Origin: Anadara kagoshimensis
Taxonomy: Eukaryota; Mollusca; Bivalvia; Arcoida; Arcidae
DNA length: 64,000 nucleotides
Assembly (NCBI GenBank): GCA_021292105.1
Contig: CM037861.1
Coordinates: forward strand, 49,304,634 to 49,368,633
Reading direction: 5' to 3'
Within the stretch, counting starts at the first letter, position 1. Each line of letters opens with the position of its first letter. The notes beneath the pieces are model-generated. The model was given only the letters and a program-made list of their open reading frames with translations. It was not told the origin of the DNA and did not search any database. The translations under genes were made by a program, and so were the position numbers. Shown one piece after another: positions 1-64,000 of the stretch.

Positions 1-157
1 CAACCACTGAGGATAAATCTGCCATATATCATTTTACACATTTTATCATTCAAAATACAATTTTTAAATGAATTGAATGGTACAATTAAAAACAAATGAT
101 ACATGATAAAACTACCGATTTCTGGAAGGCAATGTAAAACTGCAATAACAAAATAGT

Positions 158-358
158 AATAGGGTTCGCCAGAGTACCAAGTGATACCCCATATCGATTC
201 TGCGAAACAATCATTTCCATTGAAGATGGAATCTCTTCAGTTAACATTTTCTCGTAAAAATGGCGTCATGCCGGAATTTTTCGACGTAAACGTTTTCCAA
301 AACGTTCCGCACAAACGTAAGGGGGTATGGATCACACGGTACGCTGGCGAACTCCAAT
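158..358. mobile_element. MITE, family A, copy 1 (195 bp, 3-bp TSD)
   Basis: Non-autonomous DNA transposon at 161-355. The ends are imperfect terminal inverted repeats about 33 bp long: AGGGTTCGCCAGAGTACC at the left and GGTACGCTGGCGAACTCC at the right, each continuing inward to a GATACCCC/GGGGTAT block. The bases AAT flank both ends (158-160 and 356-358) and look like a 3-bp target-site duplication. A second copy lies inverted at 50827-51006, with closely similar interior sequence (for example the CGTAAACGTTTTCCAAAA block). The 66-codon open frame at 181-381 is just the element read through and is not a gene. A 3-bp duplication would suit PIF/Harbinger-type elements, but AAT is not their usual TWA, so the superfamily is open. 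Confidence 0.75.
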
Positions 359-1011
359 GTGATTTCGGCGAGTTCTTATAAGCCCTAACCGTTGTCAATT
401 GCATGTCAATCAATTGTATTTTAATCTATGTAACAATTTATCATGTGTTTTAAATCATCAAACCCTGTTATAATTTGTCTGGTATTTTGGTACATGTTTG
501 ATTTTTTTTAAAAAACATTTTAATGATGGATTGGCAATACACATGTATAAAACCTACGAATACACGGAAGTACATGCTGATCACGAAATAATTGATACAC
601 TGGTACTAGATCATAAGAGTTTTTGTACCAAATAACCCGCAAGTCAGACCATACATCAATCAGGAACCAGAGTGACGTGTTGTTTACTTACAGAACAGGT
701 GTTTGTCATTATGATCATAGATGACCACCGGTCACTAAACATAGATATATATTTATCATCAAATTCCGATAAATACCTTTTACCTGTATGTTGATGACAT
801 GTTAATGTTTGTATTTATTGTATATATTAATTATATTTTGCTTCGGTTATATTGGTAATAAATATTTATCACACATCAATGTTACTCAGAGGTGTCCCAA
901 GTTAATCATCAATAACAAATTAAGATGATCAGGTTTTTTTTTACAGACAAGTCATTGCGGTCACAATCGAGACGCACAGAAATACCATATTTGTATTTTC
1001 GAATATAGATT
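359..1011. other. No gene seen; AT-rich spacer
   Basis: Low-complexity AT-rich sequence. I see no open frame above about 60 codons, no RNA gene and no clear repeat. Confidence 0.5.
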
Positions 1012-1112
1012 TTGCCATATATCATTCATTCAAAAAATATCATATAATACATTTGTCATATACCATTTTTTAAAATGTATTTTACGATTAATTTTAAAAA
1101 AGGTATATGACA
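1012..1112. repeat. 59-bp palindromic hairpin element, copy A, with a decayed half-copy before it
   Basis: The main copy runs 1054-1112, opening TGTCATATACCATTTTTTAA and closing AAAAAAGGTATATGACA, with a short AT loop between. It is an imperfect member of the family whose cleanest copy is at 17213-17271. A shorter, decayed relative (CCATATATCATTCATTCAAA and on) occupies about 1012-1050. No coding potential. Confidence 0.8.
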
Positions 1113-1307
1113 CATTCAAAATCGGTAAATTGGTATATAAAATTCCTTTTGCTGTCCTGATCTTTTATTGGTCTTGTAACAAGAACGGTATTGCTTTGGC
1201 TATAATACAGAAAAACATATTATGAAGCTTAAACGTTCTTTTTCATTTTAATAAAACTATTGTCTCCTTGGTTTTCAAAACAAAATACTCAGTACTATTA
1301 CTAATAG

Positions 1308-1453
1308 TGTCATGTGCCATTTTTTTTAAATCTAATTATAAAATACATTAAAAATACCATTTTTTGAATGTACTTTATGATTAAATTCAAAAAGTTATCA
1401 TATACCATTTTTTAATGTATTTTTTGGTTAAATTAAAAAAGCGGTATATGACA
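1308..1453. repeat. Compound array of palindromic hairpin elements (copy B)
   Basis: At least three overlapping part-copies of the 59-bp hairpin element: one starts TGTCATGTGCCATTTT at 1308, one has TACCATTTTTTGAATG at about 1355, and one ends GCGGTATATGACA at 1453. The array is flanked by CTAAT on both sides (1301-1305 and 1454-1458), which may be a target-site duplication. The first unit carries GTGCCA, intermediate between the ATACCA and GTGCTA subfamilies. Confidence 0.75.
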
Positions 1454-2254
1454 CTAATGACATGTCATTAAACATGACAATGTGTTCTGATGAGTTCTGT
1501 CATTTGTTGTTGTTCTTTTATGTTATATGACAATGCTTTTGCTCGACCCGACTATCTGACTGTAAGTTGCGTATTCCTTACTTCATGGAGCTAATAAGAT
1601 ATTAATATATTAAAATATTGGAATTAACCAATCTGCAGCTGAAAAAACATATACCTGACAAAACCCAATGTTACCGGTAATACATGCAAGGACACGAAGC
1701 AACAAACCAACTTTTAACAATACATTCTGAGACTACTGATTATACAACTTATACCTTTGATAGAGGAGCTGCAGGTAAAATAGTATTCAGTGACGTTGTT
1801 GAAGTACTTTTGGATAGTCCATAACAATGTGCTCAGTAGTGATATCGGAAGCAACACTATTGAAAACAATGTAGCAACATTAATCTAAACATTGGCCATT
1901 GTTGTTATCAACATTGCCCATTGTGTTAAGCTGGTAATAGCAACTTCGTTGCAGTTGCTGAAACTAAATCGGAATCACTTTGAATAATCAAATTTAAAAC
2001 AAATTAAAAGAAAGTGTTTATCTAAAGATATGCACTTCAGAAATTACATATATTTTTGTATCATGGAAACACTCGTTTATGGCTGACAGGTTGGTTTTTA
2101 TGTGTTTCATTTAATTTTGTTTGCATTTATTGTTTATCAGAAGATCTACCTGTCAATCAAAACGATCTAACAACCAGCCACAATTAAACATTTATGGTAC
2201 AAAAACCAAGATTGATGACAACAGACTTCTCCTTCAAATATATCGTAAAAGCTG
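1454..2254. other. No gene seen
   Basis: AT-rich spacer with no supported feature. A short open frame on the minus strand from about 2421 has no recognisable domain. Confidence 0.45.
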
Positions 2255-2291
2255 ATGTATCGTCTGCTTGAGAAAGTTTGAGGTAAATGAC
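2255..2291 (-). repeat. 37-bp segment repeated inverted at 4239-4275
   Basis: The reverse complement of 2255-2291 is identical over 37 bases to 4239-4275 (starting GTCATTTACCTCAAAC). The two lie about 2 kb apart and bracket the two oppositely oriented hammerhead repeats. A few further bases match imperfectly on each side. Confidence 0.85.
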
Positions 2292-2861
2292 ATTTATCCC
2301 CTGATTGGTACTGATTGTTTTTTCTCGAAAATTTAATAAAAAAGATAAAAATGTTTATAAACAATTTGATTGATCTGAATAAATACGTCTTTTCTGATTG
2401 GTCAAAAATTTCCGGAAACAAAATTTAATTAAAATAAACCGAAGGTGTTTTGGGATCGTTCGTGTACTTTTTCTTATAAAACACTCAAATGGTAAAAACA
2501 AAATTTATTAAAAAAGTATTTTTATTTTTGGGATAGTTTTCTTACATCATTAATAAAACTCAAATAGTTTCAGATTGATGAAAATTCTAGTAATTGTTAT
2601 CTTTTTGTTTGTCATGTTTTGTTTTGTTCCTGTTATAAATGTTGTCGTTAATTAACATGCGACAAATCTATCACTCGATGGCAAAGATGATTGGGTTGAT
2701 TAGTACTGAACAATATTTTGTTCTTAAATCCAGTCTTGTGAAAAGTACGGAGTTTTATGTTCATCGTTTTCATTTCCTTGTTTTGTTTGCCTGTTTCTCT
2801 TCTTAATTTTATCTGTTTATTGTCTCTAATTGCAGTAGCTTTTGGTAAATAAATTACATAT

Positions 2862-3090
2862 ACTACCAGTTTTAATTTTACAACACAAGACGGCCATTTC
2901 GGAATATAATTCCTCATCAGTAGTGCTTGGACCGAAATTGTGAAACCAATTATTTTCAAGATGTTCGAGGATACCCAAAGGATCAAAATATATTTTACCA
3001 AATTAAGCTAAGGAAATGCTTTGGGTAAGGGAGTAAACCTTAGTTTAAGAATAATTTAAGATTTTAAATAACAACAACTTTAAAATAAAC
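2862..3090 (-). mobile_element. Hammerhead-ribozyme repeat (retrozyme/PLE-like), copy 1
   Basis: Dispersed repeat of at least about 230 bp, closely related to 35565-35800 and to the reverse complement of 46880-47095. On the minus strand it reads: AACTAAGG block, CCTTAGC block, CAAAATATATTTT-type AT stretch, CACAATTT..GGTCC, then the hammerhead motif, then TAAAATTAAAACTGGTA. The ribozyme therefore sits near the 3' end of the element's sense strand. No reverse transcriptase is encoded here. It may be a retrozyme (a non-autonomous ribozyme-bearing retroelement) or a fragment of a Penelope-like element end. Confidence 0.7.
2882..2927 (-). ncRNA. Type I hammerhead ribozyme, core intact
   Basis: Read on the minus strand: stem I strand AGCACTA, core box CTGATGA, stem II GGAAT-TAT-ATTCC (5 bp, 3-nt loop), core box GAAA, a very short stem III with TGGCC, then the cleavage triplet GTC (plus-strand 2889-2891) and the second stem I strand. 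All conserved catalytic positions are present. Stem I has one mismatch and one G-U pair here, and the second stem III pair is a wobble, so activity may be lower than for the copy at 4098-4143. Minimal hammerheads with a 2-3 bp stem III are typical of Penelope-like elements and retrozymes. Confidence 0.75.
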
Positions 3091-4090
3091 AATTTTTGCT
3101 GTTCCCACTCATTTCGTTTTTGTTGATATATATAAGCAATCACCAATTTAGTACAAGATGACATTTCAACTTTTAACCTACGAAAGATTACAGAGGGTTG
3201 CTACGTGCATTGTCAAGCAGTACCAACAGCTAGAGTGTCTAACTTTTGAGTTACTGTGTCTTCGGTGCCACTGTGGCTATAGATATACCAATACCACACT
3301 ATTTATCACAATAAATTCAAAGAATAAAACTATTAGATGCCAATTTTGATATGTTAACAATAGAAAATTAAAAAATATCTTTTTTAAACAAAAATTAAAC
3401 TCCCTCATTTTAAAACAAATAAAACCTATTATGATAAAGGATATATTGTGTGAATTAATAAGCCTTAAGCTTAGAAAACATTAAACTACTTAAGTTCTAA
3501 CCGATTATCTCGGAATTAGGGAGACAATTCGTCTTTGAAGAAGCATATATCACTTTAAATTAATTAAAAAACTTAATTTCAGCTGAAGAAAGTTCAAAAC
3601 AATTCATATTAATTTGAAAATGTTTCTACACTTATTTTAGGTGCGTTTAAAGTCACAAAAATATCATAGATTATTTCACAAAAGGCATCATGATTTTGAT
3701 ATATCACGGCGGATTTTAATTCATTAAGGAATAAATCATGTTCATTTATTACAAATGTATTTGATCTTAGATACTTGTATGGTATAATGATATTTTTAAT
3801 CTATCCGGGAGGTACACAATTCATGTTATTACCGGGATATTATCATATACGTTATGTTATGTCATCATGACAATTACAAATCCAAGATGAACGACATTGT
3901 TTTTACAGTTTGCAATAACAAAACACAAACAAAATCATTTATGAAACAAAACAAAAACAAGTTGCATAAAATAATTAAGAAATAAATAATCAGGAATGAA
4001 ACAAACAAATCAAGGAAAAAATGAAATAATTATAAAATAAATAAAATACAAGTATTTATATAAATAATTTTAAACTACAATCAAATATTT
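3091..4090. other. No gene seen; very AT-rich
   Basis: Very AT-rich spacer with A-rich runs around 3900-4080. A 63-codon open frame at 3158-3349 has no recognisable domain. Nothing else supported. Confidence 0.45.
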
Positions 4091-4160
4091 TGGCCCAAGC
4101 ACTACTGATGAGGAATTATATTCCGAAACGGCTGTCTAGTGCTGTAAAATTAAAACTGGT
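4091..4160 (+). mobile_element. Hammerhead-ribozyme repeat, copy 2 (5'-truncated)
   Basis: Carries the 3' part of the same repeat, from TTGGCCCAAGC through the ribozyme to AATTAAAACTGGTA. The body seen upstream in the other copies (the GGTCC..CCTTAGC part) is absent, so the copy looks truncated at its 5' side, as is common for elements mobilised by reverse transcription. Confidence 0.7.
4098..4143 (+). ncRNA. Type I hammerhead ribozyme, best-preserved copy
   Basis: Direct reading on the plus strand: stem I AGCACTA (4098-4104), CTGATGA (4105-4111), stem II GGAAT-TAT-ATTCC (4112-4124), GAAA (4125-4128), short stem III/loop CGGCT (4129-4133), GTC (4134-4136), then TAGTGCT (4137-4143), which pairs with the first stem I strand over all 7 bases. 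The predicted self-cleavage site is after C4136. Every invariant hammerhead core base is present. The closed stems are I and II, while stem III has only 2-3 pairs. Established knowledge: such minimal motifs are often weak as monomers and act better as dimers. Confidence 0.85.
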
Positions 4161-4212
4161 AAAATATGTAAAATAAATACCTTTGAGGTATATTGAGGTT
4201 ACTGATGATATA

Positions 4213-4305
4213 TTCCAGAATTTGGATGGGCATTAAACGTCATTTACCTCAAACTTTCTCAAGCAGACGATACATTAGTTTCCAGAATTTGGATGGGCAT
4301 TAAAC
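4213..4305 (+). repeat. 26-bp direct repeats flanking a transplanted 37-bp segment
   Basis: The 26 bases at 4213-4238 (TTCCAGAATTTGGATGGGCA and on) recur exactly at 4280-4305. Between them is 4239-4275, an exact reverse-complement copy of 2255-2291. This looks like a templated insertion with local duplication (template switching), not a standard transposon. Confidence 0.85.
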
Positions 4306-5780
4306 CTAAATAACAAAAACTGTATCAGTTAAATTTCCCTCCAAATTTCTCTGAATTTATTCCATGGTTCCAACATTCTTTGTCTTGTTTTTGTTTGGTT
4401 GTTTCACCATAGGCTTGTATTGTGTTGTGTTCTTGGCTGTATTGGCTATTGCCAATTATATGTTGTTCAGTTGCTTTCTTTTTTCTGATATAAAAACAAT
4501 GTTCATGTTATAAACTCTTGATATGGTGAATATGAGCTCTCAGTGCCATACAAGTTTGAGTTACGTATGATAACTACTATAGGTTTTTTTATAAGTTATG
4601 CCTTTTATCAATGACGGAGTAAGGTAATTTGGAACAGGTAATTGACAACAGCAAAGGCATTCAAAAACACGAAAATCTTTGCAATACAATTACATATATC
4701 ATAATAAGTTGTCATGAATACAAAATCGTTTGTGTATCATAAAGGCGTGCATTGCCTTGCATAAATAAATATGGCGCAATGTAAATGTTGGCATGTTCAT
4801 TACACAAGTCATTATGAAAAAAGTGTTATATGTTTAATTTGGTAGCACTTTTACTAGTTTATGCACTATTCCAGCTGTTGCATAACAATATCTATATATA
4901 CACAACTATATAGTTTACAATTATATGCAATATTAAAATTGTGAGATATAGTGTGCGTATTTACAGATTGTTTTGGAAATTTGAATATTGGTATTAGTCA
5001 TTTCAGTATCTCATTGATAATTATTACACGATATAATCTTTCCGGCAAAACTTGCTGAGATTTTAATTTTGTTTGAGTATATTTTAGATGAGTTTTATAG
5101 TTATTGTGCTATTTCGCTGTGTAATATACATTATCATACGTACTTTTGTCTTTGATTGAAATATACATGCTGTCAATCAAATAAATTACATGTATATTTC
5201 TTGCTGTTTTTAAATTATCTTTTACATAATCACAGAGGAGTTACTACTAATGCGCAAATCTTCAAAGACTATTTATCTTTTAAATTCTACGGTTACTTAC
5301 CTAGAGTAAATCATATAAACTTATAATCTGAAGTTACTCATAGAAAGTAATTGACCCTAAAACATATAGCATTGAACTACTGCATTTAGGGAATTTTCCT
5401 TTGTATAGATAATTGAGGTATATAATTCTTTAATAAAGTGCACATACCCACACACACATACATATTTGAAAAGTATATTTACGTCTGTGGTTACTGAAAC
5501 ATGGTATAATTTCATCATTAGAATTAGAGAAACCTTAGGGCTTGATTTCAGAAATCCCATGACAAATATATTCAAATACAAAGGACAAGCAACAAAATAA
5601 GCATTTTTCAAAGCACATTGGTTAAACGTTTCACAAAGATGAAAAGGTACAAGTAATGTGTCCTGAAATGATAGCTACACGTACATTTGAACTTTATGTA
5701 CTCACAAGCACTGACCATATATAAACAGGTGAACTACCTTAGCCACACTACCACCATGCCCTATATTACACATTATACCA
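4306..5780. other. No gene seen
   Basis: AT-rich spacer. A short CA-rich run lies near 5449. The 84-codon minus-strand frame at 5357-5611 has no recognisable domain. Confidence 0.45.
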
Positions 5781-5885
5781 AGTTCAATTTTACAGCACTA
5801 GACGGCCGTTTGGCCGTGATTGGACCAAAATTGTGAAGCAATTGTTTTAAGATGTTGTATGATACCCAAAAGGACCAAAAAAATA
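5781..5885 (-). mobile_element. Hammerhead repeat, copy 3, catalytic core deleted
   Basis: Contains CAATTTTACAGCACTAGACGG, then GACCAAAATTGTGAAGC and ACCCAAAAGGACCAAAA, in the order of the other copies. The block that would encode stem II and CTGATGA is missing, so the ribozyme cannot fold here. Confidence 0.65.
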
Positions 5886-7090
5886 TATGCAACTCTTTTG
5901 GAATAATATGCTAGTACATTTATTCAAAAACAGCACCGAAATTTAAACGTATTCAATTGAACAATTTGCGTTTGTAAATGGCTGTTTTGTGATTTGTTTT
6001 GGCAGTTAAAATGCATTTTTGCCATGAAATGAAAGAGGAATAAGGTTCCGAAAAATGAGCCTAGCTTTCACCCAAAAAGAACGAATATATAGTTTATAAG
6101 AGTGTAGAATTGAGATTATATTAATATCCATTTGCAATATAAAAACAAAGACAAGTTAATAATATAAATAAGTATTCTCTGCTGTTACGTTGCTATATTT
6201 GTGTTGAAATATAATTGAGCTTTATATTTTAAAATTTAATTTGACATAAAACGTTTATTGTTTTTTTACATTAGTAAAATAGTTTGTTATCCAAATTATC
6301 AGCCATGCTGGTAAATGATGTGTCACGTCATTATTACGACGTGTAATTCAAGAATTTAAAACTCTAAAATTAAACATTTTGACAAGTGACGAGCGTATAG
6401 AACAAGATAAAGCCACGAACTAGGGGACTCAATCGTTATGTTTTAAGGTCAAAGGCCAGTCATATATCTCGTTGTTAAAGAGATTCCTTTTGTTTCTGAA
6501 TTGGTATATCTCGTCAAACTATTCCTTTGATGTATACAAAATCAAACTTAATGAATAGAAATCTTATCAGTCCTGTTTTGAAAATCACCCAACTTGTAAA
6601 GTCATAAATCAACTTCTTCAACAGAAATGTTTAAAAGAAAAATAAGATATTTCACAAATAGGGGTGCTGTATAACATGTATGTGTCCAAGATTAAAAATA
6701 TATAGATGAGGTTTTCTGATTTATCAGGCTTCGTCTGAAATAGCTCATAAATTTAGCTGTAAAGTGACATAGTTAGAGTCATGTGTGATATTGTCAATGA
6801 GACCTACTTATCAATTAGATTTACGATCACGGGACAAAAGGTGGGCAGTTTTGACTGTCTGAGCCGGATAACGTAGATTTAAGTTTTGATACCAATGCTA
6901 GCTCATTAAAACATTCAAAAGGATTAATGGTTTACAATATTAGCTTACAATATACGAGTTTTAATAGTCCACTTGAACCTTGGAGAATAAACAAATTATT
7001 AACTGTATTTCTTCTGTGTTGCTCTGTTACCAAGTTTCCGTATTGCATGACAGTTGATATGTTAACTGTTATGCTTCATAGTTTATGTCT
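5886..7090. other. No gene seen
   Basis: AT-rich spacer, no supported feature on either strand. Confidence 0.45.
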
Positions 7091-7220
7091 AAAATTTTGA
7101 AATTGCAGCACTAGATGATCGTTTTAGAATAACATTCCTCATTAGTAGTGCTCGCACCAAAATTGTGGAAATCCAAATATTTTAATGATGTTGCCGAGAT
7201 GTATTTTACCAAAGCACCCA
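7091..7220 (-). mobile_element. Hammerhead repeat, copy 4, decayed
   Basis: The ribozyme region is 7107-7152 on the minus strand. Stem I strands (AGCACTA/TAGTGCT) and stem II are still recognisable, but the core reads CTAATGA, the GAAA box has lost its G, and the cleavage triplet is ATC. ATC can still cleave in principle, but the core changes should inactivate it. Part of the repeat body follows to about 7220. Confidence 0.65.
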
Positions 7221-9435
7221 AAACAATACCACAGCTTTGTTTTTACAAAAAAAAAATAAATAAATAATATTAATAAAAGTAACAATTCTAAAGATACCCA
7301 TAAAGAAATATATATTTAGTTTAAGTTTGATTATGTTTTCGTGATTATATTTTAATAATATCTTCAAATGTTAATGTTATAACACGGCTATAATATAAGA
7401 TTTGATAACAACGTATGAAACTTGTACATTTCAATGAATCTCAATTTATGTTTTCCGTCAAAAACCATATTATATATGTCCAATTTTCTGACTAGTTTTA
7501 TCAGACTGCTGCAATGTTTACGAGCGATATACAGCGATTTCCATGTTATCTTGACATGTTAGAGGGATGTAACCAGGCAGTTTTAGATACTGGGTACAAC
7601 TCTGTCAGCAAACACCGATAATTCAGGCTCTAATTTGTTAAAAACGCCATGATTTATTGGAATTTCTTGACAGTATCAAGACTGTCTGTCGTACAGACGA
7701 TGAGTGAATGTTACATGTCCAATTCCCGCCTTTAGGGTTTAAAGCACAGGAACAGCTTGATCACTCGTTAACCCAAATGTTTTAATTGTATTGTGCAAGG
7801 AAAATGGCGGTTAAAAATCATTAAATTAACGATTTACGGTAAAATAAAATTACCAAATTCTTTTAAAACATAGAAATTGTTTTAAATTAGAATTTCTAAA
7901 TTAATAAATCCGAACGTAGATTATTGGAAATGTTCATCCTTTGATTATTCAAAATGGCGCTGGTATTTCTGAAGAAATAAGCTAGACGACTCTACGACAC
8001 TAGCTTTGTAACATATACAGAATTTAAAAGATGAATTTGGTTTCGGATAAAATATGCTATGTTAATATTCTTAGTAGCAGATATCGCCATTAACTACTAA
8101 ATTTTGAGAAATTCTTTCAAAATGTTAATTATTTCTATTTTAGCGAATTTTGTTAAAACACACTTTAAAAAGGACTTTATTTTCAGGAATTTTTTAGATT
8201 TGGCTACTAATAATTTTAATACTGTGCCAACCCAGAATATGTTTTGTTCTTCCATTGTTTATTGTCTAAAAATGTTTCGACATGTTGAATATAGGTGAAG
8301 TAATGTGTAGTTTATGATAATGATAATCATGAAAGTCATCTGTGGTGTGTTTTTAATGTAAAGAACTGTTATGTAATGAGAAACAACATCAGACGGTACA
8401 TCTACAGATTTGCTGATGTTATTATTAAATTTCAGAGTGTAAAAACAACATGTTATAAACTTCATGTAACATTTTGGTTCAAGTTAAAATTATGTCATTG
8501 TTGGAGGCGTCAGAAAAGCTATCATTTAAAAACTGTTCATAAATTTCATTTTTTCAGATCGTCTGCCACAAACAAGCAGACGTTAAATCTTGCTGCCTGC
8601 ACGTGATGGCAGACGATACAATATATCATCTCGGCAGTTGTTCCTGTTAATTGATGTGATGTATGATAGGTATGATGAAAGCAGTCAGGCGCACTTGTGA
8701 CAAAACAACCACACTTAATCATCTTAGTACTATGCAAGATATTCTCCTTTGCCCCAAGTTTGACAAGCTTCCGATAACACCATGTTTTATCCTTCAACTT
8801 TTATCAGTGGTGTAAGAGGTGTTCCTAAGAAAAATTTATATATCAGAGGAATACAGATATAACATGCATAAATCTTCCGATACTTTACAGTCATTATGTT
8901 GTTTGAAATCTTTTCATTATCACTTCATATTTTTGTCGTCTAATTGCTGCACTAAGCGCCAACTAAAGAATGTTATTTATTTATCCTATCTCAGATTTCG
9001 TGGGGGTGAAAAGTAATTAATTGGTTTTCCTGTCATGTCCAAGAAAAATTCATAACAAATGTTGTAAAATGTGCATATTGCTATAATGTAATAAATCGCT
9101 TTTGAATTTTCTGAATAAAATATTCAAAAATTATAATATAAAAGTCGTCATATTTTATCTTTTTGAATGAAAATGAAAACAGTTGTAATATGACAGATGC
9201 ACAAAGACACCAAAAACAATTGTTTTACGAGTTGATAGATGAAAACCAGATATACTGCAATGTGTTTAAACTACAACATTGTTGACGACCAAAAGAGTTT
9301 CCGGTAGTTTTTCAGAGCATGTATTGACCTCTATATAATTGGTCATTTACAGAGAAACAAACACTTGAAACGTGGTATGTTTTTCTTGCTTCGTTCATTT
9401 CACCTGCTATTTTTTGATTTTTTGTGTAAATCAAC
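7221..9435. other. No gene seen
   Basis: Spacer. Short open frames cluster at 8104-9016 on both strands (64-83 codons), but none has a domain, a signal peptide I would trust, or a coding-like partner. Confidence 0.45.
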
Positions 9436-9545
9436 AACAAACATGCTAATCCATGTCCAAACACAATCCTGGATCAAAAGTAAAACTTTGAAACTGACAA
9501 CTTAGGCTAAACACATGAAGTTCCACAAGGGAAGTGAGCAAAAGT
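9436..9545 (+). repeat. Dispersed repeat R2, copy 1 (partial)
   Basis: Matches the R2 order: CCATGTCCAAACACAATCC, AAAGTAAAACTTTGAAACTG, then TTCCAC and GGAAGTGAG. About ten copies occur in this window in both orientations. R2 has no evident coding capacity. Its class is unknown to me. Confidence 0.6.
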
Positions 9546-12500
9546 AGCAAATGACATTTAATCATGGCAAGTCAAAATAAAACATGACCGTTCATTTTTG
9601 AACACGAAATTATATGAATTTTTTAAATCTTATTTTGCAGTTGAAATGGAGAAGCACACTTAACGAATTGACTTCAGTTTAAAATGCATAAAGCAGACAA
9701 CGAAAGTCCTAAAGAGAAAAAACATTGTCACGTTCCAAACACTCAGCTATCATAGCGCATTTCAAATTTTTCTCACAGACATATAAACACTCATTAAATT
9801 TTAATAGAATTACAGCTGTCAATTAAAATGATATGTTTTTATGATTAAATATTTATTGATCAGATAGATGACATTGTAAAATAAAATAAAAAAGAACCTT
9901 GGAATTGTTTGACTAAATTAGGTAACACTCAATCAATTATAATATTTTTGAGACATATCAGATTAGTGAACTCTAACATCGCAATTAATATACTTGTAAA
10001 TTTTTATATCTATATCAAATTTTTGACAAGTTTTGAATACGCACATGCTATATTTAATTCTTAATTGCTGAGTCACATACAATTCGATTTATTAATAAAC
10101 AATTTATATTAATTACATACTCTATTTTGTTCAAGAGATTAAGGTGACATGTTTACAGCTAGAGAATGATTGTCTACTGTTTTGTTTTTATGAATATCAC
10201 GAATTAATGTAAACATATCAAGTTGTTTTAGTGTGTGAGCTTGTGCAATTTGTCTTGATCAAGTGCTGATGAAAACATTACATAGAATGTAAAGAAAAAC
10301 CCTCTGAGGTCGAACCGTCCACAGTGATATCGCTATAGTTCAGGTTCTTTATTTGTTTCATTCTCGTCCAAACGTTTTTCTATTTACAAATGGCATCTAA
10401 GACTGAAGATTAAAAAACATTCCAAGAGGTAAATATATTCTTGCATCTGGCATTACGACCTATGTGGTATTTTAACAAATTATTCATTTTCCGCGATGTT
10501 GTCCTAATCAGAGTATCGCATACTCACATATTGCTCGTATCTTTAATTCCTGTTGCTGTCTGGGACTTGAGGGAAGTTTATATCTTTGAAATATTTCATA
10601 TTTATCGTTATAGATTAGAACCCTGTCTCACACTGAAGCAAGAGGGCAAAGAACAACGTGACCTACAACCTATACCTGAAGTTAATGATAAGATTATCTC
10701 CCTTGTTTCCCTTTGTGCTGTTTTACAGAACACAATTATGATGATACCCTCTACACTTTACCTCATAAATACACACAGATTGATTTGTAGCACAGGACTT
10801 TATAAGGACCACATTTTCTCTGAAATAATCCAGAAATATCAATATATAGTAAATTTATCGAGGTGGCTCAAATGGTAATCATAAATAGGCAAATAACATT
10901 GAACTGTTCGCTTGACCTTTCATTAGGAAAAGTCGTAAAAAGATCCGCCAAATACATGGGTAATATGAATACACATTACATGTGTTTACTATTAAAAAAT
11001 CTGTTCCTATTATGTAGACGAAATGAACACATATGTTCCCTACACATGAATGTGCACATAATAAATATTTTAATTCATGATCAAGCAAGCAGGTCAATGA
11101 TGTTTCAGTGAGAAAAATGATCTGAGACTGCTTTTTTAACACTGATAATGAGAAAATTATACCCTTGTTCAGAAAAATCAAACTTCCACGACAGTAGGTT
11201 TTGCTGTTTTGCTAACTGATGTGCTGTAGAGACGCGTTGTTTTTTTCCACTTTGAGTGAGACCCAAGGGTAGAAAAACAGAATCTCTACCATCCGTTCCA
11301 ATGGATTGTGTTTGGTCTTAAAGTAGTGGAATATAGTCAATGTCTGTAGAAAACGACGGAAATGCAATATGTACAGTTACATGATGAAAATTAGTTGACA
11401 AATTCCTGTGAGATGCCCTATGTATTGTTTCAGCGGAGTATCCTTTCAAAATGTAAAACGGAAAAGCAAACAAACTGATTCAAAAAAGGAAAATGTACTC
11501 ATAAAGAACCATCACGAAAGATGCACTTAATAATTATTGTATTACCTCCATCGAATCACGCATAGGATGTACAATACATTGTACACAGGGAAGTTTACAT
11601 GAAACTGCAAATTAACCAGCTTTATGAACATAGTTAAGGACTGTGTTTGAAAATAATATCTATACTTTCAACATATTATAGTAAGATAATACTTTTTTAA
11701 TTTATTTTGTTTTTATTTGACGTATTATTTACATGGCTTTCATTACTAATGAAAAACCTCGTTATAACAAGAAGAAAATGGAATGTGGCGTGTCCATTGG
11801 CCTTTCCTTACGGATGTTTGGGCATGATCAAAGATGGCGAGATCGGGTTACGTTTTTATCAATCATCTCGCAGTTTTAGGGGTGGTCATTACAAATTGAA
11901 TTTGACGTGATGACAGATATGGGATCATTTATGTGACAAGGCGTATGATTTAAACTCTACATCAAAAGACAAATTGCCCGGGTCGATCATCATTCAGAAT
12001 AAATATGGCGTGTTTGTCGTCAACATGACAGACAGAAGCCTCGTTATTGTCATTATAAGTGAAGTTATTTGAATTGTTTTTCTGTAACATCTTGTTGAAA
12101 AAAGGAAATGGCTTGTGATTGACAGGTAAACGAAAACAAAAAATAATTTTTAAAAAATCCTAAAAAATGTCTTCTAGATGTTGTTCAGTATAAATTCAAA
12201 TTACATGAATCGCATTATTCCTTGTGTATATTGCACTTTTTCCTGGGTTTCATTTTTGTTCAGCTATGTTGAAGGTATGTTTGAATTGTTTGTCTGTCAT
12301 TTGTCCTTCGTTCAATGTCGGTTCGTATTCATATCCATTCATGCCATTGGTGTTTGACCATAACCTGGCACAGCAACAAAAGAAGATGTGTTATGAGCAA
12401 TGTTGTTTGAAGGTCAAAGTTTAAGGTTACAAGGGTCATGGGGAGAGCCATTTGTTGGTGCCAAATGACAGTTCTTATATTTAATTTTTAAATTTGAAAC

Positions 12501-13866
12501 TAATAAGTAAAAATACAATTTAAAATCATATCAAATTGCAATAATAAATAAATAAAATTGTAGAAAAACTATAAAAAATTATATTTTTGAGACACATTAG
12601 GTAATGGTTATTTTAACTTCGCTTCCACTTTCGGTGGGCCCCCAGATAAGGAATGAATATATGGTTCTCATGATAACAACAACCAGCATACCAAGAATTG
12701 GTAAAATACAAAAGCAACCAACAGCACAGCAGCGGCAACAACAACAAAAACAAAAATAATAACAAGCTGTTATATTGCAACCATTCATGAAAAAATCTAC
12801 TTTGGGTGGGCATGAATTTTTAAAACAAACCAGTTCTCTAGTAAAAATTAAACCATCAATTCTATTCTCTATTCTGTTTAATCTATGCAACATATGCCAA
12901 CTTCTGTAATAAACTGTTTGTCAGAAATGAACTTTAGTAAATAAAAGGCGTTAGGCGTTACGGGTTATAAATTGTCATGAAAATATTCTAGACATGATCT
13001 GTGATTATAATTTATGTTCAACATATCTTTTTAAGAAGTACGTCATTGGCTGATTTAAACGCTTCAAATACATATTCAACATTACTCCTCGTTATATTTA
13101 CATAGCTTCGTAAATCACGACTCTTGATAAAAACAGTCTCCACTGTCACTCAAACTGTCACATCAAACGCATTTAACTAACTTTCAAGACTTCATGGTTC
13201 ATATGCATAAATCGCTTACACTCTTAATAATAATACAAATTACGTGACCTTTCTCTATGAATATATTTACTCTGAAATTGTCAAATTGGAACGATTGGGG
13301 AGTGGGATTATAAACATACATGTTTTAAAAATACCTATCCAGTTTTTGAAATTTTGTCACTTAAGTACGAATTCACCATATGTGATATAGTGTTTTATGA
13401 GATGTTTTAATGAGACGGTTTATGATTAATGGTGAAATGAACATAAAAAGATGTGAAATTAAATCTAAAATAGAACGTCAATCATACCACCAATATTAGA
13501 AGATTTTATGATAGATTACATAGTTCTGTTGAAATTGAAGTTCAGTCAAATGAATTAATTTATGTAAAACGCTTACAAAAAATCTCCAACCCGTCTATAT
13601 AGCTTCTATTTTAGAGGTTTGGAGTTTTTCATGTAAAAATTCTTGACATCGGCCACCACTTTTGAGATGTCAGAAGTGACAAAGTTATACTTGAGTACAA
13701 TATGGTATGAGTGTTATAGCTTTTTATATTTCACACAATAAATAAACTTAAATTTAATACTTTATTCATTTTTGAATTGGGTTAGAATAGAAACATTTCA
13801 ATCTAATAATACAGTATATATTTGCAATCATTTGGAATTATTTATCAGACACAGGTTATATCATCA
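9546..13866. other. Long stretch without a supported gene
   Basis: Holds the longest open frame in the window (10441-10878, 145 codons, starting at TTG), which has no recognisable domain. It shares only a short motif (about 'tgtagcacaggact') with the SINE-like fragment near 27400. I judge it chance. A CAA/ACA-rich run lies near 12720-12760. No RNA gene seen. Confidence 0.45.
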
Positions 13867-14055
13867 AAAACAAACATACCAATCCTTGTCCAAATCACAA
13901 TCCCAAAGTGAAGGAAGAATTTTGAAACTGCCAAATTAAGTACCCAAAGCAAAGTAAAATCTGAAAAAAATAAGCAACACTTAAGTGAACTTCCACCAGG
14001 AAGGCGATGCAGGGTGCTCCGGAAGGGTAAGCACTACTGGACATTGCAAGCAACC
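13867..14055 (+). repeat. Dispersed repeat R2, copy 2 (longer)
   Basis: Includes the head (ACATACCAATCCTTGTCC), middle (CAAAGTAAAATCTGAAA), and a well-preserved tail GGGTGCTCCGGAAGGGTAAG at about 14013-14032, preceded by CTTCCACCAGGAAGG. A useful reference copy for the family. Confidence 0.65.
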
Positions 14056-14213
14056 CAAAGCTGACAAGTTCAAGAGGCAATACCGACACCACCTGAGAAA
14101 CAATGTGAATCTTGATGTACCTTAATAGTTATATCTTGACTCTGTGAATTACAGATGGTCTGTGTCGATTTATGTATAGCAAACATCAACTTGCATCGTC
14201 TCGCCTATTTTGA

Positions 14214-14225
14214 GGGGGGGGGGGG
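14214..14225 (+). repeat. G12 homopolymer
   Basis: Uninterrupted run of 12 G in otherwise AT-rich sequence. Length is likely to vary or be misread. Confidence 0.9.
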
Positions 14226-14833
14226 TTGTGCATGAAAACATGCAGGTATGCGGACTATGACGCGCTTCGTAATTTTCTAAAACCTTGGAGTAAAAAATCA
14301 TTAATGTGTGATAAAAATAAAGCCATTAAATTCGAATTTGATAAATTAAATGTAATTATGTTTTAAGATTATCAAGGGCAAATTTTATTATCTGTCTAGA
14401 AACGAGCAAAAACCGAGAAAAAGCTTCAAATTTTATGTGACACACGGTTCGTCAGTATAAATCATCAACTTTTAGATCAGAATAAATCAGGATTGGAATC
14501 TAAAAAGGAAAAAACATCTAATTTATACATACATTAAAGAATTCAAAAACAAGCCATTTTTGTCATCAATCAATATTTCAGCGTGTTGTTTATAATTAGC
14601 ATTCTGTTCTATCATAACTGATAATAGATGAGCACATTTTTATAACAAGTTATATATAATAATAGATATAAAAATCTCCTAACAATGTGTTGTTTGATTG
14701 ATAACTTCGAGGTTTGATGATTGATATTGGTGTGTATTTATATATGTGAAAAGATGATTATACATTCATGGGGTCCTAAATTTTGTAATTTTACAACTAT
14801 TACTTTTTTCTTCATTTAAATGAACACGTTAAC
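14226..14833. other. No gene seen
   Basis: AT-rich spacer, nothing supported. Confidence 0.45.
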
Positions 14834-14970
14834 TACAGTGAAACTTCGATAATTCGGAGGGCAAGGGACTTCGATTATGAGTTCTATTTTTCGATTATGA
14901 AATTATGCTAAATATCATTTTTTAATGTATCAAATGACAAAATGTTTTTAAAAAGGTATATGACAATAAC
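14834..14970 (+). mobile_element. pogo/Tigger-like terminal repeat followed by a decayed hairpin element
   Basis: TA then CAGTGAAACTTCGATAATTC at 14834-14855 resembles the terminal repeat consensus of pogo/Tigger elements (CAGTxGAACCTCxATAA). I do not find the opposite end. A decayed 59-bp hairpin element (AATATCATTTTTTAATGTAT up to AAAGGTATATGACA) follows at about 14910-14964. Only a fragment is claimed. Confidence 0.4.
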
Positions 14971-15107
14971 AACACATACATTAGATACAAAAATTAATTA
15001 GATTGTCCATGATTTCCTATTCTACTTGGAAAATCTTGTTCATGCGTGTTATCGAAAGTGTTCAAATATTCACTGTGCAAGTGATATTCAAAGTGTGTAC
15101 ATTGCAC

Positions 15108-15230
15108 TGTCATATACCATTTTTGAATTTAATCATAAAATACATTCGAAAAATGGTATATAACAATATATTGTCATATACCATTTTTTGAATGCATTTA
15201 ATGATTAAATTAAAAAAATGGTATATGACA
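15108..15230. repeat. Two 59-bp hairpin elements side by side (copy D) with GCAC flanks
   Basis: Copy 1 is 15108-15165 and copy 2 is 15172-15230, separated by 6 bp. Both start TGTCATATACCATTTTT and end with a GGTATATxACA close. Their loops are in opposite orientation (AATCATAAAATACATT in the first, AATGCATTTAATGATT in the second). The bases GCAC flank the pair on both sides (15104-15107 and 15231-15234), suggesting the pair inserted as one unit with a 4-bp target duplication. Confidence 0.8.
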
Positions 15231-15281
15231 GCACAATGATTACAGTGCAAACGAACTGTCAGTGAAGGAAGCCAGAAAAGA

Positions 15282-15282
<1 letters not shown>

Positions 15283-15320
<38 letters not shown>
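15283..15320 (+). repeat. (CA)19 microsatellite
   Basis: 38 bases of perfect CA dinucleotide repeat. Confidence 0.97.
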
Positions 15321-15323
<3 letters not shown>

Positions 15324-16628
15324 ATTAAAATGGATAATGAATATTGGATAATAACAGAATATAAATCTGCACAATGAATATACGAATACATGACACAACA
15401 AAACATAAAATAATACTACAAGTTCACGGTATATATAAATGTACATTATAAGTTTTTGTTCGCCATATGTATTCCTTTCTTCTTACAAATCAATTTTATT
15501 TTATGCTTTTTTCAATTTCCATTGAAGCTTTAATGATACGAATAAATTTATAAAATTTCCATTTAAATTAGGTTTAGAACCTTAAAATGACTATAAAATT
15601 CAATTTTATATAATATGGTTCAATATAAAGGTATTTTGCACAAGTCATGAAATACAGAGCCATTATTCCTGCTATAACCAACCTTTGATACTGCAATATT
15701 GCTAAATTTTGTGTAAACAGTAATGTTCTGTGGTGGATAATTTCATCAAACAAGACTTTGTATACCTCGACAGGAAGTACAATAAACGTCAAAAAACGGT
15801 TTGATATATTGTCCACGCATCTTAAAATACTCAACAACTAAAAACCTTCAAAGCCGTCATAAAACATCAATGATACGTCTTGTGCTGTTAATGTTTGTAA
15901 GAAGCTTTGAGGTTTTCCTTTATGTATTTAGAGATGGGGCTTTTCCAGTCATTAAGACGAATTGCTGGGGTAAAAGAATTTTTTAATTCCCTTTTTCGTA
16001 AAATGTGAAAATGTTTGTATTACAAACGCAATCTTAATTCATAAAATGGACGGATTTATAGATAAATGGCGCCTTTTCCTGCTATGTTGTTAGGACATAA
16101 ATTACACAAGAAATTGCAAACATAAATCAGTTTTCGGTAACACATGAAAAATCAACAGTTAAACACAACAAGCAATCATATATGAACCAAAACCCCTTTC
16201 AAAAATAAAAAAGTCGTTATGTTGTTAGTCTTCTAATTTGATCCCTAATTGTTTGTCCTTTCAGCAAGCATACGGTAATGTTTGGGACGTTTTAACAACT
16301 AAATTTTAGTGAACATTTGGAAATTATGGACTTGTTATTTCAATTTTAACATAATATAACAAAAACATCTTTAAACAATTAAATAATTAATTATTTTTAA
16401 TCAAGAATAAATAGCCAACGATGATTTTGGCTAACATCATAGATATGATAATTTGTAATAATTTAACTTCAGCAAAGTTTGTACGAAATTGCTCTATCAA
16501 AACACGATTTTGGTTGTTTTACCCATTTTAAGTGAGTTTTTTTATCATGATTCCATGTTGAAACACAGAACTGGCACCTAGCACACAATGCATCTTATTA
16601 ATGCACACTACATATACAGCCTATTTGC
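15321..16628. other. No gene seen
   Basis: AT-rich spacer. Frames of 61-87 codons at 15574-15986 carry no recognisable domain. Confidence 0.45.
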
Positions 16629-16644
16629 CAGTGGCGGATCCATC

Positions 16645-16688
16645 GGGGGGGGGGGGGGGGGGCACAGGGGGCCCGTGCCCCCCCCCCC
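16645..16688 (+). repeat. G18 and C11 homopolymers with intervening hairpin
   Basis: G18 at 16645-16662 is followed by CACAGGGGGCCCGTG and C11 at 16678-16688. This is part of the transposon's left end. Such a G-run/C-run hairpin is prone to length error in sequencing and may be unstable in vivo. Confidence 0.9.
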
Positions 16689-17034
16689 AGTTTCCCCGAC
16701 TTTTCCCCCTCTCTCTCAGCTAATTGTCAATCAACCAGCGTAATGACCAGTCAATTAGTGGTACTTCTTAATTAATTCGTGTATACAGGTAGGAAATTGC
16801 AATCAGGTGATGATGAAATTTACCAGTTCGCTGAAGCATGAAAGAATCCAGGTAGTACTGACCAGTCTTATGTGATAATGTTATTTACCTGATCGCTGAG
16901 GCGTGAAAGAAACCAGTTGGAATCAGTAGATAACGTTAATTAGTCATACTAACTAAGAGACTTCCATGAAGAGTGATTCCATTAATCATTCGTGAATTAG
17001 TCTAATTTACCTTTTTAAACCAAGGGACATGGCC

Positions 17035-17052
17035 GAGAGAGAGAGAGAGAGA
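17035..17052 (+). repeat. (GA)9 microsatellite
   Basis: 18 bases of perfect GA repeat inside the hAT-like element. Confidence 0.95.
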
Positions 17053-17212
17053 ACTAATTTTTAGCACACAAGATTACCTTTTTTATATATTTTTATAGCA
17101 CGATGTTCTATTTCTATATAAAAGTCCAAATTTTTGTATAATTTTTGTACATTTTTATTTTTAATTGGTTTTAATGGGGAAAAATCTGTCTCATTTGATT
17201 TTTTATTCAAAC

Positions 17213-17318
17213 TGTCATATACCATTTTTTGAATTTAATCATAAAATACATTCAAAAAATGGTATATGACATTTTTTGAATGTATTTTATGATTAAATTC
17301 AAAAAATGGTATATGACA
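17213..17318. repeat. 59-bp hairpin element (reference copy E) fused to a second unit
   Basis: 17213-17271 is the cleanest copy: a 22-bp arm TGTCATATACCATTTTTTGA(AT), a 15-nt loop TTAATCATAAAATAC, and a perfectly complementary 22-bp arm ending TGGTATATGACA. A second unit, lacking its first few bases and sharing the ACA junction, continues to 17318 with the loop in the opposite orientation. The fusion gives a larger imperfect inverted structure. Sits within the hAT-like element. Confidence 0.88.
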
Positions 17319-17519
17319 TAACGGCGTCCGTTTATCGGCTTTACGGAACAAATCCGTCTAAAATATTCAGTGTTTTTTTTTCTAGTGACAAGATTCTTGT
17401 GTTCAGTTGCATACAATGATGAAACTGACTAACTAGTCATTTTAAAACTAACAATATAATAAAATTAACTTGAAAGTTCAGATGGATGTTATACAGTTCA
17501 TTTTAAACAAGTGTGGAAA

Positions 17520-17549
17520 AGGGGTAGTGGTAGTAGGAGACCTACCCCT
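17520..17549. repeat. Short hairpin beside SINE copy 2
   Basis: AGGGGTAG and CTACCCCTT form a perfect 8-9 bp stem around a ~13-nt spacer, directly upstream of the SINE. Role unknown. Confidence 0.6.
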
Positions 17550-17560
17550 TCGATGTATGT

Positions 17561-17890
17561 AGCGACAGGTCAGTTGGCAGGGTGCTTGCTCCGTAAGTTA
17601 AGGGTGTCGAGGATTTGGTCTCTGGTCAGGTCTGACCCAAGAATTGAAAAAGTGTAGTGACTGTTCGCTCGGCATTGAAAAATGAATGCGGGTCATTCGG
17701 ACAAACTTTAAAAACCAAGGCCCCTTGTCACGGTAGGCGTGGCACGATAAAGAACGCTCACTGCATAATGCCATCACCCCAAAGCACAGGTAAATATTTC
17801 TGCATCTACACCTATAGCTGGTGATGTCTCGATATAAGTGAAATATTATTGACTTAGAAGTTAAACCCCATTAATTAATGATCAATCAAA
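17561..17890 (+). mobile_element. tRNA-headed SINE, copy 2 (diverged)
   Basis: Follows the full SINE at 29058-29408 block by block: GGTCAGTTGGCAGGGTGC and GCTCCGTAAGTT (tRNA-like head, box A worn), GGTCTGACCCAAGAATTGAA, TAGTGACTGTTC, GCATAATGCCATCA, CTATAGCTGGTGATGTCT, AAGTGAAATATTATTGAC, GTTAAACCCCATTA, then a degraded tail of ATCA units. Diverged and nested in the hAT-like element, so inserted after it. Confidence 0.85.
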
Positions 17891-18411
17891 CTTAGGACCG
17901 GGATTCAAACAGAGAGACTTTCACTGATGAGCTTGATTTATCAACCCAATTGGATCACCTAGACCACGTTCATCCATTTATCGACCAAATTAAATCAAAA
18001 CACTAGTATCCCTCCAATGGATCAACGTATCGATCTGCAATATAACGCAAAAAAGAATCGGTCTGGAATTGCGGTGCACAACTACACCTCGACAGATAAA
18101 AAGACCGACATTACAAGTTACCGACGGCGATAAATTTCGACAGTACAGTTGATAGAGATATTCTGAACTCATCGACACTCATAGCCACTTGCGTCAATAT
18201 TACAATTTTTGAAAAAAAGCTAGACTGATTAGTTCTTTGACTGGTTTAGTGGTTTAGATCCACTTTGAATGCGAGGTAAAAAGGACTCCCGACGGTGATC
18301 AAGATGCAGGAAATTGCACCATTTATACTGAAAAAAGCGAAACCCCTAGCAGGTCGCTCCTTTGGCACATACTTGTGCCCCCCATTCACCAAGACTCTGG
18401 ATCCGCCCCTG

Positions 18412-19048
18412 TTTGCACTCAAACCATTTTATTGCTAAGGAGAAATAACTCGGCTATCTATTTTATCAATTAACCAATTTCTCAGTTACAATTAGAAATA
18501 TGTAAAAACCAGATATGACGTCATCTTACTGTTGTGCACAATTAATATTCATACGGCTTATTTGTACTCATACGTTAGAGAATGCTTTTAAGGGGAAATA
18601 ACTCGTTCTAGCGCAGTAAAAAGTGCAAACTAGCATGCAAAATTACACAATATTTAATTCTTTTGATCATGCGATAAGGAGGAATATCACCAACAGAGTA
18701 AACTGTAAAGAACTTGGGTAATGATTATTGAAATTGATTACGGAACAGCGTGTGTTAATTACTGAAACAAATTGAAATCGACATTTTGACAGATAACGGC
18801 CTTTCAACATGACGGAATGATTTAATCAATCTACACATCAAAGACAAACAGCCAGTATATGTTATCAAAATGAGTAAATATACTTTGAAATTCGAGATAT
18901 GGCCACATAAATAATTGTTTTATATCATGTGTATTATAAACTCGACTATTAAGATTATTCAAGGCTTACTACCGGCCGTTGATGGAATTTTATGCAGAAA
19001 TTAAATACAGGAGGCAAAATGGGCTCTCGAGAGAATATTGCTATACTG
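18412..19048. other. No gene seen
   Basis: Unique-looking AT-rich spacer without supported features. Confidence 0.45.
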
Positions 19049-19257
19049 TACAGACCTGTCGAAAGTTTAACACAAAGCTAATGAATCGACAGTTTATCTC
19101 GACCCCTCGTTAGCTATATCGCGACAGTTTTTCGGTACCGACTGTTTATCTCTCTTCAGCTTTTCGGTAACTAGTTATTCATATCTCGGCCACTCGGTAA
19201 CCAAACTTCTTCATTTCCCTTTTGTTAGCTCAGTGATAAACTTTGGACAAACCTGTA
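19049..19257. mobile_element. TA-flanked MITE (Tc1/mariner-type), copy 1
   Basis: Element 19051-19255 (205 bp), flanked by TA on both sides. The left end is CAGACCTGTCGAAAGTTTAA. The right end, read in reverse, is CAGGTTTGTCCAAAGTTTAT. The interior is rich in TATCTCG/CGGTAAC motifs. Two further copies lie at 48477-48667 and 51279-51512. TA duplication and inverted ends suggest mobilisation by a Tc1/mariner-superfamily transposase. No coding capacity. Confidence 0.8.
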
Positions 19258-19873
19258 ATGTACAAATCATTAACTATATGCAATATGCTATTAATTTCCA
19301 TCATTAATACTGTTGATGTAATAAAGCCATCGACTTTCGATTTCAGACCACATGTCTATGTAAATATAATGCAGAATTAGTACCGCCATGGGATTTATTA
19401 AAATTCTCTTTCAAAATATGCTGTAATCGATGGGAAATCTTGTAATCTTGTCGTCCTATGCAGTACCCACATGTAGTATTTCAGATCCCTCTTGGCCTGG
19501 TTCAAATAGAACACATAGATTTTAAAAATTAACGACCATCGATTTTTCGTTTTCAAAAGAATATATTTTTATATAGAGCCGAATTGATGAAAACGATATC
19601 ATAATTGTGTAACCTTACATATGCCTTTTTGTTATTTTAGTAATCAAGTTGATTAAACTATTTTACGCCACTCATGTTTTCTGTGGCTAAAAAAGTGAAA
19701 ATTATGTTTTGTGGATGAATTTTGCAAGAGCTCATGAAACTAGAATAGCAAATACTATTGGAGTGAACATGAGCCGTTTTTATGAACAATGACTAATAAT
19801 GAGCAACATTTAAATTAAAAATAAAAAGGTAGCAATAAGATGTTTTTGAAATCTGGTCACAATAGGTTAAACA
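19258..19873. other. No gene seen
   Basis: AT-rich spacer, nothing supported. Confidence 0.45.
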
Positions 19874-19970
19874 GAACATAACAGTTCATGTTCAAAAGCA
19901 AAATAAAAACTTTGAGGACTAAATGATATTAAACAAGTAAACTTTCACCACGGAAGTGAGGTCGGATTAA
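19874..19970 (+). repeat. Dispersed repeat R2, copy 3 (partial)
   Basis: GTTCATGTTCAAAAGCAAAA, AAAAACTTTGAGGACT, TTAAACAAGTAAACTTTCAC and GGAAGTGAGGTCGG follow the R2 order with drift. Confidence 0.55.
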
Positions 19971-22799
19971 CAAATTCTAAATATGAAAAATATTATCTAA
20001 ATATATTGTTGATTTCAAAACCAGTACTAAGAATTCTAGTATATTTTCATGATATTATGATAATATTTCATTAGCTTTCAGGATATGCATGTAATAAAAT
20101 TATCATTTTAAGTTTACTTTAACAATGTGTACTGCATAGTTTTGTCAAAAATGTTTAATTTTAATTACTATAAAAGATATACAGGACTAAAATTAGGAAA
20201 CCCTTAGTTAAGGAATGATTGTGAAGCTGTTGAAATAGATATCTTAGAATCAGCAGTTGATCTGGCATAAAATGAATATAGTCACAGTTGTCAAACAACA
20301 AGCACGATTATACATGCAAAGACATTTGGGAGCAAGTTGCACCATAATAAAATTACATAGAGAGGTAACGTAAACCTTCTAGTCCTACTTGATTCAAATC
20401 CATGCTATTTTTAATCGTACAATTACTCTTAGTTCAGGAATGATAACGGAAGTATAAAAAATTACCAAAGCCAGAAAAAAAATATTTGAAATGAATCCTC
20501 ACAGCCTCTTGCCAAAATCTGTTTACTGTATTATTCGAAAATACATTCTGTGCGTGTATTGTTAATTTCAGCTTCTGTTTATATTTGTATTTTGTGTTTC
20601 TTACGCTGTCTTTTTGTTTCTTATGCTTGTGTTTTTACTGTATGTGCTTTGCCTTGAAAGGAAAGAGTTAGCCAAGTTTCGAATTGGATTTGAAACTAGC
20701 CATACAGATTGCTTTAAAATCAACGCCCCAACGTCACATACTATTAGTTGTAGTTTTATTGAATTAAATCACGGGTTTTAACAAACACATTTTATCATTA
20801 GTTAAATGTTGTGTAAAGTTCACACGTCAAATATTTAACAAAAGGATACACAATGTGGAAACATGATGAGACATTTCACCTTAATGTGACTAGATTCAAC
20901 TGAACAGTTGTTTTGATTACCCAGAATAAAATACAATGTAGAGAGAAATAACCCATAAATCTGAGTTATAAAATCTATAATTGAAGATGAATTCCTTCTC
21001 CGATTGATGTAAGCTTATCCATTACCATTTAATGCAATCAAAACTTTTGCCTGGCATTTATATCGCCCTTAATGGCGGATGATCAATGTATTTTAAGATA
21101 TAATTATGACCCTTTACGATGGCTTTGCCATCAAACTTAAGAAATTGTTATGCATAACGCGATTAGATTTCAATAACTGCTATTTTCTCTTAAATCTTGG
21201 GGACTTTACAGTAATATAAATTTTCCCTCGTGATATCATTAATGTCTTTTCCCATTTTTCATATTGGATGCATTGCTTTAGCAATGCAAAACATAATCTC
21301 TTTGTCTCTGACAAAACTACATCAAAGTTATTGATGGAAGTGTCATCCTGTGTTTATATTAAATCCATAGGACTTATGAATTTTCGCCGACAGATAAATG
21401 GGCACCCTGGAAATGATTTCTCAAAAATGTCAATATTGAATCAAAATCGCATAAATCATATTCATTTTAAAGCTAAAATAACAAGATATTATATGTTGGG
21501 TATTTATCATGGTAAAATACAAAGATTTTCTGCTTTGACAAGATTGACTATCACAGCCCTGATAGTATTAATTTACAAACAACATCGATCAAAGTTACTT
21601 TTTAATTTTAGAAATGGGTAAATTACATTTTGGCTAAAAAATTCCAACATGAAGTGTTTTAAACATCATGTAAAACGAGGAAGAGGTTTACTGAGAACGG
21701 GATTGTCTCCATTTGACATTTGAAGATGGTTAAAGCAAACTCCATTTCTTGCATTAAATTCAGACGTGGTTATTAGTCACTGTGTTTAATATTTAGATAA
21801 AGCATTTTAGTTTTTATTAAAAATATATATCATTTGTGATTTAATTGGAAATGTTCAAAACATCACATTGCAATATGCACATTGGAACTTTTATTTCAGA
21901 GCCTTTGGAAATACCTAGCTTGGAGACTGAACAATGACAGATATAAACATATTTTGCTAAATTGGTGCATATCAAGTTATGGACAAGATATTGGAGGTTG
22001 TAGTATTCCATCATTGCATTGAATTGTAGTCTGTTCAATTTTGTTTTAACTTGCAACAAAAATGTTTTTGATTGCCTTCACATACATTCAAGACATTTCG
22101 TTAAAAACAACGCACAACATCTAGAAATTTTGAGCTTTGGCTATGCCTTTGGAATATTTTTGTATTCTAGAAAAAGGCGAAAATGTAAATGAGATGCGGC
22201 GAGGCGGTCTGAGGTCACGGCGATGATGGACATTGTAAGTGATGTAGAGTGTCCGTTCCGCATTATGTGTGGTCTGTGGTTATCATGGAGAGTAGAGATT
22301 GATTGGTATGATCTCTCAACACTTGGTCCTCGTTATAGCCCCCCTATCACTTTGTTCTTCTTCTAATAAACTACAATACACTCACATAAACGTCAAAATA
22401 GTTGATTTATAGTTTATTTATGGGTACATCTCTTATAAATCATAAAGACCAAACAATAATTTTGTCTAGGGCTATCATCTTATTAAATATGCGTTTTACC
22501 CTTAAACTTTAAAGCATCCTTAAGGTATACCTGTAATGAAAATAAAATACCTTTTATATACCAAGTATAAACCAAGTAATACACGTCAGTGTATCGATAG
22601 TATTAAAGACAAAATGCCCGGATTACTGTATAAATCATTTATAAATGTAAATTAAATTTTAAATTTGAAAATTTATTATTGCAAAATTTATAATATGGTG
22701 ACAACCAAACGTAATTTTTAAATTAATTGTTTTGGAGTTCGTTTTACAAGTCGTAAGCTTAGTTTGACTTATAATGATTCGGGTATATTCATACGATTT
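19971..22799. other. Long stretch without a supported gene
   Basis: A 117-codon frame at 21268-21621 lacks any domain I recognise. A somewhat GC-richer patch at 22190-22345 (GGCGAGGCGGTCTGAGGTC and on) stands out from its AT-rich surroundings, but I cannot assign it. No RNA gene seen. Confidence 0.4.
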
Positions 22800-22855
22800 T
22801 GAGTACACACACATACCGGTCCATTCGTGTTCAAATCACAGCCCTTCCCAAGATT
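22800..22855 (+). repeat. Dispersed repeat R2, head fragment
   Basis: CACACATACCGGTCCATTCG then TGTTCAAATCACAGCCC match only the first ~50 bases of R2. Confidence 0.45.
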
Positions 22856-22929
22856 TGGTCAGGGACAATTACCATATTCTCAATATTTATAAAAAATAAT
22901 AAAGTTGTTATAAATAAAAATCGTTATAA

Positions 22930-22970
22930 TTATAATAATAATAATAATAATAATAATATATAATAATATA
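22930..22970 (+). repeat. AAT/ATA-rich microsatellite
   Basis: About nine ATA/AAT units with minor interruptions. Confidence 0.85.
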
Positions 22971-23131
22971 CTACTCTTATTTTGTTTTTCAGTTGTTTCT
23001 GACTTTCACTTCACAGCAACACAACACATGAAAATATGACACAAAATTGTATAGAAATGCAATGTTTAGGTATCTAAGCAAATTAATGTCAGATAAAATA
23101 CTATAAGTAATATTGTTCTTAAATATTTGGG

Positions 23132-23427
23132 TTTATTTCTAGTCATGAAATTATCAAAATGTATTCCGAGCAACCAAATGATCATTACGTTACCATTGTA
23201 ATTCCAACAGTCAATGTGCAAGGGTTGTAGTTCCAAAGTAGGATCCAGTTAAAAAAAAAGAAGGGGGGGGGGGGGTTTAGAAAATATAATAGAATTTACG
23301 TTTATTTTACAGTCATAAAATTATTAAAATGTAAAACCGAGCGACCAAATGATCGTTACATTACCATTGTAATTCCAACAGTCTGCGCAAGGGTTGTCGT
23401 TCCAAAATAGGATCCAGTTAAAAAGGG
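23132..23427 (+). repeat. Local tandem duplication, unit about 140 bp
   Basis: 23132-23262 and 23303-23425 are diverged direct copies. Both contain CCAAATGATC, TTACCATTGTAATTCCAACA (20 bases), CAAGGGTTGT and TAGGATCCAGTTAAAAA in order. A G13 run (23263-23275) closes the first unit and GGGGG the second. The unit is not one of the other repeats here. Confidence 0.85.
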
Positions 23428-23436
23428 GGATAAATT

Positions 23437-23514
23437 TGTCATGTGCTACTTTTGAATTTTTATTTTAATTGGCATGTGCTACATTTTATAAATATTTAAA
23501 AGTAGCACATGACA
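23437..23514. repeat. Hairpin element, GTGCTAC subfamily, copy F
   Basis: Opens TGTCATGTGCTACTTTTGAA and closes TTAAAAGTAGCACATGACA. An extra GGCATGTGCTACATTTTATA block in the loop is a partial second arm, making it 78 bp instead of 58-61. Confidence 0.82.
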
Positions 23515-26500
23515 AATGTAGAAGAAGGTGTTTACATAGAATTTTATTTCAGTTTTTGAGCAACATTACTTAACAACACATGTCTGTATTTTCACATACA
23601 CAACACTTTTTGGGTGGATAGACGTATATAGATAATTATCTTAGTGTTAAATTTACGAGAATCTGGCTTTACTTAGACAGGAAAACTGGGTTAAATGGCG
23701 TAGTTTTAAACTAAATGATTTTAGAAATCTAGACCCCTTTAAAACTAATGTTATCAAGAATCAAAATAACAACCATAAATTTTAAAGTAATTTAAGAAGA
23801 TTTTAAATTTATCTACCTAAAGGTCTCAAGATAAATTTGAGATCTCAAACCAGTGATGGTGGTCGACTTAAAGATCGGCTGATTATATTAAATATGAAGA
23901 GAGCCTCATAAATGACAGAGTTGTATGGTTTTTAGGCTTGATCAAAGAGCTTTTACAGATATAGTTTACATGTTACTCATAAACAGTCAGACATTTTGAT
24001 CACATTGATAATATTTGTAGACAAGGGGCGTGGCTAAATGTTTAAGATCTATGGTAAGAGGTCTCCGCCCCTGACTTTTTATCACCCGCCTACCTTCTTT
24101 AATCATTAAGGTTAGGATCTTATTATGGTCAGTATCTAGGCAGATTTAGGGTTCAGTTATTTTAAAAAAATTTTATTTGCGAATCTCCCTCTCCCTCTTT
24201 TGAGAAAATAAGCTTAAAAAATTGACATTGTTCTATAAAATAACACTGTAATGAAAATACTGTGTTCTTCGGAATAGAATGGTTGATGTCATTTATTAGC
24301 TTCTTCTACAAAATGGTAATGTTATACACTGTATAATTATTCAAAAGATCATGGTCACTTTTGTGTGAATTAACCTTCATATGAAGTAAAACTTTGTATC
24401 ATGGAAATATAAACATTGTAGTTATATGCGCCTTTTTATGATCAAAACAGTTAAATACCAGTACCTGACAATTGACTAGCAAAGATTTTCGCCATCAATA
24501 AAAAGTGTTTTTTATATGGTTAAACAGTAAATGTGCCTTCAAATTATTGCAAAGCTATGCGACACATACTCTTTCAGATAATAACTCGAAAATTCCAATC
24601 GACATTTGGATGCATACTGAAAAAACTGCTCTCATTCAATGAAAAACATTTAGCAAAGTTCCATATGCCACAAAAACAAAAGCTAGATTTTTGCAAATTG
24701 TCTTTTTAGCAAGTTCATGAAAAATGCCAAAAATGATCTCAAAAACTTGAATTAAATTAATGAAAAAATGTTTATAGTATAAAAAGCAATCACCAATTTT
24801 TTTTTAATGAAAAGACGTGATTTCGAGACATGGGACTTAGTTAATTTCAATTTTTATCGTTTGATGTGTCATTGAAAAAAAGTTCAAAGAGATTAACTTT
24901 GTAATAGATGATTGATGAAGATTCATTATTAAAAAATTAAATTGTGTAAAAATACAATAGGTTCTATCATCGCAATGTTTACATATGTGTACTAAAGCTT
25001 CCAATATAAATCATTAAGAAAATAAAGTGCCATAGACCTGTCGGGTTTAGTGCGTTTGCAAGGAAGAGAAAAAGAAATATAATTCTATTTTGTTTCACAT
25101 GGAGTGCTTTCATCAACCTTTTGCATAAAACATGATAAATTAAAAAATTATCGTTTTTGTCATAAATAAATTCATCTTTGGTCAATCTGAAACTGATTGT
25201 ATGAGGCAATCTGAAGCAATGGTTACAAGCATTGTATTAACATATTGATATAAAGATACTGTAAAGTATGCAACATGAATGTCGTCGAGAACGAAAACAC
25301 TTTATTTTGTAATGTTCTCTTTACTCGGAACTAGTTAGGTAGGAATACATTAAAAAAAGTACATGATAAGGAGAAAGAAGACCCACTACAAACTATACTT
25401 TTTGATAAATCAAACAAAAAATCTTTGCAATTTTAAAAGTTTTTAATAAGAAAACGCTCGCGTAGACGCATGTAAAACCATATTAAACATTATTATCTCG
25501 TTCGAAATACTGTAATTAAAATGTTGGTGCATCATAAACCTATTAAAGGATGGCCGGTTATGTTACTCGCTCTTAGTTTTTGTACAATGATTACATCGGG
25601 TTGCAATTTAAAAATTATTATTATTATCATTATTGTAAACTTCAGACAAAACAAAAATGCTTCAAAAAGTAGTGTACTAATACTGGTTTTATCAGGAACC
25701 CGCCAAATGAGTAAATGTGGACTAGATTTTTGGGATCAATGACTGCATTAATCAACCAAAGAGGCCACAAACTGTGTCCACAGATTGCATTGGAGTTTTA
25801 TATATCTACATTTGTGATGTTTAATGTTTTAAACTCTGTTTGAGAGCAAATGTAATTATAAGTAGAACTATAATTACCACTGCTATTGTGACGTCACTCA
25901 GTTTATGTGTATGCCTATACGCGTGACGTAATTAATTATTGCAGCAATTGGAAATGCATGTCGTGCATGAGTTTTTTTTAAATTTATTTTGGCATTATAA
26001 AACGAAAATAAGATTTTCAAAAAAATGTTAAATGTAAATATTACCATTGAACTATTTAGATTGTCATGCAAAACAGAATTATCAGAATGCGCTAGCGCGC
26101 CTTATTCAGCAATGGAAGTTATAGCAATATAAACGTCATTTCTAAACAGTTCAATAGATAACTTTTTATTTTTATTTGGTAAGAATGGATATATTTTGGT
26201 ATATTCTGTTTAATTTTAGTTTATTTTATTTCACTACCATAAACACTACAACACGTAATTTGATTATTATATGAATGTGCTGAATCTAGTATTATATCAA
26301 TCCAGGGTATGGTTTTACAAATTGAGGATATTGTTAATACCATGTGACACTGCATAACGTTCGTACGTATATATAGTTTTTTCTGGTTATGGTTATAGGT
26401 AATATTTATGTTGCATTGTACCGACAAACCGTCATCTTACGAAAAAGCCCTACATTATGCGATTTAATATCTTTTGTGGACGATGTCATGATCACGTAAT

Positions 26501-27356
26501 GCGCTAGTCAGAAACTATTTATTGAATTTGTTTTAACTGAATAAGGTCCTTTTTGTTACAAACACAAGTTGCCTTTTACTGAGTTAAACACATGCATCCT
26601 TAAACTAAATACCACATATCCACAAATGTGCATGGATCACAACTTTACATTTGAAGGCACCCCCTACAAAACATAAAATAAATATAGATGATAAAAATCC
26701 CGATTTTTGACGGACACCTGATATAACAGCAATTCGTCCCTATGTAGTTAAACCACATTTCGTAAAGACTAGGTAGCCCAGATTTTTAGCCTTGTTATGT
26801 GTTACAACATTCAATTGAAATGGAATAATACAATTAAACAGTAGCAATGATAGATCAGCAAATGTCCAATGCTGGAGACGGGTTTAATAAGCTACGCTTG
26901 TTCCTGAATCCAGTTTAAAGTTATTTTTGTGTTGTATTATTTGTATTTAATGATGTGTAAATATTGTTTAAACTAAATGTCCAAGCTCTCAGTGATCTGA
27001 ATTGTACTTAATGATTTTGACATTTTTATTATGAACAGAAATGTGCAGAACCTTGAATACTTATAAAAAACATCAGTACATCAAGTCTTTAAATGTGGCA
27101 CTCGTAGTCCATAAGCCACGTTTAGAGTAATCTTTTCCGACATTGTAAAAGATTTAAAACATATTTTGTCACGAACCAAAGGGCATAGAAGTTTGAATAT
27201 TTATTTTCATAATTTTTGTCATGGAATAAAAAGGCTTATATTTCATTGGTATACCAATATGGTTGACATTGACATATTTTACAAAGCTTAGTTTGTGGTA
27301 GCTAGCAAAGTTATTGCACTTATTTTAGTTTTCATTCTTGTTATTTTTAGAATCAG
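23515..27356. other. Long stretch without a supported gene
   Basis: AT-rich. Short frames at 24979-25209, 25521-25742 and 26221-26427 have no recognisable domain. An inverted GCGCTAGCGCGC-type palindrome lies near 26091. No RNA gene seen. Confidence 0.4.
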
Positions 27357-27600
27357 AGGAACCTTATCTCAGTGGTCTTGTAGCGGATTCTGTTGCCAAA
27401 TGATCTACAGCACAGGCTTTTACGGATCACCTTTGACCATAAAGGTTTTAGAACACTCATCATCTTCCTTGTTTGAATGAGTCAGTTTGCTTGTTCGAAA
27501 TTCGGCGGTTTTCTCCTGATACCTCGGTTATGGGTAAGCACCCCATATATAGCTAGCAATCTTGTGTTGACGTAAAACACCATTCTAGCAACCAGGTATG
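27357..27600 (+). mobile_element. Possible second SINE type (decayed)
   Basis: TATCTCAGTGGTC near 27364, CTACAGCACAGGCTTTTACG near 27404, then GGTTTTCTCCTGATACCTCGG, CACCCCATATATAGCTAGCA and GACGTAAAACACCATTCTAG form a modular run like molluscan SINEs (a tRNA-like head, a 'GGTTTTCTCC..CCTCGG' body and a 'GTTAAACACCATT' type tail). No target duplication found and box B is not clear, so this is tentative. Confidence 0.35.
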
Positions 27601-29045
27601 TATTTCACCACCTCCTGTATCAAACATGTATAACCATCTATACCTACCTCTACAGGTATGCAAGTGTTGAGTACAAGGGAAAAACAAAATCTTAACTATT
27701 ATCCGATGTTTTGGATAACTTGATGCATGTCGATGTTATGTTTACTTCTAATGTATTGAAGTTTGTATTCAAATTTCAATTTCTTTCACTTTTGAAATTG
27801 CAATCTAACAACTATGACGTCATTAAATGTTTGGTTACACGAATTTATCGTTTGTAATGTAATTTATCACTGTAGAATTATTAATGTATATCCCTCGTTG
27901 ACACCTGAAACGCTTTGAAGTTTGACATTTTGGATTTAAAGCCAATTTACAGATTACTACAATATAACTATGTATACAAAGGTACAAGGATTCTAATCTT
28001 CGTTATCTTACTCGTGATAGCTGCTCAAATTTATCATCAAATCCACATTGCTAAGATGTAATGGATATCTGTATATGACAAGATATGGCCATGAATACCC
28101 TGTTGTGAGAGATAACCCCTTGGTGCCCTGGGTACACTTCAGCACAACGAAAGGCGAGAATACCAATCACGGCTAGGACTTACAGATGACAAATTAGCGT
28201 GTAAATTTGTGTAAAATAGATTAAATATTTACATTCCTGTCTCGACTGGGTAAAAAGTACTCCGTTTTCAAGTAGAGTTTGATAGTCATGTTTGATGACT
28301 GTTCAAAGCCCATGTTATCACAGGTCATACTTTGAGTTTGCTGTTAAATATAACTTATAGGTCTGGTTAAACTGGACCATATCGCACTACAACTGATTAC
28401 ATATCAACTCAGTAGATAGATTTCAAATGCAAACTAATAATAGTAATTCAAGTTGTTTCTTATTCCAAAATAATTATGGTCGTATCCTTTAAATTTTAGT
28501 CACTATAATAGAACTCTTTTTCATAGTAGTTTTTGTATTTAAGGCCGGCTTTTTGATGATACTAATACAATCTTTCCCTCTGTACCCAAACATTCTCAAA
28601 GAGTGTTTGAATATCAATTTTTGTTATAAACTATAATATGTTTATAACCGTCGATAATGCCCTCACCGTTGCAGTTATCTAAATGATCTAGCTTTTTTTA
28701 AAAGTGCAAATGCATTTTAAAAAAGCGAAACGTCTTGTTTTATGTCTTAGCCTTATTTCATTAGCAAAGATAAGAGTTACTAATGACAACATCCGTGACC
28801 GAAAGTGTAAGTCCTTATATACCATGTGATTTAGCAAATTATAAATCACTGAAAAGGTGCAGAATGCATGGGAAACCCAAAAATGATCAATTGTGTCAAC
28901 CAAGCAAGGGTTTAAGTGTTTTGTTTTCCTTAATTGTTTTTAATAGATAACACACTTCTAATAAGACATAGAAAAAGGTTCTTGTACTTGGATTTTGTAG
29001 ATATGATAATGTTTTTTTTTTATTTTACAATTTAAGTCACAAACG
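27601..29045. other. No gene seen
   Basis: AT-rich spacer, nothing supported. Confidence 0.45.
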
Positions 29046-29420
29046 TCTTCAATGTACCACTGCGGTAGCTCAGTTGGTAGAGTGCTCGCTCCGTAAGTGG
29101 GAGGTCGTGGGTTTGAACCCCGACCGGGTCTGACCCAAGATTTGAAAGTGGGTAGTGACTGTTCAAACACTCGGCATTACGAAATGAAAGTCACAGTTCT
29201 TTCGGATGGAAACTTAAAACTTAAAATAAACGAGGTCCCGTGTCAGAGTGTGCTTGGCACGCTAAATAACCCTGCTGTATAATGCCATCAGCGCAACGCA
29301 CAGGCAAAATTTCTGCACCTTCGCCTATAGCTATATATAGCTGGCAACGTCTAGATATAAGTGAAATATTCTTGACTGGGGCGTTAAACACCATTACTCA
29401 CTCACTACTCTTCAATGTAC
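29046..29420 (+). mobile_element. Full-length tRNA-headed SINE with perfect 12-bp TSD
   Basis: SINE body 29058-29408 (351 bp) flanked by exact TCTTCAATGTAC duplications (29046-29057 and 29409-29420). The tRNA-like head has box A TAGCTCAGTTGG (29066-29077) and box B GGTTTGAACCC (29110-29120), the internal RNA polymerase III promoter. A conserved body follows (TCTGACCCAAG, TAGTGACTGTTC, AACGAGGTCCCGTGTCAG, TATAATGCCATCAGCGCAA), then a 3' domain (AAGTGAAATATTCTTGACTG, GCGTTAAACACC) and a short ACTC tandem tail. It would be moved by a LINE reverse transcriptase in trans. The tail resembles molluscan V-SINE/Meta-SINE type families, but I cannot name the family with certainty. Short frames on both strands here are the SINE read through. 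Confidence 0.95.
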
Positions 29421-30828
29421 TTGTCCTTGAATGCCCGCAAGAGATTTTACTTGCACCTTCTCGAAACACCACATTTTTTTTTTTGAAGAATTAAAATATT
29501 TGTAAATGCATATTGTGTGTTTGTTTCTGAATTTTCTTTTGATATGTTTGAAAGTAATAATCTGTATTTTGCAACAATCATCATGTCGGGTGGCATTAAT
29601 TATGTCACAAAAATACGGCTTCTTTGATTTTGATACAGACCTCAATATAATGAAATGGGATCCACATTTAATGTGTTTTGTTGATCAAAACAAAACTTAT
29701 CTATTCTTTAATCATCTCACGAAAACTGAAGAAAAATACATAAAATATAAAAAACATGCATCTTATATGTCTTTAGATTTTTGTATATTAAATCATTATA
29801 ATTTGTAAACAATTCTATGCTAACGTCAATCTGTAAAATAATCGATGATTTAAGCCTGAAAACATTACTCTATTAATGTTTGTAAGAGATAAATCACACA
29901 CTGGAAGATTTAATAACAATTTGTTGATACAAACGAGAACATTTCTACTGCCAGTTTCAATTTAACTTTTCTTATTATAGTCTCATTATCTTAGTTTCAA
30001 AATTAATCGGTACAATCCTTATACAAATTCAGCTGATGTAATTTCTTTCAGCAGCAGCAGACGATATCCACTAGAAACTGGTCAATGTGATTATTTCCAA
30101 CATTTGACGTCGTTCTTAATGAAAACATATCTACCTAGTGAATCTTTAAGGCGACTAAGATATATGTCTACACATTTTTTCCGCTTATATCGGCTTTAGA
30201 ATACTAATCAGGCTCTTCTTTGACTACTTTACACATTTGTCAAGTCATGAACGCCATTTTCTAACGTAATTTTACCATTTCTTCAGAAATCAATCTCTCA
30301 AACATGCATTACAGAAGATTAATTGGCCATTTGCGACAGATTGGATTGCAATGAGGAAGAATGATGAAGCGAACGTTGAGTACTGAAACATTGTGGCTCA
30401 AGGCAAAGGATCTGTGGCGAAAATAAAGTAATTTACCATATAATAAATCACAATTTCCCCTTCATCCTTAAATGTAATAGATAAATCCTTCGTGTCGAGT
30501 TAATGCTTGTTTTGTTTCATTGGTAACACCACGCACTACCAACATTTTACAGATGTATAAAGTGTTGTTTTCGAGATAGAAAACAATTATACTATTAGGT
30601 TCCAGTTATGTTCTAAATTTTGAAATTCTTTCCAACTTCATAGCAGCTGATATTCGAGGTTTGTATTTACCAAGCATATTGGAATCTAAAAACAAAAACA
30701 ATTAAACTGATGCTTATTTTTTAAAGCATTTGTTCGTAGGTTTTTACTTATTCCCACATGCTTTCTTGAAGTATAGCGAGTCTGTACTTTAGTAGTTCAA
30801 GTGAAGAAAGCAAATTATACCTAAAATC
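29421..30828. other. No gene seen
   Basis: Spacer. A 100-codon frame at 29506-29808 shows no recognisable domain and is AT-biased. Nothing else supported. Confidence 0.45.
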
Positions 30829-30950
30829 ACACACACACATATAAGTCCATGCCCAAATCACAATCCAAAAATCAAAGTAAAAAGCTTGAAAACTTGCAAG
30901 TAAGGTTAAACACGTGGACTTCCACCAAAACAAGCGACTACTAGCCCCTG
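30829..30950 (+). repeat. Dispersed repeat R2, copy 4 (partial)
   Basis: CCATGCCCAAATCACAATCC, AAAGTAAAAAGCTTGAAAAC, AAGGTTAAACACGTGGACTT and CCACC follow R2 order. The CCGGAAG tail is missing. Confidence 0.65.
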
Positions 30951-31844
30951 AAAAATAGATTTGAAAAGATACAGTGCAACCTATAACAAAAACACGAAAT
31001 ATAAAAAGAAGCAATGGTAGATAAATAACATATAACCTGTCATTGATCCCCTCTAACATTATCATTCCGCATATACATTCATTAAAATTGAAAATGTATA
31101 AATATTGAATCTCGACTTAACATCCAAGGAAAATTTCTGACACCTTTTTTGTACAGAAAGGTATGAATGTCCAAATTCCAGTTTGTTTCACCAAATATTT
31201 CCTGAACTTGAAGAATAGGTACGGAATGTTATGAATTTCCAAATACCAATTCATATTCGAAGGATACGTTCTAGCCACACATTAATTGTAATTTTTAATA
31301 ATATCACTTATAAATTTCTTCTTATGGAAGAGGAAACCAAAATCATTGTTTCGTTCACTCCCGACGACGTGGATTTTTTCTTTTATTTCTTTTTGCAGTC
31401 ATCACGTGACTTTTTTATTAGTTGTGCAAAGACCAGCCGATTGACACGTCACGAACTACCCATTTACAAATCCATAATTTGTTACACAGAGGAAAACCGA
31501 TTGAAATGAGTTGTAAAAGCCATGTTGCGATGGAAATAATCAACATTTACACGTGTTGTTGCGTCCGATAATGCACGGACAGCCCTGCCCATGGGACATA
31601 ATATCCCACTAGGTGACTGAATGATTTATTTTAACGCGTGTGCACTTTGGTCCTTGCACTAATGAACGACAAAACACATGTAAATGTTTATTTTTCTTAA
31701 TTGAAAGTATCTACGAAATACTGTCTCTTTGAAATTTATTTTGAGAATATTTATTTTATTGTAATTGTTCAATTTATTTATAATTCGCATGGCTTTTTTA
31801 AAAATTTTATTTTGGTTTTTCACTAAACATCCAAAGAATATATT
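30951..31844. other. No gene seen; upstream of mariner remnant
   Basis: I looked here for the N-terminal part of the mariner transposase and for its left terminal repeat (expected CGAGGGCCGTTCAAAAAG) and see neither. Confidence 0.45.
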
Positions 31845-32330
31845 TTGATACCTTTAATTTTTCCACTGAATGTTATTAATGTCAGTTTTGTTGTAAAATG
31901 TTCTAACCGGAAAGCTTTATTTAAAAATATTTACAAATGTCTCTTGTCTATTGACAATGCTCCTGCTCACAAATTTAAGTTGGTGACTGAATTTTTTTTG
32001 TACAAGGAACGTGTTGTTGTTTTACCTCATCCACCTTATTCACCTGATCTTTCACCGTGTGACTTTGATCTCTTTCCTAATCTTAAGAAATACCTTTCTG
32101 GTCGTCGATACAGATCTCGTTCATCGCTAGGTTCAGCAATTCATCAGTTTCTCAATGGTATATCCAAAAAAGAATGTGCAAATGTATTTAGAAAATGGAT
32201 CGAGCGTCTTAAAAAGTGTGTAGCCGTTAAAAGTGATTATTTTGAAGGAATGAAAATAAAATATCATAAATAAAACGTCTTAATTTGTGTTTTTATTATG
32301 AAGGACAAGACTTTTTGAACGGCCCTCGTA
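31845..32330 (+). pseudogene. 5'-truncated mariner transposase remnant with 3' TIR
   Basis: The frame 31845-32273 (142 codons) encodes the C-terminal catalytic part of a mariner-family transposase, the enzyme that cuts and pastes the element at TA sites. From about residue 38 it reads SIDNAPAHK (second catalytic Asp), then VVVLPHPPYSPDLSPCDFDL (third Asp in CDFD) and the usual tail LSGRRYRSRSSLG, FRKWIERLKKC, YFEGM. I count 35 residues between the two Asp, one more than the DD34D standard. A run of eight T in that interval may explain it. The first ~37 residues do not look like transposase, and the N-terminal DNA-binding domain and first catalytic Asp are absent, so it is a dead fragment. Downstream, AAGACTTTTTGAACGGCCCT CG then TA (ending 32330) has the form of a mariner 3' inverted end. 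Confidence 0.9.
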
Positions 32331-33654
32331 TCTTAAAGATTTCCACATTTTCGATGTGATTTGAGAAAATAGAGTTTTAGGATAAATCATAAATTTGGAC
32401 TAAATGAATTATTATTACTATTTGGTTTAAGAATCTGCTGTTATAAGCGTGTTAATTATTGCAATCGAAACGGGGGAAAGGGGAAATAATCAGGGTATTA
32501 TGACAAAAATGCGATAGACTGTTCGAAAGTTAAAAAATTGCAGAATGGCATTTTGAGCATAAACTCAACTTGAAAAAAAGATTGCTATCTCTTAAGGGAA
32601 TCAATATATTTATGGGGCTTTGTCATATAAGAACCCTATGTTAAATATAAAAGAATAACTGTTCCAGATAATCCTTTCGTTTAGTGTCACTTATTGCAAG
32701 AAACTGTTGCATTATAAAGTTGGGATTATATTCACCATTAGTTACAAATATTGTTTGGTATATATCTGTTCTTTTATTGATGTATGTTCAGGGAGAGATT
32801 GGCAGCCAAACCATAGCTTTTTACAGCACTAACTTTTTTAATATTTGTTTAATATGTGAGTAATATGTTGTTGCAAAACGCCATTAGGACATTTTGTGAT
32901 TCCAGTCTCTTAGAATAGTGATATGATAAAAAGTAGTGTATAGTTATGTTTTCTTTTTCCGATATCTAACTGAGATTTGAACGATGCTTTTACTCCGGTT
33001 AATTCCTCCGATTTCCAGTTTAATCAAACCGAATGTCGGACTTTGGTAAAAAGGCAGAAGATTTTGTCATTTTTCATTATCTCATAAGATTAATGACTAC
33101 TTTATGATTGATTTGCGTATTTATTGAATGTATTGTAAATTCTAAGTCGTGTCATCTCAAGAATATAATTCAAAGGCTATCAGCTAAGAAAAGACGATAC
33201 GTTTAGATATTTGGCGACAACTTAGTCTGCACGTCTTCAGATCCATTGTTGATTTGACAGTATATTTTCAAGAGTTGTAATGCATTGACGGAATCCTCAG
33301 CAAAGAAGTTATAATTTGTTCCACGTATATCAAAAGGAAGGAAAACTGCAACATTCATCCGCGTTAATCAAATGTTTGACGGATATTAATGACAAAGATT
33401 TAATGTCCCCGTGTCTAGTACAATGTATCATTTTTCAAAATTGGCATGTGTATACATCACGCGTGCATGATTAAAAGAAACCACACCGGAAAACAAAGAT
33501 AGATTTTACTTGCAAGGAATTATTATCTCTGATTTCACGAGTGATTGGTGATCTTCTTACAATTGATGTTCACTTTATAACTTAATAGAGAAGTTTAACG
33601 AGTTTTTAATCTACAGATGTTCTGTATCTATTTTGTAAATTTAATTAGTTATAC
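32331..33654. other. No gene seen
   Basis: AT-rich spacer, nothing supported. Confidence 0.45.
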
Positions 33655-34745
33655 TTCTGTACCTCCTGCTTTTAGAATAAATTATTTTGTCTATAGCATT
33701 TTTCATGTACCTATTTTTTCCTTACACCATTTGTTTTCGTCATATAAATGATTTTGTTCATGTATTTCTTCCTTGCAAATTGTCTTTTTTTCTTGCTGTA
33801 TCCTCTGCTTTTTTAATAAAGTAATTTTGTCTATAGCATATTTCATGTACCTAGAGTATAATTGTTCCTTTAAATATTTCTTCACTTCATAAAATTTTTT
33901 CATGCACTTATTACTTCCGCACAAAATTTATTTTTTGCATTGCTGTACCCTCTGTTTTTCAATTAGTTATTTTTGTTTCTAGCATTTTGCATACACCCCT
34001 TTTTTCCTTACAAAATTTCTTTTTTTCTCATGACTTACCCTCTTTAGTTTGAATAAATCATTTCTGCCTATAGCATATTTCATGTTCCTAGAAATTGTTT
34101 TTCCTTACAATATTTCTTTACTTTATACCGGTATATCTCTTTCATTGACTTATTTCTTCCCTACAAAATTTATTCTCTTGATGACTTTACTCTCTGCTCT
34201 GCTTTTTAAATAAATTATTTTTGTCTATGGCATATTTCATGTATTTAGAATATTTTTCTTACAACAATTTTTCACTTCATATAAACTATTTTTTTTCATG
34301 CACTTATTTCTACCTTAAAACTTTGTTTTCTTTATGACTGTACCCTCTGTTACTTGAATATTTGCGCATTTTAAACATAGAGTTTTTTCTTGCTTTTCTT
34401 AATATAAATTGTTTATTTCATGCACGTATTGCTTCCTTACAAAATTCTTTTTTTCATTGCTCTACCCTCTGCTATTTGAATACATTATTTTAGTCTCTAG
34501 CATTTTTCATGCACTTATTTCTGTCTCACAAAATTCCTTTTCTTTATTACTGTACCCTGTGCTCTTTAATTATATTATTTTTCCCCGGAATTTTGCATGG
34601 ATTCAATTCTTCCTTACAAAATTTCTTTTCTTCATGACTACATACATGTACTCTGGTTTTTTAATAATTGATAAATTGTTCATTCTGTAGCATATTTAAT
34701 GCACCTATTTCTTCCTAACAAAATTTCATGTCTATACCTTAATTA
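33655..34745 (+). repeat. Degenerate pyrimidine-rich tandem array (~1.1 kb)
   Basis: The same phrases recur in order with drift: TACCCTCTGCTTTTT, AATAAATTATTTTTGTCTAT, AGCATATTTCATG, TACCTAG, TTCCTTACAAAATTTCTT, then TTCATGAC. The (A)CCCTCTG phrase or its variants appears near 33661, 33800, 33946, 34035, 34189, 34350, 34463, 34553 and 34651, that is every 90-160 bp, with sub-repeats inside longer units. The plus strand is strongly T-rich. Frames in both strands here (for example 33703-33924 minus, 34409-34690 plus) are reads through the array. Old minisatellite-like array, divergent between units. Confidence 0.85.
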
Positions 34746-35564
34746 TTTTTTCGCTTTTTGCTTTTTAGTTCCCGTTTATCTTAATTAATTGATAAAATAC
34801 AAAACATAATCTAAGACAAATTTACATACATTTTGTATTTAACCCAAAGAAAGGAGAAATATAAAGACCTCTGCTATTTTTTAAAATCGTGGTATATTCC
34901 TTTGGCATATAAGTTTTCATTTCCCATTAAAACAAATTTTTTGCGGAATACAAAGTGGTTTCCATCAATAAAAAAAATTAACAATGAAATAAATTTAATG
35001 CATACCAATAGTTTAGCCGAAGAATTTTATTAGAATTTCGGAATGCTGTCTAGAAACAAAAGATGATATCCACAAAATTGAAATGTATGCATACCTAAAG
35101 CGAAGAAATGGGAAAATAATTCCAAAATAGTAAAAAAGACTAATGGGACAAATTAAATAAAAGATCATGTTCTAAAGTTATTTTAATGTGCTAACAACTA
35201 TCTTAGAAATACAGACATTTATAAATCGATAGCAGAGAATCTTGACGCCAAGAAAGCTACCAGCAAATATGGCGCAGACTGTTTGTTATCGAGATTACCA
35301 TAAAAACTAATAGTAAAATAAAATTGTGATATAGTATACAAAAGTAACGTAATTGTGCATTTTAATGAACAATTTGTAAAGGAACGGAAGAAATTATTTA
35401 TAAACTCGTAAAACAGCTTTGCACTTGGGTATAATTGTGCATATTTCTTTCTGTTTTTAATTAAAAAACCTTTTTTAAATGTATATAATGTTTTAACGTC
35501 ATTAAACATTATAGAAAAAATGTCGAGAACTTTTAAATTGATATAATCATTACATACTATACCA
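34746..35564. other. No gene seen
   Basis: AT-rich spacer, nothing supported. Confidence 0.45.
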
Positions 35565-35800
35565 GTTTTAATTTTACAGCACTAGACGGCCGTTTCGGAA
35601 TGCAATTCCTCATTAGAAGTGCATGGACCAAAACTATGAAACAAAAATTGCTTTCAAGATGTTGAAAAGATACCCAAAAGGACCAAAATAAATTTTACCA
35701 AATTTAGCTAAGGAAAGACTTTGCATGAGGGAGTATGCCTTAGTTTTTTAGGAATTAAAAATTTTATGTAGCAGCAAATTTAGACAATAGCATATGTTCG
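35565..35800 (-). mobile_element. Hammerhead-ribozyme repeat, copy 5 (long copy)
   Basis: Good reference for the repeat body: TACCAGTTTTAATTTTACAG, the ribozyme region (35578-35622), GGACCAAAAC, TTTCAAGATGTTGAAAAGAT, CCCAAAAGGACCAAAAT, TTTAGCTAAGGAAAGACTTT, GCATGAGGGAGTATGCCTTA, then about TAGCAGCAAATTTAGACAA. On the minus strand the core reads CTAATGA instead of CTGATGA. Stem II (GGAAT-TGC-ATTCC), GAAA and GTC are intact. The G-to-A core change should abolish or strongly reduce cleavage. Confidence 0.75.
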
Positions 35801-38144
35801 GAACAAAACAATTTGTATGCACTTAGCACTGGTCAATGCAACCAAAACATGGAACAATAAACGAAAGCTATGAGAAAACAATATAAGATTAACAAATATT
35901 GATACCTCTGGTTACAAAAATGTGTTTTCATAAATAATATTCAGACCAGGCGTTCTGTAAACGGTACTTGAAATAATCTATTTTACTGTATATTGCTTTA
36001 GTTTCACGGTGTCGAATTTTCGCGGTTTGACGATGGCTAGCATATTCATGGTGTCATATTTTCGCGTCTTATCTGATTAAAGGAAATATAATCGAGTGCA
36101 AACAAATTAGGTTTCTCGATAGTGGTTTTGGTTCCGATATATGTTTTTCGGGTTTTAAACGTCAGTATTATAAACAAAAAATGTCGTCCCACACAGTGTA
36201 TAGTATTTTTATACATTTTGCTTTTTGGCTTAATGTACAAGAAACTTACTTACACGAAAATTTAAGAAGAGTCAAAACAACTAGCGAAATGAGATAACAA
36301 GGCAAGAAATCCACTGAATGTGGATGTCTGGGATACAATGGCGAAATGGTGTGGCTTTAAAGTCGTTTTGAAGACCTTACCATCCCATTTATCTTACAAT
36401 AAACAGTAGCTAGTAAAATAAGCCTTATTTTGCGAAAAATTAATCAACAATTTTGGCATTATATTATTTTCTTTATTTCTTTTATTTTGCCGTTTTTATT
36501 TCAAATAAATTAATTTATGTTTTCTGATATGAAGTATTTTAGAAGCAAATTAGAAAAAATTTAGGATAGTTTTAATATTCAATATTTTTACAAAAATCAC
36601 TTGCTTATTACTACCTTAGTGCTAATGTCAAAATGGTTGAGTACAAAGATGGCCTAATATAAGTAATACACGGTACAATAGTAACATGACCCATATTTCA
36701 ATAAGAACCAATTTTAACCTTCACGAAAAAGGGATTTTATCATTTGTGTCTTAGATAAATGTAATTGGCGGTTCACGCTTCTATAGAATGAACCTTTATT
36801 TTTCAGTACAAATTCAATAACTGCTTGCATATGCATATCGGAATATAATGTCTTGCATTTGTAGTTTTTTGTAAAGATTCGTAGATTTTTTTAAATAAAT
36901 TCTTTAAACTTGTGTTAGTATCTCTGATATAAAGCTTTTGTTTTTTCTTTGACTTTAAGTAAATTGTATAGAGTTTTATTTGATTTAACGTAATGCAAAA
37001 AAATAAATACAACATACACAAACAAGTCGATATTATTACTCTGAACTTCAGACAGTATGTGAAATAAATCCAATGTTTGCTTTTTTGTAAATTGCATAAT
37101 TACTTTTTATCTTGCACTGCTATAAATTGTTTCAACCTTTAACATGATTCTTGATATATAATCTCTTAGAGATGAATCCACTTTGATTTCAACAATTCAT
37201 TAATCTGACACAACTGTCGCTGTAAAGTGACATTCCAAATTGAGATTCTGCTTTTGCCCAAGTCTAATTTGGATTTGTCTATTTACAAAGTGGAGACAAT
37301 CCGACTGAAGACATTTATTTCATTGCAATATTAGAAGCGTAATACATCCAAGTCAAGACTGATACGGAAAAATGGAACAATCAATCTTACGAATTGAAAT
37401 CACCGCCATATATCCCTGACATTTGATGTTAGTTGAGCAGGTCCCCTAATAACCTTTCGGAATATCCTCGTCTGTCATTTGTGTCAGGAAGTGACGTTGA
37501 CAAACAATGCCATCAACTAGATGTCCTGGAAGATATTCATTACTTTCACACGTTATATGTTTATTACTAGAATATTTTAATCTAAACCTGAGTCACTTGA
37601 CATAATTCACTTTGTAATTTATGAACCCTGCACAACTTAACATTTCATAAAAAAGAACAAGTTGTAATTTTGGTGTTTTTAATCTAACTTAAAATAACAG
37701 TAATTAAATATTTATGAAACATTTCTCAAGGAAAACTGAAACCTAATTGTAGTCTTAAAATACATATTAATGTTAATCACCGAGGAAACATAATGTCTTA
37801 ATTGCTAATACAAATGAGAACACATGCCATAATGAAATGTACATCTTTGTTAAGTTTTGATGAATAATGTCATTAGAAACATTCCACAAAATAGACGAAT
37901 GGGAGAGGTCATAGTCTCCATTGTGGGTCATAGGACCTCCATCTGACACAAGTCTTCACGGTGGCCAAACTGGGTTGTTAAATTTAAATTCATCAAACAA
38001 CAGTTACGACCTTCATCTGTAAAAATAAAGTTTATAAGCAAAAAATAAAATAAATGCATTTTATTGCAATCAGTTATAATTATTTATATGGAAGCAAAGA
38101 TATACCAGATTGCATGTGGATTACTATTTGGCATATATAATGCC
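35801..38144. other. Long stretch without a supported gene
   Basis: Two TTTTCGCG phrases 42 bp apart near 36018-36062 are the only notable CpG motifs. 37170-37560 is less AT-rich and repeat-free. No coding or RNA gene seen. Confidence 0.4.
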
Positions 38145-38176
38145 ATTCTATCAGTATTTCATTCTATCAGTATTTC
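38145..38176 (+). repeat. 16-bp exact tandem duplication
   Basis: ATTCTATCAGTATTTC occurs twice head to tail, just before an R2 copy. Confidence 0.95.
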
Positions 38177-38191
38177 AACAATATTTTTCTA

Positions 38192-38325
38192 CCTTACCCT
38201 TCCAGAGCACCCAACCTCACTTTCCTGGTGGAAGTTTATGTGTTTAACATCATTTGGTAGGTGCAAAGTTTTTGCTTTGTTTTTGGATTGTGTTTAAGAC
38301 AAGGATTGTTATGTTTGTTTTCGAT
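38192..38325 (-). repeat. Dispersed repeat R2, copy 5 (near full length, reversed)
   Basis: Reverse complement of R2 with all blocks: CTTACCCTTCCAGAGCACCC (tail), AACCTCACTTTCCTGGTGGA, AGTTTATGTGTTTAACAT, GCAAAGTTTTTGCTTTGTTT, TTGGATTGTGTTTAAGACAA (head). Useful with 14 kb and 42.7 kb copies for a consensus. Confidence 0.75.
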
Positions 38326-41300
38326 TTGTCCAATTATGTATGTTTCTTTAATTTAATGAACTAATAATATTCTACCATTCATTTTGAATTAACATGTTTT
38401 ATGGCATTGGAAGATATTTCTGCCAATTCTAGTACATCACAAAAAATGTACCTTTGTATCAATCAATCGATCAATTAGCAATAGGCTCTATAAAATCAAA
38501 TTTCCGGAGATAAATGAACTTAAAATGCTTTTGCAAAATGAAGCTTAGCAAATAGGGCACAAGAGATGAAGGAGCGCGTTTATGATGAACATTTGAAATG
38601 TAAAACACATATAGGAACAAAGAACAGGTTGAACACTATTATATATATTATCTAGAAATAATGGGAGAGGAATTACTGAGTACAAAACTAATGTTTTGGG
38701 CCATGGTACTCTTAATGAATATATATGCATACAAGATAACACAACCTTTGATGCCAGTAAGAATAACGGATTTATGTCGTTCATAAAACCATCACTGATT
38801 GTCACAATGACACTTACATGATGATATGTTGACTTTATGTACATTATAGATTAAAATGAACGGTCTTCAAAGATACCTTTCGTGACATCAGGTATACATC
38901 AGCTATATATAGAATCTATATATCAATCTGTATTAAAATTGCTGATTTCGTACTGATTTACAAACACATTATTGTCAATCGGTGTTGTAAAGTGTCTGAT
39001 TTATACGCTAATAATTTCCAATGTTAGGGCGTTTTATTACGAGTTTTCCATTGTTTGAAATGAAATTATAGTGACACTTGATGATGTTAAGAAAATATTT
39101 CTTAGAAAAGCAAATCATAATAATGAGGCATGGCGACAAAAAACCAATGTGACTACATCAGAAATAAATTCCTAATATGGAATATATTAGAATTTATTTG
39201 TATCCATGTCCATTAATTTGATTATAGCTAGATTAACAAAACACACAACACAACAAGGAGAGAAACAAAAATTATTTTGTCATTAAGTAGTATGACCACA
39301 CAATATAAATATTTAAGAGTCAATCACGATGAAGTTAAGGCGGTATTATAAATGATATTTAAAAATTAAAAGTCATGACGTCTTAAATGTTTGAATAACA
39401 CCATTGTAAACTGCTGACAATACAAAAACCATAGCATAGAGAATATGTAGGGGACAACTTGATTAAGAAGAAGTTACAATAATAAGGAGTGAGTCAAAAT
39501 AAAAAACAAGTAATGTGCACAAAACAATTACAAAAATAATACAAAAGAAAGGGCACTGCGAACATTTAAATCTGATGATAAAATTGGATGAACAAAAACT
39601 TAGGAAATGTGCTTAAAACTTCACACGACGACCAAAAGAAACGAAATGTATACAATCTCATTTTTAACATAAATTCATGAAGCACAGATAACGTCTATTT
39701 ACATCATAAAAATGGTAAAGGCAATGAATAGAAGAATAATAACACGATCAAAGAGGACCAACACAAAGTAATTCTAAACAGTTAGGAATTCATTAGTCAA
39801 CTGTCTTGTAAATTATAGTAAGATCAGAAACAAAATTACATCACACTTGAGTTGCAAAGGGGAAATAAAAAATCAAAAGAAATTTAGTTTCAAAGTCATA
39901 TATAATATAAGTTCTTCAGGTTTGTGCTGCTAAAAATTTTGTTTGTTTATCTCTTTATTTTGGCATATGGATGGAAATTTCCAATTATTTATTAAATACG
40001 TATCTTGGCGGGTATGCTATTATATTGATGTTTTGGTATCCATGTGAAAAAGGGCCTTATTGAAGATTTTGCCATCACCAAATCTTTCACTCAAAAATAA
40101 TGATAGAAAATACAACGTAACTACATTTTTCTCCAATCAATAAATTCACATGATATAACTCTCTGTTTCAATGAGACAATACGCTAAATGAATATGTTTG
40201 AAAAATTGCCTTGGGTTGAAAGCCCATTGTGTCCACAGTAAAAAAAATCTTCCTCTGTAATCAAGGAGCAGGTAACTCTTTATAAAAAACATAAATGAAT
40301 TCTATTCTAGAAAGTTTTGAGCAGATTACATGTTTAGTTGACAACAAAGAATAAAATATATCTTAGTGTAAATTATAAATCAATCAATATACTTGTAAAG
40401 TCAGTTTAGCAAATAAAATGACATTTATAAGAATTGTAAGGAAATATTTGTACACACTCTTACGTGTATGAATTCTTTCAAGTTCTACTGTTACAAACAG
40501 CTACACAGTGGAGTAATCTATGTCTCCTGCCGCTACAAGTAGTCCAAAGATTGACATTTCCGTCAATTTGTTGGTGTGTGGTACAGCTCTTATTTCGACT
40601 TTAATGATAGTTGTGTGTTTGTTTAAGGTCTAACTTGTCAGCGGTTTTCCTTTGATGTGACAGGTGTATAAAGGTGTTTAAAGACTGGACTGATCAGTGC
40701 CTTTAGATTTATCGTGTTAAGGCTACATGTAGTTAATCCTGGGTTTACATGATATGGAAATATCAATACATTTCTTGACAAACCTGGAACGAATTACAAT
40801 CAATATGTATTCTGTATAATACAGAACATACATAGCCATGCTGTTTAACATCTTAGTACAAATACTTAAATACATTTGTTAAGCCATTATTGATTTTGTA
40901 CTTATTGTATCAAACTCGTTCAGAAAAGATCACATTGTTCTTGTTACTCTGACTAAATAGTTAATCGAATTTACAGTTTTAAATTCACAGGAAAAAGCTA
41001 CATGCACTTTTTCACAATTCCAAAATATGATACAATATACTGAAATAATAAAATACAATAAAAATGAAAAATTCTGGAAATAAGCTTTGTGGAACGTGTT
41101 TTAAATATGTATCAAAACCTTTATCATTTTTGGTTTAGATTAGATAAGTTCATCTAGTCAGTCATGGTAAAATCTTCAATATGACACAAAGTGTGCTTCA
41201 CCAAAAGAAGTGACCTGTAGCAGTTTTATAAAGGATAAAACAAAGTTTAAATGTCTTACGTGTTTTCTGAACACCACCATTGCTTACAACACATACACAA

Positions 41301-42128
41301 TCAAAGAAGAATCAGTACACACTCACAGGGTGTATATGACTTGAAACTGGCTGTTGAAATATATTTGGTAAGCTACTATGAATGATATGGTTTTGTGAGC
41401 AAGAAACATATAACAAACAACGTCACAACACAGTTAAATAACTTAAACAACATCGATGCCATATTGCAGCACCTAAGCAGCATTGAAACACTACGAATGT
41501 AAAATTTATAATTTTCGTTTTAGGTATTCATTTTGTATATTGTTTCGAGACAAGTTTACCAATCTCTGAAATGTATAATTTATATGAAAAAGAACAGAAC
41601 ACACCTTACAAGGAACAAAAGTAAAACAAGATTAAACATCGAAAGCTCTATTCCAACTCCGAACGACGTCACAGCAGAATGTTTCTGGTGGTATGATCAT
41701 TATGTGAAAGCTTCTATTCCAACCAACAAAACATTTTGAAAATTGGAAAAGACGTTTTTAATTCACCAAATTATCTCCAGTTAAACACACAAAAAATCAG
41801 TACAGCCTGACATATCATATAGACTGACAGGTAATAATGAAGATGTTATACTTTAATAACAGATCAATTAATGAAAGGTGAGAATAGCGACATGAACAGG
41901 AAATCACATTACCAAAGCTGCCTAATTAACATCAATACTGTTAATTGTCAATCTTGTAACATCTACACAGTCAATGACAGTTCTATGTTCTTCGATATCT
42001 CCACGCCTACAATAACCACACTACTTACAAGTGTAAACTACGGTGAATATAATAAAGCACATTGTAGTGATGTTGTCTTGTAAGAGTTTTCATCAATATA
42101 GAATTGGAATATGAAAGGATCGCATGCT
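38326..42128. other. Long stretch without a supported gene
   Basis: AT-rich and A-rich on the plus strand at 39240-39900. Short frames (for example 38545-38844 minus, 41533-41739 plus) lack recognisable domains. No RNA gene seen. Confidence 0.4.
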
Positions 42129-42190
42129 TATGGCGATAAAATGTTGTATACTGTGACAACAAAAGCCGTATGGCGATAACATGTTGTATA
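42129..42190 (+). repeat. 22-bp direct repeat pair
   Basis: TATGGCGATAAAATGTTGTA(TA) at 42129-42150 recurs at 42169-42190 with one change. Confidence 0.92.
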
Positions 42191-42354
42191 TTATGATAAA
42201 CAGAAACAGCGCTACGGGGGTGATCTCTAATTGAGATCCACAAATAGAAACATTTTTTATTCTTTTATAAAAGTATTATACCAGAATGATTGTATATAAA
42301 ATATACCAACGGATCTATGAGAGCCAAATATGGGGAAGCAGTCGAATGTTATTT

Positions 42355-42465
42355 TTGAATAGAAAAATAATTTATCCCTGTTTTTTTTTTGTTTTTTTTA
42401 TAGAAATAGAGTTATTTGAATAGAAAAATAATTTATTCCATTTATATAGAATAGAGTTATTTTAA
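42355..42465 (+). repeat. Tandem duplication of ~50-60 bp, T-run interrupted
   Basis: TTGAATAGAAAAATAATTTA followed by an AGAxATAGAGTTATT block occurs twice, at about 42355-42414 and 42415-42463. The first unit has a long T run inserted. Confidence 0.85.
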
Positions 42466-42642
42466 CACCAATTAAACACATATATTTATTTTTGTATGAG
42501 TGATATTTGTTCAATTTTATCATTAACACTTTTTAAAAACATAATCGATGTTTGCAGTCAAATGTGGTTAAGCTAAAAAGCGAAACGTTGAAACAAATGA
42601 ACTTAATACGACAGTACAGGATAAAAGACAACCACAAACAAC

Positions 42643-42790
42643 TATATTAATTCATGTTCGAATCACAATCCAGAACCAAAGTAAAAACTTTGAGACTGAA
42701 AGGTTAGGTTAAACACACCAGGTAAGTGAGGCCGGGTGCTCCGGAAGAGTATACGTTTAGCTAGCTACACCCGCCACAAGTGTAATCAAC
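42643..42790 (+). repeat. Dispersed repeat R2, copy 6 (near full length)
   Basis: TTCATGTTCGAATCACAATC, CAAAGTAAAAACTTTGAGAC, TTAGGTTAAACACACCAGG, TGAGGCCGGGTGCTCCGGAA, then CTAGCTAGCTACACCCGCC and ACAAGTGTAATCAAC. Retains the longest 3' end of the family. Confidence 0.75.
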
Positions 42791-43167
42791 AATGGGTACA
42801 TTTATCTGTTTGAAGAATATGTGGAGGGAGAAATGACGTCAAACAGTGTGGTTTTGTGGGGACTTGTCCATTTTGTTTTTACTATCAGTTGTCCAATCTA
42901 ACAAGTTAGACCTTTTTTCAACAATCAGATAGCCAATAAATGTCAAACCGACATCCATCCAACAGGATTCTTACACTCGGTCGCTGCATATATCTGAAAG
43001 TCATATTATATTTTAATATACAACATTATTAATCACCCTCTTTGATTAATTTGCATGAATAATATACTTAAAATAGAATCACATTAAGCAAATGTCAACG
43101 ATCAAAAAGATCAGAAAGCTAGTCTTGAGATCAGACAAAAACCTAGAAAAATTGTTTTCACAAGAAC

Positions 43168-43543
43168 GTATAAATAGTGTAATAAGAACTTAAACTGAAC
43201 ATGCAGTTCATGCATGTTATTACTTAACAATATGTATTTGGCAATAGTCAAAGCATCAAAGAACGCAAACTAGCAATAAAAGAAACTGTTATTGTGGCAA
43301 GCACAATGACGAAAGTCTCCCCATCCTGTTCCCATGGTAACGGCAGCCATGTTGTTTTGATTAAGAAGTATAAATAGTGTAATAAGAACTTGTCACTGAA
43401 CGTGTAGTGCATGTTATTACTTAACAATATGTATTTGGCAATAGTTAAAACACTAGCAATAAACACAATAAGAAATTGTAATTGTGGCAAGCACAATGAC
43501 GAAAAACACCAATCCTGTTCCTATGATAACGACAGACATGTTG
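43168..43543 (-). repeat. Tandem duplication carrying a membrane-segment-like reading frame
   Basis: Unit 1 is 43168-43354 and unit 2 is 43368-43543, both running from GTATAAATAGTGTAATAAGA to a CATGTTG phrase. On the minus strand unit 2 encodes a 28-residue peptide from ATG at 43539 to the stop at 43453, reading MSVVIIGTGLVFFVIVLATI then TISYCVYC: a hydrophobic helix long enough to cross a membrane. Unit 1 has the same start context (CATGGCTGCC on the minus strand) but its frame shifts after the GTG motif. It may be a duplicated small exon or gene fragment, or chance. I see no splice signals that settle it. Confidence 0.5.
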
Positions 43544-46120
43544 AAGATTGCATATTTACATGGATGATACATTGATACGTTGTTGCTATAAAGTTTCATT
43601 GATCTCTGAGACAAAGGGCCGACAGGCGGCGTGCAGAAAGTAGAATAATAATTATAAAAAAGAATAGAAACGGAATAAGACAAATAGAAAACGCAAAGTA
43701 TTTATGATTTAATCGACCTTATGCCCATTTTAGAAGCAGTGGATCCAGAGATTATACACTTTGTAGTTGTGTTCATTGAAATTTGAAAATTGTGAAATGA
43801 AGTAAGCAAGTAATTTGTGTAAATGTTTAATAAACCATTTTATGCACTGAAAAAACAACATTCGAAATGTACCCCTTGTTGGAATCATTATTTTGAGTGC
43901 GATATACAAAATATATCGACACGTTTCATGAAAACAGTAATTTTATTTTCACTTAGCATAAATGCTGTCATCTTCGAACGCCACTTCAGGAAGAACGCAT
44001 TTTATAATAATGGTTTACTTCCTTATTTCAAAGAACACACGGTTTCCGTTTAGAATTTATACATGTATTCTTTTGTTTTTGTGTTTCGAACGTGAATCAG
44101 TATGTTTGTTTTTGATTTAAATTAAAAATTTACAAGTTTTACTCATAAAAACACATATCTGCAAAATGTCAATCCAATAATTATCAAGTTAACACTTTTA
44201 ATAAAATAAATTCTAGATCTTTATCAAATAATTAGCGGAGTCTAAATTATACAGCTTTTCCAAACCATAAAAACACTTGTGTTTTGGTTACATATATCTA
44301 GTTCTAACCAATAAGTAAAGAATCACGTCAATAATATGGAAAATAGAAGGGTTATTAATGACACCATCTGAAAAAATCTTGGCGTAAGCAAAGAGCTAAA
44401 TTATCTCTTTTATATTGATAATTTCAGTACGATAAATCTGAAGCTTTTGAATAAACATTCTCTTCTGTCTAGCAAATTCGTTTCTATATGGTCAAATTAT
44501 ACACAAAATGACATATTATTCCTTTTAATGCCAATTTCTATCCGTGAGTATAGTGATTGCGCCATAAATCTTCAAGTAGCAAGCCTTATAATGACAACAG
44601 CCTTTGTTTAGCAGAGATGATAGAAATAATATTGATATTTTTCAGAATCTTAATTGACAAGTGAAATCCGCGGAATATTTTATAGTGTTCGTTGCATGTC
44701 TGAAAAGCCTTTGAAAATTGATATTAATGGATGAATAGTAGTTAAATTGATTTTACATGGCACCTGTATAACTTCAGCATAAGAATTATTTATTAAATAT
44801 GACATTAAAGGATACCGTCATTAATTTTACACGCAAAGTGATTAATAAATGTGAGGGCAAAACGCACATTTATAACGTATATTCTAGAATGATTTATTTC
44901 AATATAAAACCTTAACTATAAATGTCTATATATTATATTCTCTGTAATTTGAATGTTAAATATGTTTTATAGTGCAAATGCCTTCATTGCAAAACACTTA
45001 TTTAAAATTCAGAAACATTAAGGTTGATTGATGTAATACATCTTTTATTATCTTTAATTTTAAATTATTCAGTTAATTATAAAATTTTAATTACAAAACC
45101 AATGCTATGCGCAGCATTTTGAATTTTAACAAGGAGATATAATCAAAATTCTGTGCATGGCAGTGGTAAAACTAGTTTATCCAAATTTTATTCACGATGG
45201 CAGTGCTGTGCGGTTGCGGTGAAGTGAATGGGCCTTTCAATTTCCTTACCAACTCTTCACGACCCTGATGTTATATGCATCTCTGGCGTTGTTCTTGTTG
45301 AATTATAAACAATGTGAAAAAAAGTAAATCATTACATTATTAAAATTTTTAATTGAATACCATACAAAATACTGTATGTAGAAATTAAAGGATTTCTATT
45401 AGATATCAGAAACATTTGTCAACAACTACCTAATTTATGCTTTGTGGCTGAAAACATGTTCGTGTTCTTGATAAGTGAAATGTATACTACCATTTCATGT
45501 TATTTTTATATTGAGTTGCAATAGCTGCATTGGTTGGTTTTGTTCGGGTAAGGTTGTCTTGCGTTACTTGATAACTACAAGCCACTTGAAAAGAGGCTTC
45601 GAAGAACAAGTTCCATTGTGTCGAGCATTAAGAACTAAACTGATTTTGTCGAAATAAAGGATATGTTTTCAAACAATAAATCTCATTCCTTTAAAAGACT
45701 TTAATAAAGTTATTTGCAGAAAATTTATTTTCGTGCAATGTACTTCTCATGTAACCAAAATAAAACCAAAAGCACAATGGACAAGCCTTCTCTATCTCAG
45801 CAAATCGAAAAAACATTGAATATATCACGTATATTTATTTTAATAATTTTTCTTGGTCAATGTATGCAAATGCAATATCTTACAACTTTATTGCTATTTT
45901 ATTATTATGCATATTTTCTGTTCAATAACTTCATAAAATGATATATGTACAAACAAGAAAAATATACAGATGACATCCACTTTTACGCGTGGTTGTGAAA
46001 GAAAGTCTAGAAATAAAACAGTTGTGTTAAAATTAATAACTTTATAGACTTTTATGAATTTTTGATAACATATATGTGCAGTCACAGCTGCTAGGGATGG
46101 GATGGAATGATGTAAGTTAT
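43544..46120. other. Long stretch without a supported gene
   Basis: AT-rich spacer. Short frames at 43823-44053, 45475-45657 and 45714-45941 have no recognisable domain. Confidence 0.4.
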
Positions 46121-46335
46121 CAATCATAAAACAAACATACCGACCCATGTTGAAATGACAATCCCAAAAAACAAAACAAAGTAAAAACTTAAAACTTGAA
46201 AGTAAAAAAGTCAAACTGGCAAATTAAGTTTAACCTGTGAACTAGTACCTCGACCAGGAATGCGAGACCGGATGACTAGGAAGATTAAGCATCTCCTGTC
46301 TAGCTAGCTACACCATATTTGGCGTTAAACAGTAT
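46121..46335 (+). repeat. Dispersed repeat R2, copy 7 (longest)
   Basis: ACAAACATACCGACCCATGT, AAAGTAAAAACTTAAAAC, CAAACTGGCAAATTAAGTT, ACCTCGACCAGGAATGCGAG, GGATGACTAGGAAGATTAAG, TCTAGCTAGCTACACCAT, then TTGGCGTTAAACAG. The closing GCGTTAAAC recalls the SINE 3' domain and hints that full R2 could be a SINE-related element, though no tRNA-like head is seen. Confidence 0.65.
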
Positions 46336-46675
46336 GAAGGTGACAGCGTAATATGGCAAGTAAATTTACATGTATATAGTAATAGTTTTAAAGGGGCAAG
46401 ATACTGAAATTAATAATTTAATATAGGGACTTGTGCAAGTCTAAGAAAACATAAAAAGAAGGAATACAGCAATATTTCAAAAACCTCTTTAAGTGCAAGG
46501 TATAACAGTAGGTTCACAACGTATTTAGATGGTTTTTAAAAAAAATATTTTGGTTAAAATTTCTAAAAAAATTCAAACTGCAACAAACTGTATAAAAAAT
46601 ATATTGGCATTTCTTAACACTTATATCTGTCACTAAATCGTCATGTAAATGAGCTTACAACAGAAAGTTGTATAA
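46336..46675. other. No gene seen
   Basis: AT-rich spacer. Confidence 0.45.
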
Positions 46676-46694
46676 TAATAATAATAATAATAAC
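46674..46694 (+). repeat. (AAT)n microsatellite
   Basis: About seven perfect ATA/AAT units. Confidence 0.9.
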
Positions 46695-46879
46695 AGAAGA
46701 AAGTAATGTAAAGGTGAAAAACATACACAAAGCAAACATGAAGCATAAAGATATTGGACGAAATTAAGAATACTTATTAATTCATAACGGTTGCCCATAT
46801 ATACACACGTTTATCTTTAAAACATTCTGATAGGAATAATATTTAACAAGAACTGTAATTTTGTCTAAATATGCTGCTA

Positions 46880-47095
46880 GTTAAAATATGAAAATCCCCA
46901 AAAACTAAGGTATACTCCCTCATGCAAAGTATTTCCTTAGCTTTTGGTCAAATATATTTTGGTCCTTCGGATATATATCAACCCCTTGCAAACAATTTTG
47001 TTTTCACAATTTTGGTCCAAGCACTACTGACGAAGACTTATATTCCAAAACAGCCGTCGTAGTGCTGTAAAATAAACACGGGTATGATATTAAAT
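46880..47095 (+). mobile_element. Hammerhead-ribozyme repeat, copy 6
   Basis: Plus-strand copy with full body: AAACTAAGGTATACTCCCTC, ATGCAAAGTATTTCCTTAGC, ATATATTTTGGTCCTTCGG, CACAATTTTGGTCC, then the ribozyme region 47020-47066. The core reads CTGACGA (allowed, since position 7 is variable), but stem II is broken on its 5' side, GAAA has become AAAA, and an extra G follows GTC. Stem I (AGCACTA/TAGTGCT) is still perfect. Predicted inactive. Confidence 0.72.
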
Positions 47096-47348
47096 TTGAC
47101 CTTTGACAGATAAAACTAAATGTGATACGCGACACATTGTGTCATATTGGAATACGTTTGTGCAAGTTGCATCAAAATACATCTATAGATGTGAAAGTTA
47201 CGGAGCAGACACCGTCTTACACAAACATGGTAATTTTTATAGATCCCTTTAAAACGAAATGTAAGTTCTGTGATATAAATAAAAACTCCTATAGATTTTG
47301 GAAAAATTATGTACCCAGGATCATTATTCGTACCAGTTGAGAAACACT

Positions 47349-47509
47349 TAAGAAATAACATTCTATTTGAGTGTATTCATTCGGTATTATGAATGAGAGT
47401 CAGGAATAGCATATTCAATGAACTGCGAAGCAGTTCATGTTAAATATGCTATTCCTGACTCTCATTCATAATACCGAATGAATACACTCAAATAGAATGT
47501 TATTTCTTA
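47349..47509. repeat. Foldback element with perfect 67-bp arms
   Basis: 47349-47415 and 47443-47509 are exact reverse complements over 67 bases (ends TAAGAAATAACATT / AATGTTATTTCTTA). The 27-bp centre itself contains TGAACTGC-GAA-GCAGTTCA, a further 8-bp stem. The arms start and end at TA, compatible with a TA-targeting foldback MITE. Zero mismatches between arms in otherwise drifting repeats suggests recent origin or arm-to-arm conversion. Two short frames touching it are incidental. Confidence 0.93.
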
Positions 47510-47851
47510 TATTTACAATCATAAAAAAACATTGATAGCATGTCCGAAATGTAAAATTATCTCTACAATAAGTTATTTCATTCAAGATTCCGACAAACAT
47601 ACGGATTGATGGAACAGCCTTGCTCCAAATAAGGAAAGTTACGTCGCGAGTAGACTTGGATGCTGACCAATCAAACAATGCGTGACATAATAGATGTCAT
47701 TCTGTGACGTAATCGAATAGTTAAACGTTACGTAATCAGAGGTCATGACCCCACACTGTATTCAAGAGCAATTGAATGCCAGTTAAAACAAATAGGTTCA
47801 TCTAAAGAAGGTCAATTCCAATTGTAAATATATGTAAATTAAAATAACCGA
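47510..47851. other. No gene seen
   Basis: Unique-looking, slightly richer in CpG (TTACGTCGCG, GTGACGTAATCG), no supported feature. Confidence 0.4.
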
Positions 47852-48198
47852 TTGAAGTGACCGCATTTATGGAACATGGCATATGTATTACACTATAAGC
47901 AGTACAACAAAACTCTTTTTAAGTGTAAAACCAAAATTTTTAGATCCCTCTTCGAGGGATATTTATAAATACATCTGTTATGTGCTACTTTTGAATGTAT
48001 AATTTCATAAAAATTCAAAAGTAGCACATGACACATCCAAAAACAATTGACCATATGTTCCTAGGAGCAACTTGCGTACCCATTGCGAACCACATGGAAG
48101 GAATCTGTTGAAGTGACCGCATTTTTGGAACAATGCGTTTTATAACACCATTAGCAATACAACAAACATTTTTTTAAGTGTAAAACCAAATTATTTAG
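47852..48198 (+). repeat. ~91-bp direct repeat bracketing a hairpin element
   Basis: 47852-47943 and 48108-48198 share TTGAAGTGACCGCATTT, GGAACA, ATACAACAAA and TTTAAGTGTAAAACCAAA in order, with about 256 bp between starts. The hairpin element of the GTGCTAC subfamily lies between them. Confidence 0.85.
47976..48033. repeat. Hairpin element, GTGCTAC subfamily, copy G (58 bp)
   Basis: Arms of 21 bp with one mismatch: TGTTATGTGCTACTTTTGAA(T) and (A)TTCAAAAGTAGCACATGACA around a 16-nt loop GTATAATTTCATAAAA. CATC flanks both sides (47972-47975 and 48034-48037), a possible 4-bp target duplication. Confidence 0.87.
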
Positions 48199-48474
48199 TA
48201 GTTTGTAATACAGATCTAAAGAATATAAATGAACTTTTTCCTATAATTAAAGAAGTATAAATCAAGTCTGAGCCACATCTGTATGAAGATATATGTGTTA
48301 TAAATATAATAAATGACTTAAGTAAACGTTTACCATGATCTGCTGAAATATATTTATAATTACCACAAAATACATTTATCAAAGTTGGATCATCGACATA
48401 AATAACCTTTAAACCATTATTAATTCTGACATTTTCTATCCGATTACAGTAATGTTTTATATGTTAGACTTTAG

Positions 48475-48669
48475 TACAGACCTGTCGAAAGTTTAACGCT
48501 AAACTAACGAAAAGAAGTCCACGCTCGGCTGTCGAGTGGCCGAGATATAGATTGCTTGTGGCTGAAAGGCTGCCACCAGAGAAATCAGCTGCCGAGATAT
48601 AGCTAAAGAGGGGCGATGGTGAGCCGCCAATTTGAAACTAATTCGTGTTAAACTTTCGACATGTCTGTA
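48475..48669. mobile_element. TA-flanked MITE, copy 2
   Basis: Element 48477-48667 (191 bp) between TA dinucleotides. Ends CAGACCTGTCGAAAGTTTAA and TTAAACTTTCGACATGTCTG are near-perfect inverted repeats. Interior has GTGGCCGAGATATAG motifs shared with copy 1. Confidence 0.85.
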
Positions 48670-49410
48670 GTGTATAAAAAGAATTCAACTTACTAAAAGT
48701 AAGTGTGATTATGCATTCAATCTGTCATTACAATTCTAATTTATGCGCTGCAACACGCGAGACTGTTTTCATTTTTATCATTTTAATCTTCCAGCCGATG
48801 TAAAAAGTCTAAATTATAGTGAATCAACAGCAAAAAAAAGCTACTTTTGGGCAAAATTTGATTATTTTTATAACTTTACAAGGTTAAAACGCCGGTATTA
48901 AAATTCTTTCTAACAACTTTTTGACAAATAAATTATACCAAGGTTAACCATTCCGGCAATTTTTACTCTAATCGCTCATCATCCATCTTCGGAAGCTTGT
49001 GAAAAGAATTCAAAAAGATGAAACACTGATAAGGAAACCAGAACATTGTTGTATGTGGCCAGGGTGATTTTTTATGAGTTATTGGTTTTGATGACAGGTT
49101 GACGCTGTAAGCGGCTGTTTTTACCAGCTTTGTCATTTCCTACTGTAAACGGAAATGAATTAATTTTCATTTTTTCACTATAAATTTAAACTAATATGAA
49201 TTACTATAGACCAATAGTATAGTGGCTTTACTCTGTTTTGTTTGGAACAACTACAACGGAACATTCCCTTTGAAACAAATCCTGCAAAAACTAAAACGAT
49301 CATTGTTAATAAAACAGCCCCTCTATGTCACAAACACGCTGTCTATAGTTTGTTGAATTTTCGATTTAACAACCTTTTTGACCAAGCGAGGACTGTAACA
49401 ACTCGTAATT
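48670..49410. other. No gene seen
   Basis: Spacer, nothing supported. Confidence 0.45.
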
Positions 49411-49456
49411 AAGTCCAACGCCTAATGAAGTCCGGACTTCATTAAGCGTTGGACTT
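49411..49456. repeat. 46-bp loopless palindrome
   Basis: Arms AAGTCCAACGCCTAATGAAG(TCC) and (GGA)CTTCATTAAGCGTTGGACTT match over 22 of 23 bases with no spacer. A further GGACTTCATTAGG-type module follows directly, so the site is built from repeated GGACTTCATTA modules in both orientations. Confidence 0.93.
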
Positions 49457-49728
49457 CATTAGGAAGGGCACTTACTTGACCACGTTGATTCTGTCCTAAT
49501 CTTACCTTTATGCTAGGTATATCAGTCACTCACAATAACATCGATCTTTAAAATATGATTTTATTTCATGACATACCGTTACAACATGAAAATGATCCAG
49601 GTTCAGTTTCATCAAAAATTTTCAAAGTAATACGCAGTTATTGTCAGGACACTTTACACGGACAGGTAGACGCATAGACAGGCAGACAAATTTGATGGTG
49701 GGGTTAAGACGAGATATACAACCCCTAT

Positions 49729-49789
49729 TGTCATGTGCTACTTTTGATTTTTTAAAATAAAATAATGCATTCGAAAGTTGCGTGTGACA
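49729..49789. repeat. Hairpin element, GTGCTAC subfamily, copy H (61 bp)
   Basis: Opens TGTCATGTGCTACTTTTGA and closes TTCGAAAGTTGCGTGTGACA. The second arm has drifted (GTTGCGTG for GTAGCATG-type), so this is an older copy. Confidence 0.75.
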
Positions 49790-50199
49790 CAATGAACAAA
49801 TATGGAAAGATCATACGTTTATTTGTTTTTCAAAAGAATAATATGTAAATGTATGGCAAACACGTTTTTAGATAGTTTACTTGATTCGTGGATTTCTAGG
49901 TTGTGGATTTCGGTTTTTAAAAAAGACCATAATGAATGATATAATTTAATGATGATAAATGTTATGTTTATAAAAAAACCAATTACAGATCTTAATCAAA
50001 TCACAGTCTCAGACTAATTTATAATACTTACTTTTTTGTCTCAATTAAATTTGTCCAGGGGGTTTCATTTATTTCAATTTATTTTTTTATATCTGAAACA
50101 ACAAAGCACCTCGAAATCGTGAAGGTGAAAGTATTTGTGGTTTTGAATTTGCATCGATACAAAATCTGTAGCAAAAATGTAATATTGCAGTGTATAATG
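49790..50199. other. No gene seen
   Basis: AT-rich spacer. A weak R2-like phrase (CTTAATCAAATCACAGTCTC) at about 49991-50015 may be a worn fragment. Confidence 0.4.
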
Positions 50200-50345
50200 A
50201 AACACAAAGATACCAGTCCATGTTTAAATTACATTACTAAATCAAAACTGGCCAAAATTGAATAAACTTCTAGGAGGAAGTGAGGCCGGGTGTACCGGAA
50301 GGGTAGGCACCTCATATCTAGCTCATCTATCACATGTGAAATCAA
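50200..50345 (+). repeat. Dispersed repeat R2, copy 8
   Basis: GATACCAGTCCATGTTTAAA, ATCAAAACTGGCCAAAATTG, AACTTCTAGGAGGAAGTGAG, GCCGGGTGTACCGGAAGGGT, CTAGCTCATC and CACATGTGAAATC match R2 with an internal shortening. Confidence 0.7.
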
Positions 50346-50823
50346 AAACGAGAATGAAATGGGCGTGGGGCTATATTGCGTCAAATATACTTTTGGATGA
50401 TTTTGGATGCAGGGACATCATACATTAAAATTATATTGATGGCGACTATAAAACCTTCTGGCAGAATTGATAAGCACAGGCTTGCAATGTCCCTGAGTAA
50501 CCAGTAATTTGAAAAAAGGCAAAGTATTTATATGAACATATAAACAACCCAAATACGAGTCATTCGTGTAACATTATTAAAACACTTTCACATTATCGTT
50601 TTATTTGATGAGAGTTTGATTTTGAATATTGTTGGCTGTCATTTGATGGGTTAACCGATGACCCAAAAGCCGCATATTTGTGACCTGTTTGTGACCTGTT
50701 TTCTTTTCATGTCTTTGGAACTGTATTTTTATTCATAAGAGTAATTATTACCATATTGTCGGTTAGCTTTACTGTATAGCATTGTTTTGTTTGCGTGGTT
50801 ACAAGGTACCAAAGATACAACCA
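50346..50823. other. No gene seen
   Basis: Spacer, nothing supported. GTGACCTGTTT occurs as a short tandem pair near 50680. Confidence 0.4.
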
Positions 50824-51009
50824 ATTGGATTCACTAGCTTACCACGTGATCAATACCCCTTAACGTTCGTGCGGCACTTTTTGGAAAACGTTTACGTCGA
50901 AATTTTCCGGAGTAACGTCATTTTTACGAGAAACGTGATCTGAAGCGATTCTATCTCGAATGGAAATAATTTTTCCGGGGTGTCACGCGGTACACTGGCG
51001 AAGTCCATT
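50824..51009. mobile_element. MITE family A, copy 2 (180 bp, 3-bp TSD)
   Basis: Element 50827-51006, inverted relative to copy 1. Left end GGATTCACTAGCTTACCACG, right end GCGGTACACTGGCGAAGTCC, ATT on both sides (50824-50826, 51007-51009). Shared interior includes GTGCGGCACTTTTTGGAAAA and CGTTTACGTCGAAATTTTCC. Same 3-bp flank length as copy 1 (AAT, the complement of ATT). Confidence 0.78.
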
Positions 51010-51276
51010 AAAATTGTATTTTTTAACCTTACAAGTATATGGCATTCTATCTAATTTAATTTAATTTCTTGAGGTGTCACCTTGGAGTGTTATTTACCAG
51101 TATAGATACTGTCCTATAGTTACATGTGATTTATTTAGTTAATTCTTTGTCCTTCCAGTATCAACTTACAGAGAGTGGAAAAAGTCAGAAATAACAATTT
51201 CTAACTGGATTTATGTGGATGTTGCTGCTATTTGTCAGCACTGTTCAGTCATTCTGTGATGTGACTACGTGTACAT

Positions 51277-51374
51277 TACAAACCTTTCGAAAGTTTAACA
51301 TTAAGCTAACAAATTAGTACCAACTCATCGTGGTCTTTGGTAAATCATATCTCGACCAATTTTCGGCAGCTGCT

Positions 51375-51416
<42 letters not shown>

Positions 51417-51514
51417 GCAGTTGTTCTGCCACTAGTTATCAAGTCCCGGTCACTGGACAGCCGAGCTTGAGACACTTTTCGTTAGCGAAGTGTTAACATT
51501 TCGACAGGCCTGTA
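51277..51514. mobile_element. TA-flanked MITE, copy 3, with (CT)19 inside
   Basis: Element 51279-51512 between TA dinucleotides. Left end CAAACCTTTCGAAAGTTTAA and right end (reverse) CAGGCCTGTCGAAATGTTAA. A (CT)19 microsatellite occupies 51377-51414 and accounts for its greater length. Confidence 0.83.
51377..51414 (+). repeat. (CT)19 microsatellite
   Basis: 38 bases of perfect CT repeat inside a MITE. Confidence 0.97.
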
Positions 51515-52345
51515 TTGTAATACTGAGGTCATAAGACAGACTTGAATTCAATTTCTATTTATTTGTACTGCCTATAAATCTACGCTATATTCTATTTCTC
51601 CCAATAGTTACTGTAATTATTACTTGTCTTATTAAAAGCAAGCTGAAGAAAAGCCTAATATAAAACTGTCATTCTTTAGTGTAATAAACACTGATGTCTT
51701 CCCTCACATATGCAAAGGACGTACATTTATGTATTACAAGGTATCATTATTTTGTCCGATTTGATTTATAGAAGCAAGATCACAGCTTTGTAGAGGATAT
51801 AATCTTACTCCATCTTTATGAAAGGCAATGCCTAAACCCATCATGGTGCGCTTATTAAATGAAATGATTACGTCTCATCCTATTGTCTCCAAGACATGAT
51901 GGATGTAGTTTTGATAAGGATTTTGCAGGAGACATTAATATCCAGAAATGATTCCATTTAGGTGTCAATTTAAACCAGAAGTTTTGTTTGACAAATATTT
52001 ATTTATTCTCATCACTCACTTAAGATACAGATCCAATTTTCCCAATATCCTAAGCGACTAATGGAACCTTTGCATCAAAGCCGCTTATGAAAACTGTAAA
52101 TGGACTGTATTTCAATTTTGTTTGTCCTCAAGAAATATTGCATTCACCACAGGAGTGTTTGTCATGCACTCGCAAATGCTGAATTCAATTAGCCTCAGAA
52201 AAAATGTGGATCAGATAAATAAGTCGTTATTTTTCTTTTAAAAAGGCAAGTTTAAATATCGTTTAAACATAAAATGTTTTAAAAAGGACGGTTTGCATAT
52301 TAGAAGCTTGAGTCAAGTGTAAAACACTGTTGCTTCCTTACAAAT
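51515..52345. other. Repeat-free stretch, no gene seen
   Basis: No repeat from the window recurs here, and base composition is less extreme than around it (51650-52200). Could hold conserved non-coding sequence. This is a guess without comparison. Confidence 0.35.
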
Positions 52346-52480
52346 CGGGGAGTTGTGGTCTTGGTGGCAATGTGGTCTGAAGACCTCGTTTCCGGATCAC
52401 AGCGCCTCTCACCATCCAGGTTCGACTCCCACTAGGGCAAATTCCTTGTATGAGCAAGTTCACTTGCTCAATGTAAAACT
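52346..52480 (+). mobile_element. tRNA-headed SINE-like fragment, different head
   Basis: GTTGTGGTCTTGGTGGCAAT and GTGGTC resemble a box A region, and GGTTCGACTCC (52419-52429) is a good box B, about 65 bp further on. GGATCACAGCGCCTCTCACC lies between. The head differs from the SINE at 29058. AGCAAGTTCACTTGCT (52453-52468) is a small palindrome just after it. No tail or target duplication found. The cloverleaf is too disrupted for a working tRNA gene. Confidence 0.6.
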
Positions 52481-54834
52481 AAATTACATCAACTGTAGGC
52501 AGAAACAGAAAAAACGTAGCATTTTCGCATACCATTATTTAATCAAGTTAGCTTTTCAGATCCAATGAACCTCTTACAATTTTTACAATTTTACACAATT
52601 TCTGACAAAATCTTTTTTTCAAAATCCAATTAAATTGTGAAACATTTTAAAATGAAAAATGAAATAATAGTAATTTCTAATTCGAACGTTGAACAAAAGA
52701 AAACTTAATGACCATTCAAATATTATGAATACATGTATAAAAAAAAACTCGATGACCATCGACAAGAAAACCAATATTTAAAATGAGTTGTTTGTCGTTA
52801 ATTTTAAAGGGGTTTGTGGTTTGCTTGTGCTCAGTTACATGTACATGTACTTCTTATAACAACAGCATCTAAGGTTTCTTAAAAGGATATTTATCGTTCA
52901 GCATGAATATTGCTTACATTACCAGAATAATTACCATAATCACTTACATTATAATAAATTCAAATAATTTTGGAGATATTTGTCCAAGTACCAAAATAAA
53001 AAAGATATCAAAAGGCTATTACTATGTTAACGACCTGCGTTTTAGAAGTGTTAAAGAGTCATAAAACTCAACACACACGTCAAAATATTACTTTTATATG
53101 CGTTATAAAACCAATGGAATACATTTATATTGATATCCTAACAGTGTGATACATATTGGATGATAGAAATTGTTCGATGGGTTTGGTCAAATTTGAAACG
53201 TTTTATTGAAGAAATTTGGAGACAGCAAGTCGTGTTTTTAAATAAGATTTACAAATTCCAGGAGGAAGGTGAAATAAAATAAATTGATGCAATAGAACCT
53301 TCTACACTGCTGTAAATCAATGCCAACCTAATGTTATGTTGTTATAAAACGATGCATATTTGCGCATTCTTTGATTGCGTTACTGTATAATGAATGCCTA
53401 GTGGAAAGAAATCAGTATCGAGTAAGATGTATCGCTCTGGAACTTTTTATAAACAAAAATTGATTCCAAACAACAAAATTAAATACAATACATAAGGCCC
53501 CATCAAAGTATTGTTGATAAGTATGATGTCTATGAATCCAAGTTTATCCTGGATATATTTGACGTCCTCTCCACTTTCAATTTTGATATATATGGTTTAT
53601 TTGAAGCATATGAACTAGTTAATATTTGTCTTAACTACTGAGATTTCATGATTTGGATCTTTTGTTGTGTGCATGCAGTTTTAATTTTACAAAGAAAACA
53701 AAAATCTAAGTAAGAAAACAAAAAAATCTACACGTGTTATCTTATTTTGTCGTTTGAATTGCGAAATGCATTCGTTTTTAATATCTAATTGTAAAAAATT
53801 AAATAAACTAGATTAATAATTTCGAAATATTCCCCACCTGATACAGAACATTAACAAGGCAGTGCATCGAGTTCAAATTATACAGATGACTTTCAAACAC
53901 TAGTAATAAATAAAAGGAACTATCAAGAGAACAAAACTCGTTTAATTTGTTTTAAAATAAACATTCGCGCAATCTTGGAATACAACAATGAGGTTTCCGA
54001 TGGATACGTGTCACAAATTTGATTTTCTGAACAATATCCCATCAAACTTTCATTTAATTTCTGTCATTGATTTCCTCTGCAGTTAATTACAATAAAACTT
54101 TGCTCTCAGAAGCCAGTTATGGAATAGACAATTTATTATTTGTATCGTAAATCAGGGCCAAGTGTTATCGAGCAAAGAAGCCCATCTGGATCAAACGTCA
54201 TCAGTATAGACAACCGAATGGCCTAATCTTTGCCCAATTATTGTGAAAAATTGACAGGTTTTGCCCCAAGATCAAAAACCTCATCTCAAAAGTGTAGATG
54301 ATACAGATTCAATTTAGATACGGAGGGAACTCGGCTCTTTTTCTTATTATCACGGCTATTCATCTGTACAGCATATCATTCTCCGTGTTACATCAATTTT
54401 CCACTATTATGATTGATTGACTTGACTCAATATCCTTGTTTAATTCAGTGTATGAAGATCATATTGGAATTATACCAAGGTATTGGATCGAATAAACTCG
54501 CTATTTATATATTGTTATTGTGCCAGCTCATAGAATTACACTTATGTGGTAATGTTGTATATTTTTACTCATAGTTTTGTTAAAGAAAAATAATATTTTT
54601 TAAGCATTTTTATTTAAAAAAAACCCTCATACAATATGTTTTCAATACTAGTTCTTTTCGACTGTAATTGCTACACCATTGATTGCCTGTTATAGTAGAA
54701 ATGATTTAATTCTGTATATTCTTAGTATATCTTTTTTTTTTCAGTTTTTAAAAAATGTTGTCTGCACTTTCGAAAGATTACCTTTTTAAATGCTTACAAA
54801 TGACGCAATACTATTGCAGGTCTAAGAGTATCAA
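52481..54834. other. Long stretch without a supported gene
   Basis: 53990-54430 is repeat-free and less AT-rich than its neighbours. No coding frame or RNA gene seen. Confidence 0.4.
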
Positions 54835-54905
54835 GTAGCCAGCTAAATAGAAAGCGCTTGCTCTTCCGGAGCATCCAGTCTCACTTTGCTTTGGTCTTTA
54901 ATTTG
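54835..54905 (-). repeat. Dispersed repeat R2, tail fragment (reversed)
   Basis: TAGCCAGCTAAATAG, GCTCTTCCGGAGCATCCAGT and CTCACTTTGCTTTGGTCTTT read R2's tail and part of its middle on the minus strand. Confidence 0.6.
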
Positions 54906-55363
54906 AATATAAGATTGGGCTAAAGGACTGTTTGTAAGACAGTATGTTCATAACCATAAACACCCGGTACCCAGTATTACTGTCACCTATCCTTATACTA
55001 GTTTATCAAATTTATTTAGCCCCTATATTACACAATAGGTATGTATGTTTGAATATTCAAATTGAAAGGTCAAACGGCCAGACCAAACTTGACGCACTTT
55101 TTACAGTATATGACCATTTTTTGCTGAAACAAGAGATCTGTTGACATCATTAGCGTCGTGGAACAAACACGTTTCCGTGTTATTCAAGACTTCTCGAGGT
55201 TTTCCGTCACGAGAAAATTCGGTTCAAAATGTTCCGAACCGGGTGTTATATGAAAATCTTTATTATACGAGGGGTGGGTGATACTAGTTTTTTTTATCGC
55301 AGGATAGACAAAAATACTTATATCAAAAGTATAGATATGGACGTTATTTAGCATATCTTGAAC
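54906..55363. other. No gene seen
   Basis: Spacer. Two frames (54944-55144 plus, 55184-55366 minus) lack domains. CTTCTCGAGGTTTTCC near 55189 has no partner I can find. Confidence 0.4.
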
Positions 55364-55671
55364 CACTGCGGTAGCTAGCTCCGTAATTTGGAGATCGTGA
55401 CTTCGAACCCTGACCGGGTTTGACCCAAGAACTAAAATTGACTAGTGACTGTTCTTTCACCAAGCAATCTGTATTACGAAATGAAAGTTACGGTTCTTTC
55501 GGGTGAGAACTTAAAATAAACGAGGTCCCGTGTCATGGTAGGATTTGTACGATAAAGAACCCTGTTGTATAATGCCATCAGCGCAATGCACAGGCAAAAT
55601 TTCTGCACCTTGGCCTATAGCTGACGACTTCTCGACATATCTGGAACGTAAAACCCCATTACTCAATTCAG
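55364..55671 (+). mobile_element. tRNA-headed SINE, copy 3 (box A deleted)
   Basis: Begins CACTGCGGTAGCTAGCTCCG: the GTTGGTAGAGTGCTC part of the head is missing, removing box A, while a box B-like ACTTCGAACCCTG remains. The body matches the full copy (TTTGACCCAAGAACT, TAGTGACTGTTC, AACGAGGTCCCGTGTCATGG, TATAATGCCATCAGCGCAA, CCTATAGCTGACGACTTCTC, AACGTAAAACCCCATTACTC). No clear target duplication. Not expected to be transcribed from its own promoter. Confidence 0.9.
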
Positions 55672-58600
55672 CACTCCCTATGTTGATAATCAAAGGCATG
55701 TTTCTTTTTATTGCACCATTATACATGTATATAATATGCAGTACAATATCATTACATATGCATGTTTTATGAACTCTATTGCTTGTATGAATTATAAGAA
55801 GAATGTTTTCTATAAATAAAACGCTGTTGTTCTATAGCAAAATTGGTGGGAAATATAACACTACAAATTGGTGTTCATTCTTCAGCTGTTTATTGGCTTG
55901 TAAGTAAGGTGTAATACAAATGACCGCATTAATCATCATCATCTTTCCCTGTCTGGTCTTATAAATAAAGATGAATGACTTGGTTACATTAGCAGTAAAT
56001 CTAGAACAAATGACCGTCTTAACTATTGTAAAGACATATTAATGGGAAAAATGTCCAATCGAATGTTGTCTGAAGATTGATAATACTAATATCACCTTCA
56101 TGATAAGGACATCGTATACGTGTATGGGGAGGTAGTGTGGTGCGTGTAGGTGTTTGTACTTTGAAAGTAAAGTTCAGTAAATTCGACCATGGCAATTTAA
56201 ACTACCCTTTTTATTTTAAGTTGGTTTTTGAGGAAGTAACAACTGAATTATTGGGGTTAAATATGATTTTCTGAGAGACAATGTTCAGCGGTGACTTGCA
56301 TGAGTTATCTCCCATATAACAAAATATGTGAGTAGCAATGGTTTGAATGGCTGTCAATCAACTCTCCATGCTTTTATAATTAGGCACCGGTGGTGGTCTG
56401 TTTGATTGACAAGTGGTTTTGCTTTAATGATGAAAGTTAGGTGAAGTGGATGGACCAATAACCTTCATCTATCAAAAAGTCACAATGATTTCACACTTAA
56501 AAATACACGAATATTCTAAAATTTGATATAAAAAATGTTTAGTTGGTGAAACAAAATGGGAGGCAATGAGATAATGATTTTTAAACTCCTTACTTTGGAC
56601 GAACATCGCGCACATTGACAACGAACATCGTAGATATACTGTGATGGGGTAGGTTCAAGTATTCTATTTACAGTAGATGGCTATTCATATGACAAAAGAA
56701 TTAAAGTTAATTTTGCTTTATGATATATTTATGTCGTTATTTGCCAAGACGCTTATCGTAAGGACAATGTTTTTTTCTTTGCAATGCACATTAAGCATTA
56801 TCGTCATTTTTACAGAAATACGGGAAAATAAACAATACCAAAATTTTCTCTAAGTTAAATATTTACTGAAACAATTTAAATTTCGTGACAACAGATGTGC
56901 AGGTGCCCGTTTGATAAATGTTTATTGATTGGACGGATATCAAATTAATGCTGTGAAAAATAAATCACTCAATAGCTACTGTTCTTCTAATTATTACACA
57001 AAACTAAAGGATAATCATTCCAGAAAAGTATCAACGGGCTTTTACAGCGCATTTACTTCATTTATCACTCGAGAGGATAAGCTTATAAACGACTTTTGAT
57101 AAAATAACGAGTCTTATACAGTGATTAATCGATTGTTCACACGAGTTCAAATAAAATCTAGCAATATTGAGTAATTGGTTCGGAAAGTCAACTTGTCAAG
57201 TAATTGATCTTTCTTTATCAGTTTTGAATAAAGAACGGGGGCCAGAACTCCCAATTATAAAGATAGATGAGGAAATGTCTTCAATCAAAAAGCTTTAGTG
57301 AATAAACAAAGGTTGAGATAAATTCCATTTACTAGAAGTTAGTTGAAGGAGCTACTAGAAAACTCTATCTCTCATCCCTAACATTCTTTTGATGCTATGA
57401 ACTGTCGAAATTGATAGAGGCAAGACCACTTGATATTGTAAAACTGTCATCCATCATGTTTAAATCACGTGATTACTTTGATCGTTAAACTTATTTAATT
57501 TTCATTAACATATTACAAAATCCAAGCGCGGTGCCTGTTCTCCAGTTGCTAACTTTATATTTTATTGTTGTTGCTATTTTCAGATGTTATATTGATGAAG
57601 GGTCTCTTAGTTACTAAAAGTTACTGAAATGAAAAACAATGCATGGGTACTATTTACGAAACAATGTCCCTGGCTTTTCATATTTTGTTCGTTGCTTTGA
57701 ACATTGATTAAAAAAAATCTAGATTTAACTTCCGATTTTCTTTTTGATAACTCTATACTGTCCGCTGTTTTGTCAGGAGTTTTCGTTAGAAGCTGTTGTA
57801 TAAATTTTAAAAGTAGGAAGTTTTAAAACAAAAATACTTATATCAATCGTAAACATATTTATAAAAGTTATTTTATTACCTTTAAAAACTAAATTATAAA
57901 CTAAATGTACATGAAATATGAGTGTAAGAAAGTAGTGTTTCTTTATTTAAAGTGTTTATAAATTTTAATTCTTAGCTTATACATGTACGACGCAATGTCA
58001 TATAAAATGGTGAAGTAACCAGTGGTTCTTCAAAACATATTATGTGTCTGCTATACATATGGAATATCTATAAAAACCAACCATAACAAGTTTCATCAGG
58101 TTCTCCGTGTGATGACTTTCCCAGTTTTAACTTTTTTAAATGTGGTTCTTACATTATGGTTTTATATTTAACATAAGTACATTTTTGAAGTATTTGATCT
58201 TGTTATGCGAAGGTAAACATCTCCTCTTCAGAAGGAATTGATAGCTATATTAATTATCTTTAAATATCATCTTAATGTAGGCAATATCATGAAATTGAAA
58301 ATCGTTCATCACTCAGCACGAGTCTGACGTTTTATATACGTTACATTATAGCGTATGTCCTTAATAAACTGATGTCTAATTTGATTTAAATCTGCAGAGT
58401 CAGAAGGTTCCCCATTGCTTAAGATACAACAGGCACTGGAACACACCTCAGAGATAAAGAGCCATGTTCTTCGTTTAATATCGTAAAAAAACCTCAATGC
58501 AGCATGGAAATAAAATATCCGGTAATGTGCCCATCGTCTGCTATTATAACCCGCCTAAATATTTACGTATAGCATCAAAGTTAATTTATTTTGCAGTAAG

Positions 58601-59315
58601 ACACAATTTGCTGTAATATTCTTAGTGATGACTTGGGAATTAGAAGAAAAGCATACACCAGCACGATACCAATAACATCAAAGGCCTGGGAAATGCTATG
58701 TCAACATTTGGTAATAATTTGCCTTTTTGATAAAGAGCACATGTCACAAGGGGCCCTTCATGTGGGTTAGTTTATTGGTATTACTTATTGCCTATGGCGG
58801 GTTTAATCAGCTCATTTATCAAATTGTGTTGATAACTGTCACTTTATGTCAAGTTCAATTTTCAGTTTTGCATGAAACGTGCCTTTGCACTCCGCGGGTA
58901 ATGATCTGTTACAAATTCAATTACCAATATACTATATGAAGCATTTAGAAAAAATGGACAGTTATTTCCCTTTATTATAAGACAGACGCGTCTGTATGCT
59001 ACTGGCATAATTTATAATTTGCTTATAAATATGGCGTTAAGTGTCATTTTAGCTGCATTTGAACATTTTTTTAAATTTAGTCAACTAAGTGCATCATAAA
59101 TTTTTCTTACCCATATTTTTAAAACTATTTGCGCATGTTTCAGTAACGTTTCTTTTATATGTTTTAACGTGTATTGGTTGATGATAAAAGTCTTCTAAAA
59201 GTATTTACGCAATACCACTGTATTAGATCTACTGTTTATTTAGCCTATTTCGGAGAAAGCAAGATCGCAAAATGCTCTATAAATTTCAATACGACGGGTA
59301 CAAACCAATGATTCT
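55672..59315. other. Long stretch without a supported gene
   Basis: No repeat shared with the rest of the window and only short frames (58309-58497, 58727-58939). 56900-57480 is repeat-free with several TAATTA/ATTA cores. Possible regulatory DNA, unproven. Confidence 0.4.
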
Positions 59316-59857
59316 TTTACTTACATGAGCCGAGTCGTAACTGAAAATTTCTGTTTCGGTTCCATCCTTGCTTAATATATCATTTTATGCGACAAAATAT
59401 ATTCTGGGTGGGTGTTTACAATGGTAATATTTTTTACGAAATGGCGGGATTCTTTATGTTACGTAGTCATGACGAAAGAGTCGACTATTTACGTAAGTTA
59501 GTGCAGCTCAAGAACGGATTGATTTTTGCGTAACTGGGATGACCAAAATCGATTTAATAAAGTAATAAAGTGAACTACCTTTCTGCATTTTCAATCTTTT
59601 GAAAATAATTGACGTAAATTCAAACTTTTAAACTCAACCAGACCTTTGAACTACCCGTCATTGTACCCCTCGCGAACCTACGTAAATAATAAATTCTTCC
59701 GTCATCATTACGTCACACGAAAGACTCCGCCATTTTGTCAAAGTTTTACCATTGTAAACACCCATCCAAAACACATTTTGGTGAATTAAAGGAGTTATAA
59801 TGCATGGATTAGATCGAAATAATGATTATTAGCAACGACTCGGCTCATGTAAGTAAA
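59316..59857. mobile_element. 542-bp foldback element with ~200-bp imperfect arms
   Basis: Left end TTTACTTACATGAGCCGAGT and right end ACTCGGCTCATGTAAGTAAA are exact reverse complements. Inside, GGGTGGGTGTTTACAATGGT (left) pairs with ACCATTGTAAACACCCATCC (right), and AAATGGCGGGATTCTTT with AAAGACTCCGCCATTTT. The spacer in the middle is about 150 bp. A TGATT phrase occurs in both flanks, but I cannot define a clean target duplication. Long arms fit Mutator-like or foldback MITEs. No transposase. Confidence 0.8.
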
Positions 59858-60711
59858 TGATTAATTGATTTTTAACCGTGCCATTCAAATCTTTGAGATA
59901 TTAGCGTTATTCCTTTCTCTCCAGCAGAGTAAACGGGCAGTAGTGCCCATTCAAAGTCGGTTGCTGAGCGATCAGTTTTTTCTTGTCTTGTTTTTATGTT
60001 TCAATGGTGTTTTAGTTATTTTTGCCATTACTGTGCAATCATTTTTCATCTATTTTTTATACTGTTTACAATATACTACTTTCTGAAACGGAACCAACAT
60101 AATATATTGGTTTGTGGATGGTTTTACAGTAATATGAATATTTTGAACACATGTGTGAGCCATAAACGGTAACTGTTTATAGACGATATTGGAGTCAGTA
60201 TGTTGTATGCTGTAGACGGTGTAATCGTCATTAATGTACCGTCATGAGGAGATCTCATTACTTCTCTCATCATCTGATTAATGGCCTGTTATTTGTGCAA
60301 GTCTTTCTCATTATTTAATTTTCTGTCTATTGTCATATTATCGTTACTTGTACTCAATCTCTGATGTGTTTCTGGGGAAAATACATTACCTTTTATCACG
60401 GAACACATCCAAAATGAAACCCTTGATCGATGGTAAGAAACAATGGATGGATTGAAAGCACGCAATTTGCAATTTTGAATATACGAGGTGATGAAACATA
60501 TTTGAATTATTTATTTTTGTATTTTTTTAAATATATAATCTCCCAAAAAGACAGACGGGGGAATATTACTAACACAATTTATACTTTATTTTGAAATTTA
60601 TTTTTCTTTTTTTTAAATATAAAAAACTGGCGCGAAGTATTGGCATATAATTAGCCGTTGTCTCGCTATGACGTAAGTGACGACTAAGACGTAATTGTTA
60701 CTAAACCTGGA
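59858..60711. other. No gene seen
   Basis: Spacer. A 73-codon frame at 59865-60086 contains a hydrophobic stretch but begins with TTG next to the foldback element and has no recognisable domain. Confidence 0.4.
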
Positions 60712-60800
60712 TAAATTTTGCAGTACTAGACGGCCGTTTCGGAATAAGTTCCTTATTAGTAGTAATGTTCGGACCAAAATTTTGGAAATTACTGGCCCTC
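60712..60800 (-). mobile_element. Hammerhead repeat, copy 7, decayed
   Basis: Plus-strand AATTTTGCAGTACTAGACGG, CCGTTTCGGAATAAGTTCC, TTATTAGTAGTAATG, GGACCAAAATTTTGG. On the minus strand the core reads CTAATAA, stem II is GGAA-CTT-ATTCC-like, GAAA and GTC are intact, and stem I is weakened. Predicted inactive. The body is truncated after about 60800. Confidence 0.65.
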
Positions 60801-63800
60801 TCGTAAAAGAAATAGATATAGTAAGTTGGTGCTAATAATTTATTTACTCGGCCCAAATGCATTGAATGAAAATAGCTTTCACTGATTTATTACGTTATGG
60901 TGAGGTCATTAAACAAGATTCAATATCACATCTAGTCGAAGCCAGAGGTCGACGATGTTTTCAGCGACAATAAAGTTCTGTAGAATGCAGTTGTTTGAAC
61001 TTTTTTCCAGGAATAAAAAAATAAAGGTGCCTTTGTTACCTTTTCGTATGTACCCTTGTTATTATTGATAGATTATGCAATTCAGGAATTAAGACTATGT
61101 AATATTGAAAATAAACTTAAACACTTTTCTAAATTCAACAGACAACGGTGGATGTCGTTAAAATGAAATGCAAACGACTATATACTCTTGTAATAATGAT
61201 CCCTGAAGTCAGCGAATACACAGTAATAAATCGAAAACTCATGATTTCTTAATAAAAAAAGATTCCGTTTTTCAGCATCTTTATTTCTTTAAACAAAACA
61301 AGCTCGTAATATTGAGTGAAACTAAACTAGGGTTCATTCCCGTTAAAGTCACCATAAAACCTTAGAATGAGACAGAAATAAAGCGTAGCTATTACATTTA
61401 TTGGTTTTTATTCTAATTTGTCAATCCGCGCGGACATATGACGTCACTATAAATCAGGATTTTCTTCTCAATCTGCTTTTGTTTCAATCCTAGATGTAAC
61501 AAATTGTCTGTTATGAGCTCATAACTTATAAAAACATGCTCCGGAGGGATACGATCAAGACAATCAGTCCATTTCCTCCCATAGAATCTTATCAATTTTG
61601 TGATGTATCAGGACAATACATTCCAATAGTGGCGTTATCTTGACAGATTGGCGGAGAATATGTCCCAACTAATTCTGATTCGTTCAGATGTTACTGTCGA
61701 TCTGTCGATGTAGATTTCACTCCGAGGCAATAAACAAGGCTAGTGATCTGATAAAAGATTCGAAAATAAATCAAAACAGCAATTTGTGTTATGTGTATTC
61801 ACAGTGATATGTTGTTGTCTGTGATCATTTAGCTGATAACAACAGTAAAGTAAATTTAGTCTTTGTGCTAAGGTTAGAATTTTTAAGGCATTTTATGAAG
61901 AAAACAGAAATTCATCATTGTATCTATTGTTCGCTGCTGTTACAAGTTATATAAAGCAATTATAGAAGACTTAATTTAAAACGCTTATTCACGCCAAAAA
62001 TAAATCAGTGTCGACAATTTTTTTCATTTCTATCTATATAATTTAAGAAAACCGTTTATTATATCATGATGCAAACCATACATTTGAATATAAAAGAACG
62101 AACAATTGAAGAGAAAGATCTTTGGAAACTTCGAGATATCTCACCAAAGTCGATGTTTTTCTGTATCAGTAATAACCTCTTGTATATGTTATCTCCCTTG
62201 AATTCCATGAAACGGATTGCATTTTAATGAAAACTTCATATAAAAAAGTAAAGATGTGTTTTTAACACAATTTGCACGCGTGTTTGAAGTCATTGTTATT
62301 TTAATAATATTGTATATTTCTTAAAAAAAATGAAAATATTAATTATTGCTTCAAATGATTTTTGACAGAGCTTCACTTATCATGAGGATATCTCATTTTG
62401 TCTGTCTTTGAGTTGTTTGTGTGACAATAAACATTTCTGTCTAGTTGCATTCGCTTTTTATATACTTCCCTTATGTTCTTCTCAAACTCCATATACTAGC
62501 ATAGCTTTAAAAGAACACCATAATATCTGCCAATATTAACACCAATAACATAACAGCAACCTTTCCAACTCTGTTACATAGACTGGATATTGAATATATA
62601 TAAATCACGTATATATATGTGTGTAACGATACAGTGTATTTGTTAAGGATTAGCTACTGAATTCAATTGAGTAGAGCTAAGATTGCTGGTAATTCGATCA
62701 ATAACTATTTTCTGCCGGATTAACTCTTTTCCGGTCAATTTGTCATCTTTCAAATAATTACTTAAGGCAGACAATTTTGTACACGTCTCTGCAATGAAAT
62801 GAGTATAATTGATACAATAATGACTTGGTCAGATCTTCAAGTGGTCATTAGCCCCTTCATTGCATGCAGATCAATATCATTTTTCTTCTTACACTTTGTA
62901 TGCAGTTAACTCTAGCATGTTGGAATAATGGGAAATGGCTGTTCAAACGGAAATACCAATATCAGACGCCCTTATATACCTAATTATTGTAACACTGGAA
63001 ATCTGCTTAGAGTACGACTATATCGAGTGATTGCAATCGTAAGAATCCGCATTGGAGAGTCCACAAATCTAGTCCTATTTTTGAATATCAAAAAGCATCA
63101 ATTAAAATTTTAAAAATTTTGTTAACCGAACAAGCTTTTACGAATGGCATATAACCACACTATATGTTTTATAGTGAGCAATAAACTTGAATCTAAGCAT
63201 GCATTAAAACATGAAACAAACCAATATGTATCTTGAATAAAATTTAATACAAGTTCCTCAAAAGTCAATCGGTCTCCATAAATATTGTTAATGCATTGTA
63301 GGAGTCCCAGAACATTTAAATGGTATCCTCAAATTTTATTTCGAAATATGCACTAGAACAATATGCTGGTTATGAACGATTGATCAGTACATGTAGCCAA
63401 TAGATATGTTACGTGTCTTGAAGCTGCTTTACAATGAACATCGTGTAATGAACTGCAAAAAAATACAGAGAAGGTTCAAGACTACAAAGTACGCTGAAAC
63501 CGAATGCATAAACACATGTACAGCTTTACTTGGCAAATGAAGTGGTAATGTGGACTTCATACCATGAACGTTTTGGTCATTTATGACACTGACTTACCAA
63601 ACACACCTCGGAAAATAGAATCTAATTTAACTCAACAAAAGTCAAACATTTGCCCTGTAATTAAATTCAAATGCACTTAATTAAAATGTTAGTTTTTATA
63701 TCAATTTTGATTTTTCTGTGATTAAAATTTTATTTTACTATTTTATTAACAACTTGTTATAACAACTATTTTTTGCAATTGAGTTACAATTGAAAAAAGA

Positions 63801-64000
63801 CATAACCACTAACACTAAAATCTGTAAAACTATGGAACAGTTGACGAAAACTAACTACACTAATTAAATCTTGCAAATTAAATAAAGAAACTAAAATACC
63901 CCATGCTAATTACGAAAAAATCATTAACTTTTGCCCTTGGATATTTTACAAGATTCTTCTCTGGATCTACCTAAAGTAAAATCATACAGTGAGACATATG
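60801..64000. other. Long stretch without a supported gene
   Basis: AT-rich. Frames at 61413-61595 (minus) and 62928-63113 (plus) have no recognisable domain. No repeat shared with the rest of the window and no RNA gene seen. Confidence 0.4.

What the first reader, a model, noticed from the sequence alone, without database searches (positions are those of the whole stretch)
4098..4143. Intact minimal hammerhead ribozyme in the host DNA
All catalytic boxes (CTGATGA, GAAA, GTC) are present with a fully paired 7-bp stem I and 5-bp stem II, and a stem III of only 2-3 pairs. Known in Penelope-like elements and retrozymes, where dimeric RNAs self-cleave and circularise. If transcribed, this locus could yield a self-cleaving RNA.
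Basis: partly seen in the sequence, partly recalled or inferred. Interest (0 to 1): 0.75.

Follow-up and report, generated by a model that had tools for sequence, protein, structure and literature searches.

The report
Hammerhead ribozyme in a retrozyme fragment
The self-cutting RNA motif is real, but this copy is a broken-off piece of a small non-coding jumping element (a retrozyme) that is present in thousands of copies in this large genome; the shared end point of those copies hints at how the element is copied back into DNA.

Summary
Window 4098-4143 (+) is an intact minimal type I hammerhead: 7-bp stem I, 5-bp stem II, 2-bp stem III, cut expected after C4136. Rfam Hammerhead_1 matches it at 24.6 bits, E 1.4e-4, below its cut-off of 34, when 61 bases are given; wider scans list no hammerhead.

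It is not a lone ribozyme. It lies in an 89-bp fragment of a 339-bp non-coding repeat with 7 pieces in the window and 7,774 core matches in the 1.1-Gb genome, against 10 for the reversed pattern. Tandem copies reach 5.09 units: the architecture of metazoan non-LTR retrozymes. The commonest stem III (ACGGCCGT) is a palindrome, so cleavage is probably dimeric (inferred).

Extra result: 34 of 48 copies share a 3' end 35-39 nt past the cut site, while 5' ends scatter. Reverse transcription thus seems to start at one internal site on RNA that is uncut or re-joined there, like the Penelope-like 'tail'. The partner enzyme was not found. The window copy is almost certainly a dead fragment.

The parts
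4089..4177 (+). retrozyme fragment that holds the ribozyme (unit positions 292-339 then 1-41 of a 339-bp unit; 93% to a genomic reference unit)
   Evidence: extends it to 4182 at lower identity
4098..4143 (+). minimal type I hammerhead ribozyme, all boxes intact; 2 of 46 positions differ from the commonest family sequence (4118, 4133)
4105..4111 (+). CTGATGA catalytic box
4112..4124 (+). stem II with loop (5 bp, 3-nt loop)
4128..4135 (+). stem III and loop, ACGGCTGT: 2 bp as a monomer; self-complementary over all 8 bases with two G-U pairs in a dimer
4136..4137 (+). expected cleavage site (after C4136)
   Evidence: sequence and established hammerhead chemistry (recalled); not tested
4137..4177 (+). 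3' tail, the part of the element past the cut site; most copies of the family examined end in it
2850..3082 (-). second retrozyme copy, inverted; core 2889-2920 with the boxes CTGATGA, GAAA, GTC, but weakened stems I and III by inspection
5762..5880 (-). retrozyme copy whose ribozyme has lost the CTGATGA box and stem II
7095..7193 (-). decayed retrozyme copy
35549..35788 (-). retrozyme copy, core mutated to CTAATGA
46861..47097 (+). retrozyme copy, ribozyme mutated
60714..60787 (-). short decayed retrozyme copy

Best explanation
The motif is a dead, 5'-truncated copy of a family of metazoan-type non-LTR retrozymes. Proposed cycle: tandem units are transcribed; pairs of minimal hammerheads cut the RNA as dimers through the palindromic stem III; 339-nt monomers are circularised by a host ligase; a reverse transcriptase borrowed from an autonomous element starts at a fixed internal site 35-39 nt downstream of the ribozyme cut and copies round the circle, or along uncut multimers, for 0.2 to 5 units. 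This leaves copies with a common 3' end and scattered 5' ends. Shown here: the ribozyme anatomy, the repeat family, the tandem units, the common 3' end, the read-through of the cleavage site, and one nested insertion with a 5-bp target duplication. Inferred: transcription, dimeric cleavage, circularisation, and the identity of the enzyme. The window copy itself most likely does nothing.
For: Rfam Hammerhead_1 matches the window copy at E 1.4e-4. Genome-wide there are 3,916 + 3,858 = 7,774 core matches, against 7 + 3 for the reversed pattern. Unit spacing is 339 bp in tandem arrays. The unit has no stop-free frame over 49 codons, 34.8% GC, and no tRNA or B box. 3' ends: 34 of 48 copies at unit 35-39 and 42 of 48 at 35-46. 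Among 20 stretches around listed core matches on C1, 16 at 35-39. The seven window pieces were found by the whole unit, not by the core: five end at 36-41 and two decayed ones at 15 and 19. None of the 48 ends at the cut site; 23 of 48 are longer than one unit, the longest 5.09. Units of one array share 147 of 398 variant comparisons (37%), against 1,227 of 14,609 (8%) between arrays. L077 is a young copy inside an older one with GCAAA on both sides. The best two-strand fold of the commonest family ribozyme is the dimeric hammerhead, -34.5 kcal/mol, against 2 x -12.3 for monomers. The same architecture is reported for mussel, coral and axolotl retrozymes (PMC7229834, parts 1-4 of 6 read).
Against: Rfam scores stay below the curated cut-off (24.6 and 28.1 against 34). 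Covariation is nearly absent: among 86 copies and 14 pairs only one cell changed on both sides and stayed paired, so the copies decay neutrally and give no independent proof of selection on the fold. The dimerisation gain is not unusual against shuffles (53 of 200 as large), and for the window copy the dimeric hammerhead (-30.1) only ties with a misfold. The circular fold of the unit is not unusually stable (z -0.54), whereas published retrozyme circles are called highly self-paired. The 48 copies were required to hold a core, so copies that end short of it were not counted. Target duplications are weak (mean 3.26 against 2.72 in mispaired controls, whose maximum was 3.35, 4.60 against 4.17, maximum 4.56). 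L071 supplies most of the shared-variant signal: without it 57 of 276 (21%). No RNA data.
Confidence: 0.8

Rival explanations
1. The ribozyme belongs to the pseudo-LTR of an autonomous Penelope-like element, and the 339-bp tandem units are pieces of it.
For: The motif is minimal, as in Penelope-like elements. Genes with reverse transcriptase and GIY-YIG domains are present in the genome. A fixed tail past the ribozyme recalls the published Penelope-like tail (PMC11167929, parts 1-2 of 4 read).
Against: Among 30 GIY-YIG loci, L043 and L057 hold longer stretches of the unit, in opposite orientation to the gene, and L054 a 28-nt piece past the end of the gene's repeat. But these loci reach only 1.5 kb from the GIY-YIG domain and mostly do not cover the start of the gene, where such ribozymes are reported; only L069 and L070 are longer, and they hold neither the ribozyme motifs nor the tail. 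Copies of three families (one, three and one copies looked at) run into TA-rich repeats, not into the retrozyme tail. The unit is complete and tandem without any gene.
Confidence: 0.08
2. It is a plain satellite or SINE-like repeat that spread by DNA amplification or LINE retroposition, and the ribozyme is a passenger with no role.
For: Neutral decay of stems. No RNA data. Tandem arrays can also arise by unequal crossing-over. Two A-box-like matches per unit.
Against: Dispersed copies with a common 3' end and scattered 5' ends are a retroposition pattern, not satellite spread. Copies read through the cut site and beyond one unit, which fits circular or multimeric RNA. No tRNA-like part or B box.
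Confidence: 0.1
3. The window copy is a host-adopted ribozyme that cuts a host transcript.
For: Boxes and stems are intact although the element fragment is truncated.
Against: Thousands of copies keep intact cores. The copy is an ordinary truncated insertion with a 3' end like the others. No host gene was shown around it, but introns and exons were not modelled. The monomer fold is poor.
Confidence: 0.02

Closest known systems
Metazoan non-LTR retrozymes (Cervera and de la Pena 2020, PMC7229834; parts 1-4 of 6 read), above all the mussel family of about 5,000 copies in repeats of about 350-390 bp
   Same: Type I hammerhead in short tandem non-coding units of low GC, thousands of copies; mussel ribozymes also lack most of the conserved loop-loop nucleotides
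   Different: Unit is 339 bp; stem I is an unbroken 7-bp helix; a common 3' end 35-39 nt past the cut is shown here. [quoted passage not shown] Their sequences were not compared with this one
Newt and axolotl satellite hammerheads (as described in PMC7229834)
   Same: Very short stem III, in one axolotl family with a palindromic tetraloop; they act better as dimers
   Different: Those keep loop-loop contacts in at least one family; here none is evident by inspection
Penelope-like elements with minimal hammerheads and tails (PMC11167929, parts 1-2 of 4 read)
   Same: Minimal hammerhead; copies end at a fixed site downstream of the ribozyme cut; internal start of reverse transcription
   Different: No gene in the unit; no Penelope-like element with this tail was found here; no excess of head-to-head over tail-to-tail neighbours (5 to 5)

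Membership tests
Hammerhead ribozyme, type I (RF00163) | Conserved core CUGANGA / GAAA / NUH with three helices, helix I open | tested here: met
Hammerhead ribozyme, type I (RF00163) | Score at or over Rfam's gathering cut-off (34 bits) | tested here: not met
   24.6 bits for the window, 28.1 for L071; E-values 1.4e-4 and 9e-4. A curated score cut-off, not a mechanistic feature; the core and helices are present
Hammerhead ribozyme, type I (RF00163) | Self-cleavage | not testable with these tools
   needs in vitro transcription
Metazoan non-LTR retrozyme | Type I hammerhead within tandem units of about 150-450 bp | tested here: met
   339-bp units, up to about 5 in tandem; the window copy alone is a single fragment
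Metazoan non-LTR retrozyme | Non-coding, GC below 45-50% | tested here: met
   longest stop-free frame 49 codons, GC 34.8%
Metazoan non-LTR retrozyme | No LTR, primer-binding site or polypurine tract | not tested
   not searched for
Metazoan non-LTR retrozyme | Target duplications over 4 bp where present | tested here: inconclusive
   8 of 35 copies have 5 bp or more, control mean 2.3 and maximum 9; one clear case in L077
Metazoan non-LTR retrozyme | Expressed as linear and circular RNA | not testable with these tools
   no RNA data
Penelope-like element | Reverse transcriptase and GIY-YIG gene in the element | tested here: not met
   the 339-bp unit has no gene; GIY-YIG loci examined do not carry the unit as their own end, though their gene starts were mostly not covered
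tRNA-derived SINE | tRNA-like head with A and B boxes | tested here: not met
   no tRNA and no B box in a two-unit concatemer; A-box-like matches only

The most novel reading that the evidence does not exclude
These copies record where reverse transcription of a ribozyme-made RNA circle starts: one fixed internal site 35-39 nt downstream of the hammerhead cut, primed on TT-rich target DNA, and read round the circle up to five times. That would make retrozymes target-primed, rolling-circle retroposons with a Penelope-like 'tail', and would give the signature with which to find their unknown partner enzyme.
Probability: 0.4. Interest if true: 0.6.

Novelty: new member of a known kind. Interest (0 to 1): 0.42.

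Why it matters
As a lone locus it is ordinary. As a family it is a large new sample of retrozymes. The common 3' end is a testable handle on an open question named in a 2020 review (PMC7761336, passages seen): which autonomous element moves the animal retrozymes, and from what RNA template.

Tried and rejected
Autonomous partner by shared tail: the exact 20-base tail occurs 3,608 + 3,531 = 7,139 times. 214 + 184 = 398 of these lack the usual base at every one of five upstream places. By my arithmetic about a quarter of unrelated upstream stretches would pass that filter at this base composition, so up to roughly 1,500 tails could have another upstream sequence; many of the 100 listed are, by eye, one-base shifts of the retrozyme itself, so the true number is lower. 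No second family with this tail was found; a minor one, or one with a diverged tail, is not excluded.

Two-strand insertion, as reported for a Penelope-like enzyme, would give more head-to-head than tail-to-tail neighbours; 5 and 5 were seen within 1.5 kb. Not claimed.

A hot spot of 5' ends behind a hairpin at unit 102-120: the densest 10-nt window holds 7 ends of 48, but 124 of 2,000 random sets reach that. Not claimed.

A hammerhead-like stretch near a Penelope-like gene in L045 has no Rfam support. Not claimed.

The whole-genome Rfam search with RF00163 gave 0, but its 14 controls gave 0 too, so it is uninformative.

Rows dropped: one search used 20 stretches that I picked by hand, holding 26 of the first 38 of 100 listed places (of 7,774); 12 of those 38 were left out. 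L082/L084 and L085/L087 share flanks, so 18 places are independent, of which 15 end at 35-39. One search kept 48 of 52 elements after removing shared flanks, required a core inside, and left out elements near a locus end; it still holds two window copies (in L001 and L009) and the pair L026/L028, whose flanks are alike. One search used 35 copies of at least 88% identity with a 3' end at unit 30-50 and a readable ATGTAA tail (L026 and L028 both among them). One search left L009, L020 and L028 out of its tallies. One search left out L020 and L028, and L015 from the totals because the reference unit comes from it. L091-L093 were fetched and not examined.

Full report
Observation. A descriptor with stem lengths finds one such site in the window and none in 100 dinucleotide shuffles of it on both strands. 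Rfam at gathering cut-offs is silent on the whole window, and a 501-base search at E<=10 lists no hammerhead. This looks like a filter effect: with 61 bases, Hammerhead_1 matches 4099-4142 at 24.6 bits, E 1.4e-4. In L071 one of five cores is reported, at 28.1 bits, E 9e-4, and none of the three in L015. Both scores are below the curated 34.

What it is part of. BLAST of part of the window (2001-6500) against the whole window shows that the ribozyme lies in a repeat. Mapped on a genomic 339-bp reference unit, the window has seven pieces, at 2850-3067 (-), 4089-4177 (+), 5762-5880 (-), 7095-7193 (-), 35549-35788 (-), 46861-47097 (+) and 60714-60787 (-). Of the seven, only the copy at 4105 fits the strict core pattern used genome-wide; the one at 2889 has the boxes but a changed stem III, and the one at 35585 has CTAATGA.

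Genome. The window is C5:49304634-49368633 of a genome of 1,115,223,567 bases in 36 contigs. The core pattern CTGATGA-N(9-20)-CGAAAC-N(3-5)-GTC has 3,916 + 3,858 matches, and the reversed control has 7 + 3. Only the first 100 places were listed. Five cores in a row at C1:310542-311928 are spaced 339, 339, 339 and 338 bases.

The unit. It is 339 bp, 34.8% GC, with no stop-free frame over 49 codons in a three-unit concatemer, no tRNA and no B box in two units, and two A-box-like matches per unit. Two units of L015 are identical over 339 bases. Units within one array share variants more often (147 of 398 variant comparisons) than units of different arrays (1,227 of 14,609), and differ less (3.5% against 6.9%). 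Without L071 these are 57 of 276 and 5.6% (from the same table). This fits copying of one circle several times, but DNA-level tandem expansion would look similar.

The common 3' end. In 20 stretches around 26 of the first 38 listed core matches on C1, 16 end at unit 35-39, one at 41, two (shared flanks) at 27 and one at 19. In 48 elements from the retrozyme loci, 34 end at 35-39 and 42 at 35-46; 5' starts are spread from 9 to 323; 23 are longer than one unit. These elements had to hold a core, so copies that end short of it are not counted. The seven window pieces, found by the whole unit, end at 36, 38, 39, 39, 41, 15 and 19. Two of the outliers (L017, L023) are followed by a tail again, so their alignments broke early. 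The longer copies run through unit 37 without ending, so the end is not an artefact of the reference. The copies contain the uncut sequence across the cleavage site; hence the template was circular, or a multimer not cut there. After the GTAA of the tail the next base is T in 32 of 35 and the second is T in 24 of 35; since the unit also reads TTT there, this may be either template or target. One nested insertion, L077, gives a clear 5-bp target duplication. Overall the duplications are only slightly longer than in mispaired controls.

Mechanism of cleavage. The commonest ribozyme sequence (27 of 86 copies in the fetched loci) has stem III ACGGCCGT, an 8-base palindrome. As a monomer the active fold (-7.8 kcal/mol) loses to a misfold (-12.3). 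Two copies of the family sequence fold best as the dimeric hammerhead (-34.5); for the window copy that fold (-30.1) ties with a misfold. The energy gain as such is common in shuffled sequences (53 of 200), so the palindrome is suggestive, not proof. Covariation is almost absent among the 86 copies, as expected for neutrally decaying copies.

Partner enzyme. Penelope-like genes with reverse transcriptase and GIY-YIG domains exist in this genome, but the copies looked at in three families end in TA-rich repeats, and most loci do not reach the start of the gene. The exact retrozyme tail rarely has a wholly different upstream sequence: 398 of 7,139 differ at all five places tested, which allows at most roughly 1,500 unrelated ones. 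The partner is therefore unknown.

Literature. PMC7229834 (parts 1-4 of 6 read) describes animal retrozymes and the mussel, coral and axolotl families. PMC11167929 (parts 1-2 of 4) describes internal initiation in a Penelope-like element. [quoted passage not shown] PMC8490949 (passages) was not used. Searches for hammerhead ribozyme with Penelope-like, retrozyme with bivalve, hammerhead with mollusc, retrozyme with reverse transcription, tail and target duplication, dimers, bivalve names and metazoan with Penelope-like showed, in titles and starts of abstracts, no report of a common 3' end in animal retrozymes. I did not read the other listed papers or any supplement, and many journals are not held.

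Verdict. True observation, known kind of element, apparently a new family. The window copy is a truncated fragment. The family-level common 3' end is the part worth following.

Noticed in passing
window 31827-32273 (+): Remnant of a DDE transposase (mariner-like, by recall): Pfam DDE_3 matches at E 2.6e-6, just under its cut-off.
   Followed up: partly
window 29270-29494 and 55542-55772 (+); 17598-17870 and 28958-29176 (-): Two pairs of open frames with similar peptides (PCCIMPSAQ.TGKISAP.PIA, and SWVRP..NPR.P) suggest further repeats. No Pfam match for 28961-29176 (-) or for 55187-55441 (-), the two frames there that were scanned.
   Followed up: partly
window 2249-2296 and 4234-4281: 48-base inverted pair, 94% complementary, lying outside the two inverted retrozyme copies at 2850-3067 and 4089-4177; a 26-base direct repeat is also seen at 4213 and 4280. 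Origin unknown.
   Followed up: no
L039 (G000:C22): A bacterial-type UvrC gene, 28.6% GC, with one in-frame TGA in the GIY-YIG part. This may be a symbiont or contaminant that reads TGA as tryptophan.
   Followed up: partly
L069 2229-2876 / 5723-6360: Inverted pair of pieces of a Penelope-like element with a 762-codon frame (reverse transcriptase and GIY-YIG); the copy looked at runs into a TA repeat.
   Followed up: partly
L045 2747 (-): Hammerhead-like stretch with a palindromic ACATGT in another Penelope-like family; not supported by Rfam.
   Followed up: partly
G000:C3:24881072-25328209: Local cluster of tail-like sequence preceded by AAAAACTGGTT: possibly a satellite grown from the retrozyme tail.
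   Followed up: no
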